Below, in pieces: positions 1-50,140 of a DNA stretch of 50,140 bases. This DNA comes from Synergistaceae bacterium. GTDB taxonomy: Bacteria > Synergistota > Synergistia > Synergistales > Aminobacteriaceae. Both the position numbers and the translations under genes were made by a program. Position 1 is the first letter of the stretch. The number at the start of each line of letters is the position of its first letter. Where the stretch lies: contig JAAYLU010000025.1 in assembly GCA_012521675.1 (NCBI GenBank), positions 1 through 50,140 on the forward strand. Reading direction: 5' to 3'. The notes under the pieces were generated by a model that was not told the DNA's origin, did not search any database, and worked only from the letters and a program-made list of their open reading frames with translations.

Positions 1-65
1 GCGCTTAATGAAGCCTTCGAGGCCCTCCGCCCTCTTGTTTTAGAGCCCGCGGTGCTTTTTGTCAT
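1..65 (-). CDS. N-terminus of an unidentified protein (cut by window edge)
   Basis: An ATG at 65-63 has a good Shine-Dalgarno (GGAGG at 75-79) and opens a frame that runs off the left edge after about 21 codons. The visible residues start MTKSTAGSKTRGRRASKAS and are very basic, as in a disordered N-terminal tail. The gene lies 48 bases downstream of cobO on the same strand and may be co-transcribed with it. Too little is present to assign a family. Confidence 0.55.
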   Translation of the reverse strand, partial: MTKSTAGSKTRGRRASKASLS

Positions 66-113
66 CGCTGTTACCTCCAGGAATCGGATTTTTTATACCG
101 GAGAGAATGGTCC

Positions 114-665
114 TCAGCAATCAATCCCCTTCCGGGCCAGCACTCCTTTTTGATAGGGGTGACGAATTTCCGACATCTCGGTCACGAGATCCGCCGCGTC
201 CACCAGCTCCCGAGGCGGGTTTCTACCGGTGAAGACCAGCTCTGTGTGCCTGGGCCTGCCCTCGACCAACTCCAGCACGGGAGTCAGTTCAAGGAGGCCG
301 AAGGAGAGAGCGACGTTCAGCTCGTCGAGGATGACCAGGTCGTACTCGCCGGATTTGACACCTTCCGTCGCCGCGGCAAGTCCCCTTTTCGCCTCCTCGT
401 AATCCACGGGATCGATGGAATCGGGATATACGAAGTCGGGCCTCCCGGTCTGCACCAACGTCACTCCGGGCAACAGGGACAGGGATCGAACCTCGCTGTA
501 TGGCCAACCCTTCATGAACTGCACAATGAGCGTCTTTCCTCCCGCTCCGGCCATCCTGAGCGCCATGCCGAGGGCGCTGGTGGTCTTGCCCTTGCCGTCG
601 CCCATATATACCTGCACGAAGCCTCTTTCAAGGACGGGCAAAAAAACTCCTCCTCTCGCTTGCAT
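114..665 (-). CDS. cobO: ATP:corrinoid adenosyltransferase (CobA/CobO/BtuR type)
   Basis: The 183-residue protein has the family P-loop GDGKGKTTS near residues 23-31, preceded by the typical VQVYM strand. A Walker B-like stretch (DLVILDELNVAL) follows near residue 110, then the conserved FTGRNPP turn. The family transfers the adenosyl group of ATP to cob(I)alamin or corrinoid precursors in the cytoplasm. Length fits the family (about 170-200). The ATG at 665 is usable; the first dozen residues are not conserved. No other cobalamin genes and no cobalamin riboswitch were seen nearby, so this may serve salvage or a nearby locus outside the window. It is divergent from hypF with 48 bases between the starts. 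Confidence 0.9.
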   Translation of the reverse strand: MQARGGVFLPVLERGFVQVYMGDGKGKTTSALGMALRMAGAGGKTLIVQFMKGWPYSEVRSLSLLPGVTLVQTGRPDFVYPDSIDPVDYEEAKRGLAAATEGVKSGEYDLVILDELNVALSFGLLELTPVLELVEGRPRHTELVFTGRNPPRELVDAADLVTEMSEIRHPYQKGVLARKGIDC

Positions 666-690
666 GTTTTCCCATCGTATGTATTACAAT
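659..690 (+). promoter_or_regulatory. candidate hypF promoter
   Basis: TTGCAT at 659-664 and TACAAT at 685-690 are separated by 20 bases, longer than ideal. Transcription would start about 17 bases before the hypF ATG, just upstream of its GGAGG. The same interval holds a TTGACA on the minus strand (714-709) that may serve cobO, but no well-spaced -10 matches it. Confidence 0.3.
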
Positions 691-713
691 GCCCTCAGAA
701 CGGAGGTTTGTCA

Positions 714-3005
714 ATGCTCTATAAAACGAGAATCGTGGTGTCGGGCATAGTGCAGGGCGTGGGCTTCCGACCCTTCTGCGCCAGGCTCGCCCGCTCCGAG
801 GGGATCAGCGGCTTTGCGCTGAACACGTCTGCCGGGGTAGAGATGGAGCTCCACGGCGAGGGCGGAAGTTTGGACAGGTTCCTGTCGCGTATCTCTCTTG
901 AGAATCCCCCTGCGTCCGCTGTTTACAAGGTCGAGGTGATCGACGAAAGGCACCCCTCTCCCCGGCCCCCGGCGGGCTTCGAGATACATGAAAGCCGCAG
1001 GGAGGCCCGTAACACCGCCATGATTCCGGCGGACCTCTCCACCTGTTCGGACTGCCTGTCGGAGATGAAAGACCCCTCGAACCGCAGGTATCGCTACCCG
1101 TTTATCAACTGCACCAACTGCGGCCCCCGCTACTCAATTATAAGCGAACTGCCCTACGACAGGCCAACGACGACCATGTCCGAATTCAAAATGTGCCCCG
1201 AGTGTCACGGGGAGTATTCGGACCCCTTGAACAGGCGTTTTCACGCGGAGCCGAACGCCTGCCCGGTCTGCGGGCCCTTGGTCTGGCTGGCCGACTCCCG
1301 CGGATCGGTACTTGAGCATGAGGACAGGGCCGTGAGGCTAGCCTCCTCACTGCTCGGAGAGGGGAAAATTCTCGCGGTCAAGGGGATAGGAGGCTTTCAC
1401 CTCGCGTGCTCCCCTTTCAGCGACGAGACCGTGGCCCTTTTGCGCTCCCGTAAAAAACGCGAGCACAAGCCCTTCGCCGTCATGGTCTCGTCTCTTCGGA
1501 CGGCCGAGAGGCTGGCGTACGTCCCCGACATCGCAAAAAAGCTTCTTCTCTCCCCCGCCGCCCCTATCGTGCTGTGCTGCGCACGAAGGCGCGAAGAGGG
1601 AGGAGTCTCTCGATTCGTCGCCCCCGGGCAGAGGACCCTGGGGTTGATGCTCCCCTACACGCCGCTGCATCACCTCTTGTTGGAGGAGATCGACGCGCTG
1701 GTCATGACCAGCGCCAACTTCTCGGACGCCCCTATAGTATCGGACAATGAAATAGCTCTGCGAAGCCTTGCCCCCATAGTCGACTTCTTTCTGCTGTCCG
1801 ACCGAGATATCAGGATGCCGATCGACGACTCGGTCGCCGCACCCCTGGGTCGTTCCTTTTTTCTCATGAGGAGAGGGAGGGGGTACACCCCCCTGCCGAT
1901 CACCTTTCCGGGGAAAGACGACAGTGTCATCCTCGGAACGGGTGCGGAGATGAAAGGAGGCTTCTGCTTCTCCAGGGCCGGACGCCTGATTCCAGGGCAG
2001 TACTTGGGCGACATGAAGCAGAGAGAGACATTGGCCTATTACAACAGGTCCCTGGAGCATTTTATGAGGCTGTACGAGCTAAAACCCGAGGTCGTCGCTT
2101 ACGACATGCACCCCCGGTATCTTTCCTCCAGGATCGCCGAGAGGCTGGCCGTAGACCACGGGGCCGAGACGGTCGCAGTTCAGCACCACCACGCCCACTT
2201 CGCCGCCTGCCTCTTCGAGAACGGTGTCGACGGGGAGGCCATGGGGCTTATCTTCGACGGGACGGGCTATGGAGAGGACGGCGGTGCCTGGGGAGGCGAG
2301 ATCTTTGTCGGAGACATATCGAGATATGAGCGGGCGGGGCACTTCCTCCCCTCCCGGCTGCCAGGGGGGGACGCAGCCATATTGGAGCCCTGGAGGTATG
2401 CGGTCGGGCTTCTGCACGACGTCTATGGGAAAGAGGAGGCCCTCTCGATCGGGAGGGAGATCTGGGGCTCCCGTTCGATGAAGGTCGAGATCTTGCTGGA
2501 GACGTTGCCCTTCTCGCCGCCGACGACGTCGTGCGGCAGGCTCTTCGACGCGGCGGCGGCCCTGCTTGGCCTCTGCGACGTCGCATCCTACGACGGGCAG
2601 GCGGCGATGAGCCTGGAGGCCGCGGCCACGGGAACGCTCGAGGCACCCTTCAAAGTGGACCGCGCGGGCGGGCTCTTCATAATCGACTGGAGACCTGTGA
2701 TCAGGTGGATCGTCGAGTCTAAGAACCGCCTGCCCCTGTCCGAGATAGCGGGCGGAGTGCACGCCGGGCTCGCAAAAGCCGTGGCGGGAATATGCCGTGC
2801 GATAAGAGACGAGCGGGGGATAAGACAGGTGGCCCTGTCGGGTGGTGTTTGGCAGAACAGGAGGCTGACGGCGCAAGTCTCCCGGCTGCTGCGCCTTGAC
2901 GGGATGGTGCCGCTGCTTCACAGGATGCTGCCGCCGAACGATGAGTGCGTCTCCGCCGGGCAGGTCGTCGTCGCGAGCGCGATTCTCTCGCGCAGAGGGC
3001 AGTAG
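714..3005 (+). CDS. hypF: Carbamoyltransferase HypF, [NiFe] hydrogenase maturation
   Basis: HypF converts carbamoyl phosphate and ATP to a carbamoyl adenylate and transfers the carbamoyl group to HypE, the source of the CN ligands of [NiFe] hydrogenase. The 763-residue chain has all domains in order: an N-terminal acylphosphatase domain with VQGVGFRPF; two zinc fingers near residues 110-185 (CSDC, CTNCG, CPEC, CPVCG); a YrdC-like domain; and a Kae1-like C-terminal domain with the HHHAH metal motif near residue 490. The open frame extends upstream to 150, but only the ATG at 714 has a Shine-Dalgarno (GGAGG at 702-706) and begins at the acylphosphatase domain. No other hyp or hydrogenase gene is in the window. 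Confidence 0.95.
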   Translation: MLYKTRIVVSGIVQGVGFRPFCARLARSEGISGFALNTSAGVEMELHGEGGSLDRFLSRISLENPPASAVYKVEVIDERHPSPRPPAGFEIHESRREARNTAMIPADLSTCSDCLSEMKDPSNRRYRYPFINCTNCGPRYSIISELPYDRPTTTMSEFKMCPECHGEYSDPLNRRFHAEPNACPVCGPLVWLADSRGSVLEHEDRAVRLASSLLGEGKILAVKGIGGFHLACSPFSDETVALLRSRKKREHKPFAVMVSSLRTAERLAYVPDIAKKLLLSPAAPIVLCCARRREEGGVSRFVAPGQRTLGLMLPYTPLHHLLLEEIDALVMTSANFSDAPIVSDNEIALRSLAPIVDFFLLSDRDIRMPIDDSVAAPLGRSFFLMRRGRGYTPLPITFPGKDDSVILGTGAEMKGGFCFSRAGRLIPGQYLGDMKQRETLAYYNRSLEHFMRLYELKPEVVAYDMHPRYLSSRIAERLAVDHGAETVAVQHHHAHFAACLFENGVDGEAMGLIFDGTGYGEDGGAWGGEIFVGDISRYERAGHFLPSRLPGGDAAILEPWRYAVGLLHDVYGKEEALSIGREIWGSRSMKVEILLETLPFSPPTTSCGRLFDAAAALLGLCDVASYDGQAAMSLEAAATGTLEAPFKVDRAGGLFIIDWRPVIRWIVESKNRLPLSEIAGGVHAGLAKAVAGICRAIRDERGIRQVALSGGVWQNRRLTAQVSRLLRLDGMVPLLHRMLPPNDECVSAGQVVVASAILSRRGQ

Positions 3006-3010
3006 AGAAA

Positions 3011-3040
3011 GGCGGCCCGGAAAAACAGGGGCCGCCTTTA
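3011..3040. terminator. bidirectional terminator between hypF and glpX
   Basis: GGCGGCCC (3011-3018) pairs with GGGCCGCC (3029-3036) around an A-rich loop, followed by TTTATA. It sits six bases after the hypF stop and just past the convergent glpX stop, so it probably ends both transcripts. Confidence 0.7.
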
Positions 3041-3051
3041 TACTGCTGCGC

Positions 3052-4065
3052 CTACACGGTGCTGTAATCTATTCCGCTCTCCTCGGAGAGGACCGACAGC
3101 TTCTTCTGGACGTGGATGCTGTCGACGAATCTTATCGTTCCGCTCCTCGACCGCATCACCATGGAGCTGGTGCGGATCTGCTTTCCTTCGTAGCGTACTC
3201 CCTTCATCAGTTCGCCGTCCGTGACTCCGGTGGCGGAGAAGAAGATATTGTCGCCCTTTACCAGGTCGTCTATGCCGAGCACCTGGTCAAGGGCAAGTCC
3301 TCTTTCCTCCGCTTCCCGGACGTCGTTTTCGTCGCGGGGCCAAAGTTTGCACTGCATGTTGCCGTCCAGGCACTTGATCGCGCAGGCTGTGATGACCGCC
3401 TCGGGAGAACCGCCTATACCCATCAGAAGATCGGCCCCTCCATGGTCCTTGCAGGTCAGGAGAGCGCCGGCGATATCACCGTCGGGAATGAGTTTTATCC
3501 TCGCTCCCACCTCCCGGACCTGTTCCTTTATGTCGTTGTTTCGTGGACGGTCCAGGAGGACGACGGTTATGTCGTCCAGGGCTTTGTTCCTTGCCTTTGC
3601 GACCCGGGCTATGTTCTCCGCCGGGGGGAGGTTGATGTCGATGACCTTGGCCCCCTCCGGACCCACCACCAGCTTGTTCATGTAAAAAATGTTCTTGGGG
3701 TTGAACATCGTCCCCCTTTCGGAGAGAGCGACCACGCTGATGGCACCGGAGAGCCCCAACGCCGTAAGCCTTGTTCCGTCGATGGGGTCCACCGCTATGT
3801 CCACCAGCGGCTCCTCTCCATCGCCGAGCTGTTCCCCGTTGAACAGCATCGGCGCCTCGTCCTTCTCACCTTCGCCGATCACGACCACCCCCGACATGGG
3901 GACAGTGTTCAGCATGTACCTGAGGGCATTGACCGCGGCGCCGTCAACTGCGTTCTTGTCGCCGCGCCCCATCCATCTCCCCGCGGCCATGGCCGCGGCT
4001 TCGGTAGCCCGTACCAACTCCAGAGCAAGGTTTCTGTCAGCAGCAAAAAGTTCAGCAGGGCACAT
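3052..4065 (-). CDS. glpX: Fructose-1,6-bisphosphatase class II (GlpX)
   Basis: This is a metal-dependent phosphatase that makes fructose 6-phosphate in gluconeogenesis. The 337-residue protein carries the class II signature DPIDGTR near residue 92, the upstream GEGEKDEAPML metal/phosphate region, and MGIGGSPE in the second half. Length and start (MCPAELFAADRNLALELVR) fit the family. An AGGAGG lies just upstream of the ATG. In a peptide fermenter it would support sugar synthesis from amino-acid carbon. It is convergent with hypF and follows the DUF4416 gene on the same strand after 64 bases. Confidence 0.94.
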   Translation of the reverse strand: MCPAELFAADRNLALELVRATEAAAMAAGRWMGRGDKNAVDGAAVNALRYMLNTVPMSGVVVIGEGEKDEAPMLFNGEQLGDGEEPLVDIAVDPIDGTRLTALGLSGAISVVALSERGTMFNPKNIFYMNKLVVGPEGAKVIDINLPPAENIARVAKARNKALDDITVVLLDRPRNNDIKEQVREVGARIKLIPDGDIAGALLTCKDHGGADLLMGIGGSPEAVITACAIKCLDGNMQCKLWPRDENDVREAEERGLALDQVLGIDDLVKGDNIFFSATGVTDGELMKGVRYEGKQIRTSSMVMRSRSGTIRFVDSIHVQKKLSVLSEESGIDYSTV

Positions 4066-4129
4066 CGAGGCATCCTCCTTAAGATGATTATTCCTGGGCC
4101 GATTATCACCGTTGGATCAATCAAAAGGG

Positions 4130-4663
4130 TCAGTCATGCGGTCCTCGGTCAGCGAGTCGCCTCCTTTCGGCTGTCTCGTCAAGCCATCCTCGTCTCACGC
4201 AGGAGAGGAAGGAATCGTAACGACCGTCAGCGAAATCGGGGAATGTGTAGTCGAACGGCATCCAGCGCCTGTCCCTGTAGCGAAGAGTCACCTCCGCGAA
4301 AATCCCCTCTCCCAGGTAGACCCTGTGAGCGTGATCCTTCGTGGAGGCGAGCACGAGCCTCGCACCGTTCAGATACCCGGGGTCTATATTTACCCTCCGC
4401 GGCGAGCCGCTCGCTCTCTCCACCCGGCACGAAGCGCTTTTCCACTCAGTAAGCCTGCCCGCGTCCCGAAGCCCCTCGAAGGAGAGAAAACGCCTGTATA
4501 GAACGGGCGCTATATCGGAGTAGTAGTCGGTCACAGAGGAAAAGAGGGACTGGTTGCTTTCGCACTCGGGGATCCCCCACAGGTCCGAGAGGGCGTCCTT
4601 TGTCCAGTTCCACGCCTCGTCGTCGGGGTAGAGCACTCCCGTAATCAATTTTACAGGATACAT
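4130..4663 (-). CDS. DUF4416 family protein, function unknown
   Basis: The sequence matches the DUF4416 pattern as I recall it: PVKLITGVLYP at the start, then FTDYY-like SVTDYYSDIAPVLYRRFLSFEGL, VNIDPGYLNGARLVLASTKD, HRVYLGEGIFAEVTL, and an aromatic-rich YTFPDF near the end. No biochemical role is established. In-frame ATGs occur at 4714, 4693 and 4663. The 4663 start (MYPVKL) fits the domain edge and has a weak GAAGAG upstream; the earlier ones would overlap the preceding gene's stop at 4677. Its place after ftsY and the unknown gene, in tight spacing, suggests one operon. Confidence 0.75.
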   Translation of the reverse strand: MYPVKLITGVLYPDDEAWNWTKDALSDLWGIPECESNQSLFSSVTDYYSDIAPVLYRRFLSFEGLRDAGRLTEWKSASCRVERASGSPRRVNIDPGYLNGARLVLASTKDHAHRVYLGEGIFAEVTLRYRDRRWMPFDYTFPDFADGRYDSFLSCVRRGWLDETAERRRLADRGPHD

Positions 4664-4676
4664 GCACTCTTCGATA

Positions 4677-5486
4677 CTATTCTTCGGGCTCATTGTCAAT
4701 GCAGACATAGCCAAGGACGGCGTTTTCCCAGATACAGGCCAAGCAACGGTCCTCGTTTCGAGCGGCGGGGAGGTTCTTTGACCTGACTTGCCTCACGGAC
4801 CTCCTCCTGCATTTCAGATCCGTGATGAACGCCTGTCCGATCGAGGCCAGCCAGGCCATTCGATCCGCGTTTTTTATATCTTCCGTGACCTCCTGGATTA
4901 AAAAAACCGCGGGATCGATCCTGGAAAACAGGAATTGCCTGCCGCCATGCTGGATCAGAAACTCGCCGGAGAGGCGTTTTTTCTTGGACAGCTTAGGCAG
5001 TGCGATGTCTTCAAAAAGCTCCTCCGCGGCGTGATTATAAAGGACCGAGCCCTCGTCGCAGAGGACGATCGGGAGGGGAACGGTCCACCAGGCGGGCAAT
5101 TGAAGGGCAGGTGTCTCTTCAAGCATCGCTTTAGCCTCGACGCTCTTTTTCGGCTCGTCGGGTATCGCCTCGGCCGGTACCACCTCGACACCTTGCTTCG
5201 TGACCAGAAGAACGGGGGTGAGCGGCCCCATTGACTTGCTGATAGTCCCCGGCGGAAGTTGCCCCGACGAGAGCCTCTTCATCGCCTCCGCCACTTTTGT
5301 GTCGGCGTGCCCCCTCTCCATGAAGGAGACTATCTGTTCTTTGGAGAATATGGCGCTTTTGTCAGCCCCCGAGATCACGCAGTGTTCCACTCCGTGAAGA
5401 AACAGGGATCGAAGAAGCGACGAAAGAGGGGAATCGACCGTGGTGTCATTGGTGTAACCAGTCCTGTCCATCTCAGGCATTTTCAA
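4677..5486 (-). CDS. Conserved-looking protein of unknown function downstream of ftsY
   Basis: I do not recognise this 269-residue protein. It is soluble, with no signal peptide. Residues 1-100 look helical. The stretch around 134-160 (PLPIVLCDEGSVLYNHAAEELFEDI) resembles the first strands and helix of a PAS-like sensor fold, a weak resemblance only. The C-terminal 45 residues are basic and contain a CLAC pair and two further cysteines. The ATG overlaps the ftsY stop by four bases (ATGA), so its translation is probably coupled to FtsY. Codon use matches the neighbours. Confidence 0.6.
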   Translation of the reverse strand: MKMPEMDRTGYTNDTTVDSPLSSLLRSLFLHGVEHCVISGADKSAIFSKEQIVSFMERGHADTKVAEAMKRLSSGQLPPGTISKSMGPLTPVLLVTKQGVEVVPAEAIPDEPKKSVEAKAMLEETPALQLPAWWTVPLPIVLCDEGSVLYNHAAEELFEDIALPKLSKKKRLSGEFLIQHGGRQFLFSRIDPAVFLIQEVTEDIKNADRMAWLASIGQAFITDLKCRRRSVRQVRSKNLPAARNEDRCLACIWENAVLGYVCIDNEPEE

Positions 5487-6403
5487 TCCTCCAGCAGTGC
5501 CCTCACGAACTCCTTGACGTCGAAGGGACGCAGGTCTTCCTCGCCTTCACCCAGCCCGACATACCGAACCGGCAGTTTCAGCTCTTCGGCTATCGCTAAT
5601 ATTACTCCACCCTTCGCGGTGTTGTCGTATTTGGACAACACCACTCCGGAGAGGGGAAGAGCCTTGTTAAAGGTTTTTGCCTGTGCCAGCCCGTTCTGTC
5701 CTGTCACCGCGTCCAGGACGAGCAAGGTCTCGATGTCCGAGTCCCCGCGGTCCCTGTCAAGGACCCTGTAGATCTTGGCGAGCTCTTCCATCAGGTTGTG
5801 TTTCGAGTGAAGGCGCCCGGCGGTATCCACTATCAACACGTCCGCGCCGGCCGATTTGGCCGCCGCAAGCGAGTCGAACACTACGGCCGCAGCGTCGCTT
5901 CCCTGTTTCTGGGCGATCACCCTCGTCCCGGACCGCTCGCCCCATATCTTCAGCTGGTCGACCGCCGCAGCGCGGAAGGTGTCCGCCGCGGACAATATAA
6001 CTCGTTTGCCCTCGTTGCTCCATTGATATGCGAGCTTTCCCGCTGTCGTGGTCTTGCCGCTGCCGTTCACTCCCACGAGGAGGACGATCACAAGAGTGCC
6101 CGCTCCCGTCGCGACCGGTTGCCCCATGAGAGGGACGGAGGACAGTGTCCCGCTCAAGAGGTCCGAGAAGTGGTCGAACAGTTCCGCCGTCTCGCCGGTT
6201 CTGGAGGAGAGGGATCTCTCCCTCAACTGCTCTATCAGGCTCTGAGAGAGGTCCACGCCTACGTCCCCTGTGATCAGAACCTCCTCTAGGCGATCCCAGA
6301 AATCAGTGTCGACAGGCCCGCTTGAAAAAAGGCCGGCCAAGCCGTCGCTCCATCTCTTTCTTACGCCCTTGAGGCCGGTCTTCAATTTTTCAAGAAATGA
6401 CAC
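5483..6403 (-). CDS. ftsY: Signal recognition particle receptor FtsY
   Basis: FtsY docks the SRP-ribosome complex at the inner membrane and pairs GTPases with Ffh. The protein has the SRP NG domains: P-loop GVNGSGKTTTAGKLA, DTFRAAAVDQL, DTAGRLHS, and the closing GLGEGEEDLRPFD. The open frame continues upstream to 6712 within ricT, but that part reads as a low-complexity shadow. A GTG at 6403-6401 lies behind a very strong AGGAGGAGG at 6420-6412 and gives VSFLEKLKTGLKGVRKRW, a standard FtsY start. The resulting 306 residues are normal for an FtsY lacking the acidic A domain. Confidence 0.95.
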   Translation of the reverse strand: MSFLEKLKTGLKGVRKRWSDGLAGLFSSGPVDTDFWDRLEEVLITGDVGVDLSQSLIEQLRERSLSSRTGETAELFDHFSDLLSGTLSSVPLMGQPVATGAGTLVIVLLVGVNGSGKTTTAGKLAYQWSNEGKRVILSAADTFRAAAVDQLKIWGERSGTRVIAQKQGSDAAAVVFDSLAAAKSAGADVLIVDTAGRLHSKHNLMEELAKIYRVLDRDRGDSDIETLLVLDAVTGQNGLAQAKTFNKALPLSGVVLSKYDNTAKGGVILAIAEELKLPVRYVGLGEGEEDLRPFDVKEFVRALLED

Positions 6404-6431
6404 GGCTACTACCTCCTCCTGAAGCGCCGCT

Positions 6432-7958
6432 TCATGCTCGAGTTTCCCCGTCCTTGCCCTGGCCGTGCTTCTTGCCCATGTGCGAGGGTCGTTTTTTTTC
6501 AGCTCCGGGGTCCCGCGGCCTCTCCTTTGTCGCACGAGGCGCCTGCGACTCGGCGGAGCGCTCTTGTCCCTTGCCGGGGCCGCGTTTTCGCGGACCTTGA
6601 CGTCTTCCCGGCCCCTTATCCTCCTTTGCGGCCGGTGAATCGACACCCTTCTGTCCATGCTGAGAGTGGCGGCCCTTCTTGGCGCCCTCCCCGGACGGTC
6701 TTTTCGCCTCATCTGTCCTTACCGGGTCTTTCCGATCCCTGTCCTTGTCCGCGCCTGGCCGAGATGCCTGCCTGTCGGCCTGTTTTTTCTGGCCTTCCTT
6801 GGGCACGGGAGACTTTTTCCTTCTTCTCCTCCTCGACGGTTTTTTTCCGTCGGCCGCAGGAGCGCCTTTGGGGGAACGCCTGGATTGGTCGTCCGCCTTC
6901 CTCTGCGTTTCCTTCCGAGTCTCCGGACCGCTCTCGGTTTCAGCCTTGTCCGCAGGCGTCTCAACCGCGACTCTTCCTTTTTTGCGACTTCCCCAGGAGG
7001 TGCGCAGGGATGAAAATGCAGGCTTCCCATCCGAGAGGCGGGGGAAGGCTCTCTCCAGGTCATCTCGGGATGGAACCTCCCACTCCCGGCCATCCAGGAC
7101 GGTCTCTTTGAAACTAGGGAAATCCTCCACTGCGACCTGGATACTCCCTCCCTCGGGGCGCCTGATCCGGACCGAGTTCGAGGTCAGCTCTACACCGTCG
7201 ACCACGTAATTGCCGTTAGGGGTTCTGATCTTCGCTCCGGGGTTGGGAAGGTTCTTCCACAAAGCTCCGTATGCATCGTGCTCGTACGACATGCAGCACA
7301 TCAACCTGCCGCATATGCCGGAGATCTTGGTCGGGTTCAGGGCCAGATTCTGCTCTTTCACCATTTTGATGCAGATCGGGGTGAACTTGTGGAGCCACTG
7401 GCTGCAGCAGCATTCAAGGCCGCACGGAGCAATGCCCTTCACTGTCTTCGCCTCGTCGCGCACACCTATCTGCCTGAGTTCTATGCGGGTCTTGAACTCC
7501 TTCGCCAGGTCCCTGACATAGGCGCGAAAGTCCACTCTCTGCTCCGAGGTGAAGTAGAAAAAGAGTTTTTTTCTGTCGAGAAGGTACTCCACGTCGACCA
7601 GCTTCATGGAAAGGTTGTGATTGCGCAACAGCGCCCTGGCCGTCACCAGGACTTCTCCCTCCTCGGCCCTGGCTTTCGACGCCGTCAAGAGGTCCTCCTC
7701 GGAGGCGGGCCGGGCCAGTGTTATCTCCTGGAGGCTCGGCTCTCCTCCCTTTAACTGGCCGTCCGGGGAGTTGTCGGAGCACGAGGCTCGGTATCTGACC
7801 TCCTGCTCGGTCGACAGAGAGCCTCCCAGCACGGCCATCTCCGTCCCCCTCATCGTCTCGACGACGAGTCGAGAGCCCTTCGAGGGGAAGGGAGGTGCCT
7901 TTATGTCAAGCAAACCGAGATAACGCGGCTTACCAAATATCGCCAAATGAATGGTCAA
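6432..7958 (-). CDS. ricT: RicT/YaaT-like PSP1 domain protein with long basic C-terminal tail
   Basis: Residues 1 to about 320 form the PSP1 (YaaT/RicT) domain. The cysteine signatures GIAPCGLECCCSQWL and ISGICGRLMCCMSYEHDAY are intact. In Bacillus, RicT works with RicA and RicF, carries Fe-S clusters and aids RNase Y-dependent mRNA processing. The family is usually about 270-290 residues; this one has 508. The extra tail from about residue 340 is lysine, arginine, glutamate, glycine and proline rich and lacks hydrophobic residues, so it should be disordered and may bind RNA. The start overlaps the holB end by 29 bases, as in the Firmicutes tmk-yaaR-holB-yaaT order. Confidence 0.88.
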   Translation of the reverse strand: MTIHLAIFGKPRYLGLLDIKAPPFPSKGSRLVVETMRGTEMAVLGGSLSTEQEVRYRASCSDNSPDGQLKGGEPSLQEITLARPASEEDLLTASKARAEEGEVLVTARALLRNHNLSMKLVDVEYLLDRKKLFFYFTSEQRVDFRAYVRDLAKEFKTRIELRQIGVRDEAKTVKGIAPCGLECCCSQWLHKFTPICIKMVKEQNLALNPTKISGICGRLMCCMSYEHDAYGALWKNLPNPGAKIRTPNGNYVVDGVELTSNSVRIRRPEGGSIQVAVEDFPSFKETVLDGREWEVPSRDDLERAFPRLSDGKPAFSSLRTSWGSRKKGRVAVETPADKAETESGPETRKETQRKADDQSRRSPKGAPAADGKKPSRRRRRKKSPVPKEGQKKQADRQASRPGADKDRDRKDPVRTDEAKRPSGEGAKKGRHSQHGQKGVDSPAAKEDKGPGRRQGPRKRGPGKGQERSAESQAPRATKERPRDPGAEKKRPSHMGKKHGQGKDGETRA

Positions 7959-8739
7959 ATATAAAACCCTCCTTGAGTACCATTACAACCAGATCCAGGG
8001 CCATCGTACGGGAAAGGCGCTTGGACTGGACCACCATCCTGAGACGCTCGAGCAGAGCCGCTCTCTCATAGGCGCCCCGGTCGATTTCGTACGAGATCCA
8101 CGGTGCCAACAGCCCCGCCAGGTCGTCGATCTCCGCCGCAGCATACTGCTCGACCCAGTCTGCCCACTCTTTCTCGGTCCGGGGCGGCGGCAGCCCTTCC
8201 ACTGCACGGGTCGAAGGCAGCGACACCATCCAAGAACGGCTTCTCAGTGTGGGGAGAAGCAGTTTTTCGTCCTCGAGCATGAGGACCACGTAGACGTCCT
8301 CGGGAGGCTCCTCCGCCAGCTTTAACAGGCTGTTCGCGGCTGGAGGCAGCATTTTTTCCGCTGAGAACACCAGCACAACCCTCCTGTCCGATACCACCGG
8401 GCGGAAGGCGGCGTCGCTTATTATCCTGCGGCACTCGTCGATTGAGGGCGGCTTCGATGGCTCTCCAGCCACGATAAGATCGGGGTGGTTGGCCCCCGAC
8501 CACGCCTCGCAGGCCGGACAATTGTCCTCCCCTGTCCCGTTTGCGCACAGCAGGGCTTTCGAGAGGGCCTGCGCTATGACCGGTTGGCGCTCATCGGAGG
8601 CTGAAAGGGCTATCGTATGTGGGAAAGAGCCCCTCCGAAGCATTTGAAGCATTCGTATCCAAGCCTCCGACTCCCTCCAGGCGCCTGGATCCTGTTTTGC
8701 CCGGTCGTGCGAGTTCAAAACAGCAGGGAGAACAGGCAT
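7930..8739 (-). CDS. holB: DNA polymerase III subunit delta prime (HolB-like)
   Basis: A clamp-loader AAA+ subunit of 269 residues. Visible features are the zinc-module remnant (C-N-G-T-G-E-D-N-C-P-A-C near residue 65), then SIDECRRIISDAAFRPVVSDRRVVL, FSAEKMLPPAANSLLKLAEEPPEDV and LLPTLRSRSW, which are the delta-prime/tau core motifs including the SRC-like S-R-S of sensor 1. No intact Walker A is apparent, as expected for delta prime. It lies in a chain of overlapping genes (25 bases with yaaR, 29 with ricT), a layout conserved in Firmicutes. Confidence 0.88.
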   Translation of the reverse strand: MPVLPAVLNSHDRAKQDPGAWRESEAWIRMLQMLRRGSFPHTIALSASDERQPVIAQALSKALLCANGTGEDNCPACEAWSGANHPDLIVAGEPSKPPSIDECRRIISDAAFRPVVSDRRVVLVFSAEKMLPPAANSLLKLAEEPPEDVYVVLMLEDEKLLLPTLRSRSWMVSLPSTRAVEGLPPPRTEKEWADWVEQYAAAEIDDLAGLLAPWISYEIDRGAYERAALLERLRMVVQSKRLSRTMALDLVVMVLKEGFIFDHSFGDIW

Positions 8740-9149
8740 CCCTTGATCTCCTCCAGTATCCTATGCATCCTGGCCCTCTCGCCCTCTCTCGCCAGGGCCG
8801 CCTCAAGATCATTGAGCAGAGAGTCGGTCTTCTCCACTATGACGAAAAAATTGCGGTCTCCCATCCTCCATTTCATGTCGCGCCTGACTCTCAGCCCGGA
8901 CACGGCGCGACGCAGCGCCTCCGACACGAGTTTTCTGTACTGCTGAAGAAGCGCCTCGGCCGGGAAGATGGAGAGCTTCCTGCCCACTGCGTCGAGGCTG
9001 GCCAGCAACTCCCTTATCTCAGCGTCCTCAAGAGATGCTGAAAACACCGGCGCTACCGGCCTGCCGGCTGAGTGGCCTCCCTCTTTTTTTCCGGTTTTCC
9101 CGAACTCTCCTCCGGTAAAGGTCTCTTTCGATGACTTTTTAACCCTCAT
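8715..9149 (-). CDS. yaaR: YaaR/DUF327 family protein
   Basis: A 144-residue protein with a polar, disordered N-terminus of about 35 residues. A helical core follows, matching DUF327: SASLEDAEIRELLASLDAVGRKL, then PAEALLQQYRKLVSEALRRAV, WRMGDRNFFVIVEKTDSLLNDL, and a hydrophobic end. Its function is unknown; family members recur between tmk and holB. The ATG overlaps the tmk stop by four bases (ATGA), and its end overlaps holB by 25, so all are probably translated in a coupled way. Confidence 0.85.
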   Translation of the reverse strand: MRVKKSSKETFTGGEFGKTGKKEGGHSAGRPVAPVFSASLEDAEIRELLASLDAVGRKLSIFPAEALLQQYRKLVSEALRRAVSGLRVRRDMKWRMGDRNFFVIVEKTDSLLNDLEAALAREGERARMHRILEEIKGCLFSLLF

Positions 9150-9766
9150 CGGAAGACGGACACCTCCAATGCGGCCACAAGACGGCCCGACAGGGCGTCC
9201 GGTTCCTCCAGGGCATCGAGCCTTATGATCCTGTCGGGATCTCTGCGAGCAAGGAAAGAATAGCCCTCGCGCACTCGCTCGAGAAAAGCGACGCCCTCCG
9301 ACTCGAAGCGGTCGAAGTCTCCCCGGCGCGAAAGCCTGCCCAACGCCTTGTCAACCGGCAGGTCCAGCCAGATCGTCAGGTTCGGCACCGGGAAGCCGCA
9401 CCATTTAAACAGCGTCTCTATCCTCTCCGACTGTATGCCCCTTCCCCAGGACTGGTACGCAAGGGTCGAGTCCGTGTAGCGCTCGCATATGACGATTCCG
9501 TGCTCCAGGGCCGGGAGGATCGTCTTCTTCACATGCTCGCACCTGTCCATGAGAAAGAGAAACAGCTCGCTCATCCTGTGGGAGTACTCGCCCTTCAGTA
9601 TTCTCTCCCTTATCCAGTCGCCGCCCTCCCAGCCCCCCGGCTCCCTGGTCCAGACAACGGGACGTATGGGCAAGCACCTCTCTCTCAGGGCGCGAACAAG
9701 GAGTTCCGCCTGGGTGCTCTTTCCGCTTCCGTCGATTCCCTCCAGGGTGATGAACATGGCCGTCAC
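9146..9766 (-). CDS. tmk: Thymidylate kinase
   Basis: Phosphorylates dTMP to dTDP. The 206-residue protein shows the P-loop EGIDGSGKSTQ, the TREPGG motif, CERYTDSTLAYQSWGRG and a lid-region RRGDFDRFESEG. The GTG at 9766 directly abuts the stop of the S55 gene. An in-frame ATG at 9757 follows AGGTGA with better spacing and may be the true start, removing three residues. Its short TAMF leader before ITLEGIDG is compatible with either. Confidence 0.93.
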   Translation of the reverse strand: MTAMFITLEGIDGSGKSTQAELLVRALRERCLPIRPVVWTREPGGWEGGDWIRERILKGEYSHRMSELFLFLMDRCEHVKKTILPALEHGIVICERYTDSTLAYQSWGRGIQSERIETLFKWCGFPVPNLTIWLDLPVDKALGRLSRRGDFDRFESEGVAFLERVREGYSFLARRDPDRIIRLDALEEPDALSGRLVAALEVSVFR

Positions 9767-11596
9767 CTAATAGTCCGCGCTCGCCTTCGACGGCCTCACC
9801 GTGATGAGCTTGCGAAGAAGCCCGTCAACGACGAAATCGGACTTGAAAATCAGGAGCGTTCCCTCTTTCATCCTCCTGCGCTTGGTCTCGCTCAATAGCT
9901 CCTGATCCTCCTTGGACAGCGGCTCTTCGGGCCCCCGGTTCTCGGAGTTCTTCGATGACTTTTCGTAGTTGAACTCGATGATTAGCTCATTGTTGGTCTC
10001 CAGGGCAGAGAGCTCGGCGAACAGCTGCTTGAAGTTCTCTATGGTCTTCCATCCCTGTATTAGAGCGGACTGACTAAGAGGCTCGATACCGCCTCCTCGC
10101 ACCAGTATCTCGCAGAAGCCGGACACATCCTCCGGTATGGTTATCTCGAACGACTTCTTCACCTGCTTCTTTCTGTAGGGGCGCAACAACACTTCGACCT
10201 CCACCGTGTCTCCGGCGGTGAACGAATCCCCTTTTACCTCGACACCTTCAATATACATCAGTTTCGGGGAAGAGGTGAACTCGGCCGTGAGAATTATGCC
10301 CAAGGGGTAGATCTCGGCGAACGGGTTCAGGAACACCACGTCCAGCAGCTCGGCCGTCTCTTTGAGAGAATCCCCCGCGAGGTCCTTGTCCGAAAAGAAC
10401 ATGTTGGTCCTCGACCAGCCCTCATAAAGGCCTCTTCCCTGAACCTTGAGGGTCAGAGAGGCGGTTCCATGCCCCTTTCTTCCCCAGAGACCGTCGATCA
10501 AGCCGGTGAAGATCCCCGAGGCGAGCTCGGCACCCAAGAAGGGATCTGGAGCGATATGAAAACGCTTCTGCGTCTTGACTCCTCGTTCCTCGTCCGTGAA
10601 CAGCAGGGTCGCCGATATCGAAGGGGTGAAGTAGCCGATCCTGCCACCTATGCCCTGGGGCCTGTCCTGCGTCACAGTGCCGATTATCCTCAAGGGGCTC
10701 CCCACCTTGAACGGCGCCTCGATGCTCGGCACGACATTGTGGATATAGGCGTGGGCCACCGGGTAGTTCACAGCCCCTCTGCCCAGGAAGGGGTGGGCGA
10801 AGGCCAAAAATCGCCCGTCCGGGGCTATGGCCGTCATCGTACCGGTGGATCCTATCGTGACATCTCCCCACGCCAGGAGCACGGTGATGGCGTCCCCCGG
10901 CGTCACTTTCGCGTTCATCTCCACCGGGACGTCGTCGTCCGCGGAAGCGCCCCCGGGGACGTAGCGGGATTCCCCGAGCAGCTCCGCTAGGTCGTCGGCC
11001 TTGCGGCGGCTGACACCGTCGATGAAGAGCGGGGAGAGGGGCTCCTCGACCGTGACCGGCACAACCAGGTCTTCGTCCTCCTCGTCCTCCTGCTCATCGA
11101 TATCCTCGCCGGCGCTTGGCTCGTCTTTTTCGTCCCCGCCCTCCTCCTTGGGAGGCGACGGCAGCGGGCGGAAGACCACCGGTTTGTCATCCCATTCCCA
11201 CACCGAGGTCATATCCGCGATGGGGGTCACAAGGCCCAGTGTATGGTCGCTAAAACTCCATCCGTACCCGATCGCTCCGATAAGCTTGCCGTCGACATAC
11301 ACCGGGCTGCCGCTCATGCCCGCGGCTATGCCGCCGGTCTTTTCCACGATCGGACCGTACGCCTTCACCATTATCAGGTGTCTTGGCGTCCCCTTTCCGG
11401 GGATCACGCTGACTATCTCCACCGGAAAGCCGACCACCTCTCTTCCGGAGACAACGGTGAGAGCACGGCCTTTCATGCCAGGGCGCAAGGACTCCACGTT
11501 CATAACTGGCGGGGACGGAGGATAGGGGGCCGCTTGGAGCTCCGCGGGAGCGATCAATAATATCAAGGCAAGCGCCAGAAGTCGAAAAAGAGTCAT
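9767..11596 (-). CDS. Secreted SpoIVB-like peptidase S55 domain protein
   Basis: A 609-residue exported protein. Residues 1-22 form a signal peptide ending LQAA. The S55-type core has GGIAAGMSGSPVYVDGKLIGAIGYGW, with candidate nucleophile Ser95 (or Ser97), and GLVTPIADM. The FAHPF motif puts a candidate catalytic His at 268, followed by PVAHAYIHNVVPS. A strongly acidic low-complexity linker (about 151-177) separates the two. The C-terminal half is beta-rich and lacks known repeats. Bacillus SpoIVB has His before Ser; here Ser comes first, as I recall for S55-domain proteins of diderm non-sporulating bacteria. A role in sporulation is unlikely; envelope proteolysis is inferred. It directly precedes tmk. 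Confidence 0.78.
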   Translation of the reverse strand: MTLFRLLALALILLIAPAELQAAPYPPSPPVMNVESLRPGMKGRALTVVSGREVVGFPVEIVSVIPGKGTPRHLIMVKAYGPIVEKTGGIAAGMSGSPVYVDGKLIGAIGYGWSFSDHTLGLVTPIADMTSVWEWDDKPVVFRPLPSPPKEEGGDEKDEPSAGEDIDEQEDEEDEDLVVPVTVEEPLSPLFIDGVSRRKADDLAELLGESRYVPGGASADDDVPVEMNAKVTPGDAITVLLAWGDVTIGSTGTMTAIAPDGRFLAFAHPFLGRGAVNYPVAHAYIHNVVPSIEAPFKVGSPLRIIGTVTQDRPQGIGGRIGYFTPSISATLLFTDEERGVKTQKRFHIAPDPFLGAELASGIFTGLIDGLWGRKGHGTASLTLKVQGRGLYEGWSRTNMFFSDKDLAGDSLKETAELLDVVFLNPFAEIYPLGIILTAEFTSSPKLMYIEGVEVKGDSFTAGDTVEVEVLLRPYRKKQVKKSFEITIPEDVSGFCEILVRGGGIEPLSQSALIQGWKTIENFKQLFAELSALETNNELIIEFNYEKSSKNSENRGPEEPLSKEDQELLSETKRRRMKEGTLLIFKSDFVVDGLLRKLITVRPSKASADY

Positions 11597-11621
11597 GCGC
11601 AGAGTCCTCCGGTCGTCGTAT

Positions 11622-12723
11622 TCAGCTCTGTCTCTTCCATCTCAGGTAATTCATGATAAAGTCGTCGATATCTCCATCTAGGACAGCCTGCACGTTTCCC
11701 GTCTCGAAGCCGGTCCTGTGATCCTTGACGATCATGTAAGGGTGCAGAACGTAGGAACGTATCTGGCTTCCCCAGCTGATCTCCTTCTTCTCCCCCTGCA
11801 TGGCGGCAAGCTCTTCCTTCCTCTCCTGAAGCGCCTTCTCGTACAGGCGGCTTCTCAGGACCTTCATCGCCATCTGACGGTTCATGTGCTGGGATCGTTC
11901 GTTCTGGCAGCCCACGACCGTCCCCGTGGGAATATGGGTGATCCTCACAGCCGAGTCGGTCCTGTTGACGTACTGACCTCCCGCCCCGCTCGCCCGGAAA
12001 GTGTCGATCCTGAGATCCTCCGGGCGTATCTCCACCGATACGTCGTCGTCGAGCTCGGGGGCCACGTCGACTGATGCGAAGCTCGTATGCCGACGTCTCG
12101 CCGCGTCGAAGGGGGAGATCCTGACCAGTCGATGCACTCCCTTTTCTCCTTTCAGGTATCCGAATGCGTATTCCCCCTGTATCAGCATAGTGGCGTTCTT
12201 GATCCCCGCCTCCTCGTCCTGGAGAAGCTCGAGGACCCGTCCTGAAAAGCCCTCTCGTTCAGCCCATCTCAGGTAGAGGCGAAGAAGGGTCTCCGCCCAG
12301 TCCTGGGAGTCAAGCCCCCCGGAGCCGGCATGAATCGTCAGGATGGCGTTGCACTCATCATGCTCCTCCGACAGGAGCAGCCTCATCTGTTCCCTCTCCG
12401 CGTACTTGCGAAGCATGTCCGCGGTGGCGTCGAACTCTCTCTGCAGCTCCACGTCCTCGTCCTCCGCCAAAAGCTCCTCGAGGGCGGACAGATCGCCGAA
12501 CAGCCTGTCCACCTCGCTCCAGCTGTCCAAATTCCTCTGGATTCGGGCGATCTCCCTCGAGACCTCCTTGCTTTCCGCCTTCTTCCAAAACTCCGGATCC
12601 GCGGACTGCGCCTCCAATTTCTCTTTTCGAGCGGTTATCGTATCGAGGTCAAAGACTGTCCTGAAGATTTTGCCTTAAAATCCGCAGTTCCTCCAAAATA
12701 GTAACGTTAGGTGCCAGCGCCAT
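11622..12723 (-). CDS. prfB: Peptide chain release factor 2, with programmed +1 frameshift
   Basis: RF2 releases the chain at UGA and UAA. The main frame (from a TTG at 12617) lacks the normal N-terminus, but the missing part is present one frame off. An ATG at 12723, behind AGGAGGA, encodes 24 residues MALAPNVTILEELRILRQNL through SL. It then meets CTT TGA C (12654-12648), the classic RF2 slippery site, with a CAGGAC element just upstream. Shifting +1 gives DLDTITARKEKLEAQSADPEFW and an intact 366-residue RF2. Seen further on are the GGQ loop (SGAGGQYVNRTDSAVR) and the SPF codon-reading tripeptide (RISPFDAARRR). The UGA makes synthesis depend on RF2 supply (established autoregulation). Confidence 0.96.
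12648..12662 (-). promoter_or_regulatory. RF2 programmed frameshift site
   Basis: On the minus strand the order is CAGGAC, AGT, CTT, TGA, C. CTT (12654-12652) is the slippery codon and TGA (12651-12649) the in-frame stop; slipping by one base resumes at GAC (12650-12648). This is the standard prfB arrangement. Confidence 0.93.
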
Positions 12724-12752
12724 CTCTACATCCTCCTCGAGTGCAAGTCGTC

Positions 12753-12781
12753 TTGCTTTGCATGGCGTTTAATTATATCAT
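12753..12781 (+). promoter_or_regulatory. candidate birA promoter
   Basis: TTGCTT (12753-12758) and TATCAT (12776-12781) are 17 bases apart, followed about 35 bases later by the TTG start of birA. No clear inverted repeat resembling a BirA operator was recognised here, so autoregulation is possible but unsupported. Confidence 0.45.
12772..12777 (-). promoter_or_regulatory. candidate prfB promoter -10 box
   Basis: A perfect TATAAT on the minus strand would start transcription around 12765, giving a leader of about 42 bases to the prfB ATG. No convincing -35 is visible. It overlaps the divergent birA promoter in a 92-base intergenic region. Confidence 0.4.
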
Positions 12782-12815
12782 TTCGAAGCTGTTCAGACCG
12801 AGGAGGCAGGGCGAA

Positions 12816-13811
12816 TTGAAAAAATCAGACCCGATTGCAGCGGCGATCGGCAGGGTTTTATCCGGCGCAAAAGAAGGACGTAGATCCCTCCGTTCCCTGT
12901 CGGAGGCCCTTTCCATCTCCGATCAGGACGTCTGCGAGGGCCTTGAAACCCTGTCCGAACAGGGATTCGACATCCGAAAAACACCGGAGGGCATTGAACT
13001 TCACTCCCCGCCAGAGTACGACCTGGCGCCATCCTACGTCGCCTCTCTCTTGCCCGAAGACGTGTTTGGCGATGCGATCATTCACACCTACGACACTCTC
13101 CCCTCCACGCAGGACACTGCAAAGGAGCTGGGACGAAATGGAAATCGCCTCGTCGTCGTCTTTGCGGAGGAACAGACAAAGGGCAAGGGCCGACGGGGCA
13201 GGAGGTGGCTGTCCTGCAGGGGATGCGGTCTGTTTTTCTCCGTCTTATTCAAACCGCCCCTTCCCGCGTGCAAGCTGCAACTGGTAAACCTCGCGGCGGC
13301 GCTTGCCGTGAAGGACGCGGTATCCGCGCTTTACTCCGTCGAACTCTCGGTCAAGTGGCCCAACGATCTGCTGTACAAGGGCGGAAAGGTCTGCGGCATC
13401 TTATCCGAGGCTTCCATCGGGGCCCGGGATATTTTAGACTGCCGGACGGGAATCGGGATAAACATAGTGCCTCCCGATCCGGTGGCCGACGAGGGTGCGG
13501 TCCTCTTCAACGCAAACCACATCGGGGAGGCAGCGAACGCTCCGGTTCATCGCGGGAGGCTCGCGGCGGAGATACTTGCCCGCTACTTCCGCCTGCTGGA
13601 CCAGGCGGCTTCCGACGGCGGACAGACCCTCCTGTACAGCTACAGGGCCTCCTGTTCGACCCTGGGGAGGGATGTATCCGTCATCACGGACGAGGGAACG
13701 GTGACGGGAAAGGCCGTCGGCATAGGCGAGGATGGAGAGCTGCTCCTCGAGACGGAGGGGGGGGAGATGGCCTTCAACGCGGTCGATGTCGTCCATGCAA
13801 CCCCAAGTTAG
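12816..13811 (+). CDS. birA: Biotin--protein ligase / biotin operon repressor BirA
   Basis: Joins biotin to the carrier protein of biotin enzymes such as acetyl-CoA carboxylase. The 331-residue product starts with a winged-helix domain (about 1-60: LRSLSEALSISDQDVCEGLETLSEQGFDI), so it may also act as a repressor. The ligase domain follows: THDTLPST-like YDTLPSTQDTAKELG, GKGRRGRRW (biotinyl-AMP loop), then VKWPNDLLYKGGKVCGIL, and a C-terminal SH3-like domain. The open frame reaches back to 12711. A TTG at 12816 behind AGGAGG (12801-12806) gives the normal domain start, and an ATG at 12762 is less likely. SelD follows after 50 bases on the same strand. Confidence 0.92.
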   Translation: MKKSDPIAAAIGRVLSGAKEGRRSLRSLSEALSISDQDVCEGLETLSEQGFDIRKTPEGIELHSPPEYDLAPSYVASLLPEDVFGDAIIHTYDTLPSTQDTAKELGRNGNRLVVVFAEEQTKGKGRRGRRWLSCRGCGLFFSVLFKPPLPACKLQLVNLAAALAVKDAVSALYSVELSVKWPNDLLYKGGKVCGILSEASIGARDILDCRTGIGINIVPPDPVADEGAVLFNANHIGEAANAPVHRGRLAAEILARYFRLLDQAASDGGQTLLYSYRASCSTLGRDVSVITDEGTVTGKAVGIGEDGELLLETEGGEMAFNAVDVVHATPS

Positions 13812-13861
13812 AGCACTATATGGTATAATAATGTCTATTATAACCAAAAGGAGTAATGGAG

Positions 13862-14908
13862 ATGCGCCTGATTGATATGTCGACATCGAGCGGCTGAGCT
13901 GCCAAGATAGGTCCGTCGGACCTGTCCAGGATATTGAAAAACATTCCTCTTCCGTCCGATGGACGCATCATCACCTCCTGGTCCTCCGGGGAGGACGCGG
14001 CCCTTTTCCACATCGGAGGCGACAGGCTGGGAATTCTGACCGTAGATTTCATAACCCCCGTCGCGGACGACCCGAGGACCTGGGGTATGATAGCGGCGGC
14101 CAACTCCCTAAGCGACGTATTCGCTATGGGTGGCCTGCCCCTTGTGGCGCTGAACATAGTCGGCTTTCCCGTGAAGACCCTCTCTCTGGAAATCCTGGAG
14201 GCGGTGCTGTCGGGAGGCCTCGAAAAAGTGCGCGAGGCGGGCGCATTTCTGGTAGGTGGGCATAGTGTCGAGGACAGCGAGCCGAAGTACGGGCTTGCCG
14301 TGTTCGGGGAGGTAGCCGAGGACTCGGTGTGGAAGATCGACGGTGCTCGCGCCGGAGATCTCCTGGTGCTGACCAAGCCGATCGGAACAGGCATCGCGAC
14401 GACCGCCCTGAAGGCCCATATGGTCGAGGACGAGAGGACCGTCCAGGAGGCGATCGGATGGATGTCCACCCTCAACGATCTTCCGCTGAAACTCGACAGG
14501 GAGCTTCTATCCCGCGTGAACGCCTGCACTGATGTGACGGGGTTCGGCCTTGCGGGGCACGCACTCGACATGCTGTCGGCAGGAGGACTCAAGCTGCTTC
14601 TGAGCTTGAAGGACGTGCCCCTGATAACGGGGGTCCTGGAGCTTGCCGCATCGGGGCTTGTCCCCGCCGGAACCTACAACAACCGCGCGGAGTTCGAGAA
14701 GAGGGTGGCGGATCCAAAAGGCCACGACGAACTGCTGGTCGAGAGCCTTTTCGACGCTCAGACCTCGGGCGGAATGATGCTGGCCATACCGGAAGACGGG
14801 GCTGACGCCTTTCTGTCCGCACTTTCATCGATCGGCTTCGAGCGCTCGGCCGTCATAGGTCGATTTGTGCCAGGGGACGGCGGAATCGAGATAGTCTCCG
14901 GTCTCTGA
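13862..14908 (+). CDS. selD: Selenide, water dikinase SelD, itself a selenoprotein (UGA = Sec)
   Basis: Makes selenophosphate from selenide and ATP. The conventional open frame begins at a TTG at 13934 and lacks the catalytic N-terminus. In the same frame upstream, an ATG at 13862 (AAGGAG at 13848-13853, 8-base spacing) encodes MRLIDMSTSSG, then TGA (13895-13897), then AAKIGPSDLSRIL. The UGA falls exactly at the catalytic Cys/Sec position, with Lys three residues later (Sec12, Lys15, matching Cys17/Lys20 of E. coli). A SECIS-like hairpin follows. Full length is 348 residues. Further motifs: GEDAALFHIGGDRLGILTVDFI, DVFAMGG, GGHSVEDSEPKYGLAV and TDVTGFGLAGHA. A TATAAT at 13824-13829 may be its own -10. 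No other sel genes are in the window. Confidence 0.95.
13895..13923 (+). promoter_or_regulatory. bacterial SECIS-like element of selD
   Basis: Eleven bases after the UGA, AGGTCC (13909-13914) pairs perfectly with GGACCT (13918-13923) around the loop GTC. The loop begins 17 bases after the UGA and its first base is G. Both fit the described bacterial SECIS pattern (apical loop 16-37 bases downstream, G at one of its first two positions). SelB would bind here to insert Sec. Confidence 0.85.
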
Positions 14909-14937
14909 CAGGGACATCCCGGCCCCGGGTTCTGTCA
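14906..14937. terminator. hairpin between convergent selD and the SBP-like gene
   Basis: TGACAG (14906-14911) pairs with CTGTCA (14932-14937), with an inner CCCG/CGGG stem. The hairpin includes both stop codons. There is no T-run on either side, so its strength as a terminator is uncertain. Confidence 0.4.
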
Positions 14938-15798
14938 CTGCTTATTGCCCTGCTTGATCCCCTCGGGCGGCCTGAAGGCCGAGACCTTGTTCCAAAGCAG
15001 GATGTACTGGCCGTGGAAGAAGAGCAGCATGTCCTGGTCCAGCGCGGGGCGCTCGAGGAAGAGGATGTCCTTGTTGTTTTTCAACGACTCTCTTACCTTT
15101 TTCAAAGGCGGGACATCCGCGACGACGAGAATTTTATTCCTTCGCGAATCTTCGAGGAGCGATGCCAGCCTGTCCAAACCTTCGCCGCGCGACCAGGAAA
15201 GCTCCACCTCCTCGTTCACGGGAATCATCGAGCAGCCCGCCGCGGTCAGCATCCTCGAGTAGCTGCCCCCGAGGTAGATCAGCGACAGTCCGCCGAGAAG
15301 CCGCCTTCCTACGATCACGGTGCTGTCGAGGCGCGTCTGGAACTCGGACAGCCTGCGCTGGTAATAGGAGTAGTTCTCCGGGTCGAACTGGGACAGCACG
15401 GTGAACACCCTCTGCGCTATGAAGGGAAGAGCCGAGGGATCGGTAAAGAAAAGATCCGCCTCCTCTTTGTCGAAAGGGGCCTTTTTATAGAGGAATACGA
15501 GGTCGTCCCATTCCTTCTCGTTAAAGCCCAACCGAGAGGCCTCGGCGACGTCGAGGGCTATAAGACGCGCCTCCCTCGAGATCTTGTTCGCCTTGACCTT
15601 GCACACCGGCTCCCCGTCGTCATTCCAGTCTTCGACGGGATGCACCGTGACGAAGACACCGCCGATGAACCTCGTCACCAGCGCCAGCCAGGGCGAGGTC
15701 GTCCACACATCCCAGGCGTGGGCGATGCCGGCGTGAAAAATGACGAGCAGGAAAATAGGGAGCGAGAAGCGAAGAAACCTGTTTCTCACCTGTCTCAA
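14935..15798 (-). CDS. Exported protein resembling a zinc/manganese ABC transporter binding protein, ligands apparently lost
   Basis: The 287-residue product has a signal peptide (about 1-28, ending GIAHA). Its body follows the TroA/ZnuA order: SPWLALVTRFIGGVFVTVHPVEDW near the mature start, then FFTDPSALPFIAQRVFTVLSQFDPENYSYYQRRLSEF, which parallels the HVWLDP..A..L..LDPENA..Y segment of zinc-binding proteins. The metal-binding His of HVWLDP is replaced (TFFTDP-like), and the early PHxYxP loop is missing. No permease or ATPase gene is adjacent; its 3-prime neighbour is convergent selD, and its start overlaps the rnc stop by four bases. A metal-scavenging role is doubtful. The family call rests on recalled patterns. 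Confidence 0.5.
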   Translation of the reverse strand: MRQVRNRFLRFSLPIFLLVIFHAGIAHAWDVWTTSPWLALVTRFIGGVFVTVHPVEDWNDDGEPVCKVKANKISREARLIALDVAEASRLGFNEKEWDDLVFLYKKAPFDKEEADLFFTDPSALPFIAQRVFTVLSQFDPENYSYYQRRLSEFQTRLDSTVIVGRRLLGGLSLIYLGGSYSRMLTAAGCSMIPVNEEVELSWSRGEGLDRLASLLEDSRRNKILVVADVPPLKKVRESLKNNKDILFLERPALDQDMLLFFHGQYILLWNKVSAFRPPEGIKQGNKQ

Positions 15799-16493
15799 GT
15801 CCTCTCCAAAAGATGGGCCAAGCTCGCCCTGGCAGCGGAGAACTCCGCCGCCTTCTTCGATGGGCCGCTTCCCTCCCCCGCGGGTGCGCCCCCCAGCAGG
15901 ACCCTTACAAGGAATACCGGCTCGTGCGGGGGCCCAGCCACGGATACTGTCTCGTATGTTGGGTTGCCAAGCCCTCTCTCCTGGGCCAGTATCTGGAGGG
16001 ATGATTTCGGGTCCTCCGCCTCGGGGGGGGACGATTCGAGCAGGAAATCCAGGTATCCTTCAACGACCGAGTCGGCCGCCTCGAAACCGCCGTCCAGGAA
16101 GACCGCTCCGAACAGGGCTTCCGCCACGTCCGCGCACAGAGAACTGTCGCAGTCGAGGGGGTGCAGGCTCCTGCCGGTGCGAAGAAGACGCTGGAGCCCC
16201 ACGTGGCAGGACCATAGCTTGAGCGAGGCACCGCATACAAATGCCGCTCTTTGCCTGGTCATAGCCCCCTCGTCCAGCTCCTCCCCGGTGGTGAACAGGA
16301 ACCGAGAGGCGCACAGCTGGAGAACGGAGTCGCCGAGAAACTCAAGCCTCTCGTTGCACTCTTTTCCGCCATGCTCGTTGAGCCAGGAGGAGTGGGTCAG
16401 CGCCAAGCGAAGATGAGATTCGTCCTCGAACAGGTAGCCGATCCGCTCTTGAAGTTTCTCCAGTTCTCTGGAGTACCATTCATTGTAATGCAT
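15795..16493 (-). CDS. rnc: Ribonuclease III
   Basis: Cleaves double-stranded RNA in rRNA and mRNA processing. The 232-residue protein has the catalytic signature NERLEFLGDSVLQL (about 47-60), a second acidic helix ADVAEALFGAVFLDGG, and a C-terminal double-stranded RNA-binding domain ending GSGPSKKAAEFSAARASLAHL. Length and domain order are standard. It lies between fabF (upstream, 78 bases) and the SBP-like gene (4-base overlap), continuing the acpP-fabF-rnc order common in bacteria. Confidence 0.95.
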   Translation of the reverse strand: MHYNEWYSRELEKLQERIGYLFEDESHLRLALTHSSWLNEHGGKECNERLEFLGDSVLQLCASRFLFTTGEELDEGAMTRQRAAFVCGASLKLWSCHVGLQRLLRTGRSLHPLDCDSSLCADVAEALFGAVFLDGGFEAADSVVEGYLDFLLESSPPEAEDPKSSLQILAQERGLGNPTYETVSVAGPPHEPVFLVRVLLGGAPAGEGSGPSKKAAEFSAARASLAHLLERT

Positions 16494-16508
16494 CGTTATT
16501 CGAGCTGC

Positions 16509-16560
16509 GCGCGGACCCCCGTGCCGGACGATCCTCTCGTGCGACCCGGGAGGCCCGCGC
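16509..16560 (-). promoter_or_regulatory. long stem-loop in the rnc leader
   Basis: On the minus strand GCGCGGGCCT pairs with GGGTCCGCGC (10 pairs including G-U), enclosing a further short ACGA/TCGT hairpin. It ends 15 bases before the rnc ATG. It could be an RNase III target for autoregulation, as in E. coli, or simply block read-through from fabF. Confidence 0.45.
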
Positions 16561-16571
16561 TCTGCCTTCGC

Positions 16572-17807
16572 CTATTCGTACTTTTGAAGGGCTATGACGC
16601 CGTTGTGCCCTCCGAACCCGAAGCTGTTCACCAGGAGCCTTGAGACATGCTTCTCCACCGCTTTGTCCCCCACGACGTTTATCTCGCACTCGGGATCGAG
16701 GTTATCCAGGTTGATGGTGGGGTGTATGACTCCCTCCTCGATGGCCTGAAGCGCCGCCACCGTCTCCAGTGCGCCCGCCGCTCCCAGGCAGTGTCCGATC
16801 ATCGATTTGGTGGAGTTGACATGGACTTTATCCGTATGGTCTCCCAGGACGCTGCGGATCGCCATTGCCTCCATCTTATCGTTCAGAGGGGTCGATGTCC
16901 CGTGCGCGTTGATGAACTCCACATCCTCGGGCAGCCACTTCGCATGTGCGATGGCCTTGCGCATGGCGCGCGCCGCGCCGTCTCCCTCCGGGTCGGGCGC
17001 GGTGATATGGCTGGCGTCGCACGTATTTCCGTATCCGACGATCTCCGCGTAGATATGAGCACCGCGTTTCTTCGCGTGCTCCAGCTCCTCCAGCAGGATA
17101 ACTCCCGCTCCCTCTCCCATTACGAAGCCATCTCGATCGACGTCGAAGGGTCGCGATGCCCTTCCCGGCTCATCCAGCCTCGTGGAGAGCGCCTTCATGG
17201 CAGCGAAGCCGGCGATGCTGATCGTACGGAGCGCCGCCTCGGTTCCGCCCGCGAGAATCACGTCCGCGTCATCGCGAAGAATGTTGTGATATGCCTCTCC
17301 AATGCTGTGGACCGAGGTGGCGCAGGCGGTCACCACGCACATGTTCGGTCCCTTGGCGTTGTGCTTTATTGCGACATACGCCGTGGACATGTTGCTTATC
17401 ATCATCGGGATGAAAAATGGGCTTACCCGCCTGGGTCCCTTCTCCATCATGGTCTTGAAGTTGTTGAACGTGGTCTCGATACCGCCCTGACCACTTCCGA
17501 TGAACACTCCGAATTTATATGGATCCAGGCTTCCCGTATCGAGCTTTGCATCAACGACCGCCATATCCGCGGCGGCCACTGCGAATTGAATGACGCGGTC
17601 CGAGCGCTTGGCCTCCTTGCTCTCCATCCAGCGGTTCGGGGCGAAATCCTTTACGTCCGCGCCGAAAGGAATCGGGCTGTCGCTCGCGTCGAACGTGGTC
17701 AGAGGACCGATGCCGTTCTTTCCCGCCTTCAAAGCTCTCCAGTAGTCTTCTTTTCCCGTGGCGATGGGGCTTACAACTCCAAGCCCCGTGACAACGACCC
17801 TTCTCAA
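16572..17807 (-). CDS. fabF: Beta-ketoacyl-ACP synthase II
   Basis: Condenses malonyl-ACP with acyl-ACP in fatty-acid elongation. The 411-residue protein has the full Cys-His-His triad: Cys162 in VVTACATSVHS, His302 in INAHGTSTPLND, His339 in STKSMIGHCLGAAG. The N-terminal VVVTGLGVVSPIA is typical. It is the last fab gene of the cluster, separated from acpP by 99 bases that contain a hairpin. Confidence 0.96.
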   Translation of the reverse strand: MRRVVVTGLGVVSPIATGKEDYWRALKAGKNGIGPLTTFDASDSPIPFGADVKDFAPNRWMESKEAKRSDRVIQFAVAAADMAVVDAKLDTGSLDPYKFGVFIGSGQGGIETTFNNFKTMMEKGPRRVSPFFIPMMISNMSTAYVAIKHNAKGPNMCVVTACATSVHSIGEAYHNILRDDADVILAGGTEAALRTISIAGFAAMKALSTRLDEPGRASRPFDVDRDGFVMGEGAGVILLEELEHAKKRGAHIYAEIVGYGNTCDASHITAPDPEGDGAARAMRKAIAHAKWLPEDVEFINAHGTSTPLNDKMEAMAIRSVLGDHTDKVHVNSTKSMIGHCLGAAGALETVAALQAIEEGVIHPTINLDNLDPECEINVVGDKAVEKHVSRLLVNSFGFGGHNGVIALQKYE

Positions 17808-17867
17808 AACACTTCACTCCTCCGCCTAAAAGGTCGGTGCCGACGATAAACCTCTCGGGTAGTCCCA

Positions 17868-17893
17868 AGGGGGAACGCGGACGCGCTCCCCCT
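17868..17893 (-). promoter_or_regulatory. hairpin between acpP and fabF
   Basis: AGGGGGA pairs with TCCCCCT, with an inner CGCG/CGCG stem, 14 bases after the acpP stop. No T-run follows, so it is not a classical terminator. It may protect the acpP 3-prime end and lower fabF expression, since ACP is needed in larger amounts. Confidence 0.5.
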
Positions 17894-17906
17894 CGCCTTT
17901 CGGCCG

Positions 17907-18158
17907 CTACTCGTCCGCACCAAGTTTGCTCAGTGTGTAATTCATCGCCTCGCCTACCGTGGTCAGTTTCTCGGCGTCCTCGTCGGGGATCTCCATGTCG
18001 AACTCCTCCTCGATCCCCATGATAAGCTCCACGATATCAAGGGAGTCCGCCCCCAGGTCCTCGACGAACGAGGCCTCCGGGACTATCTGATCCTCTTCGA
18101 CATCGAGCCTGTCGATAATGATCTCCTTCAACCGGGCGAGCATCTCCTCTTTCTTCAT
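17907..18158 (-). CDS. acpP: Acyl carrier protein
   Basis: The 83-residue acidic, helical protein carries the phosphopantetheine site GADSLD with Ser39. The rest ([55 protein letters not shown]) is textbook ACP. It carries growing acyl chains for the neighbouring fab enzymes and PlsX. It follows fabG by 26 bases with an AGGTGA-like ribosome site (GGGAGGTGAAAG). Confidence 0.97.
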
Positions 18159-18184
18159 TCTCTTTCACCTCCCTTCGGTCTCTT

Positions 18185-18925
18185 CTAGCACATCGTCATG
18201 CCGCCGTCTACGGCGACGACCTGTCCGGTTATATAAGACGCCTCGTCCGAGGCCAGGAAACACGCGAGATGGGCGACATCGTCCGGTGTCCCGGCCCTTC
18301 CCGAGGGGATCTGTCCCAGGAGGGCCTCTCTAGCCTCCCCGGGCATGGCGTCCGTCATGTCCGTGGCTATGAAACCGGGAGCTATCGCATTGACCGTTAC
18401 ACCCTTGGATGCGTACTCCCTAGCGGCGCTCTTAGTGAACCCGATGACGCCGGCCTTGGACGCGCAGTAGTTCGGCTGGCCCGGGTTTCCGATCAGGGCC
18501 ACCACGGAGGCGATGTTGATGATCCTCCCCCACTTAGCCCGCACCATCCCTCGTATGGCCTCCCTGGTGCAGTAGAACACGGACGAGAGATTGGCCGCTA
18601 TGACGGACTCCCAGTCCTCGTCCTTCATTCGAAGCAGAAGCCCGTCCTTGGTTATCCCGGCGTTGTTCACCAGCGCGGAGACGGGCCCGAAACGCTCGTT
18701 CACCTCGGCGAAGACTCTCTTCACGTCCTCGGGGCGGGACATGTCCCCCTGGAAGGGGAAGGCGCTTCCTCCTCCGGCGGCAATAATATCACAAACCTCC
18801 AGGGCCGCTTTCTCGCTGCTTCTGAAGTTCACGGCCATTTGAAAGCCACTCTCGGCAAGCCTCAGAGCGACGGCCCTGCCTATTCCCCTGCCTGCTCCGG
18901 TCACCAGTGCGGTCCTGGGCGCCAT
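18185..18925 (-). CDS. fabG: 3-oxoacyl-ACP reductase
   Basis: NADPH-dependent short-chain dehydrogenase that reduces beta-ketoacyl-ACP. The 246-residue chain has the cofactor loop TGAGRGIG (9-16), NNAG (87-90) and the catalytic Ser140, Tyr153, Lys157 (YCASK). The C-terminus VVAVDGGMTMC is typical. It starts one base after the fabD stop. Confidence 0.96.
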   Translation of the reverse strand: MAPRTALVTGAGRGIGRAVALRLAESGFQMAVNFRSSEKAALEVCDIIAAGGGSAFPFQGDMSRPEDVKRVFAEVNERFGPVSALVNNAGITKDGLLLRMKDEDWESVIAANLSSVFYCTREAIRGMVRAKWGRIINIASVVALIGNPGQPNYCASKAGVIGFTKSAAREYASKGVTVNAIAPGFIATDMTDAMPGEAREALLGQIPSGRAGTPDDVAHLACFLASDEASYITGQVVAVDGGMTMC

Positions 18926-18926
18926 G

Positions 18927-19877
18927 TCAGATCATCTCCTTTAGAAGTCCGGCCACCCTCTCAAGTTCTTCAAGGGTCCCGCAAGAATGCGCAACCAATC
19001 CCTTTCGGCATTTCTTTATCAGTCCGGTCAACACTGTTCCGGCCCCGATCTCGAAGAAGACCGAGACTCCTGCGTCGGCCATCCAGTTCACCGAGCCCTC
19101 CCACAGGACAGGCATGAACGTCTGGTCGAACAGAGACCTCTTGATCTCGTCCACCTCGGTGAGCGGAAGTGCCCTCGCGTTCGACACGACAGGCGCCGAG
19201 GGGATCCTCCACTCGCACTTCTCGAAAGCGGCGAAGAGCTCGTCCGCCAGCGGTCTCATGAGCCTGCTATGAAAGGGGGCGCTCACGTTGAGAGGGATAG
19301 CCCTCTTCGCCCCCTTGGCCTTTGCCAGCTTCATCGCTTTTTCCACGAACTCCGCCTCCCCTGAGATCACCGTCTGGCCGGGTGAGTTGAAGTTCGCGGG
19401 CTGGCACTCCCCTCCGGGCGCCGCCTCCTCGCACACGGAAGCGACGCCGGCCGCATTCAGCCCCAGGATGGCCGCCATCGCACCTCGCCCCTCGGGGACC
19501 GCCTCCTGCATAAGCCTGCCACGAAGATGCACCAGCCTGGCCCCATCCTCCAGGGAGAGGGCGCCTCCGGCCACCAGCGCGGTGTACTCTCCCAAGCTGT
19601 GTCCGGCGAGATAGGCCGGCTTGATCGCTCCGTCCGTCATCTCCTCCAACACGGCCAAGAAGGCGATGCTAACCGTCAGCAGGGCGGGCTGGGTGTAGGC
19701 GGTCCTTCGCAGTTCCTCCTCCGGCCCGTCGAAGATGATCTTCGAGAGGTTCAAGGACAGGGCGTCGTCGGCCCGCTCAAAGACCCTGGACGCCGACTTG
19801 AAAGAGTTTCGCAGGTCCAGCCCCATGCCGACCGCCTGAGAGCCCTGTCCTGGAAAAACAAGTGAGTAGGACATCAT
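18927..19877 (-). CDS. fabD: Malonyl-CoA:ACP transacylase
   Basis: Loads malonyl groups onto ACP. The 316-residue protein starts YSLVFPGQGSQAVGMG and contains the nucleophile motif GHSLGEY (Ser94) and the general-base region NVSAPFHSRLM (His203). The start could be either of two adjacent ATGs (19877 or 19874). It lies in the fab operon between fabK and fabG. Confidence 0.96.
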   Translation of the reverse strand: MMSYSLVFPGQGSQAVGMGLDLRNSFKSASRVFERADDALSLNLSKIIFDGPEEELRRTAYTQPALLTVSIAFLAVLEEMTDGAIKPAYLAGHSLGEYTALVAGGALSLEDGARLVHLRGRLMQEAVPEGRGAMAAILGLNAAGVASVCEEAAPGGECQPANFNSPGQTVISGEAEFVEKAMKLAKAKGAKRAIPLNVSAPFHSRLMRPLADELFAAFEKCEWRIPSAPVVSNARALPLTEVDEIKRSLFDQTFMPVLWEGSVNWMADAGVSVFFEIGAGTVLTGLIKKCRKGLVAHSCGTLEELERVAGLLKEMI

Positions 19878-19893
19878 GTCACCTCTATCATAT

Positions 19894-20847
19894 TTATAAA
19901 ACCGCGCCGACCATCCGGGCCACGTTCCTCGCCTCGGAGAACAACCCCTCGATTATCTCCGCCGCAGGCCTGATGTCGTTCACCAAGGCCGAGACCTGGC
20001 CGGCCATGAGGGATCCCCACTCCATATCCCCGTCGACCACGGCGGCCCTCAGCCGCCCGGCGCCGAGCTTCTCGTACTCCTCGATCGGGGCGTTCTCCCT
20101 CTCCAGTTCCTCGAAACGGCTCGTAAGCTTGTTCTTCAGGCACCTGACCGGGTGACCCGTGGGTCTGCCTGTGATGACATTGCTTCGGTCTCTCGCCGCG
20201 ATCACCGCCTCTTTGTAGGCCGGATGCACGGTCGACTCGGTGCAGCAGACGAACCTGGTCCCGACCTGAACACCCTCCGCCCCGAGCGCGAACGCGGCCG
20301 CGACGCCCCTGCCATCCGCGACCCCTCCGGCGGCCACCACCGGGATATCCACCGCGTCGACTATCTGCGGGACGAGGGCCATAGTCGTTATCTCGCCGAC
20401 GTGTCCGCCCGCCTCCATCCCCTCGGCTATGACCGCGTCGGCACCCTGTTTCTCCACCCTCTTCGCCTGCGCCACGGAGGCGATCACCGGGAGTATCGTG
20501 ACCCCGTGCGGCTTGAGTTTCTCGATCACCCTGCCGGGGCTTCCCGCGCCGGTGGTGACGATGGAGACTCCGAACTCTAGGACGATCTCCAGGACGTCGT
20601 CAACGGTCGTGGACATCAGCATGATGTTCAGGCCGAACGGCTTGTCCGTCAGGGTGCGCACTTTCAGGATCTCCTTCTCCAGGAGCTCGGGAGGCATATT
20701 CGCCGCGGCAATAATCCCGAGCCCGCCTCCGTTGCTCACTGCGGCCGCAAGCTCGGCGTTCGCAACCCATGCCATCCCGCCCTGGATAAGGGGGTAACCG
20801 CAGCCCAACAGGCGAGTCACCCGGTTATCGCGAAAATCAGGTCTCAT
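19894..20847 (-). CDS. fabK: Enoyl-ACP reductase II (FMN-dependent)
   Basis: Final reduction of each elongation cycle, using FMN instead of the FabI fold. The 317-residue TIM-barrel protein has NMD/2-nitropropane dioxygenase-type motifs: YPLIQGGMAWVANAELAAAVSNGGGLG, AGSPG (75-80), EGMEAGGHVGE and VVAAGGVADGRG. No fabI is visible in the window. Its start overlaps the fabH stop by 11 bases. Confidence 0.94.
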   Translation of the reverse strand: MRPDFRDNRVTRLLGCGYPLIQGGMAWVANAELAAAVSNGGGLGIIAAANMPPELLEKEILKVRTLTDKPFGLNIMLMSTTVDDVLEIVLEFGVSIVTTGAGSPGRVIEKLKPHGVTILPVIASVAQAKRVEKQGADAVIAEGMEAGGHVGEITTMALVPQIVDAVDIPVVAAGGVADGRGVAAAFALGAEGVQVGTRFVCCTESTVHPAYKEAVIAARDRSNVITGRPTGHPVRCLKNKLTSRFEELERENAPIEEYEKLGAGRLRAAVVDGDMEWGSLMAGQVSALVNDIRPAAEIIEGLFSEARNVARMVGAVL

Positions 20848-21832
20848 AGATCACACCTCCGTAAGTCATGCCTGCTCCAAAAGCGGTCAACAGCAGCCTT
20901 TGGCCGGATACCAGCCGCCCTTGCCCCGCGAAGTCGGACAGGGCGATGAAGACGGACGCGGCCGACGTGTTCCCGTACTCATCAAGGTTTATAAAGACTC
21001 TGTCGGGCGCGATACCGAGTCTCTCGGCCGCTCGTTCTATTATCCTCCGGTTCGCCTGGTGGAAGAACCACCAGTCGATGTCGCCGACCGACAGGCCGGA
21101 ATCCTCGCATAATTCCTTTAAGAAAGGGGGGATCACCCTGTTCACGAACTTGAAGACGTCGTTTCCCTTCATCGTCACAAAGTGCTTTTTCTCGGCCAGC
21201 GTCTCTTGCGACGCGGGGTGCTCGACGAGCCCGCCTAAAAGGGTTATCTGGTCGTGCTTCGTGCCGTCCGACCTCAGCCCCGCAGACAGGAAGCGGCCCC
21301 TCCCCTCCGAGGGGGCGAGAAGCACCGCACCCGCGCCGTCTCCGAAGAGCACGCATGTGTTCCTGTCGCTCCAGTCGATCAGAGCCGATAGCACCTCGGC
21401 ACCGATGACCAGCACGTTCCTCCAGATGCCCGACGCTATGCCGCTCACGCCGAGGGCGATGGAATAGACGCCGCTCGTGCAGCCGGACTGGACGTCGAAG
21501 GCCCCCGCCCGGTCAGCCCCCAGGAGGCCCTGTACCTTGGGTGCCACTCCGGGAAAGAGGGTGTCGGGGCTGTTGGTCGCGACTATTACCATGTCCAGCT
21601 CGTTCGGAGACACACCTGCGTCCTCCAGGGCCGCCCGTCCCGCCTTCAGCGCCAGCTCGCTTGTCAGTTCCCCCGCCTCTGCAATGTGCCTTCTTTGAAT
21701 CCCGGTCCTCTCCCGTATCCACTCATCGCTCGTATCGACCATCCTCGACAGGTCCTCGTTGGTCAACACTCTCTCCGGGACGTGCCTTCCGATTCCTCGA
21801 ACGGCCGCCGGCACTCCTTGAAACAACGCCAT
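20837..21832 (-). CDS. fabH: Beta-ketoacyl-ACP synthase III
   Basis: Starts each fatty acid by joining acetyl-CoA (or branched acyl-CoA) to malonyl-ACP. The ATG at 21832 sits behind AAGGAGG and gives 331 residues; the frame extends seven codons upstream. The triad is present: Cys118 in VQSGCTSGVYS, the His of WWFFHQANRRII, and the Asn of DEYGNTSAASV. GIGRHVPERVLTNEDL and SDEWIRERTGIQRRHI are typical. It lies between plsX and fabK. Confidence 0.95.
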   Translation of the reverse strand: MALFQGVPAAVRGIGRHVPERVLTNEDLSRMVDTSDEWIRERTGIQRRHIAEAGELTSELALKAGRAALEDAGVSPNELDMVIVATNSPDTLFPGVAPKVQGLLGADRAGAFDVQSGCTSGVYSIALGVSGIASGIWRNVLVIGAEVLSALIDWSDRNTCVLFGDGAGAVLLAPSEGRGRFLSAGLRSDGTKHDQITLLGGLVEHPASQETLAEKKHFVTMKGNDVFKFVNRVIPPFLKELCEDSGLSVGDIDWWFFHQANRRIIERAAERLGIAPDRVFINLDEYGNTSAASVFIALSDFAGQGRLVSGQRLLLTAFGAGMTYGGVIYET

Positions 21833-21845
21833 GAGGAGTCCTCCT

Positions 21846-22835
21846 TTACCCAAGCTCTTCTCTGATCAACTCCACACCGTTCTGTCCGACGAAGCTCCTC
21901 GCCACTTTCAAAGCGCTTAAAATCGCGGGCGCCTTGGAGCGCCCGTGAGCCTTGATTACCGCTCCGTTCACTCCCAGAAGGGGAGTCCCTCCGTGCTTCT
22001 CGTAGTGGAACCGGGCCATCAGGTCCTTCACCATCGGCAGCATGAAGAGCATGCCGATCTTCGGTAGGACCCTCTGCCCGATCTCCTCCTCCAGGAGAGA
22101 CGCCGCCGCGGTCATAAGACCCTCTGCGAACTTCAGGACCACGTTTCCGGAGAAGCCGTCGCAGACCACCACGTCGGCCCTGCTGTAAGGAATGTCGTCT
22201 CCCTCGACATAGCCCGAAAACCTCAAAGAACTCTCCATGATGAGGGCCTTCGCCCCGGAGACGGCTTCGTCCCCCTTGATATCCTCCGACCCGTTCGAGA
22301 GCAGCGCTATCTGAGGCTCGACCACACCCAGGATGCGCTTGGAATATATGTTGCCCATGTGGGCGAACTGGTACAGCTGAAAGGGCTTGCTCCTCACGTT
22401 CGCCCCGACGTCCAAAAGAAAGGTGTACTTGTTCAAAGTGGGCAACGCCACCCCCAGCGCCGGGCGGTCGATCCCTGAGATCCTGCCGACGACCAGTACT
22501 CCCCCTGCGACCACCGCGCCCGTGTTGCCCGCCGACACGCACCCGGAGGCCTCGCCCGACCTGACCATCTCCATCGCGAGCCGGATACTGGAGTTCCTTT
22601 TTTTCCGTATCGCGAGGGTCGGATGCTCGTTCATCTCCACTCTTTCGTCGGTGTGCACGATGCCGATGCGCCCGCTCACGGAGGAGTCCGCCCTTTCGAG
22701 AAGCGGCGCCATAAGCGGCTCGGATCCGACCAGCACCAGCTCCAGATCGCGGTGCTCCTCGCACGCCATCAATGCAGCCTTGCAGATCTCCGAGGGGCCG
22801 TGGTCCCCCCCCATCGCGTCAACGGCGATTATCAA
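21846..22835 (-). CDS. plsX: Phosphate acyltransferase PlsX
   Basis: Converts acyl-ACP to acyl phosphate for phospholipid synthesis. The 329-residue protein opens with IIAVDAMGGDHGP and has SAGNTGAVVAGG, GVALPTLNKYTFLLDVGANV, DGFSGNVVLKFAEG and GVNGAVIKAHGRSKAPAI. Its start overlaps the fapR stop by four bases, the usual fapR-plsX arrangement. Confidence 0.96.
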   Translation of the reverse strand: MIIAVDAMGGDHGPSEICKAALMACEEHRDLELVLVGSEPLMAPLLERADSSVSGRIGIVHTDERVEMNEHPTLAIRKKRNSSIRLAMEMVRSGEASGCVSAGNTGAVVAGGVLVVGRISGIDRPALGVALPTLNKYTFLLDVGANVRSKPFQLYQFAHMGNIYSKRILGVVEPQIALLSNGSEDIKGDEAVSGAKALIMESSLRFSGYVEGDDIPYSRADVVVCDGFSGNVVLKFAEGLMTAAASLLEEEIGQRVLPKIGMLFMLPMVKDLMARFHYEKHGGTPLLGVNGAVIKAHGRSKAPAILSALKVARSFVGQNGVELIREELG

Positions 22836-23464
22836 ACGGAGCTCACCTCTCTTGCGTCTTTCGTATGGTTGTTATTCACCACAGCGGCAATGAACCTTCC
22901 GACGAAAATCTCCCTGTCCCCGACCTTGGTCCTGACGCTCACAATGTACTTGTCGTCCTTGTGGACTCCGACCTTGGCCCTGGCGACCAGCGAGTCCCCG
23001 ACGCGGGCGTGCCCTTTGAACTCCCCTCTCATCGAGTCGACGAGCACGAAGTCCGCCTCGACGACGGCTATCGCTATCGAGCTGGCCTGGGCGTAAATAT
23101 AGTGATCGCAGACCATGGACGTCTCGCGGAAGGCCATCTCCCTGCGGGTATCGAGGACGGAGAGCGCCCACTTGTTCGGCTCCAGCTCCAACAGGTCCCC
23201 GACGACCTCGGTCTGCTTCAGCGAGCGCAGTCTGCTAGTGGCCCTTTGAGCCATGGACTTCATGCGTTCCCTGAGCTCGGGAATCCCCAGCACAGCCCTG
23301 TCGAGACGGATTGTGCTCACGCTTACGCTGAAAGAAGCCGCGAGCTCCTCGTCCGTCGCAAGAGGGTTGTGTTCGATCAGCTTGAGCAACTTCCCCTGCC
23401 TGGCTCTCTTCCTCTGAGACTTGATTGCAGTCCCCTCCTTAATATGGGCACCTGCTCGTAGCAT
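22832..23464 (-). CDS. fapR: Fatty-acid and lipid biosynthesis repressor FapR
   Basis: FapR represses lipid genes and is released by malonyl-CoA. It has a DeoR-like helix-turn-helix (TDEELAASFSVSVSTIRLDRAVLGIPELRERM) and a hot-dog effector domain (ISSLAVAV-like ASSIAIAVVEADFVLVD). The only ATG upstream (23464) lies about 13 bases from the predicted transcription start and has a poor ribosome site. A strong AAGGAGGGG (23440-23432) instead stands before an ATC (23425-23423), which gives IKSQRKRARQGKLLKLI, matching the start of Bacillus FapR. The coordinates use the ATG; the true start may be 23425 with a non-standard AUC. It heads the plsX-fab operon. Confidence 0.92.
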   Translation of the reverse strand: MLRAGAHIKEGTAIKSQRKRARQGKLLKLIEHNPLATDEELAASFSVSVSTIRLDRAVLGIPELRERMKSMAQRATSRLRSLKQTEVVGDLLELEPNKWALSVLDTRREMAFRETSMVCDHYIYAQASSIAIAVVEADFVLVDSMRGEFKGHARVGDSLVARAKVGVHKDDKYIVSVRTKVGDREIFVGRFIAAVVNNNHTKDAREVSSV

Positions 23465-23469
23465 CTGCT

Positions 23470-23487
23470 CTTAGGACTAGGTAAGTA
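23470..23487 (-). promoter_or_regulatory. FapR-like operator
   Basis: On the minus strand this reads TACTTACCTAGTCCTAAG. Its core TACCTAGTCCTAA differs by one base from the core of the Bacillus FapR site as I recall it (TACCTAGTCTTAA). It overlaps the -10 box and transcription start of the fapR promoter, so bound FapR should block initiation. Confidence 0.75.
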
Positions 23488-23512
23488 TAGCTGCCTACTG
23501 TGCGACGGTCAA
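23484..23512 (-). promoter_or_regulatory. promoter of the fapR-plsX-fab operon
   Basis: TTGACC (23512-23507) and TATACT (23489-23484) are exactly 17 bases apart, one of the best promoters in the window. Transcription would start near 23477, inside the FapR-like operator. Confidence 0.8.
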
Positions 23513-23524
23513 TAGGAAAAACAG

Positions 23525-23556
23525 ACAAAAAATGGAGGGCAAGCCCTCCATTTTCC
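23525..23556 (-). terminator. terminator after rpmF
   Basis: On the minus strand a 10-base stem (AATGGAGGGC/GCCCTCCATT) with a two-base apex is followed by TTTTTTGT. It ends the ackA-yceD-rpmF transcript 30 bases past the rpmF stop and insulates the fapR promoter. Confidence 0.88.
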
Positions 23557-23585
23557 GATCGTCATAACTGCCGGTCTCCGCGAGG

Positions 23586-23789
23586 CTACTCGTCCGCCTC
23601 CGAATCGGCGGCCGTCTTTAAAACCTTTCTGCCCCTGTAATAGCCGCACTCTCCGCAGGCCCTGTAGTTCATGATCGTCTCCCCACAGTGCGTGCAGGTC
23701 GTCAGCTCCGGTTTGGTAAGGGACCCGAGCCACACGGATTTTCTTTTATGAGTACGGGCATGAGATACCCTGCTCTTCGGCGTCGCCAT
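23586..23789 (-). CDS. rpmF: 50S ribosomal protein L32
   Basis: A 67-residue basic protein beginning MATPKSRVSHARTHKRKS with a zinc-type C-X2-C pair (CTHCGE, CGECGYYRG). This is the usual L32 pattern, with an acidic end (ADSEADE) slightly longer than common. It directly follows yceD, the standard yceD-rpmF pair. Confidence 0.96.
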   Translation of the reverse strand: MATPKSRVSHARTHKRKSVWLGSLTKPELTTCTHCGETIMNYRACGECGYYRGRKVLKTAADSEADE

Positions 23790-23810
23790 TCTGCATATCC
23801 CTCCTTTTCA

Positions 23811-24404
23811 CTACGTATCATCGTCAGTTTCGAACGCGAGAAGCTCCTCCAGCCTCGGGTCGATCTCGACGGAAGAACATGAACAACTCCCGGACTCCAG
23901 CCGCCTGCCGCACGACGGGCAGATCCCCCGGCAGGCCGGGGAGCAGAGCGCCCTCGACGGCAGCGAAAGGACGAGACTCTCGTAGACCTGGTCCGATATG
24001 TCGAGCCTGCTCTTCCAGCAGGGTATCGTCACCATACGATAATCTTCGCCCTCCTCGGACGTCTTTTTTCCCTTTACGTTCTTCCGCAGAGAGTAAAGAT
24101 ACATGAAATCCTCGCGAATTTCAATACCCGCCGGCTCAAGACACCGGGAACATGAAGACGACAGAGCGACGTTCAAACCGACGTCGACAAGCAGCTCTTC
24201 GCCCGACCACCTGACCTCCGCCTCCACCACAAGGGGGGAGACAAACCTGAAGGACATTCCGTCGTACAGGAGCTCCTCACCTTCCCCAGCGAGGCAGGTA
24301 TGAAGGGGCAACTCCCAGGAGGCGCCGGTTCGCGCCTCCTCGTCACCAAACTTTGGCACTTCGATCTCGAAACGCCACAAGGCGGGTCTCTCCGTTATCG
24401 GCAA
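23811..24404 (-). CDS. yceD: YceD/DUF177 family protein
   Basis: A 197-residue member of the DUF177 family, linked to 23S rRNA accumulation and almost always next to rpmF. Visible are the central CSRCLEP metal-like pair and the C-terminal CSPACRGICPSCGRRLESGSCSC cluster typical of the family, then the acidic DPRLEELLAFETDDDT. It stands between ackA (22 bases) and rpmF (21 bases). Confidence 0.9.
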   Translation of the reverse strand: MPITERPALWRFEIEVPKFGDEEARTGASWELPLHTCLAGEGEELLYDGMSFRFVSPLVVEAEVRWSGEELLVDVGLNVALSSSCSRCLEPAGIEIREDFMYLYSLRKNVKGKKTSEEGEDYRMVTIPCWKSRLDISDQVYESLVLSLPSRALCSPACRGICPSCGRRLESGSCSCSSVEIDPRLEELLAFETDDDT

Positions 24405-24426
24405 ATCGCGCCTCCCAGAAAGGGGC

Positions 24427-25623
24427 CTAGCCCATCGCTATCCTCTTGGTGTCTCGGGCGATCACCAGCTCCTCGTCCGTCGGGACGACAAGTATGGCGA
24501 CCCTGCTGTCCTCCGCGCAGATCAGCGCCTCTTCGGCCCGTACCTTGTTCTTCTCCTTGTCTATCTTAATCCCCATGAACTCGAGCCCCGTGCAGATCTT
24601 CTCGCGGGTGCGAGAGCTGTTCTCGCCGATCCCCGCTGTGAAGACCAGCACGTCTATCCCGCCCATGGCGGCGGCGTAGGATGCGACGTACTTCTTCGCC
24701 GTGTAGCATAGCATTTCCTCGGCCAGCTTCGCCCTCTGGTTTCCCGAGTCGGCGGCCTCTTCAATATCGCGCAGGTCGCTGCTGACCCCGGAGATGCCCA
24801 GCAGGCCGCTCTCCTTGTTCAACACGTGGCTCATCGCCTTGTTGTCGATCGCCTCGTGCTCCTGGAGATAGGAGACCAGCACCGGGTCCACATCGCCGGA
24901 GCGAGTTCCCATGATGATCCCGGGAAGGGGGCTGAAACCCATGCTGGTGTCGACGGACACGCCGCCCTTCACCGCCGTGATGGAACTTCCGTTGCCCATG
25001 TGACAGGTCACTATGTTGAGGGACTCCACCGGCTTCTTCAGGATCTCCGCGGCCCTGTACGATACGTAGTAGTGGCTGGTGCCGTGGAAGCCGTAGCGGC
25101 GGACCTTGTATTTTTCGTAGTAGTGGTATGGAATGCCGTACATGTAGGCGTAGCCCGGCATAGTCTGGTGGAAGGCCGTGTCGAAGACCCCGACCTGCGG
25201 GATGTTGGGCAGCTCCTCCGTGACAGCGTAGATGCCCATCAGGTTGGCCGGGTTGTGCAGCGGAGCGAGGGGGACGCACTCCTCAAGCGCGTCTATGACG
25301 TCGTGCGTGATCAGGACGGACCCGGCGTACCTCTCTCCCGCGTGGACCACCCTGTGTCCGACGGCGGTGAGCTCATCAAGGCTCTTGAGGACGCCGTGAC
25401 CTGCGTCGAGAAGCGCCTCGACGACGATCTTGAAGGCCACCTTGTGGTTCGGGATGTCGGCGTTCTTGGTCACGGTATCCATACCGGTCTTGGTGTGCTT
25501 GATACGTGCGCCCTCGATTCCGATCCTCTCCACCAGCCCCTTCGCGAGGACGGATTCGTCTCTCATGTCGAAAAGCTGGTACTTAAGGGATGAGCTGCCG
25601 CAGTTGATTACAAGGATCTTCAT
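24427..25623 (-). CDS. ackA: Acetate kinase
   Basis: Interconverts acetyl phosphate plus ADP and acetate plus ATP, the ATP-yielding step after PFOR and phosphotransacetylase. The 398-residue protein starts MKILVINCGSSSLKYQLFD (ATG at 25623 behind AGGAAGGG), although the frame runs to 25767. It contains the VFDTAFHQTMP, GFHGTSHYYVSYRAAE, THMGNGSS-like CHMGNGSSITAV and FTAGIGENS motifs. Substitutions such as YGIPYHYYEKY are normal variation. It is divergent from tmcAL and leads the yceD-rpmF unit. Confidence 0.96.
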   Translation of the reverse strand: MKILVINCGSSSLKYQLFDMRDESVLAKGLVERIGIEGARIKHTKTGMDTVTKNADIPNHKVAFKIVVEALLDAGHGVLKSLDELTAVGHRVVHAGERYAGSVLITHDVIDALEECVPLAPLHNPANLMGIYAVTEELPNIPQVGVFDTAFHQTMPGYAYMYGIPYHYYEKYKVRRYGFHGTSHYYVSYRAAEILKKPVESLNIVTCHMGNGSSITAVKGGVSVDTSMGFSPLPGIIMGTRSGDVDPVLVSYLQEHEAIDNKAMSHVLNKESGLLGISGVSSDLRDIEEAADSGNQRAKLAEEMLCYTAKKYVASYAAAMGGIDVLVFTAGIGENSSRTREKICTGLEFMGIKIDKEKNKVRAEEALICAEDSRVAILVVPTDEELVIARDTKRIAMG

Positions 25624-25646
25624 AAAACATTTCCCTTCCTCTCGTA

Positions 25647-25676
25647 TTGACCTGGCTCTTTCACCGGGTGTATCGT
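25647..25676 (+). promoter_or_regulatory. candidate tmcAL promoter
   Basis: TTGACC (25647-25652) and TATCGT (25671-25676) are 18 bases apart, and a purine-rich AAAGGGGG follows at 25685-25692. A leader of only about 20 bases to the start is implied. Confidence 0.35.
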
Positions 25677-25701
25677 TATATGTGAAAGGGGGCCGGTCGC
25701 T

Positions 25702-26958
25702 ATATATGAGAACTACGTCGGCATAGTAGCCGAGTACAACCCGCTGCACAACGGACACGCGCACCACATAAACCGCGCCAGGGAGCTGGCAGGAGCAGAC
25801 GGAGCTGTCGTCGCCATCCTCTCCTCCTACTTCACGCAGAGAGGCGAACCGGCGCTGCTGAGCCCGTGGGACCGGGCCGAGAGCGCTCTCTCGGCCGGGG
25901 CCAACCTGGTGCTTGGCCTGCCCGCCTTCTTTTCATGCCACAACGCCGGAGTTTTCGCGTCCGGCGCTGTGGACACTCTGGCGGCGACCGGTGTCGTTGG
26001 TTCGCTGTCCTTCGGGATGGAAGATCCGGATTTTGACGTCTCGTCACTCATCGATATTCTAGTCCACGAGCCCGTAACTTTCAAGGATACTCTGAAAAAA
26101 CATCTGAATTCTGGTTTTTCCTACGTGAAAGCCAGGGCGAAGGCGCTTGGCACCATCGACCCGGCCTATGAAAGGGTCGTTTCCTCCCCCAACAACTCTC
26201 TGGCCCTTGCGTACATGGAGCGAATCAGGAGGATGGGACACAAGTTGAACTGCTTTCCCGTGCGCAGGACGGGCGGCGGCTACCACGACCCCTCTCTTCC
26301 TTCCGAGCCGAAGGACGGTTTTTTTGCAAGTGCCACCGCCATCCGCAGGGGCATAGCGGAGAAGGGGCTTGAACACATCTCCTCCGCCGTACCGCCGGGG
26401 AGTTTGGAGGTGCTCGAGAGGTGCATGGCCGACGGGCGCTTCGTGCCCTCGACCGAGCTCTTGTGGAGGACGGTGCGCGCGCTCGTCCTCAGGACACCGG
26501 CAGCCGACCTCGCCCGATACTCCGAGATGGGCGAGGGGATGGAGAACAGGCTCTTGAAGTTTGCGGAGGACAGCAGGACCTGGGAGGAGTTCATAGGAAA
26601 GTGCGTTACCGGGAGGTACCCGAGGGGACGGGTTCAAAGACAGGCCATCCATCTCCTGCTCGGAGTGGAACACGACGACAACCGGGCACTGCAGGCGAAC
26701 GGCCCGGCCTACATCCGGCCTCTGGCCGCCGACGGGGCCGGACTCGAGATACTGAGGCGAATGAGGAAGAGCGCCTCCCTGCCCGTCAGAGGCAAACTGC
26801 CGGCCGCGAGGCGGGGAGCGGAGGGGCTGCTGGCCCGAATAGAGCTTGTTGCGGCAGGAATCTGGGAGGGGCTGACCCCCTCCTTCCAGGCGGGCTCGGA
26901 GAAGAGACGATGCTTCTTCACGGCGCGAGAGTGTGAGGGAGAGGAAACCTCTCCCTGA
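25702..26958 (+). CDS. tmcAL: tRNA(Met) cytidine acetate ligase (TmcAL/YlbM-like)
   Basis: Uses acetate and ATP to acetylate C34 of elongator tRNA-Met. The nucleotidyltransferase motif VGIVAEYNPLHNGH is followed by SSYFTQRGEPALLSPWDRAE, ANLVLGLPAFFSCHNAG, SPNNSLALAYME and, later, ASATAIRRGI, as in the family. The coding frame is open from 25651, yet it has no ATG, GTG or TTG before the conserved motif. ATA at 25702 is 9 bases from AAAGGGGG (25685-25692). An ATG at 25706 is one base out of frame: adding one G there would give MENYVGIVAEYN. So either a non-standard AUA start, a one-base deletion, or a sequence error. The 3-prime end overlaps convergent coaD by 41 bases. Confidence 0.82.
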   Translation: MYENYVGIVAEYNPLHNGHAHHINRARELAGADGAVVAILSSYFTQRGEPALLSPWDRAESALSAGANLVLGLPAFFSCHNAGVFASGAVDTLAATGVVGSLSFGMEDPDFDVSSLIDILVHEPVTFKDTLKKHLNSGFSYVKARAKALGTIDPAYERVVSSPNNSLALAYMERIRRMGHKLNCFPVRRTGGGYHDPSLPSEPKDGFFASATAIRRGIAEKGLEHISSAVPPGSLEVLERCMADGRFVPSTELLWRTVRALVLRTPAADLARYSEMGEGMENRLLKFAEDSRTWEEFIGKCVTGRYPRGRVQRQAIHLLLGVEHDDNRALQANGPAYIRPLAADGAGLEILRRMRKSASLPVRGKLPAARRGAEGLLARIELVAAGIWEGLTPSFQAGSEKRRCFFTARECEGEETSP

Positions 26959-27424
26959 GCCTGCGGAAGACGCCAGGAGGCACCATCTCGTGGACCGCGC
27001 CGCCGAACTGGTAGATCTCCTTGACGGCGTTGGACGACAGGTATGAATACCTGGCCTCCGTGACTATGAACAGTGTCTCGATATCGGGTGCGAGCTGCCT
27101 GTTCATAAGTGCGAGCTGGAACTCGTACTCGAAGTCCGACAGGGCCCTGAGCCCCCGTATTATTATCCTGCTCCTCTCCTGCCGAAGAAAGTCCACGAGC
27201 AGGCCCGAGAATGCCCCCACCTTGACGTTGTTCAGATGGCTCAACGCCTCCCTCGCCATGGCCTTTCTCTCCTCCACGGTGAAGGCGGCCTTCTTCTGGG
27301 GATTCAACAGGACGCTGACTATCACCTCGTCGAACAACGCCGCCGCCCTTTCCGCGATATATATATGCCCGTTTGTTATAGGATCGAATGAACCGGGATA
27401 GACTGCGCTGATAAAACCCTTCAT
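26918..27424 (-). CDS. coaD: Phosphopantetheine adenylyltransferase
   Basis: Fourth step of CoA synthesis. The 168-residue protein has SAVYPGSFDPITNGHIYIAERAA (with the TNGH nucleotidyltransferase motif) and RGLRALSDFEYEFQLALMNRQL. The usual ISSTKVRE is replaced by SYLSSNAVKEI, within the family range. Its ATG overlaps the rsmD stop by four bases. CoaBC lies elsewhere in the window. Confidence 0.95.
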   Translation of the reverse strand: MKGFISAVYPGSFDPITNGHIYIAERAAALFDEVIVSVLLNPQKKAAFTVEERKAMAREALSHLNNVKVGAFSGLLVDFLRQERSRIIIRGLRALSDFEYEFQLALMNRQLAPDIETLFIVTEARYSYLSSNAVKEIYQFGGAVHEMVPPGVFRRLRERFPLPHTLAP

Positions 27425-27972
27425 CGATCATCGGCTCCCTTCTGCTCTGATCCGTCCTCGCGGCCGCTCGCGCTCGTCAAAAAGGAGAGAGCGCTGTCCC
27501 CGTACCTTCGGCAGTCCGTCACCAGGTAGGAGGTACCCTCCGGTATCGTCTCCCTGGCCGAGTGCTCGATCACAGCGACCCCGTCATCCTTCAGCACGCC
27601 TCCGCTCTCGGGGAAGAGCAACCCCGGCAGCTCGGCGGGCCATCCAGCCCCATAGGGCGGATCCGCGAACACTACGTCGAACAGCCTCCCCTTTCGTCTC
27701 AGAAAGGAGAGAGCCCTGCGCACATCCATCGAGAGCAGCGAGAAGGAGGGATGACCTGCGAACAGGGCCCGTATCTCCCTGGAGCGTGCAGGCAGAGTCT
27801 CGACCGCCACCACGCAATCCGCGCCCAGGTCCGCCGCCTTTTTCGCGACCCTTCCCGTGCCGGAGAAGAGATCGAGAAACGATCGGCCGCTCATGTCACC
27901 CAGTATGTTGAAAAGAGCGTTCATGACGATTCCCGATGTCGGACGGACCTCCCGGACCAGCTCTCCCCTCAC
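27421..27972 (-). CDS. rsmD: 16S rRNA (guanine966-N2)-methyltransferase
   Basis: Methylates G966 of 16S rRNA. The 183-residue protein begins MRGELVREVRPTSGIVMNALFNIL (the family RPT..vREA region), then DLFSGTGRVAKKAADLGAD (SAM-binding loop) and the catalytic VFADPPYGAG. RsmD next to coaD is a widespread pair. Four-base overlaps tie it to trmB and coaD. Confidence 0.94.
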   Translation of the reverse strand: MRGELVREVRPTSGIVMNALFNILGDMSGRSFLDLFSGTGRVAKKAADLGADCVVAVETLPARSREIRALFAGHPSFSLLSMDVRRALSFLRRKGRLFDVVFADPPYGAGWPAELPGLLFPESGGVLKDDGVAVIEHSARETIPEGTSYLVTDCRRYGDSALSFLTSASGREDGSEQKGADDR

Positions 27973-28952
27973 GGGTTCGTCTCCCCGTCTGGTCCGGCGG
28001 AAGCGCCGCTGCAGTGCCTTTCGACGGCGGAGGCCAGCCCCCTGATGGCGCCCTTGACCGAGCCGGTCAGATAGGGGCTAGAGTAAGGGGCGACCTTCAC
28101 AAGCACGTCGTCCTCCCTCTCGACCAGCATCAGGAAAAACTTCTGCTCGAACCCGCCGTCCGTGCATACGGCCTCGACCAAGTGCTCTCCTCCCTTTCCG
28201 GAGGAGTACGTTTTTTTCAACACCCAGAGGGAATCCTCCGTTTTTCCCTCGAGATTGTAAAGGCTTTTCATCAGATCCGACAGAGGGCCGCAGCCCGGAA
28301 CCAAGATATGCAAATCCTCGGACCTCCCTAACCGGGGGGGCGTCTTCACGCCCTCCTCCTCTCTCTTGACAAACCTGAGACGGTACAGGCTCTTCCCCAT
28401 CTCCGTCCACTTTCGCTCGTATTTCGTAGTCACCGGTCGCGGAGGGTTCTCGTCCCACTCGACTGGAAAAAAAGTGGATTCCTCCGCGAAAGAGTCCCTC
28501 ACTTCGAGCGCGAACCACTCCTCGTCCGTCATCAGCTCGAAGAAGCCGTCCGCCCCCAATGCACCGGAGATCCGCGAAGGAAATCCCTCGCCGGAGAGCC
28601 TGCGCTTCGTGTGCCTCTTCTTCGGCCAGGGGCAGGGAAAGTTCATGAAGATCCCGTCGAGCGAGCCACGGGGCAAACATTCCTTAAGGAAAAACCTCGC
28701 GTCGCAGCAGACGAGAAAGACATTCTCCGTTCCCTCTTTGACAACCCGCTTCAACGCGCGCAACACGCATGAACGGGACATCTCCGCTCCCCAGAAGATG
28801 GCGTCCCGATCCTCCCTCGCAAGGTGAAGCAGGTACTCTCCGTTGCCAAAACCAAGCTCCAGAAAGACGGGTACCCCCGCACGACCCCTCGCGAGATCCA
28901 GGGGAAGAGACTCTCTCTCCGGAAGAATTATAATGCCGCTTGCGTCGATCAA
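27969..28952 (-). CDS. trmB: tRNA (guanine46-N7)-methyltransferase with C-terminal extension
   Basis: Residues up to about 210 carry the TrmB core: FLELGFGNGEYLLHLA (SAM loop), GAEMSRSCVLRALKR, GIFMNFPCPWPKKRHTKRRL (the usual NFPDPWPKKRH) and FELMTDEEWFA, with TKYERKWTEMGKSLYRLRF. The FPDPWPK Asp is Cys here (FPCPWPK). About 115 further residues form a beta-rich extension; I recall similar ones in Aquifex and Thermotoga TrmB. The start is a TTG (28952) with GGAG seven bases upstream. Confidence 0.9.
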   Translation of the reverse strand: MIDASGIIILPERESLPLDLARGRAGVPVFLELGFGNGEYLLHLAREDRDAIFWGAEMSRSCVLRALKRVVKEGTENVFLVCCDARFFLKECLPRGSLDGIFMNFPCPWPKKRHTKRRLSGEGFPSRISGALGADGFFELMTDEEWFALEVRDSFAEESTFFPVEWDENPPRPVTTKYERKWTEMGKSLYRLRFVKREEEGVKTPPRLGRSEDLHILVPGCGPLSDLMKSLYNLEGKTEDSLWVLKKTYSSGKGGEHLVEAVCTDGGFEQKFFLMLVEREDDVLVKVAPYSSPYLTGSVKGAIRGLASAVERHCSGASAGPDGETNP

Positions 28953-28991
28953 TTGGTCGCTCCTGTAAAACTATTATCCTCGAACAAGACG

Positions 28992-28997
28992 ATTATA
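28992..28997 (-). promoter_or_regulatory. candidate -10 box of the trmB-rsmD-coaD operon
   Basis: A perfect TATAAT on the minus strand, about 40 bases upstream of the trmB start. The -35 is weak (TGACGT with an 18-base spacer). Confidence 0.4.
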
Positions 28998-29027
28998 ACA
29001 GTCCCTCAGGCGAATACGTCACGGCAT

Positions 29028-29057
29028 AAAAAAACGGGGCAACTTAAGTCGCCCCGT
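29028..29057 (-). terminator. minus-strand intrinsic terminator without an obvious gene
   Basis: ACGGGGC pairs with GCCCCGT around a 10-base loop, then TTTTTTT on the minus strand. It would stop leftward transcription just before the trmB promoter. Confidence 0.8.
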
Positions 29058-29125
29058 CAGAGAGCAAGGCCGGAATGAACGGGTCATTGATGGCAAAAGT
29101 GGCTTTTTCGCGCTTTTTCTCCGAG
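29029..29125 (-). ncRNA. possible small RNA (about 100 nt)
   Basis: An orphan minus-strand terminator (29057-29029) is preceded by about 70 bases without a gene and by a TATAAT at 29137-29132; the -35 (CAAGAA) is poor. The predicted RNA would end in the terminator hairpin. It could also be an mRNA leader or just a barrier to antisense transcription. Confidence 0.2.
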
Positions 29126-29175
29126 ATGCGGATTATACATAATGCAAAATCCCGTTCTTGATGTAGAATATGGTA

Positions 29176-29211
29176 GGGTGTCAGAGACACCCGGCGGGTT
29201 TTTCGCGCCGG
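29176..29211 (+). promoter_or_regulatory. two overlapping hairpins upstream of the PFOR gene
   Basis: GGGTGTC/GACACCC (29176-29192, loop AGA) and CCGGCG/CGCCGG (29191-29211) share the CC at 29191-29192, so they compete for those bases. Whether the PFOR transcript includes them is unknown. Confidence 0.4.
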
Positions 29212-29236
29212 ACAGTTTGTGAATAATAAAACAGGT

Positions 29237-29258
29237 GCTGCCGCCCGGCGGCGGCAGC
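29237..29258 (+). promoter_or_regulatory. strong hairpin in the PFOR leader
   Basis: GCTGCCGCC pairs perfectly with GGCGGCAGC around CGGC. It lies 27 bases before the PFOR ATG, upstream of its AGAGGGGG, and may stabilise a short 5-prime end. Confidence 0.5.
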
Positions 29259-29285
29259 CCTGAAAAATCAAGAGGGGGTACATCA

Positions 29286-32200
29286 ATGAAGAGAAACTGG
29301 AAATCGATGGACGGCAACACCGCAGCAGCGCACGTGTCATATGCGTTCACGGAGGTCGCCGCGATCTACCCGATCACGCCGTCCTCGAACATGCCCGAGG
29401 TAGTCGACGAATGGGCGGCCCGCGGCAGGAAGAACATCTTCGGCAAGCCGGTGATGGTCACGGAGCTCCAGTCGGAGGCAGGCGCGGCGGGGGCAGTCCA
29501 CGGCTCCCTTTCCGCCGGATCGCTCTCGACCACCTTCACAGCGTCCCAGGGGCTGCTCCTGATGATGCCCAACATGTACAAGATCTCCGGCGAGCTTCTG
29601 CCGGGCGTCTTCGACGTTACGGCCAGGGCCGTGGCGGGGCACGCCCTCTCCATCTTCGGCGACCACAGCGACGTGATGGCGTGCAGGGGCACGGGCTTCG
29701 CCTTTCTCGCCTCCGGCAGCGTGCAGGAAGTCATGGACCTGACGGCGGTCGCGCACCTGTCGGCCATCAAGGGAAGCCTGCCCTTCGTGAACTTCTTCGA
29801 CGGGTTCAGGACCTCCCACGAGATTCAGAAGATCGACGAGCTTCAGTACGAGGACTTGGCCAAGCTTGTCGACTACGAAGCGCTGGCAAAGTTTAGAGCC
29901 CGCGCGATGAACCCGGAGCGCCCCTTCCAGAAGGGCACCGCCCAGAACCCGGACATCTTCTTCCAGGCGAAGGAGGCCGCGAACAGGTTCTACACGGTCA
30001 TCCCCGACATAGTCGAGCACTACATGCAGGAGATCAAGAAGCTGACCGGCAGGGAGTACCACCCGTTCAAGTACTACGGCGACCCGGAGGCAGAGAGCAT
30101 CATCGTCGCCATGGGCTCGGTCTGCCAGGCGATCGAGGAGACGGTGGACTATCTGAACGCCCGCGGCGAGAGGACGGGCGTCATCGAGGTGCATTTGTAC
30201 AGGCCCTTCTCCGAGAAGTTCTTCTTCAACGTGCTTCCTGCGACGGTCAGGAGAATCGCCGTGCTCGACCGCTGCAAGGAGCCCGGCGCTCTCGGCGAGC
30301 CCCTGTTCGAAGACGTCTGCGCCCTGTTCAAGGACATGGCGGACGGCCCGCTCATCGTCGGCGGACGCTACGGCCTCGGCTCGAAGGACACCACCCCGAC
30401 CCATATCAAGTCGGTGTTCGACAACCTGAAGCTCTACCAGCCAAAGGACAACTTCACGATCAGCATTGTCGACGACGTGACCCACACCTCCCTGCCCGTG
30501 CAGGAGCACATAGCGGCCGCCCCGGAGGGGACGATCCGCTGCAAGTTCTGGGGCCTGGGCTCGGACGGCACGGTCGGAGCGAACAAGAACTCGATCATGA
30601 TCATAGGCGACAGGACGGACATGTACGCACAGGGATACTTTGCGTACGACTCGAAGAAGTCCGGCGGAATCACGGTCTCTCACCTTCGCTTCGGCGACAA
30701 GCCGATCAAGTCGACCTACCTCATCGACATGGCCGACTTTATCGCCTGCCACAAGCAGGAGTACGTCAACCTCTACGACGTGCTGAGCGGCCTTAAGAAG
30801 GGCGGATCCTTCCTCCTTAACACCCAGTGGACGACCGTCGAGGAGCTTGAGAAGCACCTTCCCTCCAAGATGAGAAGGGCGCTGGCCAACGACGAGATAC
30901 AGTTCTACGTCCTCAACGGGACGGACATAGCGGAGGAGATCGGCCTCGGCAACAGGATAAACATGATCATGCAGGCGGCGTTCTTCAAGCTGGCCAATGT
31001 CATCCCCATCGACGACGCGGTCAAGTACATGAAGGAGGCCATAGAGGATACCTACGGACGCTACGGCGAGAAGGTCGTGAAGATGAACTTCAAGGCCGTG
31101 GACGAGGGGATCAACGCCCTCAAGAAGATCGACGTGCCTGCGGAGTGGGCGAACGCGACCACGGAACCGGAGCTCCTCTCCGGCCTGTCGGGCGAGATAC
31201 CCTGCTTCGTAAAGGATGTGTGCATGGAGATCAACGCCCAGCGCGGAGACTCCCTCCCCGTCAGCGCCTTCCTCGGAAAAGAGGATGGGCACTTCCCGTC
31301 GGGCACCGCTGCCTACGAGAAGCGCGGAGTCGCGGTCAACGTCCCGGAGTGGAAGGCGGACAAGTGCATCCAGTGCAACCAGTGCTCGATGGTCTGCCCG
31401 CACGCCGCTATCCGTCCATTCCTGCTGAACGAGCAGGAGGTGTCGGCCGCCCCCGATGGATTCGGCGCGGTCGATGTCAAGGGGAAGGAGTTCCCCGGTT
31501 ACAAGTACAAGATGCAGGTGGACGTCCTCGACTGCCTCGCCTGCGGCAACTGCGCGGACATCTGCCCGACGAGCGCGCTGGAGATGAAGCCGCTGGCATC
31601 GCAGGAGCACGAGATCCCCAACTGGAACTACGCCATAGAGAACATCTCGGACAAGTCCGGCGAGACGAATATCTTCACCGTCAAGGGAAGCCAGTTCTCT
31701 CAGCCTCTGATGGAGTTCTCCGGCGCTTGCGCGGGATGCGGCGAGACGCCGTACGTGAAGCTTGTCACCCAGCTCTTCGGCGACCGGATGCTGGTCGCCA
31801 ACGCAACCGGCTGCTCCTCCATCTGGGGAGGGTCTGCGCCCAACATGCCGTACACGGTCAACGCCAAGGGGCACGGCCCCGCATGGGCCAACTCGCTGTT
31901 CGAGGACAACGCCGAGTACGGTTACGGGATGAAACTCTCCATTAACGCCACGATGCAGTACATAGAGGATGCCATGAAGGATTTGCTGGCCCTCGACATC
32001 CCCGAGGATATGAAGGCTGTTTTCACCGAGTGGCTCGAGTCCAAGGATAACGGCGAGAAGTCCAAGGTGGCGGCTGAGAAGGTCATGTCCGTGCTCGACA
32101 GGGACATCGGCCCCGAGGGGAATAAACTGCTCTGCGAGATCGCCTGCCGCAAGGACTACCTCGTGAAGAAGTCCGTCTGGATCTTCGGCGGCGACGGATG

Positions 32201-32843
32201 GGCGTACGACATCGGCTTCGGCGGGCTCGACCACGTGCTCGCCTCCGGGGAGGACATCAACGTCCTCGTGCTGGACACGGAGGTCTACTCGAACACCGGA
32301 GGACAGTCGTCCAAGGCGACTCAGACAGCGGCAATCGCGAAGTTCGCCGCGTCCGGAAAGAAGGTCAAGAAGAAGGACCTTGGCCGCATTGCCATGACCT
32401 ACGGCTACGTCTACGTGGCGCAGGTCGGCATGGGCGCGGACAAGAACCAGCTCATGAGGGCGCTCAAGGAGGCCGAGGCATACAAGGGACCGTCCCTGGT
32501 CATCGCGTACGCCCCCTGCATCGCCCACGGTATCAGCGCCGGGATGGGCAAGACCCAGGATCAGACCAAGAAGGCGGTTGAGGCCGGCTACTGGCACCTG
32601 TACAGGTACAACCCCGAGCTGGCGGACGAGGGCAAGAACCCGTTCATCCTCGACTCGAAGGAGCCGAAGGCGGACTTCAAGGAGTACCTGATGAGCGAGG
32701 TTCGCTACGCCTCCCTGAAGAAGGAGTTCCCGGAGACGGCGGACGAGCTCTTCGATAAGGCCACAAGGGACGCGAAGGAACGGTACGAGATCTACAAGCA
32801 GCTCGCCGAGATGGGCAAGGAGCCCGTGAAGGCGGAGGCATAG
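29286..32843 (+). CDS. nifJ: Pyruvate:ferredoxin (flavodoxin) oxidoreductase, single-chain
   Basis: Oxidises pyruvate with CoA to acetyl-CoA, CO2 and reduced ferredoxin. The 1185-residue chain has all PFOR domains: an N-terminal pyruvate/TPP domain (AAIYPITPSSNMPE, about 26-37), the central transketolase-like and gamma parts, two 4Fe-4S clusters (CIQCNQCSMVCP, about 693-703; CLACGNCADICP, about 749-760), a proximal-cluster Cys pair (SGACAGCGETPY), and the TPP signature GDGWAYDIGFGGLDHV with NTGGQSSKAT. AYAPCIAHGI holds the last cluster Cys. Start at the ATG 29286 (AAGAGGGGG upstream). Codon use is strongly biased, suggesting high expression. Its acetyl-CoA would feed acetate kinase and fatty-acid synthesis. 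Confidence 0.97.
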   Translation: MKRNWKSMDGNTAAAHVSYAFTEVAAIYPITPSSNMPEVVDEWAARGRKNIFGKPVMVTELQSEAGAAGAVHGSLSAGSLSTTFTASQGLLLMMPNMYKISGELLPGVFDVTARAVAGHALSIFGDHSDVMACRGTGFAFLASGSVQEVMDLTAVAHLSAIKGSLPFVNFFDGFRTSHEIQKIDELQYEDLAKLVDYEALAKFRARAMNPERPFQKGTAQNPDIFFQAKEAANRFYTVIPDIVEHYMQEIKKLTGREYHPFKYYGDPEAESIIVAMGSVCQAIEETVDYLNARGERTGVIEVHLYRPFSEKFFFNVLPATVRRIAVLDRCKEPGALGEPLFEDVCALFKDMADGPLIVGGRYGLGSKDTTPTHIKSVFDNLKLYQPKDNFTISIVDDVTHTSLPVQEHIAAAPEGTIRCKFWGLGSDGTVGANKNSIMIIGDRTDMYAQGYFAYDSKKSGGITVSHLRFGDKPIKSTYLIDMADFIACHKQEYVNLYDVLSGLKKGGSFLLNTQWTTVEELEKHLPSKMRRALANDEIQFYVLNGTDIAEEIGLGNRINMIMQAAFFKLANVIPIDDAVKYMKEAIEDTYGRYGEKVVKMNFKAVDEGINALKKIDVPAEWANATTEPELLSGLSGEIPCFVKDVCMEINAQRGDSLPVSAFLGKEDGHFPSGTAAYEKRGVAVNVPEWKADKCIQCNQCSMVCPHAAIRPFLLNEQEVSAAPDGFGAVDVKGKEFPGYKYKMQVDVLDCLACGNCADICPTSALEMKPLASQEHEIPNWNYAIENISDKSGETNIFTVKGSQFSQPLMEFSGACAGCGETPYVKLVTQLFGDRMLVANATGCSSIWGGSAPNMPYTVNAKGHGPAWANSLFEDNAEYGYGMKLSINATMQYIEDAMKDLLALDIPEDMKAVFTEWLESKDNGEKSKVAAEKVMSVLDRDIGPEGNKLLCEIACRKDYLVKKSVWIFGGDGWAYDIGFGGLDHVLASGEDINVLVLDTEVYSNTGGQSSKATQTAAIAKFAASGKKVKKKDLGRIAMTYGYVYVAQVGMGADKNQLMRALKEAEAYKGPSLVIAYAPCIAHGISAGMGKTQDQTKKAVEAGYWHLYRYNPELADEGKNPFILDSKEPKADFKEYLMSEVRYASLKKEFPETADELFDKATRDAKERYEIYKQLAEMGKEPVKAEA

Positions 32844-32861
32844 CACAGTACTGCATTGCTG

Positions 32862-32897
32862 AAAAAGGAGAGGGGGAATTCCCCCTCTCCTTTTTTT
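32862..32897 (+). terminator. terminator of the PFOR gene
   Basis: A perfect palindrome (AAAAAGGAGAGGGGGAA with its reverse complement) ends in seven Ts, 18 bases after the stop. Confidence 0.95.
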
Positions 32898-32908
32898 CGT
32901 CTTTCTCC

Positions 32909-32938
32909 TTGACGGCGGGCGGTTCTGTCCGGTATAAT
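32909..32938 (+). promoter_or_regulatory. tRNA-Pro promoter
   Basis: TTGACG (32909-32914) and TATAAT (32933-32938), 18 bases apart, ending 11 bases before the tRNA. Confidence 0.8.
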
Positions 32939-32949
32939 TCATCCATAAT

Positions 32950-33026
32950 CGGGACGTAGCGCAGTCTGGTAGCGTACCTGCATGGGGTGCAGGTGGTCGG
33001 AGGTTCGAATCCTCTCGTCCCGACCA
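32950..33026 (+). tRNA. tRNA-Pro (anticodon GGG)
   Basis: A complete 77-base cloverleaf with encoded CCA. The acceptor CGGGACG pairs with CGTCCCG. The anticodon arm CCTGC/GCAGG encloses ATGGGGT, placing GGG at 34-36. The T-arm is GGAGG/CCTCT-type with TTCGAAT. It begins with C, like other bacterial tRNA-Pro genes. Confidence 0.95.
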
Positions 33027-33032
33027 GGATGT

Positions 33033-33060
33033 AAAAGCGGGGGCATACCCCGCTTTTTTT
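33033..33060 (+). terminator. terminator of the tRNA-Pro gene
   Basis: GCGGGG pairs with CCCCGC around GCATA, followed by seven Ts. It leaves rsmA, which starts 16 bases later, without an obvious promoter of its own unless read-through occurs. Confidence 0.9.
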
Positions 33061-33075
33061 ATTCGGGAGTGGACA

Positions 33076-33882
33076 ATGAAGAACCCTTTCCAAGCCAAAA
33101 AGAGCCTCGGGCAGAACTTCCTCGTGGACAAGAACATACTGCGCCATATAGTGGACAGGGCGGCTATCTCCAAGGACGACGTCGTGCTGGAAGTCGGTGC
33201 CGGGCAGGGAGCGCTGACCCGGGCGCTGGCATCGTCCGGTTGCTCTTATCTTCACTCGGTGGAGATAGATCGAAGGCTGGCGCCCTTTCTTGAGGACATA
33301 CCCGCCGCTCATCCGGGGAGGGTCTCCATGATATGGGGGGACGCGCTCGCACTTGACTACTCGTCCCTATCCCCTCGTCCCTCGAAGGTCGTGGCAAACA
33401 TCCCGTACAACATCACCACCCCGCTGGTCTGGAGGTTCCTGGAGCAGCTTTCGCCCTTAGGGACCGACTACTTTCTGCTGATGGTCCAGAGGGAGGCGGC
33501 CGAGCGAATGGTCGCTCCGCCGCGTACCAAGGCGAGGTTCCCCCTCGGGATAACGCTGGAGCTGATGGGCGGCACGTCGATCATCAGGACCGTCTCCCCC
33601 AGGTCGTTCAGGCCGGTTCCGTCGGTCCTATCGGCGCTGATCGAGGTCGTCCTCACCGGCATTCATGCCGACCTTCCAAACGACCCTCTCTGGAGGTCGC
33701 TCCTGCGGGCGGGCTTCTCCCACAGGAGGAAAAAGCTGGCGAACAACCTGTCGGTTCTCCATCCGGCGAGGGACTGGGACAACCTGCTGGGTCAGGCGAA
33801 AATAGCCCCGAACGCCCGAGCCGAGGAGTTGACATGCGACCAGTGGATCGAGCTGTGGAGATTGGCCGCCGAGATCAAGTAA
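33076..33882 (+). CDS. rsmA: 16S rRNA adenine(1518/1519) dimethyltransferase
   Basis: Dimethylates two adenines near the 3-prime end of 16S rRNA. The 268-residue protein starts KNPFQAKKSLGQNFLVDKN. It has the SAM loop EVGAGQGALT and the catalytic NIPYNITTPL. FRPVPSVLSALIEV and HRRKKLANNL complete the C-terminal part. It is the only protein gene on this strand here, between the tRNA and convergent hup. Confidence 0.95.
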   Translation: MKNPFQAKKSLGQNFLVDKNILRHIVDRAAISKDDVVLEVGAGQGALTRALASSGCSYLHSVEIDRRLAPFLEDIPAAHPGRVSMIWGDALALDYSSLSPRPSKVVANIPYNITTPLVWRFLEQLSPLGTDYFLLMVQREAAERMVAPPRTKARFPLGITLELMGGTSIIRTVSPRSFRPVPSVLSALIEVVLTGIHADLPNDPLWRSLLRAGFSHRRKKLANNLSVLHPARDWDNLLGQAKIAPNARAEELTCDQWIELWRLAAEIK

Positions 33883-33914
33883 GGCCTCCATCCGGAACTT
33901 TCGGATAGAGGCCT
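33882..33914. terminator. hairpin between convergent rsmA and hup
   Basis: AGGCCTC and ATCCG pair with CGGAT and GAGGCCT around a short loop, directly after the rsmA stop. There is no T-run, but the stem is long and could serve both directions. Confidence 0.5.
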
Positions 33915-33944
33915 GAAGAAAAACGTGATCCAAAAAGGCTGGTA

Positions 33945-34220
33945 TTATTCCACCCTGTCCTTCAGCGCCTTGCCGGGACGGAAAACGGGGACTGTCTTCG
34001 CAGGTATCTTGATAACTTTCTTCGGGTCCTGCGGATTGCGCCCCTCGCGCGCTGCCCGCTGGCGGACCTCGAAAGTACCGAAACCCACGAGCTGCACCTT
34101 TTCCTTCCTCTCAAGGGCACCCTCAATCGCTCCGAAGACAGCCGCCACTGCCGCGGCCGACTCCTTCTTGTTCAATCCCGTAGCCTTGGCTACCTCCGCT
34201 ATGAGCTCTACCTTGGTCAC
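33945..34220 (-). CDS. hup: DNA-binding protein HU
   Basis: A small histone-like protein that bends and compacts DNA. The GTG at 34220 behind AGGAGG gives 91 residues, the family norm: [35 protein letters not shown], then [25 protein letters not shown] (the DNA-contact arms) and the C-terminal [14 protein letters not shown]. The upstream in-frame ATG at 34280 would add an unusual 20-residue basic leader and is rejected. It has its own promoter. Confidence 0.95.
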
Positions 34221-34307
34221 CTTGCACAGCCTCCTCTTGATGAATTTTGTCCGTTCAACCTCAGCTTTATTCGTTGCCAACCGCTTTAAGCCCCTGCCGA
34301 CGGTCTA

Positions 34308-34336
34308 TATTTACCAGCATTTCCAGTCTTGGTCAA
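34308..34336 (-). promoter_or_regulatory. hup promoter
   Basis: TTGACC (34336-34331) and TAAATA (34313-34308) are 17 bases apart on the minus strand. A leader of about 80 bases precedes the GTG start. Confidence 0.65.
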
Positions 34337-34345
34337 GCGAAATCT

Positions 34346-35662
34346 TCATTTTTCATCCCTGTTGCGCCAAAAAATGCGTATCGGCGAGCCGGAAAACTCA
34401 TTCAAGCCCCTTAATTCCTTCTCAATGTGGTTTTCAAACGACCTTGACACCAGGTTCGAGTCGTTCACGAAAAAGACGAAGGAGGGGGGGGTCGTCCCAG
34501 CCTGGGTGCAGTAGTATATCCTCAGCACCCTTCCCCTTCGGTCCACGGGAAGGGAGTCGAATGCGAGCACGTCCCTTACAAGGCGGTTCAGGGGCGTTGT
34601 GCCTATTCTTCTCCTCCTGTTCTCCGCCACTCGTACGATCGCATCCGGGAGCCTTTTCATCCCCCTGCCCGTCAAAGCGGAGACGAACAAGAGCGGCGCA
34701 TGCCGCAGGAAAACCATCTCGTCCTTGAATCGCTTCCTCATGGAATCGCCCAGCTTATTATCGCCTCCGAGGAGGTCCCACTTGTTCAGCACCAGCACTA
34801 TTCCCTTGCCCCGCTCGATCACGCGGGAGGCCAGTTTTTTATCCTGGTCGGTGAAGGGCTCGTTCGCGTCCATGACGAGGATGGCCACGTCGCTCCTGTC
34901 CACCGCCTGAAGGGCCCTGACGAAGGAGTAGTATTCTATGTCCCCGTCCATCCTGCTTTTTCTCCTCATCCCGGCGGTGTCGATGAAATTGAAGGTGATG
35001 CCATCGATCTCGACCATCGTGTCCAATGCATCGCGGGTGGTGCCCGGTATGTCGCTGACGAGCGCCCTCTCCTCCTTCGCCAGGTAGTTTACCAGGCTTG
35101 ACTTCCCGACGTTGGGGCGACCGACAATGGCGACCCCTATCGCATCCTCGTCCGCGGGCGGCTCCTCGATGTCGGAGAGTTTGGAGACGATGAGATCTCT
35201 CAGGTCGTATATGTAGCGCTTATGCTCCGCGCTTACACCTATGACCTCACCAAACCCCAGGGAATAAGCCTGGAAGACCAGGTCCTCGTGGATCCCGTCA
35301 TCGATTTTATTGGCCACTACGATCACGGGCTTCCCGGAGCGACGAAGCATGTCGGCGACATCCTCGTCCATCCACGTCGGCCCTTCCTTGCCGTCGATCA
35401 CGAAGAGCACGAGGTCGCTCTCGCTTATTGCGACCTTGATCTGTCTTCTCATACCCTGCACAAATTCGTTTTCGTCCCTGGCCAAAAAGCCGCCCGTGTC
35501 CACGACGAAGAACTTTTTGTCCCGCCATTCGGCCTCGCCGTACAGCCTGTCCCTCGTCACTCCCGGCATATCGTCGACAATGGCCTCTCGCCGCCCCAGA
35601 AGACGGTTGAAGAGCGACGATTTTCCCACGTTCGGCCTTCCCACTATAGAAACAACAGGCAT
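34346..35662 (-). CDS. der: Ribosome-assembly GTPase Der (EngA)
   Basis: A tandem GTPase required for 50S assembly. The 438-residue protein has two G domains: GRPNVGKSSLFNRL with NKID near the start, and GRPNVGKSSLVNYL with DTAGMRR and NKWDLL in the second. A KH-like C-terminus follows (RRGRVLRIYYCTQAGTTPPSF, NDSNLVSRSFENHIEKELR). Order and length are standard. It follows priA by 22 bases. Confidence 0.96.
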   Translation of the reverse strand: MPVVSIVGRPNVGKSSLFNRLLGRREAIVDDMPGVTRDRLYGEAEWRDKKFFVVDTGGFLARDENEFVQGMRRQIKVAISESDLVLFVIDGKEGPTWMDEDVADMLRRSGKPVIVVANKIDDGIHEDLVFQAYSLGFGEVIGVSAEHKRYIYDLRDLIVSKLSDIEEPPADEDAIGVAIVGRPNVGKSSLVNYLAKEERALVSDIPGTTRDALDTMVEIDGITFNFIDTAGMRRKSRMDGDIEYYSFVRALQAVDRSDVAILVMDANEPFTDQDKKLASRVIERGKGIVLVLNKWDLLGGDNKLGDSMRKRFKDEMVFLRHAPLLFVSALTGRGMKRLPDAIVRVAENRRRRIGTTPLNRLVRDVLAFDSLPVDRRGRVLRIYYCTQAGTTPPSFVFFVNDSNLVSRSFENHIEKELRGLNEFSGSPIRIFWRNRDEK

Positions 35663-35684
35663 TCTCCATTCCTCCCGGTGAAGC

Positions 35685-37493
35685 TCAATCTGTCCAGACG
35701 ATTATCTCCGGGAAGCCTCCCCTGGAGCGTCTTATCGAAAAAAAAGGCTCTAGAGCCCTGCGAACCGCCGAGACGGAGGACGACGCAACCCATAGGACGA
35801 GCGGCGGGTCGCCGGGGTCCATCGGGGCCAGCCCGGCCTCCCCCATGCTGGCAAGCAGCTCGGATTTCTGAGATTCGCCCCTCGCCCTTATCTCCACCAG
35901 GCATGAGAAGGGCGGCAGTCCGAGTTCCCGCCGTTCGGAGAGCTCCTGCCTCCAGAATACGTCCCATCCAAGCGCTATTCCTCTCTGCCAGCCGACACCC
36001 GGCCTCCTGCTCTGGAGAAGCACCGTCCTCTCCCCTGCACCCCTGCCCCTCCATATCGACTCCCATACCATGGAGAATGCGGTGAACCTGGCCTGGTACG
36101 CCGTGCTCCTGGCCTCCGCGTCGACGTCCAGCCAGGCGACGAAGCCGATCTCCAACAGGTCGCACAAGGAGAGGGCCGCCCGTGTGCCGAGCGCTATCCC
36201 GCCGGAAGAGAGGAGGTCGGAGATCTCCTTCAGTTTCCTCTTTCCCGCCGACTTCAGCTCGTCCAGCAATAGCGCCGGCTGTTTCCGGTTCGCCAAGCTC
36301 TTTGCCACCGAGTGGACGGCCTCAAGCCCCGGACGCTTGCCGCAGAGCAGGCGTCCTCTGCACTCCGGGCACTCTTCCGGCATCGGGGCGAGCGAACCGC
36401 ACGAAGGGCAACGAGTGCGATCGCGCTGCTCCTCCCGGACTACCGAGGCACCGCACTCCCCGCAGCGCACCGATCCGCCGCACTCCTCGCACGCTATCTC
36501 CCCCGCGAAGCCCTTTCTGTCTAGAAGCCAGAGGGCGACCCTTCCCGAGGCAAGGCACGATTCCGTTCCAGTGAGGAGCGCGCTCGTGAGCGGCAGGGTG
36601 TCGCTTAAACCTCGAATTGAGGCGTCGAAGGCTTCTTTTACGTCGACGAATCGAAGCCTGCTTCTGTCGGGCCTATCTGTCGACCTGGGTTTTCCATGCA
36701 GAAAGGCCCTAGACGACGGCACTCTACCGGAGAGAAGCAGGTTCGCCGACTCGAGCCTGGCCCTCTTGCCCGCGAGGGTCCTGACGTTTACCCTCGGCCT
36801 CGCGTAGGAGCGGTAAGAACCGCTACTCTCCTCGTCGACGATTATCGCGTCCACCCTCCCAAGAGGGGCGAACAGGGCACCGGGGCCGCCGACGACGCCG
36901 CGCACCTCGCCGTTTCGCGCTGCCATCCACGCTGCTAACTGCCTCTTGCCGCCCTGTGACGGCCAAAGAAGAGCCACCTCTCTTACCTCGCCCGGAAGGT
37001 TGTCCCAGAACTCCCTCGCCAGTCCCTGCTCCGGAAAGAGGATGATAAAATTACCGCTGCGCTTGATCAGCTCGACATACCTGAGCCATCTATCCTCCCG
37101 ACGGCAAGAGTATTGAAAGGTCTCCCCGCCTTCGGCTTTTCTATCGCAAGGGGATGGCGGCGCAAGGTTCAGCTTCTCGGCCGAGGCGAACAGAACGGAC
37201 GGTGCGCCGATTCGTATGAGCTCGCCTGCTCCGCACAGAAAGGCCCCGCCTCCCCATTCAAACAGCTCCGCAAGGCCCTCCGGGAAGAGCGGAGCTTCGT
37301 CCAGCACGGCCCTTACAGACTTGAGGGCGAAGGTATCGTCCCTGTTGAGACTCCCGGCGCCCCTGATGATCCCGATACGCTCTCCTCGCCCCAAGGGGAC
37401 AACCACCCTCGACCCGATCTCCACGGGAGAGTTCGCTTCGTAAGTCAGGCCATGCCACCAGGGTCCGGGGACTGTCACCTCATAATAGGGCAT
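35685..37493 (-). CDS. priA: PriA-like primosomal protein N-prime, ATPase motifs degenerate
   Basis: PriA restarts stalled forks. The 602-residue protein (usual 700-800) keeps the N-terminal DNA-binding part (VTVPGPWWHGLTYE, VGSRVVVPLG-like) and the central zinc modules, with eight Cys in four C-X2-C pairs (335/338, 344/347, 362/365, 375/378). The Walker A GVTGSGKTE that should sit near residue 145 is absent, replaced by RSGNFIILFPEQGL. DEEH of motif II reads DEES (220-223). The motif V GTQ.IAKGHDF region is shortened to GTRAALSLCDLLEIG, and the GRAGR motif VI is altered. Hydrolysis is thus doubtful; Actinobacteria have a similarly inactive PriA. It lies between coaBC and der. Confidence 0.88.
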   Translation of the reverse strand: MPYYEVTVPGPWWHGLTYEANSPVEIGSRVVVPLGRGERIGIIRGAGSLNRDDTFALKSVRAVLDEAPLFPEGLAELFEWGGGAFLCGAGELIRIGAPSVLFASAEKLNLAPPSPCDRKAEGGETFQYSCRREDRWLRYVELIKRSGNFIILFPEQGLAREFWDNLPGEVREVALLWPSQGGKRQLAAWMAARNGEVRGVVGGPGALFAPLGRVDAIIVDEESSGSYRSYARPRVNVRTLAGKRARLESANLLLSGRVPSSRAFLHGKPRSTDRPDRSRLRFVDVKEAFDASIRGLSDTLPLTSALLTGTESCLASGRVALWLLDRKGFAGEIACEECGGSVRCGECGASVVREEQRDRTRCPSCGSLAPMPEECPECRGRLLCGKRPGLEAVHSVAKSLANRKQPALLLDELKSAGKRKLKEISDLLSSGGIALGTRAALSLCDLLEIGFVAWLDVDAEARSTAYQARFTAFSMVWESIWRGRGAGERTVLLQSRRPGVGWQRGIALGWDVFWRQELSERRELGLPPFSCLVEIRARGESQKSELLASMGEAGLAPMDPGDPPLVLWVASSSVSAVRRALEPFFSIRRSRGGFPEIIVWTD

Positions 37494-37502
37494 GAAGGGC
37501 CT

Positions 37503-38708
37503 TCAGCCGAGAGTTATCGTGTTCCAAATCTCCTCCGCGACGTCCTCCTTTGACCCGGTGAAGACAGAGGAGGCACCGTCCGCCCCGAGTATGCGCACGG
37601 TGTTCGTGTCTACCCCGAAGCCGGACCGGGGATCGGTTATGTCGTTGGCGACGATGTAATCCAGTTTCTTCCTCCCCATCTTACCGACGGCATTCTGGAC
37701 GATGTCGTGGCTCTCTGCGGCGAAGCCGACCAGCACCTGTCCCGGTCTCTTCGTGGCTCCGAGGGCAGCGGCTATGTCCGTGTTCTGGACGAGGTCGATG
37801 GTCGTCGTCTCACGGTCGCCCCTCTTGATCTTCTCGTCCGCGAACGAGGCGGGACGAAAATCCCCTACGGCGGCGGCCTTGACTATGTAGTCCGCGTCTC
37901 CGGATCGGGTCATGACCACCTCCCTCATCTCCTCGGCCGAGACGACCTTTACGACGTCAAGGCCGGCCAGGTTCGTCAACGAGGACGGACCCAACACGAG
38001 GGTCACCTCGGCGCCCCTGTACCACGCCGCCCTGGCGACCGCCAGTCCCATCTTCCCGGAGCTGGGGTTGCCGATGAAGCGCACGGGATCGAGGTACTCG
38101 TGGGTCGGCCCGGCTGTTACGAGGACCCGCTTTCCAGCGAGATCGTCATGCGGACAGAGAATCCGCCAGGTCTCCTCCATTATCACTTCCGTGGCGGGCA
38201 GGCGACCCTTGCCCTCGTACCCGCAGGCCAGCGGGCCGGCGTCCGGGTCCAGAATGAAGAGGCCTCTCTCCTTCAGGGTCTCGATGTTGGTCGACGTGGC
38301 GGCGTTGGCGAGCATGTCCACGTTCATCGCCGGGCAGAGCAGTACCGGGGCGCGCGTCGCAAGGATCAGCGAGCCTAGCAGCTCCTTTCCCCTGCCCTGG
38401 GCGGTGTTGGCAAGAGTCTCGGCGGTACAGGGGGCGACGACCACTATCTCGGCCCAATCAGCAAGCGAGATGTGGGGTATCCTCCAGCCGTGGTCGTCGG
38501 ACAGAAAATCCCTTCCGCACCAGGCGCGCCTGCCGGCGAGGGTCGAAAGGGTCAGAGGGCTGACGAACCTCTCTCCTCCCTCGGTGAGAACGACCTCGAC
38601 CTCGCACTCCGCCTTCGTCAGAGCCCTGACGATCTCGGGCGCCTTGTAGGCGGAGATGCCTCCGGCAATACCGAGGACCGCCCGTCTATTCCTCTTCCAC
38701 CCGGGCAT
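37503..38708 (-). CDS. coaBC: Bifunctional phosphopantothenoylcysteine decarboxylase/synthetase
   Basis: Second and third steps of CoA synthesis from pantothenate. The 401-residue protein has a CoaC flavin domain (LGIAGGISAYKAPEIVRAL, HISLADWAEIVVVAPCTAET, PAMNVDM) and a CoaB domain (VLVTAGPTHEYLDPVRFIGNPSSGKMG, AAVGDFRP, LVGFAAESHD, NDI). Order and length are standard. It overlaps rpoZ by 23 bases. Confidence 0.95.
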   Translation of the reverse strand: MPGWKRNRRAVLGIAGGISAYKAPEIVRALTKAECEVEVVLTEGGERFVSPLTLSTLAGRRAWCGRDFLSDDHGWRIPHISLADWAEIVVVAPCTAETLANTAQGRGKELLGSLILATRAPVLLCPAMNVDMLANAATSTNIETLKERGLFILDPDAGPLACGYEGKGRLPATEVIMEETWRILCPHDDLAGKRVLVTAGPTHEYLDPVRFIGNPSSGKMGLAVARAAWYRGAEVTLVLGPSSLTNLAGLDVVKVVSAEEMREVVMTRSGDADYIVKAAAVGDFRPASFADEKIKRGDRETTTIDLVQNTDIAAALGATKRPGQVLVGFAAESHDIVQNAVGKMGRKKLDYIVANDITDPRSGFGVDTNTVRILGADGASSVFTGSKEDVAEEIWNTITLG

Positions 38709-38928
38709 CTTCCTCGGCCTCGAGCTTTTCTTCCTCAGCCGGACAGTTCGGCCTTCCCTGGTAGAACTCCTCCAAGGCTGTGGAGATGAACTTTTCGTTC
38801 TCCTCCTCGAGAGTCCGCCCCTTCTGCTCGCTTAAAGCCCGCGCCCTGGCCGCCACAGCCACGGTCAGGACGTATTTATTGTCTATCCCCTGCTTTTCTC
38901 CAAGGGAATCCAAGTCGTACAGCTTCAT
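38686..38928 (-). CDS. rpoZ: RNA polymerase omega subunit
   Basis: An 80-residue protein whose DNKYVLTVAVAARARALSEQ helix is the omega signature and binds beta-prime. A glutamate-rich tail follows. It lies between gmk (4-base overlap) and coaBC (23-base overlap), a widely conserved order. Confidence 0.9.
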   Translation of the reverse strand: MKLYDLDSLGEKQGIDNKYVLTVAVAARARALSEQKGRTLEEENEKFISTALEEFYQGRPNCPAEEEKLEAEEDARVEEE

Positions 38929-39542
38929 GATCCCACTCCTCCTTGTTGCTTTTCGTCATTCCCGTACGTAGAAATAATGCCCTTTAGCTCCCTTGCCGCC
39001 CTTTCGACGCAGTCATTGACGATGACGTAGTCGTAGAGAGGAAGCTGTTCCATCTCCCGTCTCGCATTGCAGAGGCGCAGCTTGAGAAGATCCTCGGTCT
39101 CGGTTCCCCTGTCGCGGAGCCTCTTCTCCAGCTCCTCGAAGGACGGGGGTGTCACAAACAGGAGCACACTCTCCGGCATGCTCTCCCTGACCTGCAACGC
39201 CCCCTGCACATCTATTTCGAGCAGGATATCCTCTCCCGACTCAAGCACTCGGTTCACGTCCTCCCTCAGGGTTCCATAGTACTCTCCGTGGACGACCGCA
39301 TGCTCCAGAAAGTCCCCTATCCTCAGCCTGTCAAGGAAGTCCTCCTTCGAGATGAACCGGTAGTCAACTCCTTCTCTCTCGCCCTCTCTCGGCGGCCTGG
39401 TGGTACAAGAGACCGAGAAGGTTATCCCCTCGGCCCCCTCGAACATGATTTTCCTCAGGGTGCCCTTGCCGGCGCCGCTCGGCCCCGAGAGCACGAAGAG
39501 CCTACCCCTCTGTTTTCCTGACATCTTCGCTTTCGCCTTCAT
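38925..39542 (-). CDS. gmk: Guanylate kinase
   Basis: Phosphorylates GMP. The P-loop [14 protein letters not shown] is followed by [31 protein letters not shown] and DVQGA, all typical. Its frame begins at 39542 and overlaps remA by 41 bases; an ATG at 39524 nearer the P-loop could also be the start. The gmk-rpoZ-coaBC order supports the call. Confidence 0.95.
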
Positions 39543-39771
39543 ACCTGTTGACGATGGTCTCCGGCTGAATAGCCGAGAGAATCACGTGGTTGCTGTCGGT
39601 TATAAGTATCGCCCTGGTCTTTCTTCCCTGGGTCGCGTCGATCAGCCTGCCCTCCGTCCTCGCCTCTTCCTTCAGGCGTTTGATCGGGGCGGACGTGGGG
39701 TGCACTATGCCCACTATGCGTTCGGCCACTATCATGTTGCCAAATCCTATGTGAACCAGGCGTCCGGCCAT
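39502..39771 (-). CDS. remA: RemA/DUF370-type regulator
   Basis: RemA is a small DNA-binding protein that activates biofilm genes in Bacillus. Here it may regulate other genes. Start at the ATG 39771 ([12 protein letters not shown]), with GGAG eight bases upstream, gives 89 residues. [21 protein letters not shown] and [26 protein letters not shown] fit the family; the acidic tail continues into gmk. The start lies inside the end of yicC. Confidence 0.85.
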
Positions 39772-39776
39772 GATCA

Positions 39777-40661
39777 TCACTCCACGTTCTGGACTTGTTC
39801 CCTTATCTTCTCGAGGATGGCTTTTGCCTCCACCACCATCCATCGGAGTTCCGCGTCCGCAATTTTGGAACCTATCGTGTTTACCTCCCTGTTCATCTCC
39901 TGCAGGAGAAAATCGAGCTTTCTCCCCTCCGACTCCTTGCCGTTCAGTATGGTCTTGAACTGACCGAGATGGCTCTTTGCCCTAACAAACTCTTCGGATA
40001 TATCCCACTTGTCGGAGAGTATGACTATCTCCTGCGCGATGCGGTTCTGATCGACGTCAAGGGAGACGCCTTCCAGCAAGGAGGCGATCCTGGCCCTGGT
40101 CTCGTTCATGACCTCCTCTTTTTTGGCCGTCCATGCCGTCTCGAGAGAGTCCACCAAGTCTCCCAAGGAAGCCAGGTATTCCTCAATGGCAGCAAGCAAA
40201 TTCGCCCCTTCGACCTCTCTCATTTCCAATAGGTTCACGACAGCCCTGTCTAGGAGTTCCTCCATCGCCGTCCTTATCATCTCCTCCAAGCGGTCCGACC
40301 GGGAGGGAGAATCGAACACTCCGGGCAGAGTCAACAGGGAATCCAGCGAGGGAGGAGCACTATTCCCCAAGGTCGCCGCGAGCTCCGAGAGCTGTTCGTG
40401 GTAATTTGAGAGCAGCTCGGTGTCCAAAGAGGCCGTCCTGTACTGGGCAGCCCAGTGCAGCTCCACGGTGCAGCGCATCTTCCCCCTGCCGGTTCCCTGC
40501 CTTAGCCTGTTTGTCACAACCGGCTCGAAGGAGGCCAACTCCCTGGGGAGCCGCGGAGATATCTCCTGGTAACGGTGATTGACGGAGGAAAGCTCCAGGA
40601 TCATCGTTCCCCAGTCGTAGACGCCTGACTCCCTGGTAAAGCCGGTCATGCTGCGTATCAT
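39777..40661 (-). CDS. YicC/YloC family endoribonuclease
   Basis: The 294-residue protein starts [11 protein letters not shown], the family signature, at ATG 40661. The frame is longer but this start has GGAGGGAG upstream and overlaps the hflX stop by four bases. The C-terminal [18 protein letters not shown] (usual DI.EEi.RL.sHl..f) and [21 protein letters not shown] are diagnostic. Members cleave RNA; YicC acts on the RyhB RNA in E. coli. The neighbours are remA and gmk, the common yicC-remA-gmk-rpoZ order. Confidence 0.94.
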
Positions 40662-41761
40662 GCAGGTTCTCCCTCCGTATTGTCCAACATTCGAGCGAGC
40701 GCCCTCCGAAGCTCCGGCAATCCCCTTTTGTCGAGAGTGCAAACGCCGAACACCTGGTTTTCTCCAACCCCAAGGCGGGCCATGGCGGCGCTCAAATCAT
40801 CCTTGGAGACCAAGTCCATCTTGTTCAAGACAAAGAGTCGCGGCGTATCGCCCGCCCCGATCTCGTACAGAGTCTGCTCCACTACGTCCCTGACCTCGAG
40901 GAAGTCGGGCGCGGAGACGTCTATGACTATCAGCAACAGGTCGGAGCCAGTAATCTCCTCCAGGGTCGTCCTGAAGGCGGCCACGAGTCCCGGGGGCAGA
41001 TCCCTGATGAAACCCACCGTGTCCGACACGAGGACGTTCCTGCCCGACGACAGAAAGACCGAGCGAATGAATGTGTCGAGAGTGGTGAATAGCCTGTCCT
41101 CGACGATGAGCGAAGAGTCGCCGCTCAACGCCCTCAGGAGCGATGACTTTCCGCTGTTGGTGTATCCGACGAGGGAGACAACGGGCGCTCGCATCTTTCT
41201 CCTCCTGGCCCTTTGAAGCTCCCTTTTTCGCTTCAGGGTCCGGAGTTTTTTTCCGATGTCCCTGATCCTGCGTTCAAGCCTTCTTCGATGGATCTCGAAC
41301 TCCGTCTCGCCGGGGCCTCTCGTGCCTATGCCTCCGCCGAGGCGCGACATCTGGACCCCCAGCCCCTTCAGATGGGGTATCTCGTATCTGCAGAGGGCCA
41401 TCTCGACCTGCAGCTTGGCCTCGGACGTCCGTGCTCGCTTCTCGAAGATCTTCATGATCACGAAAGGGCGATCCCACACTTCTATTCCCACGACCGACTG
41501 AAGATTGCTCTTCTGTCCGGGGCTGAGGCTTTCGTTGCACACTAGCAGGTCCGCGCCTGTCTCCCGGCAGAAAAGCGCCGCCTCTTCAACTTTTCCCTTG
41601 CCCAAAAGGAACGCCGGGTCGGGCTTTCCCCTTTTCTGGACCACCGTACCGACGGTGGCGATGCCGAGGTTTTCCAGGAGCAGGGAGAGTTCTTCCATGA
41701 GGAGCGTTGGGGAGAAGTTTTGCCCGGGCAGCTCTATGGCAGCCAGGACCGCCTTTTTCAT
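40658..41761 (-). CDS. hflX: GTPase HflX
   Basis: A ribosome-binding GTPase that splits stalled or hibernating ribosomes. The frame runs to 41923, but the ATG at 41761 (MKKAVLAAIELPG) has a ribosome site (GGAGAAAGAG) and overlaps the plsC stop by four bases; this gives 367 residues. The HflX-specific GLGVQMSRLGGGIGTRGPGE region precedes the G domain (GYTNSGKSSLL, DTVGFIRDLPP, NKMD). Confidence 0.95.
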   Translation of the reverse strand: MKKAVLAAIELPGQNFSPTLLMEELSLLLENLGIATVGTVVQKRGKPDPAFLLGKGKVEEAALFCRETGADLLVCNESLSPGQKSNLQSVVGIEVWDRPFVIMKIFEKRARTSEAKLQVEMALCRYEIPHLKGLGVQMSRLGGGIGTRGPGETEFEIHRRRLERRIRDIGKKLRTLKRKRELQRARRRKMRAPVVSLVGYTNSGKSSLLRALSGDSSLIVEDRLFTTLDTFIRSVFLSSGRNVLVSDTVGFIRDLPPGLVAAFRTTLEEITGSDLLLIVIDVSAPDFLEVRDVVEQTLYEIGAGDTPRLFVLNKMDLVSKDDLSAAMARLGVGENQVFGVCTLDKRGLPELRRALARMLDNTEGEPA

Positions 41762-42408
41762 GAAATCTCTTTCTCCGCCGGCGACCGGCGGCCGCCCAAA
41801 GAGGCGAAGGAATCGTCGAGATCCTTCAACAGGGAGTCCCTGCCCTCTTTTCCAAGAGGGGCATACTTCGACGAGTCGATCGCATCCCCGAAGACAATTG
41901 ACAGGCGCAACGGCTTCACCCAATTTCTTCCCGGCGGCATGGCCTCGAAGGCACCGGAGATCATCGCCGGCACGACCGGGGCCCCCGACTTAAGAGCGAT
42001 CAAGGCCACTCCTCCCTCCAGAGGCTGTAGATTTCCGTCGGTAGAACGGCCTCCCTCGGGGAAGATAAGCACGTTCTCGCCGCTTTCAAGGAGCTTCAGG
42101 AAGGTGCGAAGAGCGGCACCGGCCCTCTGGCTGTCGCTTTTGCTCACTGGTATCGCACCGAGCGCGCGGATCGCGCCACCGAATAGAAAAGGTTTGAAGA
42201 GCTCCTCCTTTGCAAGGTAGCGGAGGCGACGAGGGAAAACCGCGCCCATTATCACGGGATCCAGGTTGCTGGTGTGATTGGCGGCCACGATGACGTTTCG
42301 CCCCGGGAGAGCGGAGGTCCATTTTATTGAAAGGCGATTGTAGACCTTCAGGCATATGAAGAAAAATCGTCTGACAAGAAAGTAGAAGACCCTGTTGTAG
42401 AGCGTCAT
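41758..42408 (-). CDS. plsC: 1-acyl-sn-glycerol-3-phosphate acyltransferase (PlsC)
   Basis: Adds the second acyl chain in phosphatidate synthesis. The 216-residue protein has an N-terminal membrane-anchoring stretch, the NHTSNLDPV catalytic motif (HX4D), and FPEGGRS. It sits directly after cmk, with four-base overlaps on both sides, as is common in Firmicutes and relatives. Together with plsX in this window it supplies the phospholipid branch. Confidence 0.93.
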   Translation of the reverse strand: MTLYNRVFYFLVRRFFFICLKVYNRLSIKWTSALPGRNVIVAANHTSNLDPVIMGAVFPRRLRYLAKEELFKPFLFGGAIRALGAIPVSKSDSQRAGAALRTFLKLLESGENVLIFPEGGRSTDGNLQPLEGGVALIALKSGAPVVPAMISGAFEAMPPGRNWVKPLRLSIVFGDAIDSSKYAPLGKEGRDSLLKDLDDSFASLGGRRSPAEKEIS

Positions 42409-43085
42409 CTTGACGAGGCTCTCCTCTTGCTCTCCAATACTATTGAGGCGAGAGCGTCGACCGCCTCGATTATCGTCAGTCCATCCGTGTCGAGTACGAC
42501 GGCCCCCTCGGCCTTGCGGAGGGGAGCGACCGAGCGCTCGCTGTCAATCCTGTCTCGCGACCTTATGGAATCCAGCACCTCTTCGTAGGACGCCGACTCC
42601 CCTCGCTCGGTCAGTTCGAGCTGCCGACGCTTGGCGCGCACCTCGTCGGAGGCGGTGAGAAAGACCTTCACATCCGCATCGGGGAAGACCACTGTTCCCA
42701 TGTCTCGCCCGTCGGCTACCAGCTCGCCCCTCTCGCCCTGCTCTCGTTGGATCGAAAGAAGCCGCCTCCGCAGGGACGGAAGGGAGGCGTAGGATGAGAC
42801 GATGGAGTCGACCAGCGGCGTACGAATCAGTTCGCGGACGTCCTCTCCGTTCACCAGGAGCGAGTCCTGCTCAACTGTCAGAGATATCTCCCCGAGGGCC
42901 TTCTCCATCTCCCCTCCCTCTTCCGGAGGGATGTTTTTAGAGTGCAGATGGTAGGCGAGGGCCCTGTACAGGGCCCCGGTATCCAGATAGCGCATGCCAA
43001 GCTTTTTCGCGACGTTTTTCGCAAGTGTGCTCTTGCCCGCCCCGGCAGGCCCGTCGATCGCCACCACGAAAGAGCCTTTGCTCAT
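42405..43085 (-). CDS. cmk: Cytidylate kinase
   Basis: Phosphorylates CMP and dCMP. The 226-residue protein has the P-loop GPAGAGKSTLAK, LDTGALYRALA and VADGRDMGTVVFPDADVKVFLTASDEVRAKRR, then the SRDRIDSERSVAPL tail. Its stop overlaps the plsC start by four bases. Confidence 0.95.
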   Translation of the reverse strand: MSKGSFVVAIDGPAGAGKSTLAKNVAKKLGMRYLDTGALYRALAYHLHSKNIPPEEGGEMEKALGEISLTVEQDSLLVNGEDVRELIRTPLVDSIVSSYASLPSLRRRLLSIQREQGERGELVADGRDMGTVVFPDADVKVFLTASDEVRAKRRQLELTERGESASYEEVLDSIRSRDRIDSERSVAPLRKAEGAVVLDTDGLTIIEAVDALASIVLESKRRASSR

Positions 43086-43972
43086 CTAAAGGCTTCCTCC
43101 ATCTCGGAGAGCTCCTCCTCCGCCTGGGCGACGAAGTCGACAAGGTCTGACATAAGCGTCTCGTAGTCCTCTATGCCGAGGCGCTCCAAGCTCTCGGGAA
43201 AGAGGTAGCTCTGCAGTCCGTCCGCCCCTATGCCCACGCCCAGCATCAGGCAGAGGGAGTTCGCCAGGTGCACTACGTCGACCAGGTCCTGGTATTCCGG
43301 CTCGTCCAGGTCGTTAGGAGCATGATGATAGGCGACGGCGTACTTGAAGGCCTCCGGAAGGCCCCACTTCTCCACCAGCATCGAGCCCACGAGGGCGTGG
43401 TCAAACCCCAGCACCTGCACCTCCGCCTCAAGGAAGGGCATCTGCTGCTCCTCTACCATCTTGGTTATGATCCCGTAGCCGAATCGCACGTAGTCGTTGA
43501 GGACGACCTTGCCCACGTCGTGCAGCAGGCCGCCCACGTACGCCTCCTCGGGCAGGCTTCTCCTGGTCAGCTGCGAGATGTACCTCGCCGAGTACGCCAC
43601 GGACAGGGAGTGACGCCACAGGACTCCCCGGTCGAGGGCATAGCCTGCGAGCGGCTTGTCCATGACCGAGTAGACCGAGGCGGCGAGGACGATGCTGCTG
43701 ATATTCTTGTATCCAAGGAGTGCTATAGCCTCCGTGATGCTGGAGATATCGCGTGAGATCCCGTAGGCCGCGGAGTTGGCAAGCTTCAACGTACGTATGA
43801 CCAGCCCCTCGTCCCTGGAGAGACTCGCCGCCACGTCCTGGGCGCTGCTGTCCGGATCGTTCAGCTTGCGCATGGTCTCCACGACGAACTGCGGAAACGA
43901 CCTTATCTCCTTTATCTTGCCGAGGATGCGGTTTTTGATCAGCTCTCGTGTACGTTCGTCAATTCCTTCCAT
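43082..43972 (-). CDS. HDOD domain signalling protein
   Basis: A 296-residue protein with no transmembrane segment. The HDOD fold is clear: FPQFVVETMRKLNDPDSSAQDVAASLSRDEGLVIRTLKLANSA, AIALLGYKNISSIVLAASV, EAYVGGLLHDVGKVVL and GFDHALVGSMLVEKWGLPEAFKYAVAYHH. It retains an HD pair (LLHDVGK), so phosphohydrolase activity is possible although HDOD proteins are usually inactive. Its partner is unknown. It overlaps cmk by four bases and follows rluB by 20. Confidence 0.88.
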   Translation of the reverse strand: MEGIDERTRELIKNRILGKIKEIRSFPQFVVETMRKLNDPDSSAQDVAASLSRDEGLVIRTLKLANSAAYGISRDISSITEAIALLGYKNISSIVLAASVYSVMDKPLAGYALDRGVLWRHSLSVAYSARYISQLTRRSLPEEAYVGGLLHDVGKVVLNDYVRFGYGIITKMVEEQQMPFLEAEVQVLGFDHALVGSMLVEKWGLPEAFKYAVAYHHAPNDLDEPEYQDLVDVVHLANSLCLMLGVGIGADGLQSYLFPESLERLGIEDYETLMSDLVDFVAQAEEELSEMEEAFR

Positions 43973-43992
43973 CTTCCGTCCTCCTCCGTGCC

Positions 43993-44721
43993 TCAGACAA
44001 ATCCACCGTTACGGATGGCGCGCCAAAGCGCCCCGCGAGACATCTCTACGAATCGGCCAGGTTGCAGATCCCTCAACACCATTTTACCAATTCTTCTGCG
44101 AATCAGCACGTCCACATCGCAACCAATTTCGGCCACCATTCGACGGACCTCTCGCTTCAACCCCTCGGCCAGGACTATCGAGAGCCATCTCCCCCGGGGC
44201 TCCCTGTCGAGCAGAAGGGCGTTGACCGGTCTGACAAGACGTCCGTCCAGCACCGTCCCGGACATGAACCTGCGAACCTCCTTGCGGGTTATGTCGCGAT
44301 CGACCCGCACCTCGTACTCGCGCAGTATTCGTTTGGACGGATGCATCACATCGTGCGCGAACAGCCCGTCGTTGGTGAGGATCAAGAGCCCTTGGCTGTC
44401 CCTGTCCAGCCTTCCCACCGGGAAGAGCCGCACCTCTTCGAACTCCTGCGGCAATATGCTCAGAACCGTCGGGCTCCACTCGTCGCTGACGGCGCAAACG
44501 ACCCCCGGGGGTTTGTTGACGACCAAGTACCGGCTCTCCTGCTCGGAGACCGTTCTGTCGTCGACCCTGACCTCCATCCCCGGCATGACGCGGTATCCCG
44601 GCAGGATGACCACCTTTCCGTCGATTCGAACACGGCCTTCCTTGATAAGCTCCTCCACCTTGCGCCGAGACCCGAGGCCGCACGAGGCCAGGAAGCGGTT
44701 CAGTCGGACTCCGTCAGCCAT
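43993..44721 (-). CDS. rluB: 23S rRNA pseudouridine synthase (RluB/RsuA family)
   Basis: The 242-residue protein (ATG 44721) has an S4 domain (VRLNRFLASCGLGSRRKVEELI), the NKPPGVVCAVSD motif and the catalytic GRLDRDSQGLLILTNDG (Asp106). It overlaps the scpB end by 22 bases, the usual scpA-scpB-rluB set. RluB versus another RsuA-family target is chosen by context. Confidence 0.93.
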   Translation of the reverse strand: MADGVRLNRFLASCGLGSRRKVEELIKEGRVRIDGKVVILPGYRVMPGMEVRVDDRTVSEQESRYLVVNKPPGVVCAVSDEWSPTVLSILPQEFEEVRLFPVGRLDRDSQGLLILTNDGLFAHDVMHPSKRILREYEVRVDRDITRKEVRRFMSGTVLDGRLVRPVNALLLDREPRGRWLSIVLAEGLKREVRRMVAEIGCDVDVLIRRRIGKMVLRDLQPGRFVEMSRGALWRAIRNGGFV

Positions 44722-45302
44722 GTGGCCCCCGAAGAATGCGGCGCTTCGCGCGGCACCAGCTCGTCCAGTTCCTCCAGCGTCGGCAGCTCGGATATGGACG
44801 AAAGACCGAACGTCTCGAGGAACCTCTCGGTCGTCCTGTAAAGCAGCGGAGAGCCGGTTCCTCTCCTCCTCCCCGCGATCCGGATCATACCATGGGCCAG
44901 GAGGGTCTCGATCACCCTCTCGCACCGGACGCCCCGGATATCTTCGACCTCTCCGCGGGTCACAGGTTGATTATAAGCTATCACCGCCAGAGTCTCCACC
45001 GCCGCCTTGCTCAAGCGTATTTTTTGTATCGTCGCCGTATCCCTGAAAGAGCCTACTATCTCCGCGACATCCTCCGATGACGCCATCCGCCATCCGCCGG
45101 ACACCTTAAGGATCGTGATTCCGTGCCCGTGACGCAGCAGCAGGTCGCGAAGTTCGTCGATTTCACGCCTGATCCGCGCCGGGGAAACCGACAACAGCTC
45201 GGAAAGAGCATCAGTCGAGACTGGCGCGGACGACACGAAAAGCACCGCCTCTATACCCTTTGCAACTGTCGAAAGAGAATCAGATCCCGACGACGACGAC
45301 AT
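44700..45302 (-). CDS. scpB: Segregation and condensation protein B
   Basis: A kleisin-interacting subunit of the SMC-ScpAB condensin. The 200-residue protein has two winged-helix domains: IEAVLFVSSAPVSTDALSELL near residue 17, and LSKAAVETLAVIAYNQPVTRGEVEDIRGV, the family hallmark. It overlaps scpA by 23 bases. Confidence 0.94.
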   Translation of the reverse strand: MSSSSGSDSLSTVAKGIEAVLFVSSAPVSTDALSELLSVSPARIRREIDELRDLLLRHGHGITILKVSGGWRMASSEDVAEIVGSFRDTATIQKIRLSKAAVETLAVIAYNQPVTRGEVEDIRGVRCERVIETLLAHGMIRIAGRRRGTGSPLLYRTTERFLETFGLSSISELPTLEELDELVPREAPHSSGATWLTESD

Positions 45303-46050
45303 CGCCGAACAAGTCCCTCTGAGTCATCCTGATGCGCCCGACCCTGCTCATCTCCAGGAGAGCGATGAGGGTCAGCACAAGGTTCTGTATCGACATGTTC
45401 TCGCCCAAGATGGACGACAGACTCGAATGGCCGTGGTCCGCAAGCTTCGACATGATATCGGACATTTTTATATCGACCTGCTCCTCTTTGGGCAAAGAGG
45501 TCGGCACACCATCCCATTCATCAAGATCAAGTTCCACAAGGGCCGCCGGTGAACGAGCGGCTCTCGCGGCATCCTCCAGGCTCCACCAGAGCCTGCAGAG
45601 GGCGTACAGATCTCCAAGGTATTGGGCATTATCCTCTCCCTCGTCCGGATTCTCCCTTAAAAAAACTCTGTCCCTGCTCTCCTTCATCCCTGCAAGTTCC
45701 ACAGCCGCCATCCTGTACGGGCGATACCTGGACAGCCTCTCGAGCACATCCTCCGCGGAGGGGTCCTCCGGGACCGCGACCTCCTCGGCGGCCTCGCGAC
45801 CGGGCATCAGGAAGCGAATCTTGTTCAACACCAAGGTCGCGGCCATGAGCATGAAGTCGAATACGACCGAGAGGGAGACCTTGCCGGTGTTTGCGAGGTA
45901 GCCCCCGTAGATGAGCACCACCTGCCTCACGGAGATTTGCGAGGCCTCGAGCTCCCTGCTCTCCACCAGCCAGCAGAGGGCGTCGAAAGGGCCGGAGAAG
46001 CCCTCCACCTCCGCCTCGAACTCGGCCAGCTCGCCCATCCGTTCGTCCAA
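45280..46050 (-). CDS. scpA: Segregation and condensation protein A
   Basis: The kleisin subunit bridging SMC heads. The 256-residue protein shows FSGPFDALCWLVESRELEASQISV (N-terminal helix bundle) and LVLNKIRFLMPGRE. The usual start FEGPLDLLL is present as FSGPFDALC. A C-terminal winged helix follows (FLVLIALLEMSRVG-like region). It follows trpS by two bases. Confidence 0.92.
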   Translation of the reverse strand: MDERMGELAEFEAEVEGFSGPFDALCWLVESRELEASQISVRQVVLIYGGYLANTGKVSLSVVFDFMLMAATLVLNKIRFLMPGREAAEEVAVPEDPSAEDVLERLSRYRPYRMAAVELAGMKESRDRVFLRENPDEGEDNAQYLGDLYALCRLWWSLEDAARAARSPAALVELDLDEWDGVPTSLPKEEQVDIKMSDIMSKLADHGHSSLSSILGENMSIQNLVLTLIALLEMSRVGRIRMTQRDLFGDVVVVGI

Positions 46051-46052
46051 CT

Positions 46053-47054
46053 CTATCCTCTTCTGTAAAGGCCTATTGCGGCCACGACCTCCTCCATGGT
46101 CCTCGCGGCCGTCTCCTCCGCCCTCTTCGCCCCTTCGGAGAGTATATCAAGGAGCAGTTCAGGTTTGCTCTCGAACCGGGCGCGCCTCTCCCTTATCGGC
46201 CCCATCACCCTCTCGACGTGCGCCAGGAGCTTCCTCTTGCAGTCCACACACCCTATGCCCGCCGTCCGGCAGCCTTTGGCGATCTCGGCCTTCTCCTCCT
46301 CGTCGTTGTTGAAGACCTTGTGGATGTCCCAGACCGGGCATTTTTCAGGCTCCCCCGGATCGACTAGCCTCTCCCTCGCGGGGTCGGTGATCATGGTGCG
46401 CAATTTCTCCCAGATTGCCTCGGGAGGGTCGGAGATGTATATGGAGTTGTCCAGGGACTTGCTCATCTTTCGCCCGTCCGTCCCGGGCACCTTGGGAGTC
46501 GGGGTGAGCATTATCTGCGGCTCCGGAAGAATCGCCCCGTAGAAGGAGTTGAACCTCCTGGCCATCTCCCTCGTCAGCTCGAGGTGGGCGCTCTGGTCCT
46601 CCCCGACGGGGACCACTTCGGCCTTGTAGAGGAGTATGTCCCCCGCCATCAGCACCGGGTAGCCGAGGAAGGCGTAGGTGCTCAGGTCCTTGTTCTGAAG
46701 GTTGAGGATCTGCTCCTTGTAGGTGGGGCACCTGTACAGCCAGCCCAGCGGAGCGACCATCGAGAGGGCCAGGTGAAGCTCCGCGTGCTGGGGCACGTGC
46801 GACTGGACGAAGATCGTGCACTTCTCGTGGTCAAGGCCGGCGCCGAGCCAGTCCAGCAGGACCTCCCTGCAGTTGTCCGCCATCGCGGAGGTATCCGCGT
46901 AATCGGACATTAGAGCGTGCCAGTCGACTATGCAGTAAAAGCAGTTGTAATCGTCCTGAAGTTTTATCCAGTTGGTCAAAGCCCCTGCAAGATGCCCCAG
47001 GTGGAGCTTCCCCGTGGGCCTCATTCCGCTGAAGACTCGTTTTTTATTGGTCAA
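46053..47054 (-). CDS. trpS: Tryptophanyl-tRNA synthetase
   Basis: A class I synthetase. The 333-residue protein has the HIGH-equivalent LHLGHLAGAL, GRKMSKSLDNS (KMSKS), a dimer region with VPVGEDQSAHLELTREMARRFN, and the C-terminal helical domain. Length is typical. It lies between the Nif3-like gene and scpA. Confidence 0.95.
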   Translation of the reverse strand: MTNKKRVFSGMRPTGKLHLGHLAGALTNWIKLQDDYNCFYCIVDWHALMSDYADTSAMADNCREVLLDWLGAGLDHEKCTIFVQSHVPQHAELHLALSMVAPLGWLYRCPTYKEQILNLQNKDLSTYAFLGYPVLMAGDILLYKAEVVPVGEDQSAHLELTREMARRFNSFYGAILPEPQIMLTPTPKVPGTDGRKMSKSLDNSIYISDPPEAIWEKLRTMITDPARERLVDPGEPEKCPVWDIHKVFNNDEEEKAEIAKGCRTAGIGCVDCKRKLLAHVERVMGPIRERRARFESKPELLLDILSEGAKRAEETAARTMEEVVAAIGLYRRG

Positions 47055-47099
47055 TCCAAATCACCCCATATGAAAGGATAGCTTCTCCCCGAACACAGA

Positions 47100-47888
47100 C
47101 TATATCATAGAAAACGCGCGCTCGGGCGCGTCCAGCAACACCGCCTCGATACCGGATGAGCGCGAGACGACATGGGCCAGCTCCTTCATGGAGAAGTTCT
47201 CCATCTCTCCGTGGTCGGCCAGGAGGAGTCCCATGCCGGCGTCAAGGGCGTCGAGCCTGTCATGGTACTTCATGTCGGCGGTGAAGTACATGTTCGCCCC
47301 GGAAGCCCTTGCAGAGCTCCATAGCGAGCCTCCCGAGCCGCCGCACAGGGCCAGCAGGCCTTGAGTTCCGGCCGGCTTCCCGTGGACCTCCAGCCGGGAC
47401 AACCCAAGAGCTCTCTTGATCGACAGCCCCAGATCGTCCATCGGTGCGTCCTGCGGCAACTCGCCTATGGCGCCGATGCCCCACGAGCCGGAGGTATCCG
47501 TCGACGGGATGAGGGGCCGCACTTCTCTCAGATCCAGGGCTTCCGCTATGACTGCGTTCACACCACGCGGGGATACGTCCCAGTTGGTGTGGAGGGCGAA
47601 GAGAGAGAGGCGACGCCTTATGGCGAATGCTATCCTGGCGCCTGCACCCTCCGAACAGTCCAAGCGCTTTATCGGGCTCAAGAGCAGGGGATGATGAGTG
47701 ACCAGTACCGAGCAGCCGGCATCCACGGCCGACCGCATGGCCTCGAGGGAGGGGTCCAGGGCTACTGCCACTCCCGTTACCCGGTCATCCGCGTCCCCGA
47801 GGAGGAGACCGACGTTATCCCAATCCTCGGCCCAAGAATAAGGAACCGCATCGTTCAGAATGCGGTCGAGATCAGCTACCTTCAGCAC
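47100..47888 (-). CDS. Nif3-like dinuclear metal centre protein
   Basis: The 262-residue protein belongs to the YqfO/YbgI/Nif3 family: WAEDWDNVGLLLGD near the start, VLVTHHPLLLSPIKRL metal ligands, the LYALHTNWD-like LFALHTNWDVSPRGVNAVIAEALDL, GGSGGSL and YFTADMKYHDRLDALDAGMGLLLADHGEME. It forms a hexameric ring binding two metals. Its function is debated; it has been called GTP cyclohydrolase 1 type 2, which the sequence cannot settle. Confidence 0.9.
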   Translation of the reverse strand: MLKVADLDRILNDAVPYSWAEDWDNVGLLLGDADDRVTGVAVALDPSLEAMRSAVDAGCSVLVTHHPLLLSPIKRLDCSEGAGARIAFAIRRRLSLFALHTNWDVSPRGVNAVIAEALDLREVRPLIPSTDTSGSWGIGAIGELPQDAPMDDLGLSIKRALGLSRLEVHGKPAGTQGLLALCGGSGGSLWSSARASGANMYFTADMKYHDRLDALDAGMGLLLADHGEMENFSMKELAHVVSRSSGIEAVLLDAPERAFSMI

Positions 47889-47911
47889 AATTCTCTCCTA
47901 TTGACCGAGCT

Positions 47912-48889
47912 TTAATCAAAGACCTCGGGATTCACGAGGTCTGCCGGGCGTCGTCCGTCGAGGGCGGCGAGCAGGTTTTCCGCGGCCTTCCGCGCCATGG
48001 CCTCCCTGGTCCTCACAGTGGCGCTTCCCAGGTGAGGAAGGGTCGTGACGTTCTTCAAGGTCAGAAGGGGTTCATCAAGAGGAACCGGCTCCACGTCGAA
48101 GACGTCCAGCCCGGCACCTGCGATCCACCCCTCGGAGCAGGCCTTGAAAAGCGCCCCCTGGTCCACCACGGGACCTCGCGAGGTGTTTATCACGAAGGCG
48201 GTCTTCTTCATCGCGCGGAGCGCCCTCTCGTCGATCAGCCCCCTGGTCTCGTCGCTGAGCGGGCAGTGCAGCGAGATGAAGTCGCTCTCCGCCAGAAGCT
48301 CCTCGAAGGATACCCTTCTTGCACCGAGCTCTCGCTCCGCTTCCTCCCTCGAGGAGCGGTTCACGTACAGGATCTTCATTCCGAAGCCCCTGCCCCTACG
48401 GGCGACCGCCTGGCCGATCTTCCCCATCCCGACTATGCCCAGCGTTGCGCCCGAGACATCTGCGCCGAGCAGGAGATCGGGCTTCCAGGTGACCCAGTCG
48501 CCCGAGCGCAAGAACTCGTTGGCCTCTACCACCCTGCGGGCACTGGCCAGGAGAAGAGTGAAGGCGATATCTGCGGTGGCGTCCGTGAGCACGTCGGGAG
48601 TGTTCGTAACGATGATCTTTCGCTCCGTGGCGGCGGGGACGTCGATATTGTCGAAACCTACGGCGTAGTTGCTGACGACCCTGAGCCGGGGGCAGGCGGT
48701 TAACAGCTCCTCGTCGATTCGATCCGACAGGGTGGCCAGAAGCCCCTCCGCGTCGGCGCTCTTCTCCATGAGGACAGCTCTGTCGACTGGCCCGTCACCC
48801 TCCCAGACCTCGTAGTCCACCCGGCCTGCAAGCAGGCTCATGCCCGTCTCTTGGACCCTGCGGGCTACATATACCTTAGGAAGAGACAT
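47912..48889 (-). CDS. D-2-hydroxyacid dehydrogenase (glyoxylate/hydroxypyruvate reductase-like)
   Basis: An NAD(P)-dependent D-2-hydroxyacid dehydrogenase of 325 residues. Motifs: SNYAVGFDNIDVPAATERKIIVTNTPDVLTDATADIAFTLLLA, the Rossmann GIVGMGKIGQAVARRGRGFGMKI, NTSRGPVVDQGALF (catalytic Arg), AGLDVFDVEPVPLDEPLL (Glu), and TLPHLGSAT (His). Best match is to glyoxylate/hydroxypyruvate reductases (gyaR, ghrB); the exact substrate is open. Confidence 0.85.
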   Translation of the reverse strand: MSLPKVYVARRVQETGMSLLAGRVDYEVWEGDGPVDRAVLMEKSADAEGLLATLSDRIDEELLTACPRLRVVSNYAVGFDNIDVPAATERKIIVTNTPDVLTDATADIAFTLLLASARRVVEANEFLRSGDWVTWKPDLLLGADVSGATLGIVGMGKIGQAVARRGRGFGMKILYVNRSSREEAERELGARRVSFEELLAESDFISLHCPLSDETRGLIDERALRAMKKTAFVINTSRGPVVDQGALFKACSEGWIAGAGLDVFDVEPVPLDEPLLTLKNVTTLPHLGSATVRTREAMARKAAENLLAALDGRRPADLVNPEVFD

Positions 48890-48925
48890 AGACGCACCCC
48901 CTGTCTATTCTAAGGACAATGGCGG

Positions 48926-49483
48926 TCACTCCTCCATTATCTCCTTCTCCTTGCCCTTCAGGACCTCGTCTACCATCTTGATCAACTCGTCCGTTATATC
49001 CTGCACTTCCTTGCTCAATCTCTTCAGGTCGTCCTCGCTTATCTCGGAGTCCTTCTCCATTTTCTTCAGGACGTCGTTGGAGTCCCTGCGGATGTTCCTT
49101 ATCGCCACCCGTCCCTCCTCGGCATACTTCCCGACGAGCTTCGTCAGCTCCACCCGCCTATCCCTGGTGAGCTCCGGAAGGTTGACCCGAATGATCTCGC
49201 CGTCGCTCTGGGGAGTAACCCCCAGGGAGGAGGCCAGGATGGCCTTTTCTATGAGTTTGAGGGCGCTTCGGTCGAAGGGGGCGATGGCTATCTGTCTCCC
49301 CTCCGGAACCGTGATCGTGGCGACCTGCTTGACGGGCGTCGGTGCACCGTAGTAGTCGACCTTGATGTCACTGACCAGCCCCGGATGGGCTCGCCCTGTC
49401 CTGATCGCAAGAAACTCGTTCTTCAGATGATCGACGACCTTCTCCATTTTCCCTTTCATTTCTTTAAGCTCTGATTTTGGCAT
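48926..49483 (-). CDS. frr: Ribosome recycling factor
   Basis: Splits post-termination ribosomes with EF-G. The ATG at 49483 gives 185 residues, the family length; the frame runs upstream to 49657 inside pyrH. FLAIRTGRAHPGLVSDIKVDYYGAPTPVKQVATI, LPELTRDRRVELTKLVGKYAEEGRVAIRNIRRDSND and the C-terminal VDEVLKGKEKEIMEE are classic. It follows pyrH as in most bacteria. Confidence 0.96.
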   Translation of the reverse strand: MPKSELKEMKGKMEKVVDHLKNEFLAIRTGRAHPGLVSDIKVDYYGAPTPVKQVATITVPEGRQIAIAPFDRSALKLIEKAILASSLGVTPQSDGEIIRVNLPELTRDRRVELTKLVGKYAEEGRVAIRNIRRDSNDVLKKMEKDSEISEDDLKRLSKEVQDITDELIKMVDEVLKGKEKEIMEE

Positions 49484-49530
49484 GCCGGGTTTCCTCCTTC
49501 GTAACAGATTCCCCCGGACGGGGGCATATT

Positions 49531-50140
49531 TCAGACTTCCTGCGCATCCTGTCCGGACACGACCGTGCCTATGTCCTTGTCCGATATCAGGAACTCCTTC
49601 AAGTTCCCCTTTTGAAGTATGTTCATCACGACGATGGGGATGCTGTTCTCCATGCATAGAGAGAACGCAGCCGCGTCCATGACCTCGATCCTCCGCCGGA
49701 GAGCCTCCATGTACGTGAGCCTGTGCAGCAGGACGGCCTCGGGATGCTTGTTTGGGTCCGCACTATATATACCATCTACCTTCGTAGCTTTCAACAGACA
49801 GTCGGCCTCCATCTCCGCAGCACGGAGAGCGGCCGCCGTATCAGTTGAAAAATAGGGAGACCCGGTGCCCGCCGCGAAGATGACGATCCTGTCCTTCTCG
49901 AGGTGTCGCAGGGCCCTTCGGCGTATGTAAGGCTCGGCCATCTGGCGCATCTCTATCGCGGTCTGAACCCTCGTGGGAATTCCGTACTTTTCCAGGACGT
50001 CCTGGAGGCAGAGGGCGTTCATCACGGTGGCCAACATGCCCATATAGTCCGCCTGGGAGCGCTCGACGCCCAAGGCCTCGAGCTCCCTTCCCCTCAGCAT
50101 GTTCCCGCCGCCGACGACCATTGCGACCTGCACCCCTGCC
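49531..50140 (-). CDS. pyrH: UMP kinase, N-terminus outside window
   Basis: The C-terminal part of PyrH, an aspartokinase-fold kinase for UMP. The visible part starts near [16 protein letters not shown] and includes [44 protein letters not shown] and [21 protein letters not shown]. About 50 residues, including the first lysine-containing loop, lie past the right edge. Pairing with frr is typical. Confidence 0.95.

Follow-up and report, generated by a model that had tools for sequence, protein, structure and literature searches.

Selenophosphate synthetase (SelD) that itself contains selenocysteine (Sec) is already well known. By published accounts, only one prokaryotic selenoprotein family is more widespread than Sec-containing SelD, and the enzymes of Aquifex aeolicus (PDB 2yye), Geobacter, Desulfovibrio, Campylobacter and Clostridioides difficile belong to the same enzyme family as the SelD described here. 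The Cys-containing SelDs of Escherichia coli, of PDB entry 3u0o and of Brevibacillus (our loci L067 and L070) likewise share with it the family and the catalytic Lys. Synergistetes have been published as a selenoprotein-rich phylum, with 13 of 14 organisms using Sec. In the model of the bacterial SECIS element (bSECIS), 16 to 37 nt separate the UGA from the hairpin loop, and a G is found among the first two loop positions (PMC13188914).

The gene under study lies in a window of 50,140 nucleotides, the whole stretch of Synergistaceae DNA that we analyzed. It is selD, encoding selenide, water dikinase (selenophosphate synthetase), at 13862-14908 on the plus strand, and its product has PDB matches to 2yye and 3u0o. 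With an internal TGA read as U, the product is 348 aa long with Sec as residue 12, the stop codon is at 14906-14908, and the protein scores 326.1 bits against TIGR00476 (cut-off 125), with residues 2-312 covering positions 1-309 of the 311 in the profile. A mechanical ORF listing, by contrast, gives selD as 13934-14908, starting at TTG 13934. Upstream of this TTG, the frame passes a single TGA and then ATGs at 13877, 13862 and 13856. Continuing 5′, the first stop reached in this frame is a TAA at 13841. The ATG at 13862 is 8 nt downstream of a GGAG (13850-13853, plus strand) that is a probable ribosome-binding site as judged from the sequence, which confirmed the proposal in the preliminary description that the frame continues through one TGA to a well-spaced ATG. 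Its prediction that automatic annotation would begin at the TTG held for the mechanical ORF list, but annotation software that takes selenoproteins into account may perform better. The wrong selD start assigned by a naive ORF caller is thereby corrected.

Directly upstream of selD is birA, encoding biotin-protein ligase (12711-13811, plus strand; TIGR00121, 165 bits). Downstream of and convergent with selD, a minus-strand ORF at 14935-15798 encodes a 287-aa protein with a signal-peptide-like N-terminal segment, for which a Pfam search at 0.001 returned no match. Also in the neighborhood is prfB, the gene for release factor 2 (11622-12723, minus strand), which carries a classical programmed +1 frameshift: the zero frame, MALAPNVTILEELRILRQNLQDSL, stops at the TGA within CTTTGAC (12654), and the +1 frame goes on as DLDTITARKEKLEAQ. 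The naive start of the prfB ORF is TTG 12617. Some 1.2 kb separates the recoded UGAs of prfB and selD, which lie on opposite strands.

Structure alignment and phylum-wide conservation identify the in-frame TGA of selD (13895-13897, plus strand) as the codon of the catalytic residue, very probably read as Sec. In alignments with solved structures, the Sec of SSGUAAK falls on the Cys of SSGCAAK in 2yye and on that of GAGCGCK in 3u0o. The sequence around the aligned Cys is SSGCAAKVGPGDL in the Aquifex enzyme and GAGCGCKISP in the E. coli-type SelD 3u0o. The native Aquifex residue is Sec, replaced by Cys for crystallization, and in the E. coli enzyme Cys17 and Lys20 are required for activity. A Lys codon (AAG) is the third codon past the selD TGA, so the pairing of a catalytic Cys or Sec with a Lys three residues on is present, and the suggestion that the TGA stands in place of the catalytic Cys was borne out by both alignments. 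As is required of a selenoprotein gene, the homologues have either a conserved UGA or Cys at the same position.

The apical stem-loop of a bacterial SECIS, AGGTCC-GTC-GGACCT, occupies 13909-13923 on the plus strand and is supported by RNAfold, synonymous-site fixation and conservation of its pairs. Inspection of the sequence and RNAfold agreed with the initial observation of a perfect 6-bp stem that begins 11 nt past the TGA and encloses the loop GTC, and RNAfold lengthened the stem to 9 bp, including one G-U. The loop starts 17 nt past the UGA with G first, within the bSECIS limits. Nevertheless, when the same 15 residues were synonymously recoded, a stem of 6 bp or more and a G early in the loop arose in 1.6% of 200,000 trials (P ~0.016), and a comparable stem follows 26 of the 1275 TGAs that the window has on its two strands. 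Because chance yields such stems in 1.6-2% of cases, the hairpin alone is unconvincing, and we rejected it as stand-alone proof. Searching both strands of the window for further frames that can be read through a TGA and carry a hairpin gave nine matches; none has an obvious selenoprotein context, and they look like background.

We evaluated conservation of the TGA and the hairpin across Synergistota. The alignment of SelD from this phylum, which had been proposed as a check, was run: a scan of genome contigs yielded 41 Synergistota selD loci (L017-L057), and every one of them has TGA at the Sec codon in the context G-U-AAK. The locus of a cultured relative, Fretibacterium fastidiosum (L027), shares both this TGA and the hairpin. 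In a broader phylum search covering 81 genomes, selD was detected in 61; each of the 62 matches is interrupted by exactly one stop codon, a TGA. No Cys-form SelD was found among these 62 copies, and at the threshold applied SelD was not matched in the remaining 20 of the 81 genomes. Synonymous sites were examined in an alignment of 39 Synergistota selD sequences with 68 conserved four-fold degenerate codons. The codons Gly17 (GGT) and Pro18 (CCG), both in the 5′ arm of the hairpin, each have the same third base in 38 of 39 sequences (97%) and rank first and second of the 68, across which the most common third base has a mean frequency of 0.42. The neighboring Ile16 codon is ATA in 32 of 37 sequences. 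Stem pairs are kept in 93% of cells (38 sequences), versus at most 57% when the pairing is slid. Only three compensatory changes were detected, all at alignment pair 18-26, and the near-invariance of the element within Synergistota leaves little room for covariation. As support for the SECIS, synonymous-site fixation weighs more than covariation; decisive for the Sec reading are synonymous-site conservation, pairing and the invariant TGA.

We next turn to the genome of the host, a 2.21-Mb draft of 121 contigs (97.6% complete) in which the window is contig C25 and which we searched by family. As the preliminary description had anticipated, selA (C24:4991-6337; 533 bits) and the adjoining selB (348 bits, with neighbors in frame) were both detected, and their frames are uninterrupted; of the machinery anticipated there, only tRNA-Sec was not found in the assembly. 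The genome also has further TGA-containing selenoprotein genes, including the glycine reductase genes that had been suggested: grdA (C16:12302-12742) has one in-frame TGA, grdB (C16:12793 onward) has an in-frame TGA in TST-U-GTCTRCG, and fdhA (C65:42904-44949) has one in CARV-U-HAPTV. Predicted folds past the TGAs of grdB and fdhA have clear 7-bp stems with 3-nt loops, and the structure past that of grdA is weaker. With selD, grdA, grdB and fdhA, the genome has at least four predicted selenoprotein genes, and evidence of Sec use in that many genes is what the analysis contributes for this organism.

A search of the host assembly with RF01852 found no tRNA-Sec; 150 of 331 first-look candidates were scored, and the best match, at 44 bits, is a Leu tRNA. 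According to ARAGORN, all 17 RF01852 matches in the genome are ordinary tRNAs (Leu, Ser, Tyr, Lys, Arg and others) and none is Sec. BLAST of the assembly with tRNA-Sec from the same genus, which was added to this search, found none, nor was one found beside selAB on C24. Among relatives, 18 of 20 have tRNA-Sec; the four members of the same genus are all among these 18. In three of the four (G001-G003; L111, L114 and L117), an LmeA-like gene stands before it and pcm after it, both named by eye from their translations. In the host, contig C33 ends within the LmeA-like gene (match at 4766-5002 of 5004), and pcm (C31:1944-2570) is preceded by an MCP-like gene truncated where C31 starts. Since the region is interrupted by these contig ends, the expected tRNA-Sec interval is unassembled, and we infer that the missing tRNA-Sec reflects an assembly gap. 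The same-genus relatives do not have the MCP-like gene in this interval, and it is perhaps an insertion that caused the assembly break.

Judging from sequence comparison, we are nearly certain that the gene is selD for a selenophosphate synthetase that itself contains Sec, with UGA codon 12 predicted to be decoded via SelB and the stem-loop. Sec would be inserted at this codon by tRNA-Sec, which is probably present in the cell and would be brought by SelB upon recognition of the downstream stem-loop. Sec12 and the Lys that follows would then make selenophosphate from selenide and ATP, and through SelA the selenophosphate would furnish Sec for SelD itself, GrdA, GrdB and FdhA. If the UGA were instead an ordinary stop, a SelD without its active-site segment would start at TTG 13934, or the gene would be decaying. 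The existence of the mechanical ORF and the absence of tRNA-Sec from the assembly are in keeping with this, but on either side of the TGA the codons are conserved as protein phylum-wide and extend the match to the SelD profile, the genome has selA and selB, and a TGA in 62 of 62 phylum copies is incompatible with decay, making an ordinary stop extremely improbable.

We assign next to no probability to a changed genetic code or a suppressor tRNA that has UGA read as Trp or Cys. Nothing specific speaks for it, apart from the tRNA-Sec that is unseen in the draft, whereas the genome encodes release factor 2, whose gene has a UGA frameshift signal of its own, and both selD and grdB terminate at TGA; therefore, UGA is a stop elsewhere in the genome. 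Against Trp or Cys also stand selA and selB and the in-frame TGAs in the known selenoprotein families grdA, grdB and fdhA. Loss of the Sec machinery in this lineage, with tRNA-Sec truly deleted and nonfunctional remnants left, would fit the blank results of both RF01852 and same-genus BLAST in an assembly of such completeness. However, the tRNA-Sec interval falls in the gap between C33 and C31 and is simply unassembled, the frames of selA and selB are uninterrupted, and the four selenoprotein genes are intact save for their single TGAs, so that we find such a loss scarcely credible.

Sec decoding of selD, the reading that we favor, places the host gene squarely within the published picture, to which the apparent fixation of Sec in SelD across Synergistota is a small addition. 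We tentatively suggest, at somewhat less than even confidence, that Sec-SelD is fixed in the phylum, that the supply of SelD is self-locked to Sec decoding, and that selenium use is lost outright with no Sec-to-Cys step. Outside the phylum, Arcobacter loci L071 and L072 have TGT at the Sec position, placing Cys in a Sec-type context (GCAAK), and L071 keeps GGTCC-GGG-GGATC past the TGT, apparently the remnant of a SECIS from before Sec was changed to Cys. Relic SECIS elements following such a change have been described for other genomes (PMC1794560).

The hairpin of the host resembles the bSECIS consensus in its position just past the UGA, its small loop and the G that comes first, and its 3-nt loop is as small as the published range of 3-9 nt allows. 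The loop is GUC in the host and GGC in most Synergistota relatives. Whereas the Cys-SelDs of E. coli and Brevibacillus (L067 and L070) have a Cys codon (GCGCK) and no need of UGA decoding, the known Sec-SelDs and the host SelD alike have the context SSG-U-AAK-GP-DL (with Cys in the crystallized Aquifex chain) and a stem-loop directly downstream, and between them we see no functional difference.

Follow-up and report, generated by a model that had tools for sequence, protein, structure and literature searches.

Can a PriA protein that has lost its ATP site still take part in replication restart, and what would it do there? The question is raised by a gene on a stretch of 50,140 nucleotides from a Synergistaceae bacterium (GenBank assembly GCA_012521675.1, contig JAAYLU010000025.1), hereafter the window. 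An original prediction, made from the letters alone, described the gene product as a PriA-like protein without Walker A and with altered helicase motifs, and held that if it were the only PriA of the organism then restart must use another helicase. We analyzed the locus, its relatives throughout the Synergistota and PriA proteins from other bacteria.

A single PriA in a conserved neighborhood

The gene and its neighbors, all on the reverse strand, are:

35685..37493 (-), PriA pseudohelicase, 602 amino acids, ATG start (open reading frame, profile matches and AF2 model)
37503..38708 (-), coaBC, directly upstream of priA (TIGR00521, 400.3 bits)
38686..38928 (-), rpoZ-like open reading frame of 80 amino acids between gmk and coaBC (named from its position)
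38925..39542 (-), gmk (TIGR03263, 225.3 bits)
34346..35662 (-), der, directly downstream of priA (TIGR03594, 514.4 bits)

The window protein is PriA by descent. Its best match among NCBIfam models is PRK05580, at 177.4 bits (cut-off 763), against 63.5 bits for the PRK14873 models; TIGR00595 (priA) is matched at about 147.5 bits (cut-off 230.35) from profile position 23 onwards, and no PriA equivalog cut-off in NCBIfam is reached. The five top PDB sequence matches are all PriA entries (E 4.8e-40 to 1.2e-39). A profile search of the genome, which is 97.6% complete, found this one PriA: the three other TIGR00595 matches are Mfd, UvrB and RecG, and the second full-length priA that would have refuted the original prediction was not found.

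The upstream side of the locus resembles that of Firmicutes records, where priA follows coaBC (and is itself followed by fmt or def) or lies in the order gmk-rpoZ-priA-def-fmt. The latter order is annotated in a Pusillibacter record, with which we compared the position of the rpoZ-like open reading frame; this 80-residue product has no NCBIfam match at E 1e-10. Within the Synergistota, 39 named loci of at least 9 kb have a CoaBC match, and in 36 of them coaBC is adjacent to and codirectional with priA; among the 33 named loci of at least 11 kb coaBC and gmk are present in all and der in 29. A single open frame of about 600 codons is kept throughout the phylum. For six close relatives dN/dS lies between 0.097 and 0.240 in eight of 15 pairs, the other seven being saturated; the sole pair with dS below 1 gives 0.139. 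Together these dN/dS values and the conserved synteny argue against a pseudogene.

A single tRNA gene was found in the window, a tRNA-Pro (GGG) at 32950-33026 (+), flanked by an open reading frame of 1202 amino acids ending at 32843 and one of 268 amino acids at 33076-33882.

Loss of the ATP site

Alignment to E. coli PriA places the helicase motifs, or what is left of them, as follows.

37077..37118 (-), remnant of motif I (Walker A), residues 126-139, with Arg135 at the position of E. coli Lys230
36825..36836 (-), motif II remnant DEES, residues 220-223, with Glu222 invariant
36711..36728 (-), motif III remnant GRVPSS
36171..36188 (-), motif V region, GTRAAL
36024..36074 (-), altered motif VI region, residues 474-490 (SMVWESIWRGRG...)

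Where E. coli has the Walker A sequence GVTGSGKTE the window PriA has SCRREDRWL, aligned without large gaps; DEEH has become DEES; and motif III is lost, GSATPA being replaced, again without large gaps, by SGRVPS. The absence of Walker A and the change to DEES, both claimed in the original prediction, are thus borne out. Motifs V and VI, which it called eroded, are both altered, the former from GTQM to GTRA and the latter from G583-R-A-G-R587 to W-R-gap-G-R; with three of its five letters kept, motif VI is nevertheless not wholly gone. In sum, none of the Walker A GxTGSGKT, the DEEH, the SAT and the motif VI AGRAGR of an active helicase is intact in the window PriA, which instead shares with pseudohelicases of the Deinococcus kind the loss of the Walker lysine and retention of the DNA-binding domain. 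As read from the alignment, the ATP site is lost.

A PriA fold without the winged helix

The rest of the chain is arranged as in other PriAs, with one exception.

37206..37481 (-), 3' DNA-binding domain (3'BD), residues 5-96 (PF17764, E 1.9e-14, 53.7 bits)
37131..37205 (-), short linker, residues 97-121, in place of the winged-helix domain of other PriAs (alignment spacing)
36360..36491 (-), cysteine-rich zinc region (CRR) with eight cysteines, residues 335-378 (alignment)
35688..35915 (-), C-terminal domain, from LPPF (527) to residue 602 (E. coli alignment; model alignment to residue 730 of 6dcr)

Across 42 aligned sequences, the window PriA counted, PF17764 is matched by every one and the CRR cysteines (335, 338, 344, 347, 362, 365, 375 and 378) are invariant, in agreement with the conservation originally noted for both regions. 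In all, 48 positions are invariant across the 42, among them the eight cysteines, Arg135 and Glu222. The residue corresponding to E. coli Phe16 in the 3'BD is Leu in 14 of 16 sequences; Leu also occurs there in 17 of 95 intact PriAs.

The AF2 model built with the 42 sequences has a mean pLDDT of 87.2 and a pTM of 0.84, and the helicase-lobe folds are kept in it. Foldseek returned PriA at ranks 1-9. The structure modeling that had been proposed as a check gave as its top VIA match 6dcr, a winged-helix deletion of E. coli PriA (Z 30.1 over 480 aligned residues, rmsd 3.4), ahead of four further PriA entries at VIA Z 24.6-25.4 and then Mfd at 14.3. The fold agrees end to end with PriA structures, fork-bound ones among them. 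The window protein thus carries the 3' DNA-binding domain, the eight-cysteine zinc region and the fold and domain order that define a PriA.

With 130 residues fewer than E. coli PriA (732 residues), within the predicted shortfall of 100-150, and about 200 fewer than the Listeria and Bacillus proteins (797 and 803), the window PriA owes its short length mainly to the lack of the winged helix and its linkers. Between the 3'BD anchor and motif I it has 29 residues, as against a median of 176 (range 39-254) in 95 PriAs scored as intact; the 16 Synergistota sequences measured have 24-34. In E. coli the winged helix touches the parental duplex (PMC10175261); fork recognition should accordingly be weaker or different without it. 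Among the 95, whose Walker A is intact, twelve likewise have linkers of fewer than 70 residues (L146, L154, L165, L207, L208, L209, L213, L217, L220, L228, L235 and L237): the winged helix is therefore no requirement for an intact motor, and is apparently dispensable while the motor stays.

The motorless state throughout the Synergistota

A PriA match at E <= 1e-20 was obtained in 167 of 185 Synergistota genomes (111 of the 115 of good quality). At the level of the order, none of 180 genomes reaches the PriA cut-off: 162 are matched at E <= 1e-20, with a best score of 185 bits, and 18 have no match at that E-value. The five Synergistota genomes outside the order score 227-351 bits, four being counted above the cut-off, and their matches begin at profile position 12-14; the Walker A loop is absent there too. 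The named loci closest to the window, at up to 60% identity, carry the titles Synergistales or Synergistaceae, and the titles among 56 named loci include Acetomicrobium, Thermovirga and Dethiosulfovibrio, together with one Candidatus Caccocola. One genome listed as 9% contaminated, G109, holds two PriA matches (contigs C24 and C25).

For the alignment of Synergistota proteins over the Walker A region, as the original prediction proposed, 55 sequences from the genome searches were combined with 41 from named loci; of these 96 rows, drawn from the 167 matched genomes and the named loci, 82 are distinct when compared on their last 480 residues. The loop is missing from all 82, and the pattern GxxxxGK[ST] occurs nowhere in the chain of any of them, so that the search for an intact, divergent ATP site elsewhere left the prediction standing. 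The Lys230 column holds Arg in 81, the remaining row, at a contig edge, having a gap; at the third acidic position of motif II (Glu222) all 82 have Glu. The motif II His is not listed for 80 of the sequences nor the motif III Thr for 81, and eight, including the window PriA, retain the second motif VI Arg. The same motorless state is found in the single-contig genomes G008, G009, G019 and G029. Four features conserved in the Synergistota are absent from E. coli PriA: PGPWW, LWPSxGG, WESxWRG and QSRxPGxGWQ.

Walker-less PriAs in other bacteria

The search was widened to 109 genomes outside the Synergistota, each of a different family, 97 of which gave a PriA match at E <= 1e-50. Rows with SGKT, ASGKT or TGKT and otherwise intact motifs were counted as intact. 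By eye, on the aligned motifs, Walker A is clearly lost in eight of the 97 (L196, L197, L198, L199, L201, L202, L203 and L204); three more are borderline (L211, L219 and L234) and L262 ends at a contig edge. Among the 12 remaining genomes, the PriA of G293, a presumed actinobacterium since it bears WhiB, is Walker-less (L167), and the other 11 hold fragments, doubtful open reading frames or, by size and range, matches like Mfd, RecG or UvrB.

L167 scores 770 bits with PRK14873, which we take to be the actinobacterial type of PriA, represented here by G293. The nine other dead PriAs scanned, including L035 of the Synergistota, score higher with PRK05580 than with PRK14873. The actinobacterial parallel drawn in the original prediction therefore stands as far as the missing Walker A is concerned; by profile score, L167 belongs to a separate subfamily.

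PriA-like proteins are also encoded on plasmid records (H31-H33 and H70-H80), for example those of 39-48 kb from Bacteroides and Phocaeicola and of 161-204 kb from Pseudomonas aeruginosa.

Candidate restart partners

Restart partners were sought in 30 Synergistota genomes. Of the families first proposed, DnaD/DnaB_2 is matched in none of the 30, and PriC in none above its cut-off. A single PriC match at E 9.7e-4, in a 723-residue open reading frame of one genome, falls below the cut-off and was taken as chance. DciA, which the original prediction did not name, is matched at E <= 0.001 in 26 of the 30 genomes, the window genome counted, and lies above its cut-off in 25; two of the four genomes in which it is missed are at least 94% complete. 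The DciA of the window genome scores 33.5 bits, above the cut-off, and is located (contig C77) about 5 kb from a 442-residue open reading frame that is a putative dnaA, a name we infer. Controls whose PriA match is strong (Caulobacter, Synechococcus, Bacteroides and Thermotoga) likewise contain DciA, which by itself therefore provides no explanation for loss of the motor.

PF01695 (DnaC/DnaI) matches all 30 genomes and is not discriminating. In G011, G015, G016 and G017 its single match is an open reading frame of 443-490 residues, a putative DnaA, and no separate DnaC/DnaI-like gene was seen with this profile. RecG scores 696.8 bits in the window genome and is above its cut-off in 25 of the 30.

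Comparison with known PriA proteins

E. coli PriA, a live helicase working with PriB, PriC, DnaT and DnaC, has the same fold and domain order as the Synergistota protein; the Synergistota genomes searched gave no DnaD or PriC family, and most have DciA. The Synergistota PriA resembles two laboratory changes to the E. coli protein combined, deletion of the winged helix (6dcr) and K230R, the latter being the change carried by priA300.

The closest functional precedent is that of Deinococcus radiodurans, described in PMC4504706: ATP hydrolysis by its PriA is below measure, and at 10 nM it unwinds 4% of forks as against 56% for E. coli PriA. It binds fork DNA at 108.5 nM, differing by no more than about twofold from E. 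coli PriA in its binding of single-stranded and fork DNA, and native gels show it in complex with DnaB; the genome has no clear priB or dnaT. In the same paper, sequence logos of 100 PriAs from 18 phyla show well-conserved helicase motifs, with Deinococcus-Thermus as notable exceptions; actinobacteria and Synergistota are not mentioned in its main text. Deinococcus and Synergistota PriAs have in common the lack of working helicase motifs, the change of the Walker Lys to Arg and a retained DNA-binding part. The description of Deinococcus-Thermus, however, is of motifs I and II that match poorly and of a Lys to Arg change within GKT (PMC4504706), whereas in the Synergistota nothing of the Walker loop is left and motif III has gone. 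The Synergistota protein also lacks the winged helix. Of the two, the Deinococcus protein is the one tested at the bench; that of the Synergistota is known from sequence and model.

Actinobacterial PriA has been called smaller and very divergent (PMC1193525). In the one such genome examined here, L167 resembles the Synergistota proteins in lacking both Walker A and DEEH, and differs from the window PriA in its linker (62 residues as against 29) as well as in subfamily. On these comparisons, what seems to be added to a known kind is the phylum-wide occurrence, the missing winged helix and the fixed arginine. No account of Synergistota PriA was found in the literature collection searched, outside which most subscription papers lie.

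Alternative explanations

The low scores against PriA models could be taken as signs of a decaying gene or an assembly artefact; this is refuted by the phylum-wide retention of an open frame of about 600 codons, by dN/dS values of 0.097-0.240 and by the recurrence of the same state in four single-contig genomes, and its likelihood is negligible. It is very improbable that PriA is still a motor, driven by a nucleotide site of unconventional type in another part of the chain. The invariant Glu222 and nearly invariant Arg135 suggest that the old site is under some constraint, and the R, G and R of motif VI survive in the window PriA; but a P-loop pattern is lacking in 82 of 82 sequences, loss of the loop glycines goes together with that of the motif III Ser-Ala-Thr, only eight of the 82 keep the second motif VI Arg, and in E. 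coli PriA the K-to-R change alone abolishes the ATPase (PMC4504706). We also think it quite unlikely that the scaffold was taken over for another job, with restart proceeding via DnaA, DciA or RecG. The four Synergistota-specific motifs do suggest new contacts, and the Phe16 to Leu change points weakly the same way, weakly because intact PriAs share it; yet the 3'BD and the CRR cysteines are conserved in 42 of 42 sequences, the fold matches PriA structures end to end, the fork-bound ones included, and coaBC lies upstream as in Firmicutes.

A further explanation concerns history: Walker-less PriAs might represent one ancient dead PriA spread between phyla by transfer, and not repeated losses. 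A PriA tree was built from about a third of the long-linker intact rows, all short-linker intact rows and eight named references, together with the dead ones, omitting L262 (cut off), L166 and L169 (doubtful) and L219 (borderline). On the quick version the dead state needs five changes, but an AU test does not reject a single dead-PriA clade (p 0.87), the log-likelihood of which is 48 higher than that of the free quick tree; moreover, L197, L198, L199 and L201 share the Arg in the Lys230 column. Against one origin, the RpoB tree scatters dead-PriA genomes among live ones and needs seven changes, or at least five without the borderline G278 and G222, on a backbone largely lacking resolution; the actinobacterial protein fits PRK14873 where the nine others scanned fit PRK05580 better; and long branches attract. 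We regard a single origin with transfer as rather unlikely.

Two observations on these trees deserve mention. The Walker-less L201 (G269), L204 (G256) and L167 (G293) join in the PriA tree (SH-aLRT 98), and RpoB places G269 and G256 with live-PriA genomes, so that either transfer or long-branch attraction may apply to their PriAs. In RpoB (L273-L302, from 30 genomes), 15 genomes show a break in the profile match near positions 892-986; all five Synergistota are among them, as are eight of the 11 genomes labelled dead-PriA.

A probable platform for restart

The explanation that we favor, and consider likely, is that the Synergistota protein is an orthologous PriA turned pseudohelicase, which recognizes forks and offers an ATP-independent platform for the reloading of DnaB, likely with DciA. 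It would bind abandoned forks through the 3'BD, the dead helicase lobes, the zinc region and the C-terminal domain, and is probably a passive landing platform rather than a helicase. DciA being the only loader family to be found in most of the 30 genomes searched, a direct hand-off between PriA and DnaB/DciA would be the likeliest route. With no ATPase, PriA would not unwind lagging-strand duplex or D-loops; forks would need to be open on arrival, or be reshaped by RecG or another helicase. For the Synergistota we infer all of the biochemistry, as we do the DciA hand-off and the division of labor with RecG.

That such a protein could work as a restart factor is supported from three sides: the binding data from Deinococcus, ATPase-dead restart in E. 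coli and evidence that the motor can do harm. E. coli PriA with an ATPase-dead mutation assembles primosomes and the cells are viable (PMC4504706); the K230A protein has been used for DnaB loading in vitro, and PriA-PriB restart in vivo is independent of the PriA ATPase (PMC10175261). In recG ruvAB cells, priA300 prevents loss of DNA at breaks (PMC4752480). The conclusion that restart must use another helicase is not supported, in view of this E. coli evidence (PMC4504706, PMC10175261) and that from Deinococcus (PMC4504706): since restart in E. coli needs no PriA ATPase, the requirement does not follow. At restart, the helicase of consequence is DnaB once it has been loaded.

A broader proposal is tentative, and we give it somewhat less than an even chance. 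The PriA motor may be dispensable across whole phyla and have been discarded repeatedly, the last common ancestor of the Synergistota being already without motor or winged helix. The fixed Arg would pair with the invariant Glu of motif II, locking the lobes into a static fork clamp from which DnaB is handed over with DciA, duplex clearing having passed to RecG.

PriA is usually described as a helicase; no sequence in the set from this phylum keeps the motor. The kind was already known, biochemically from Deinococcus and as divergent proteins in Actinobacteria; that it should take in a whole phylum, with further cases scattered elsewhere, was not expected. The apparent additions are the Synergistota case, the loss of the winged helix, the fixed K-to-R change and the clear loss of Walker A in eight of 97 outside genomes. 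The name 'replication restart helicase PriA' is misleading for these genes, and pathway or drug models based on PriA helicase activity need not apply to these bacteria. Together with the scattered cases, the Synergistota make the purpose of the PriA ATPase testable, by comparison of lineages that keep the motor with relatives that do without it.
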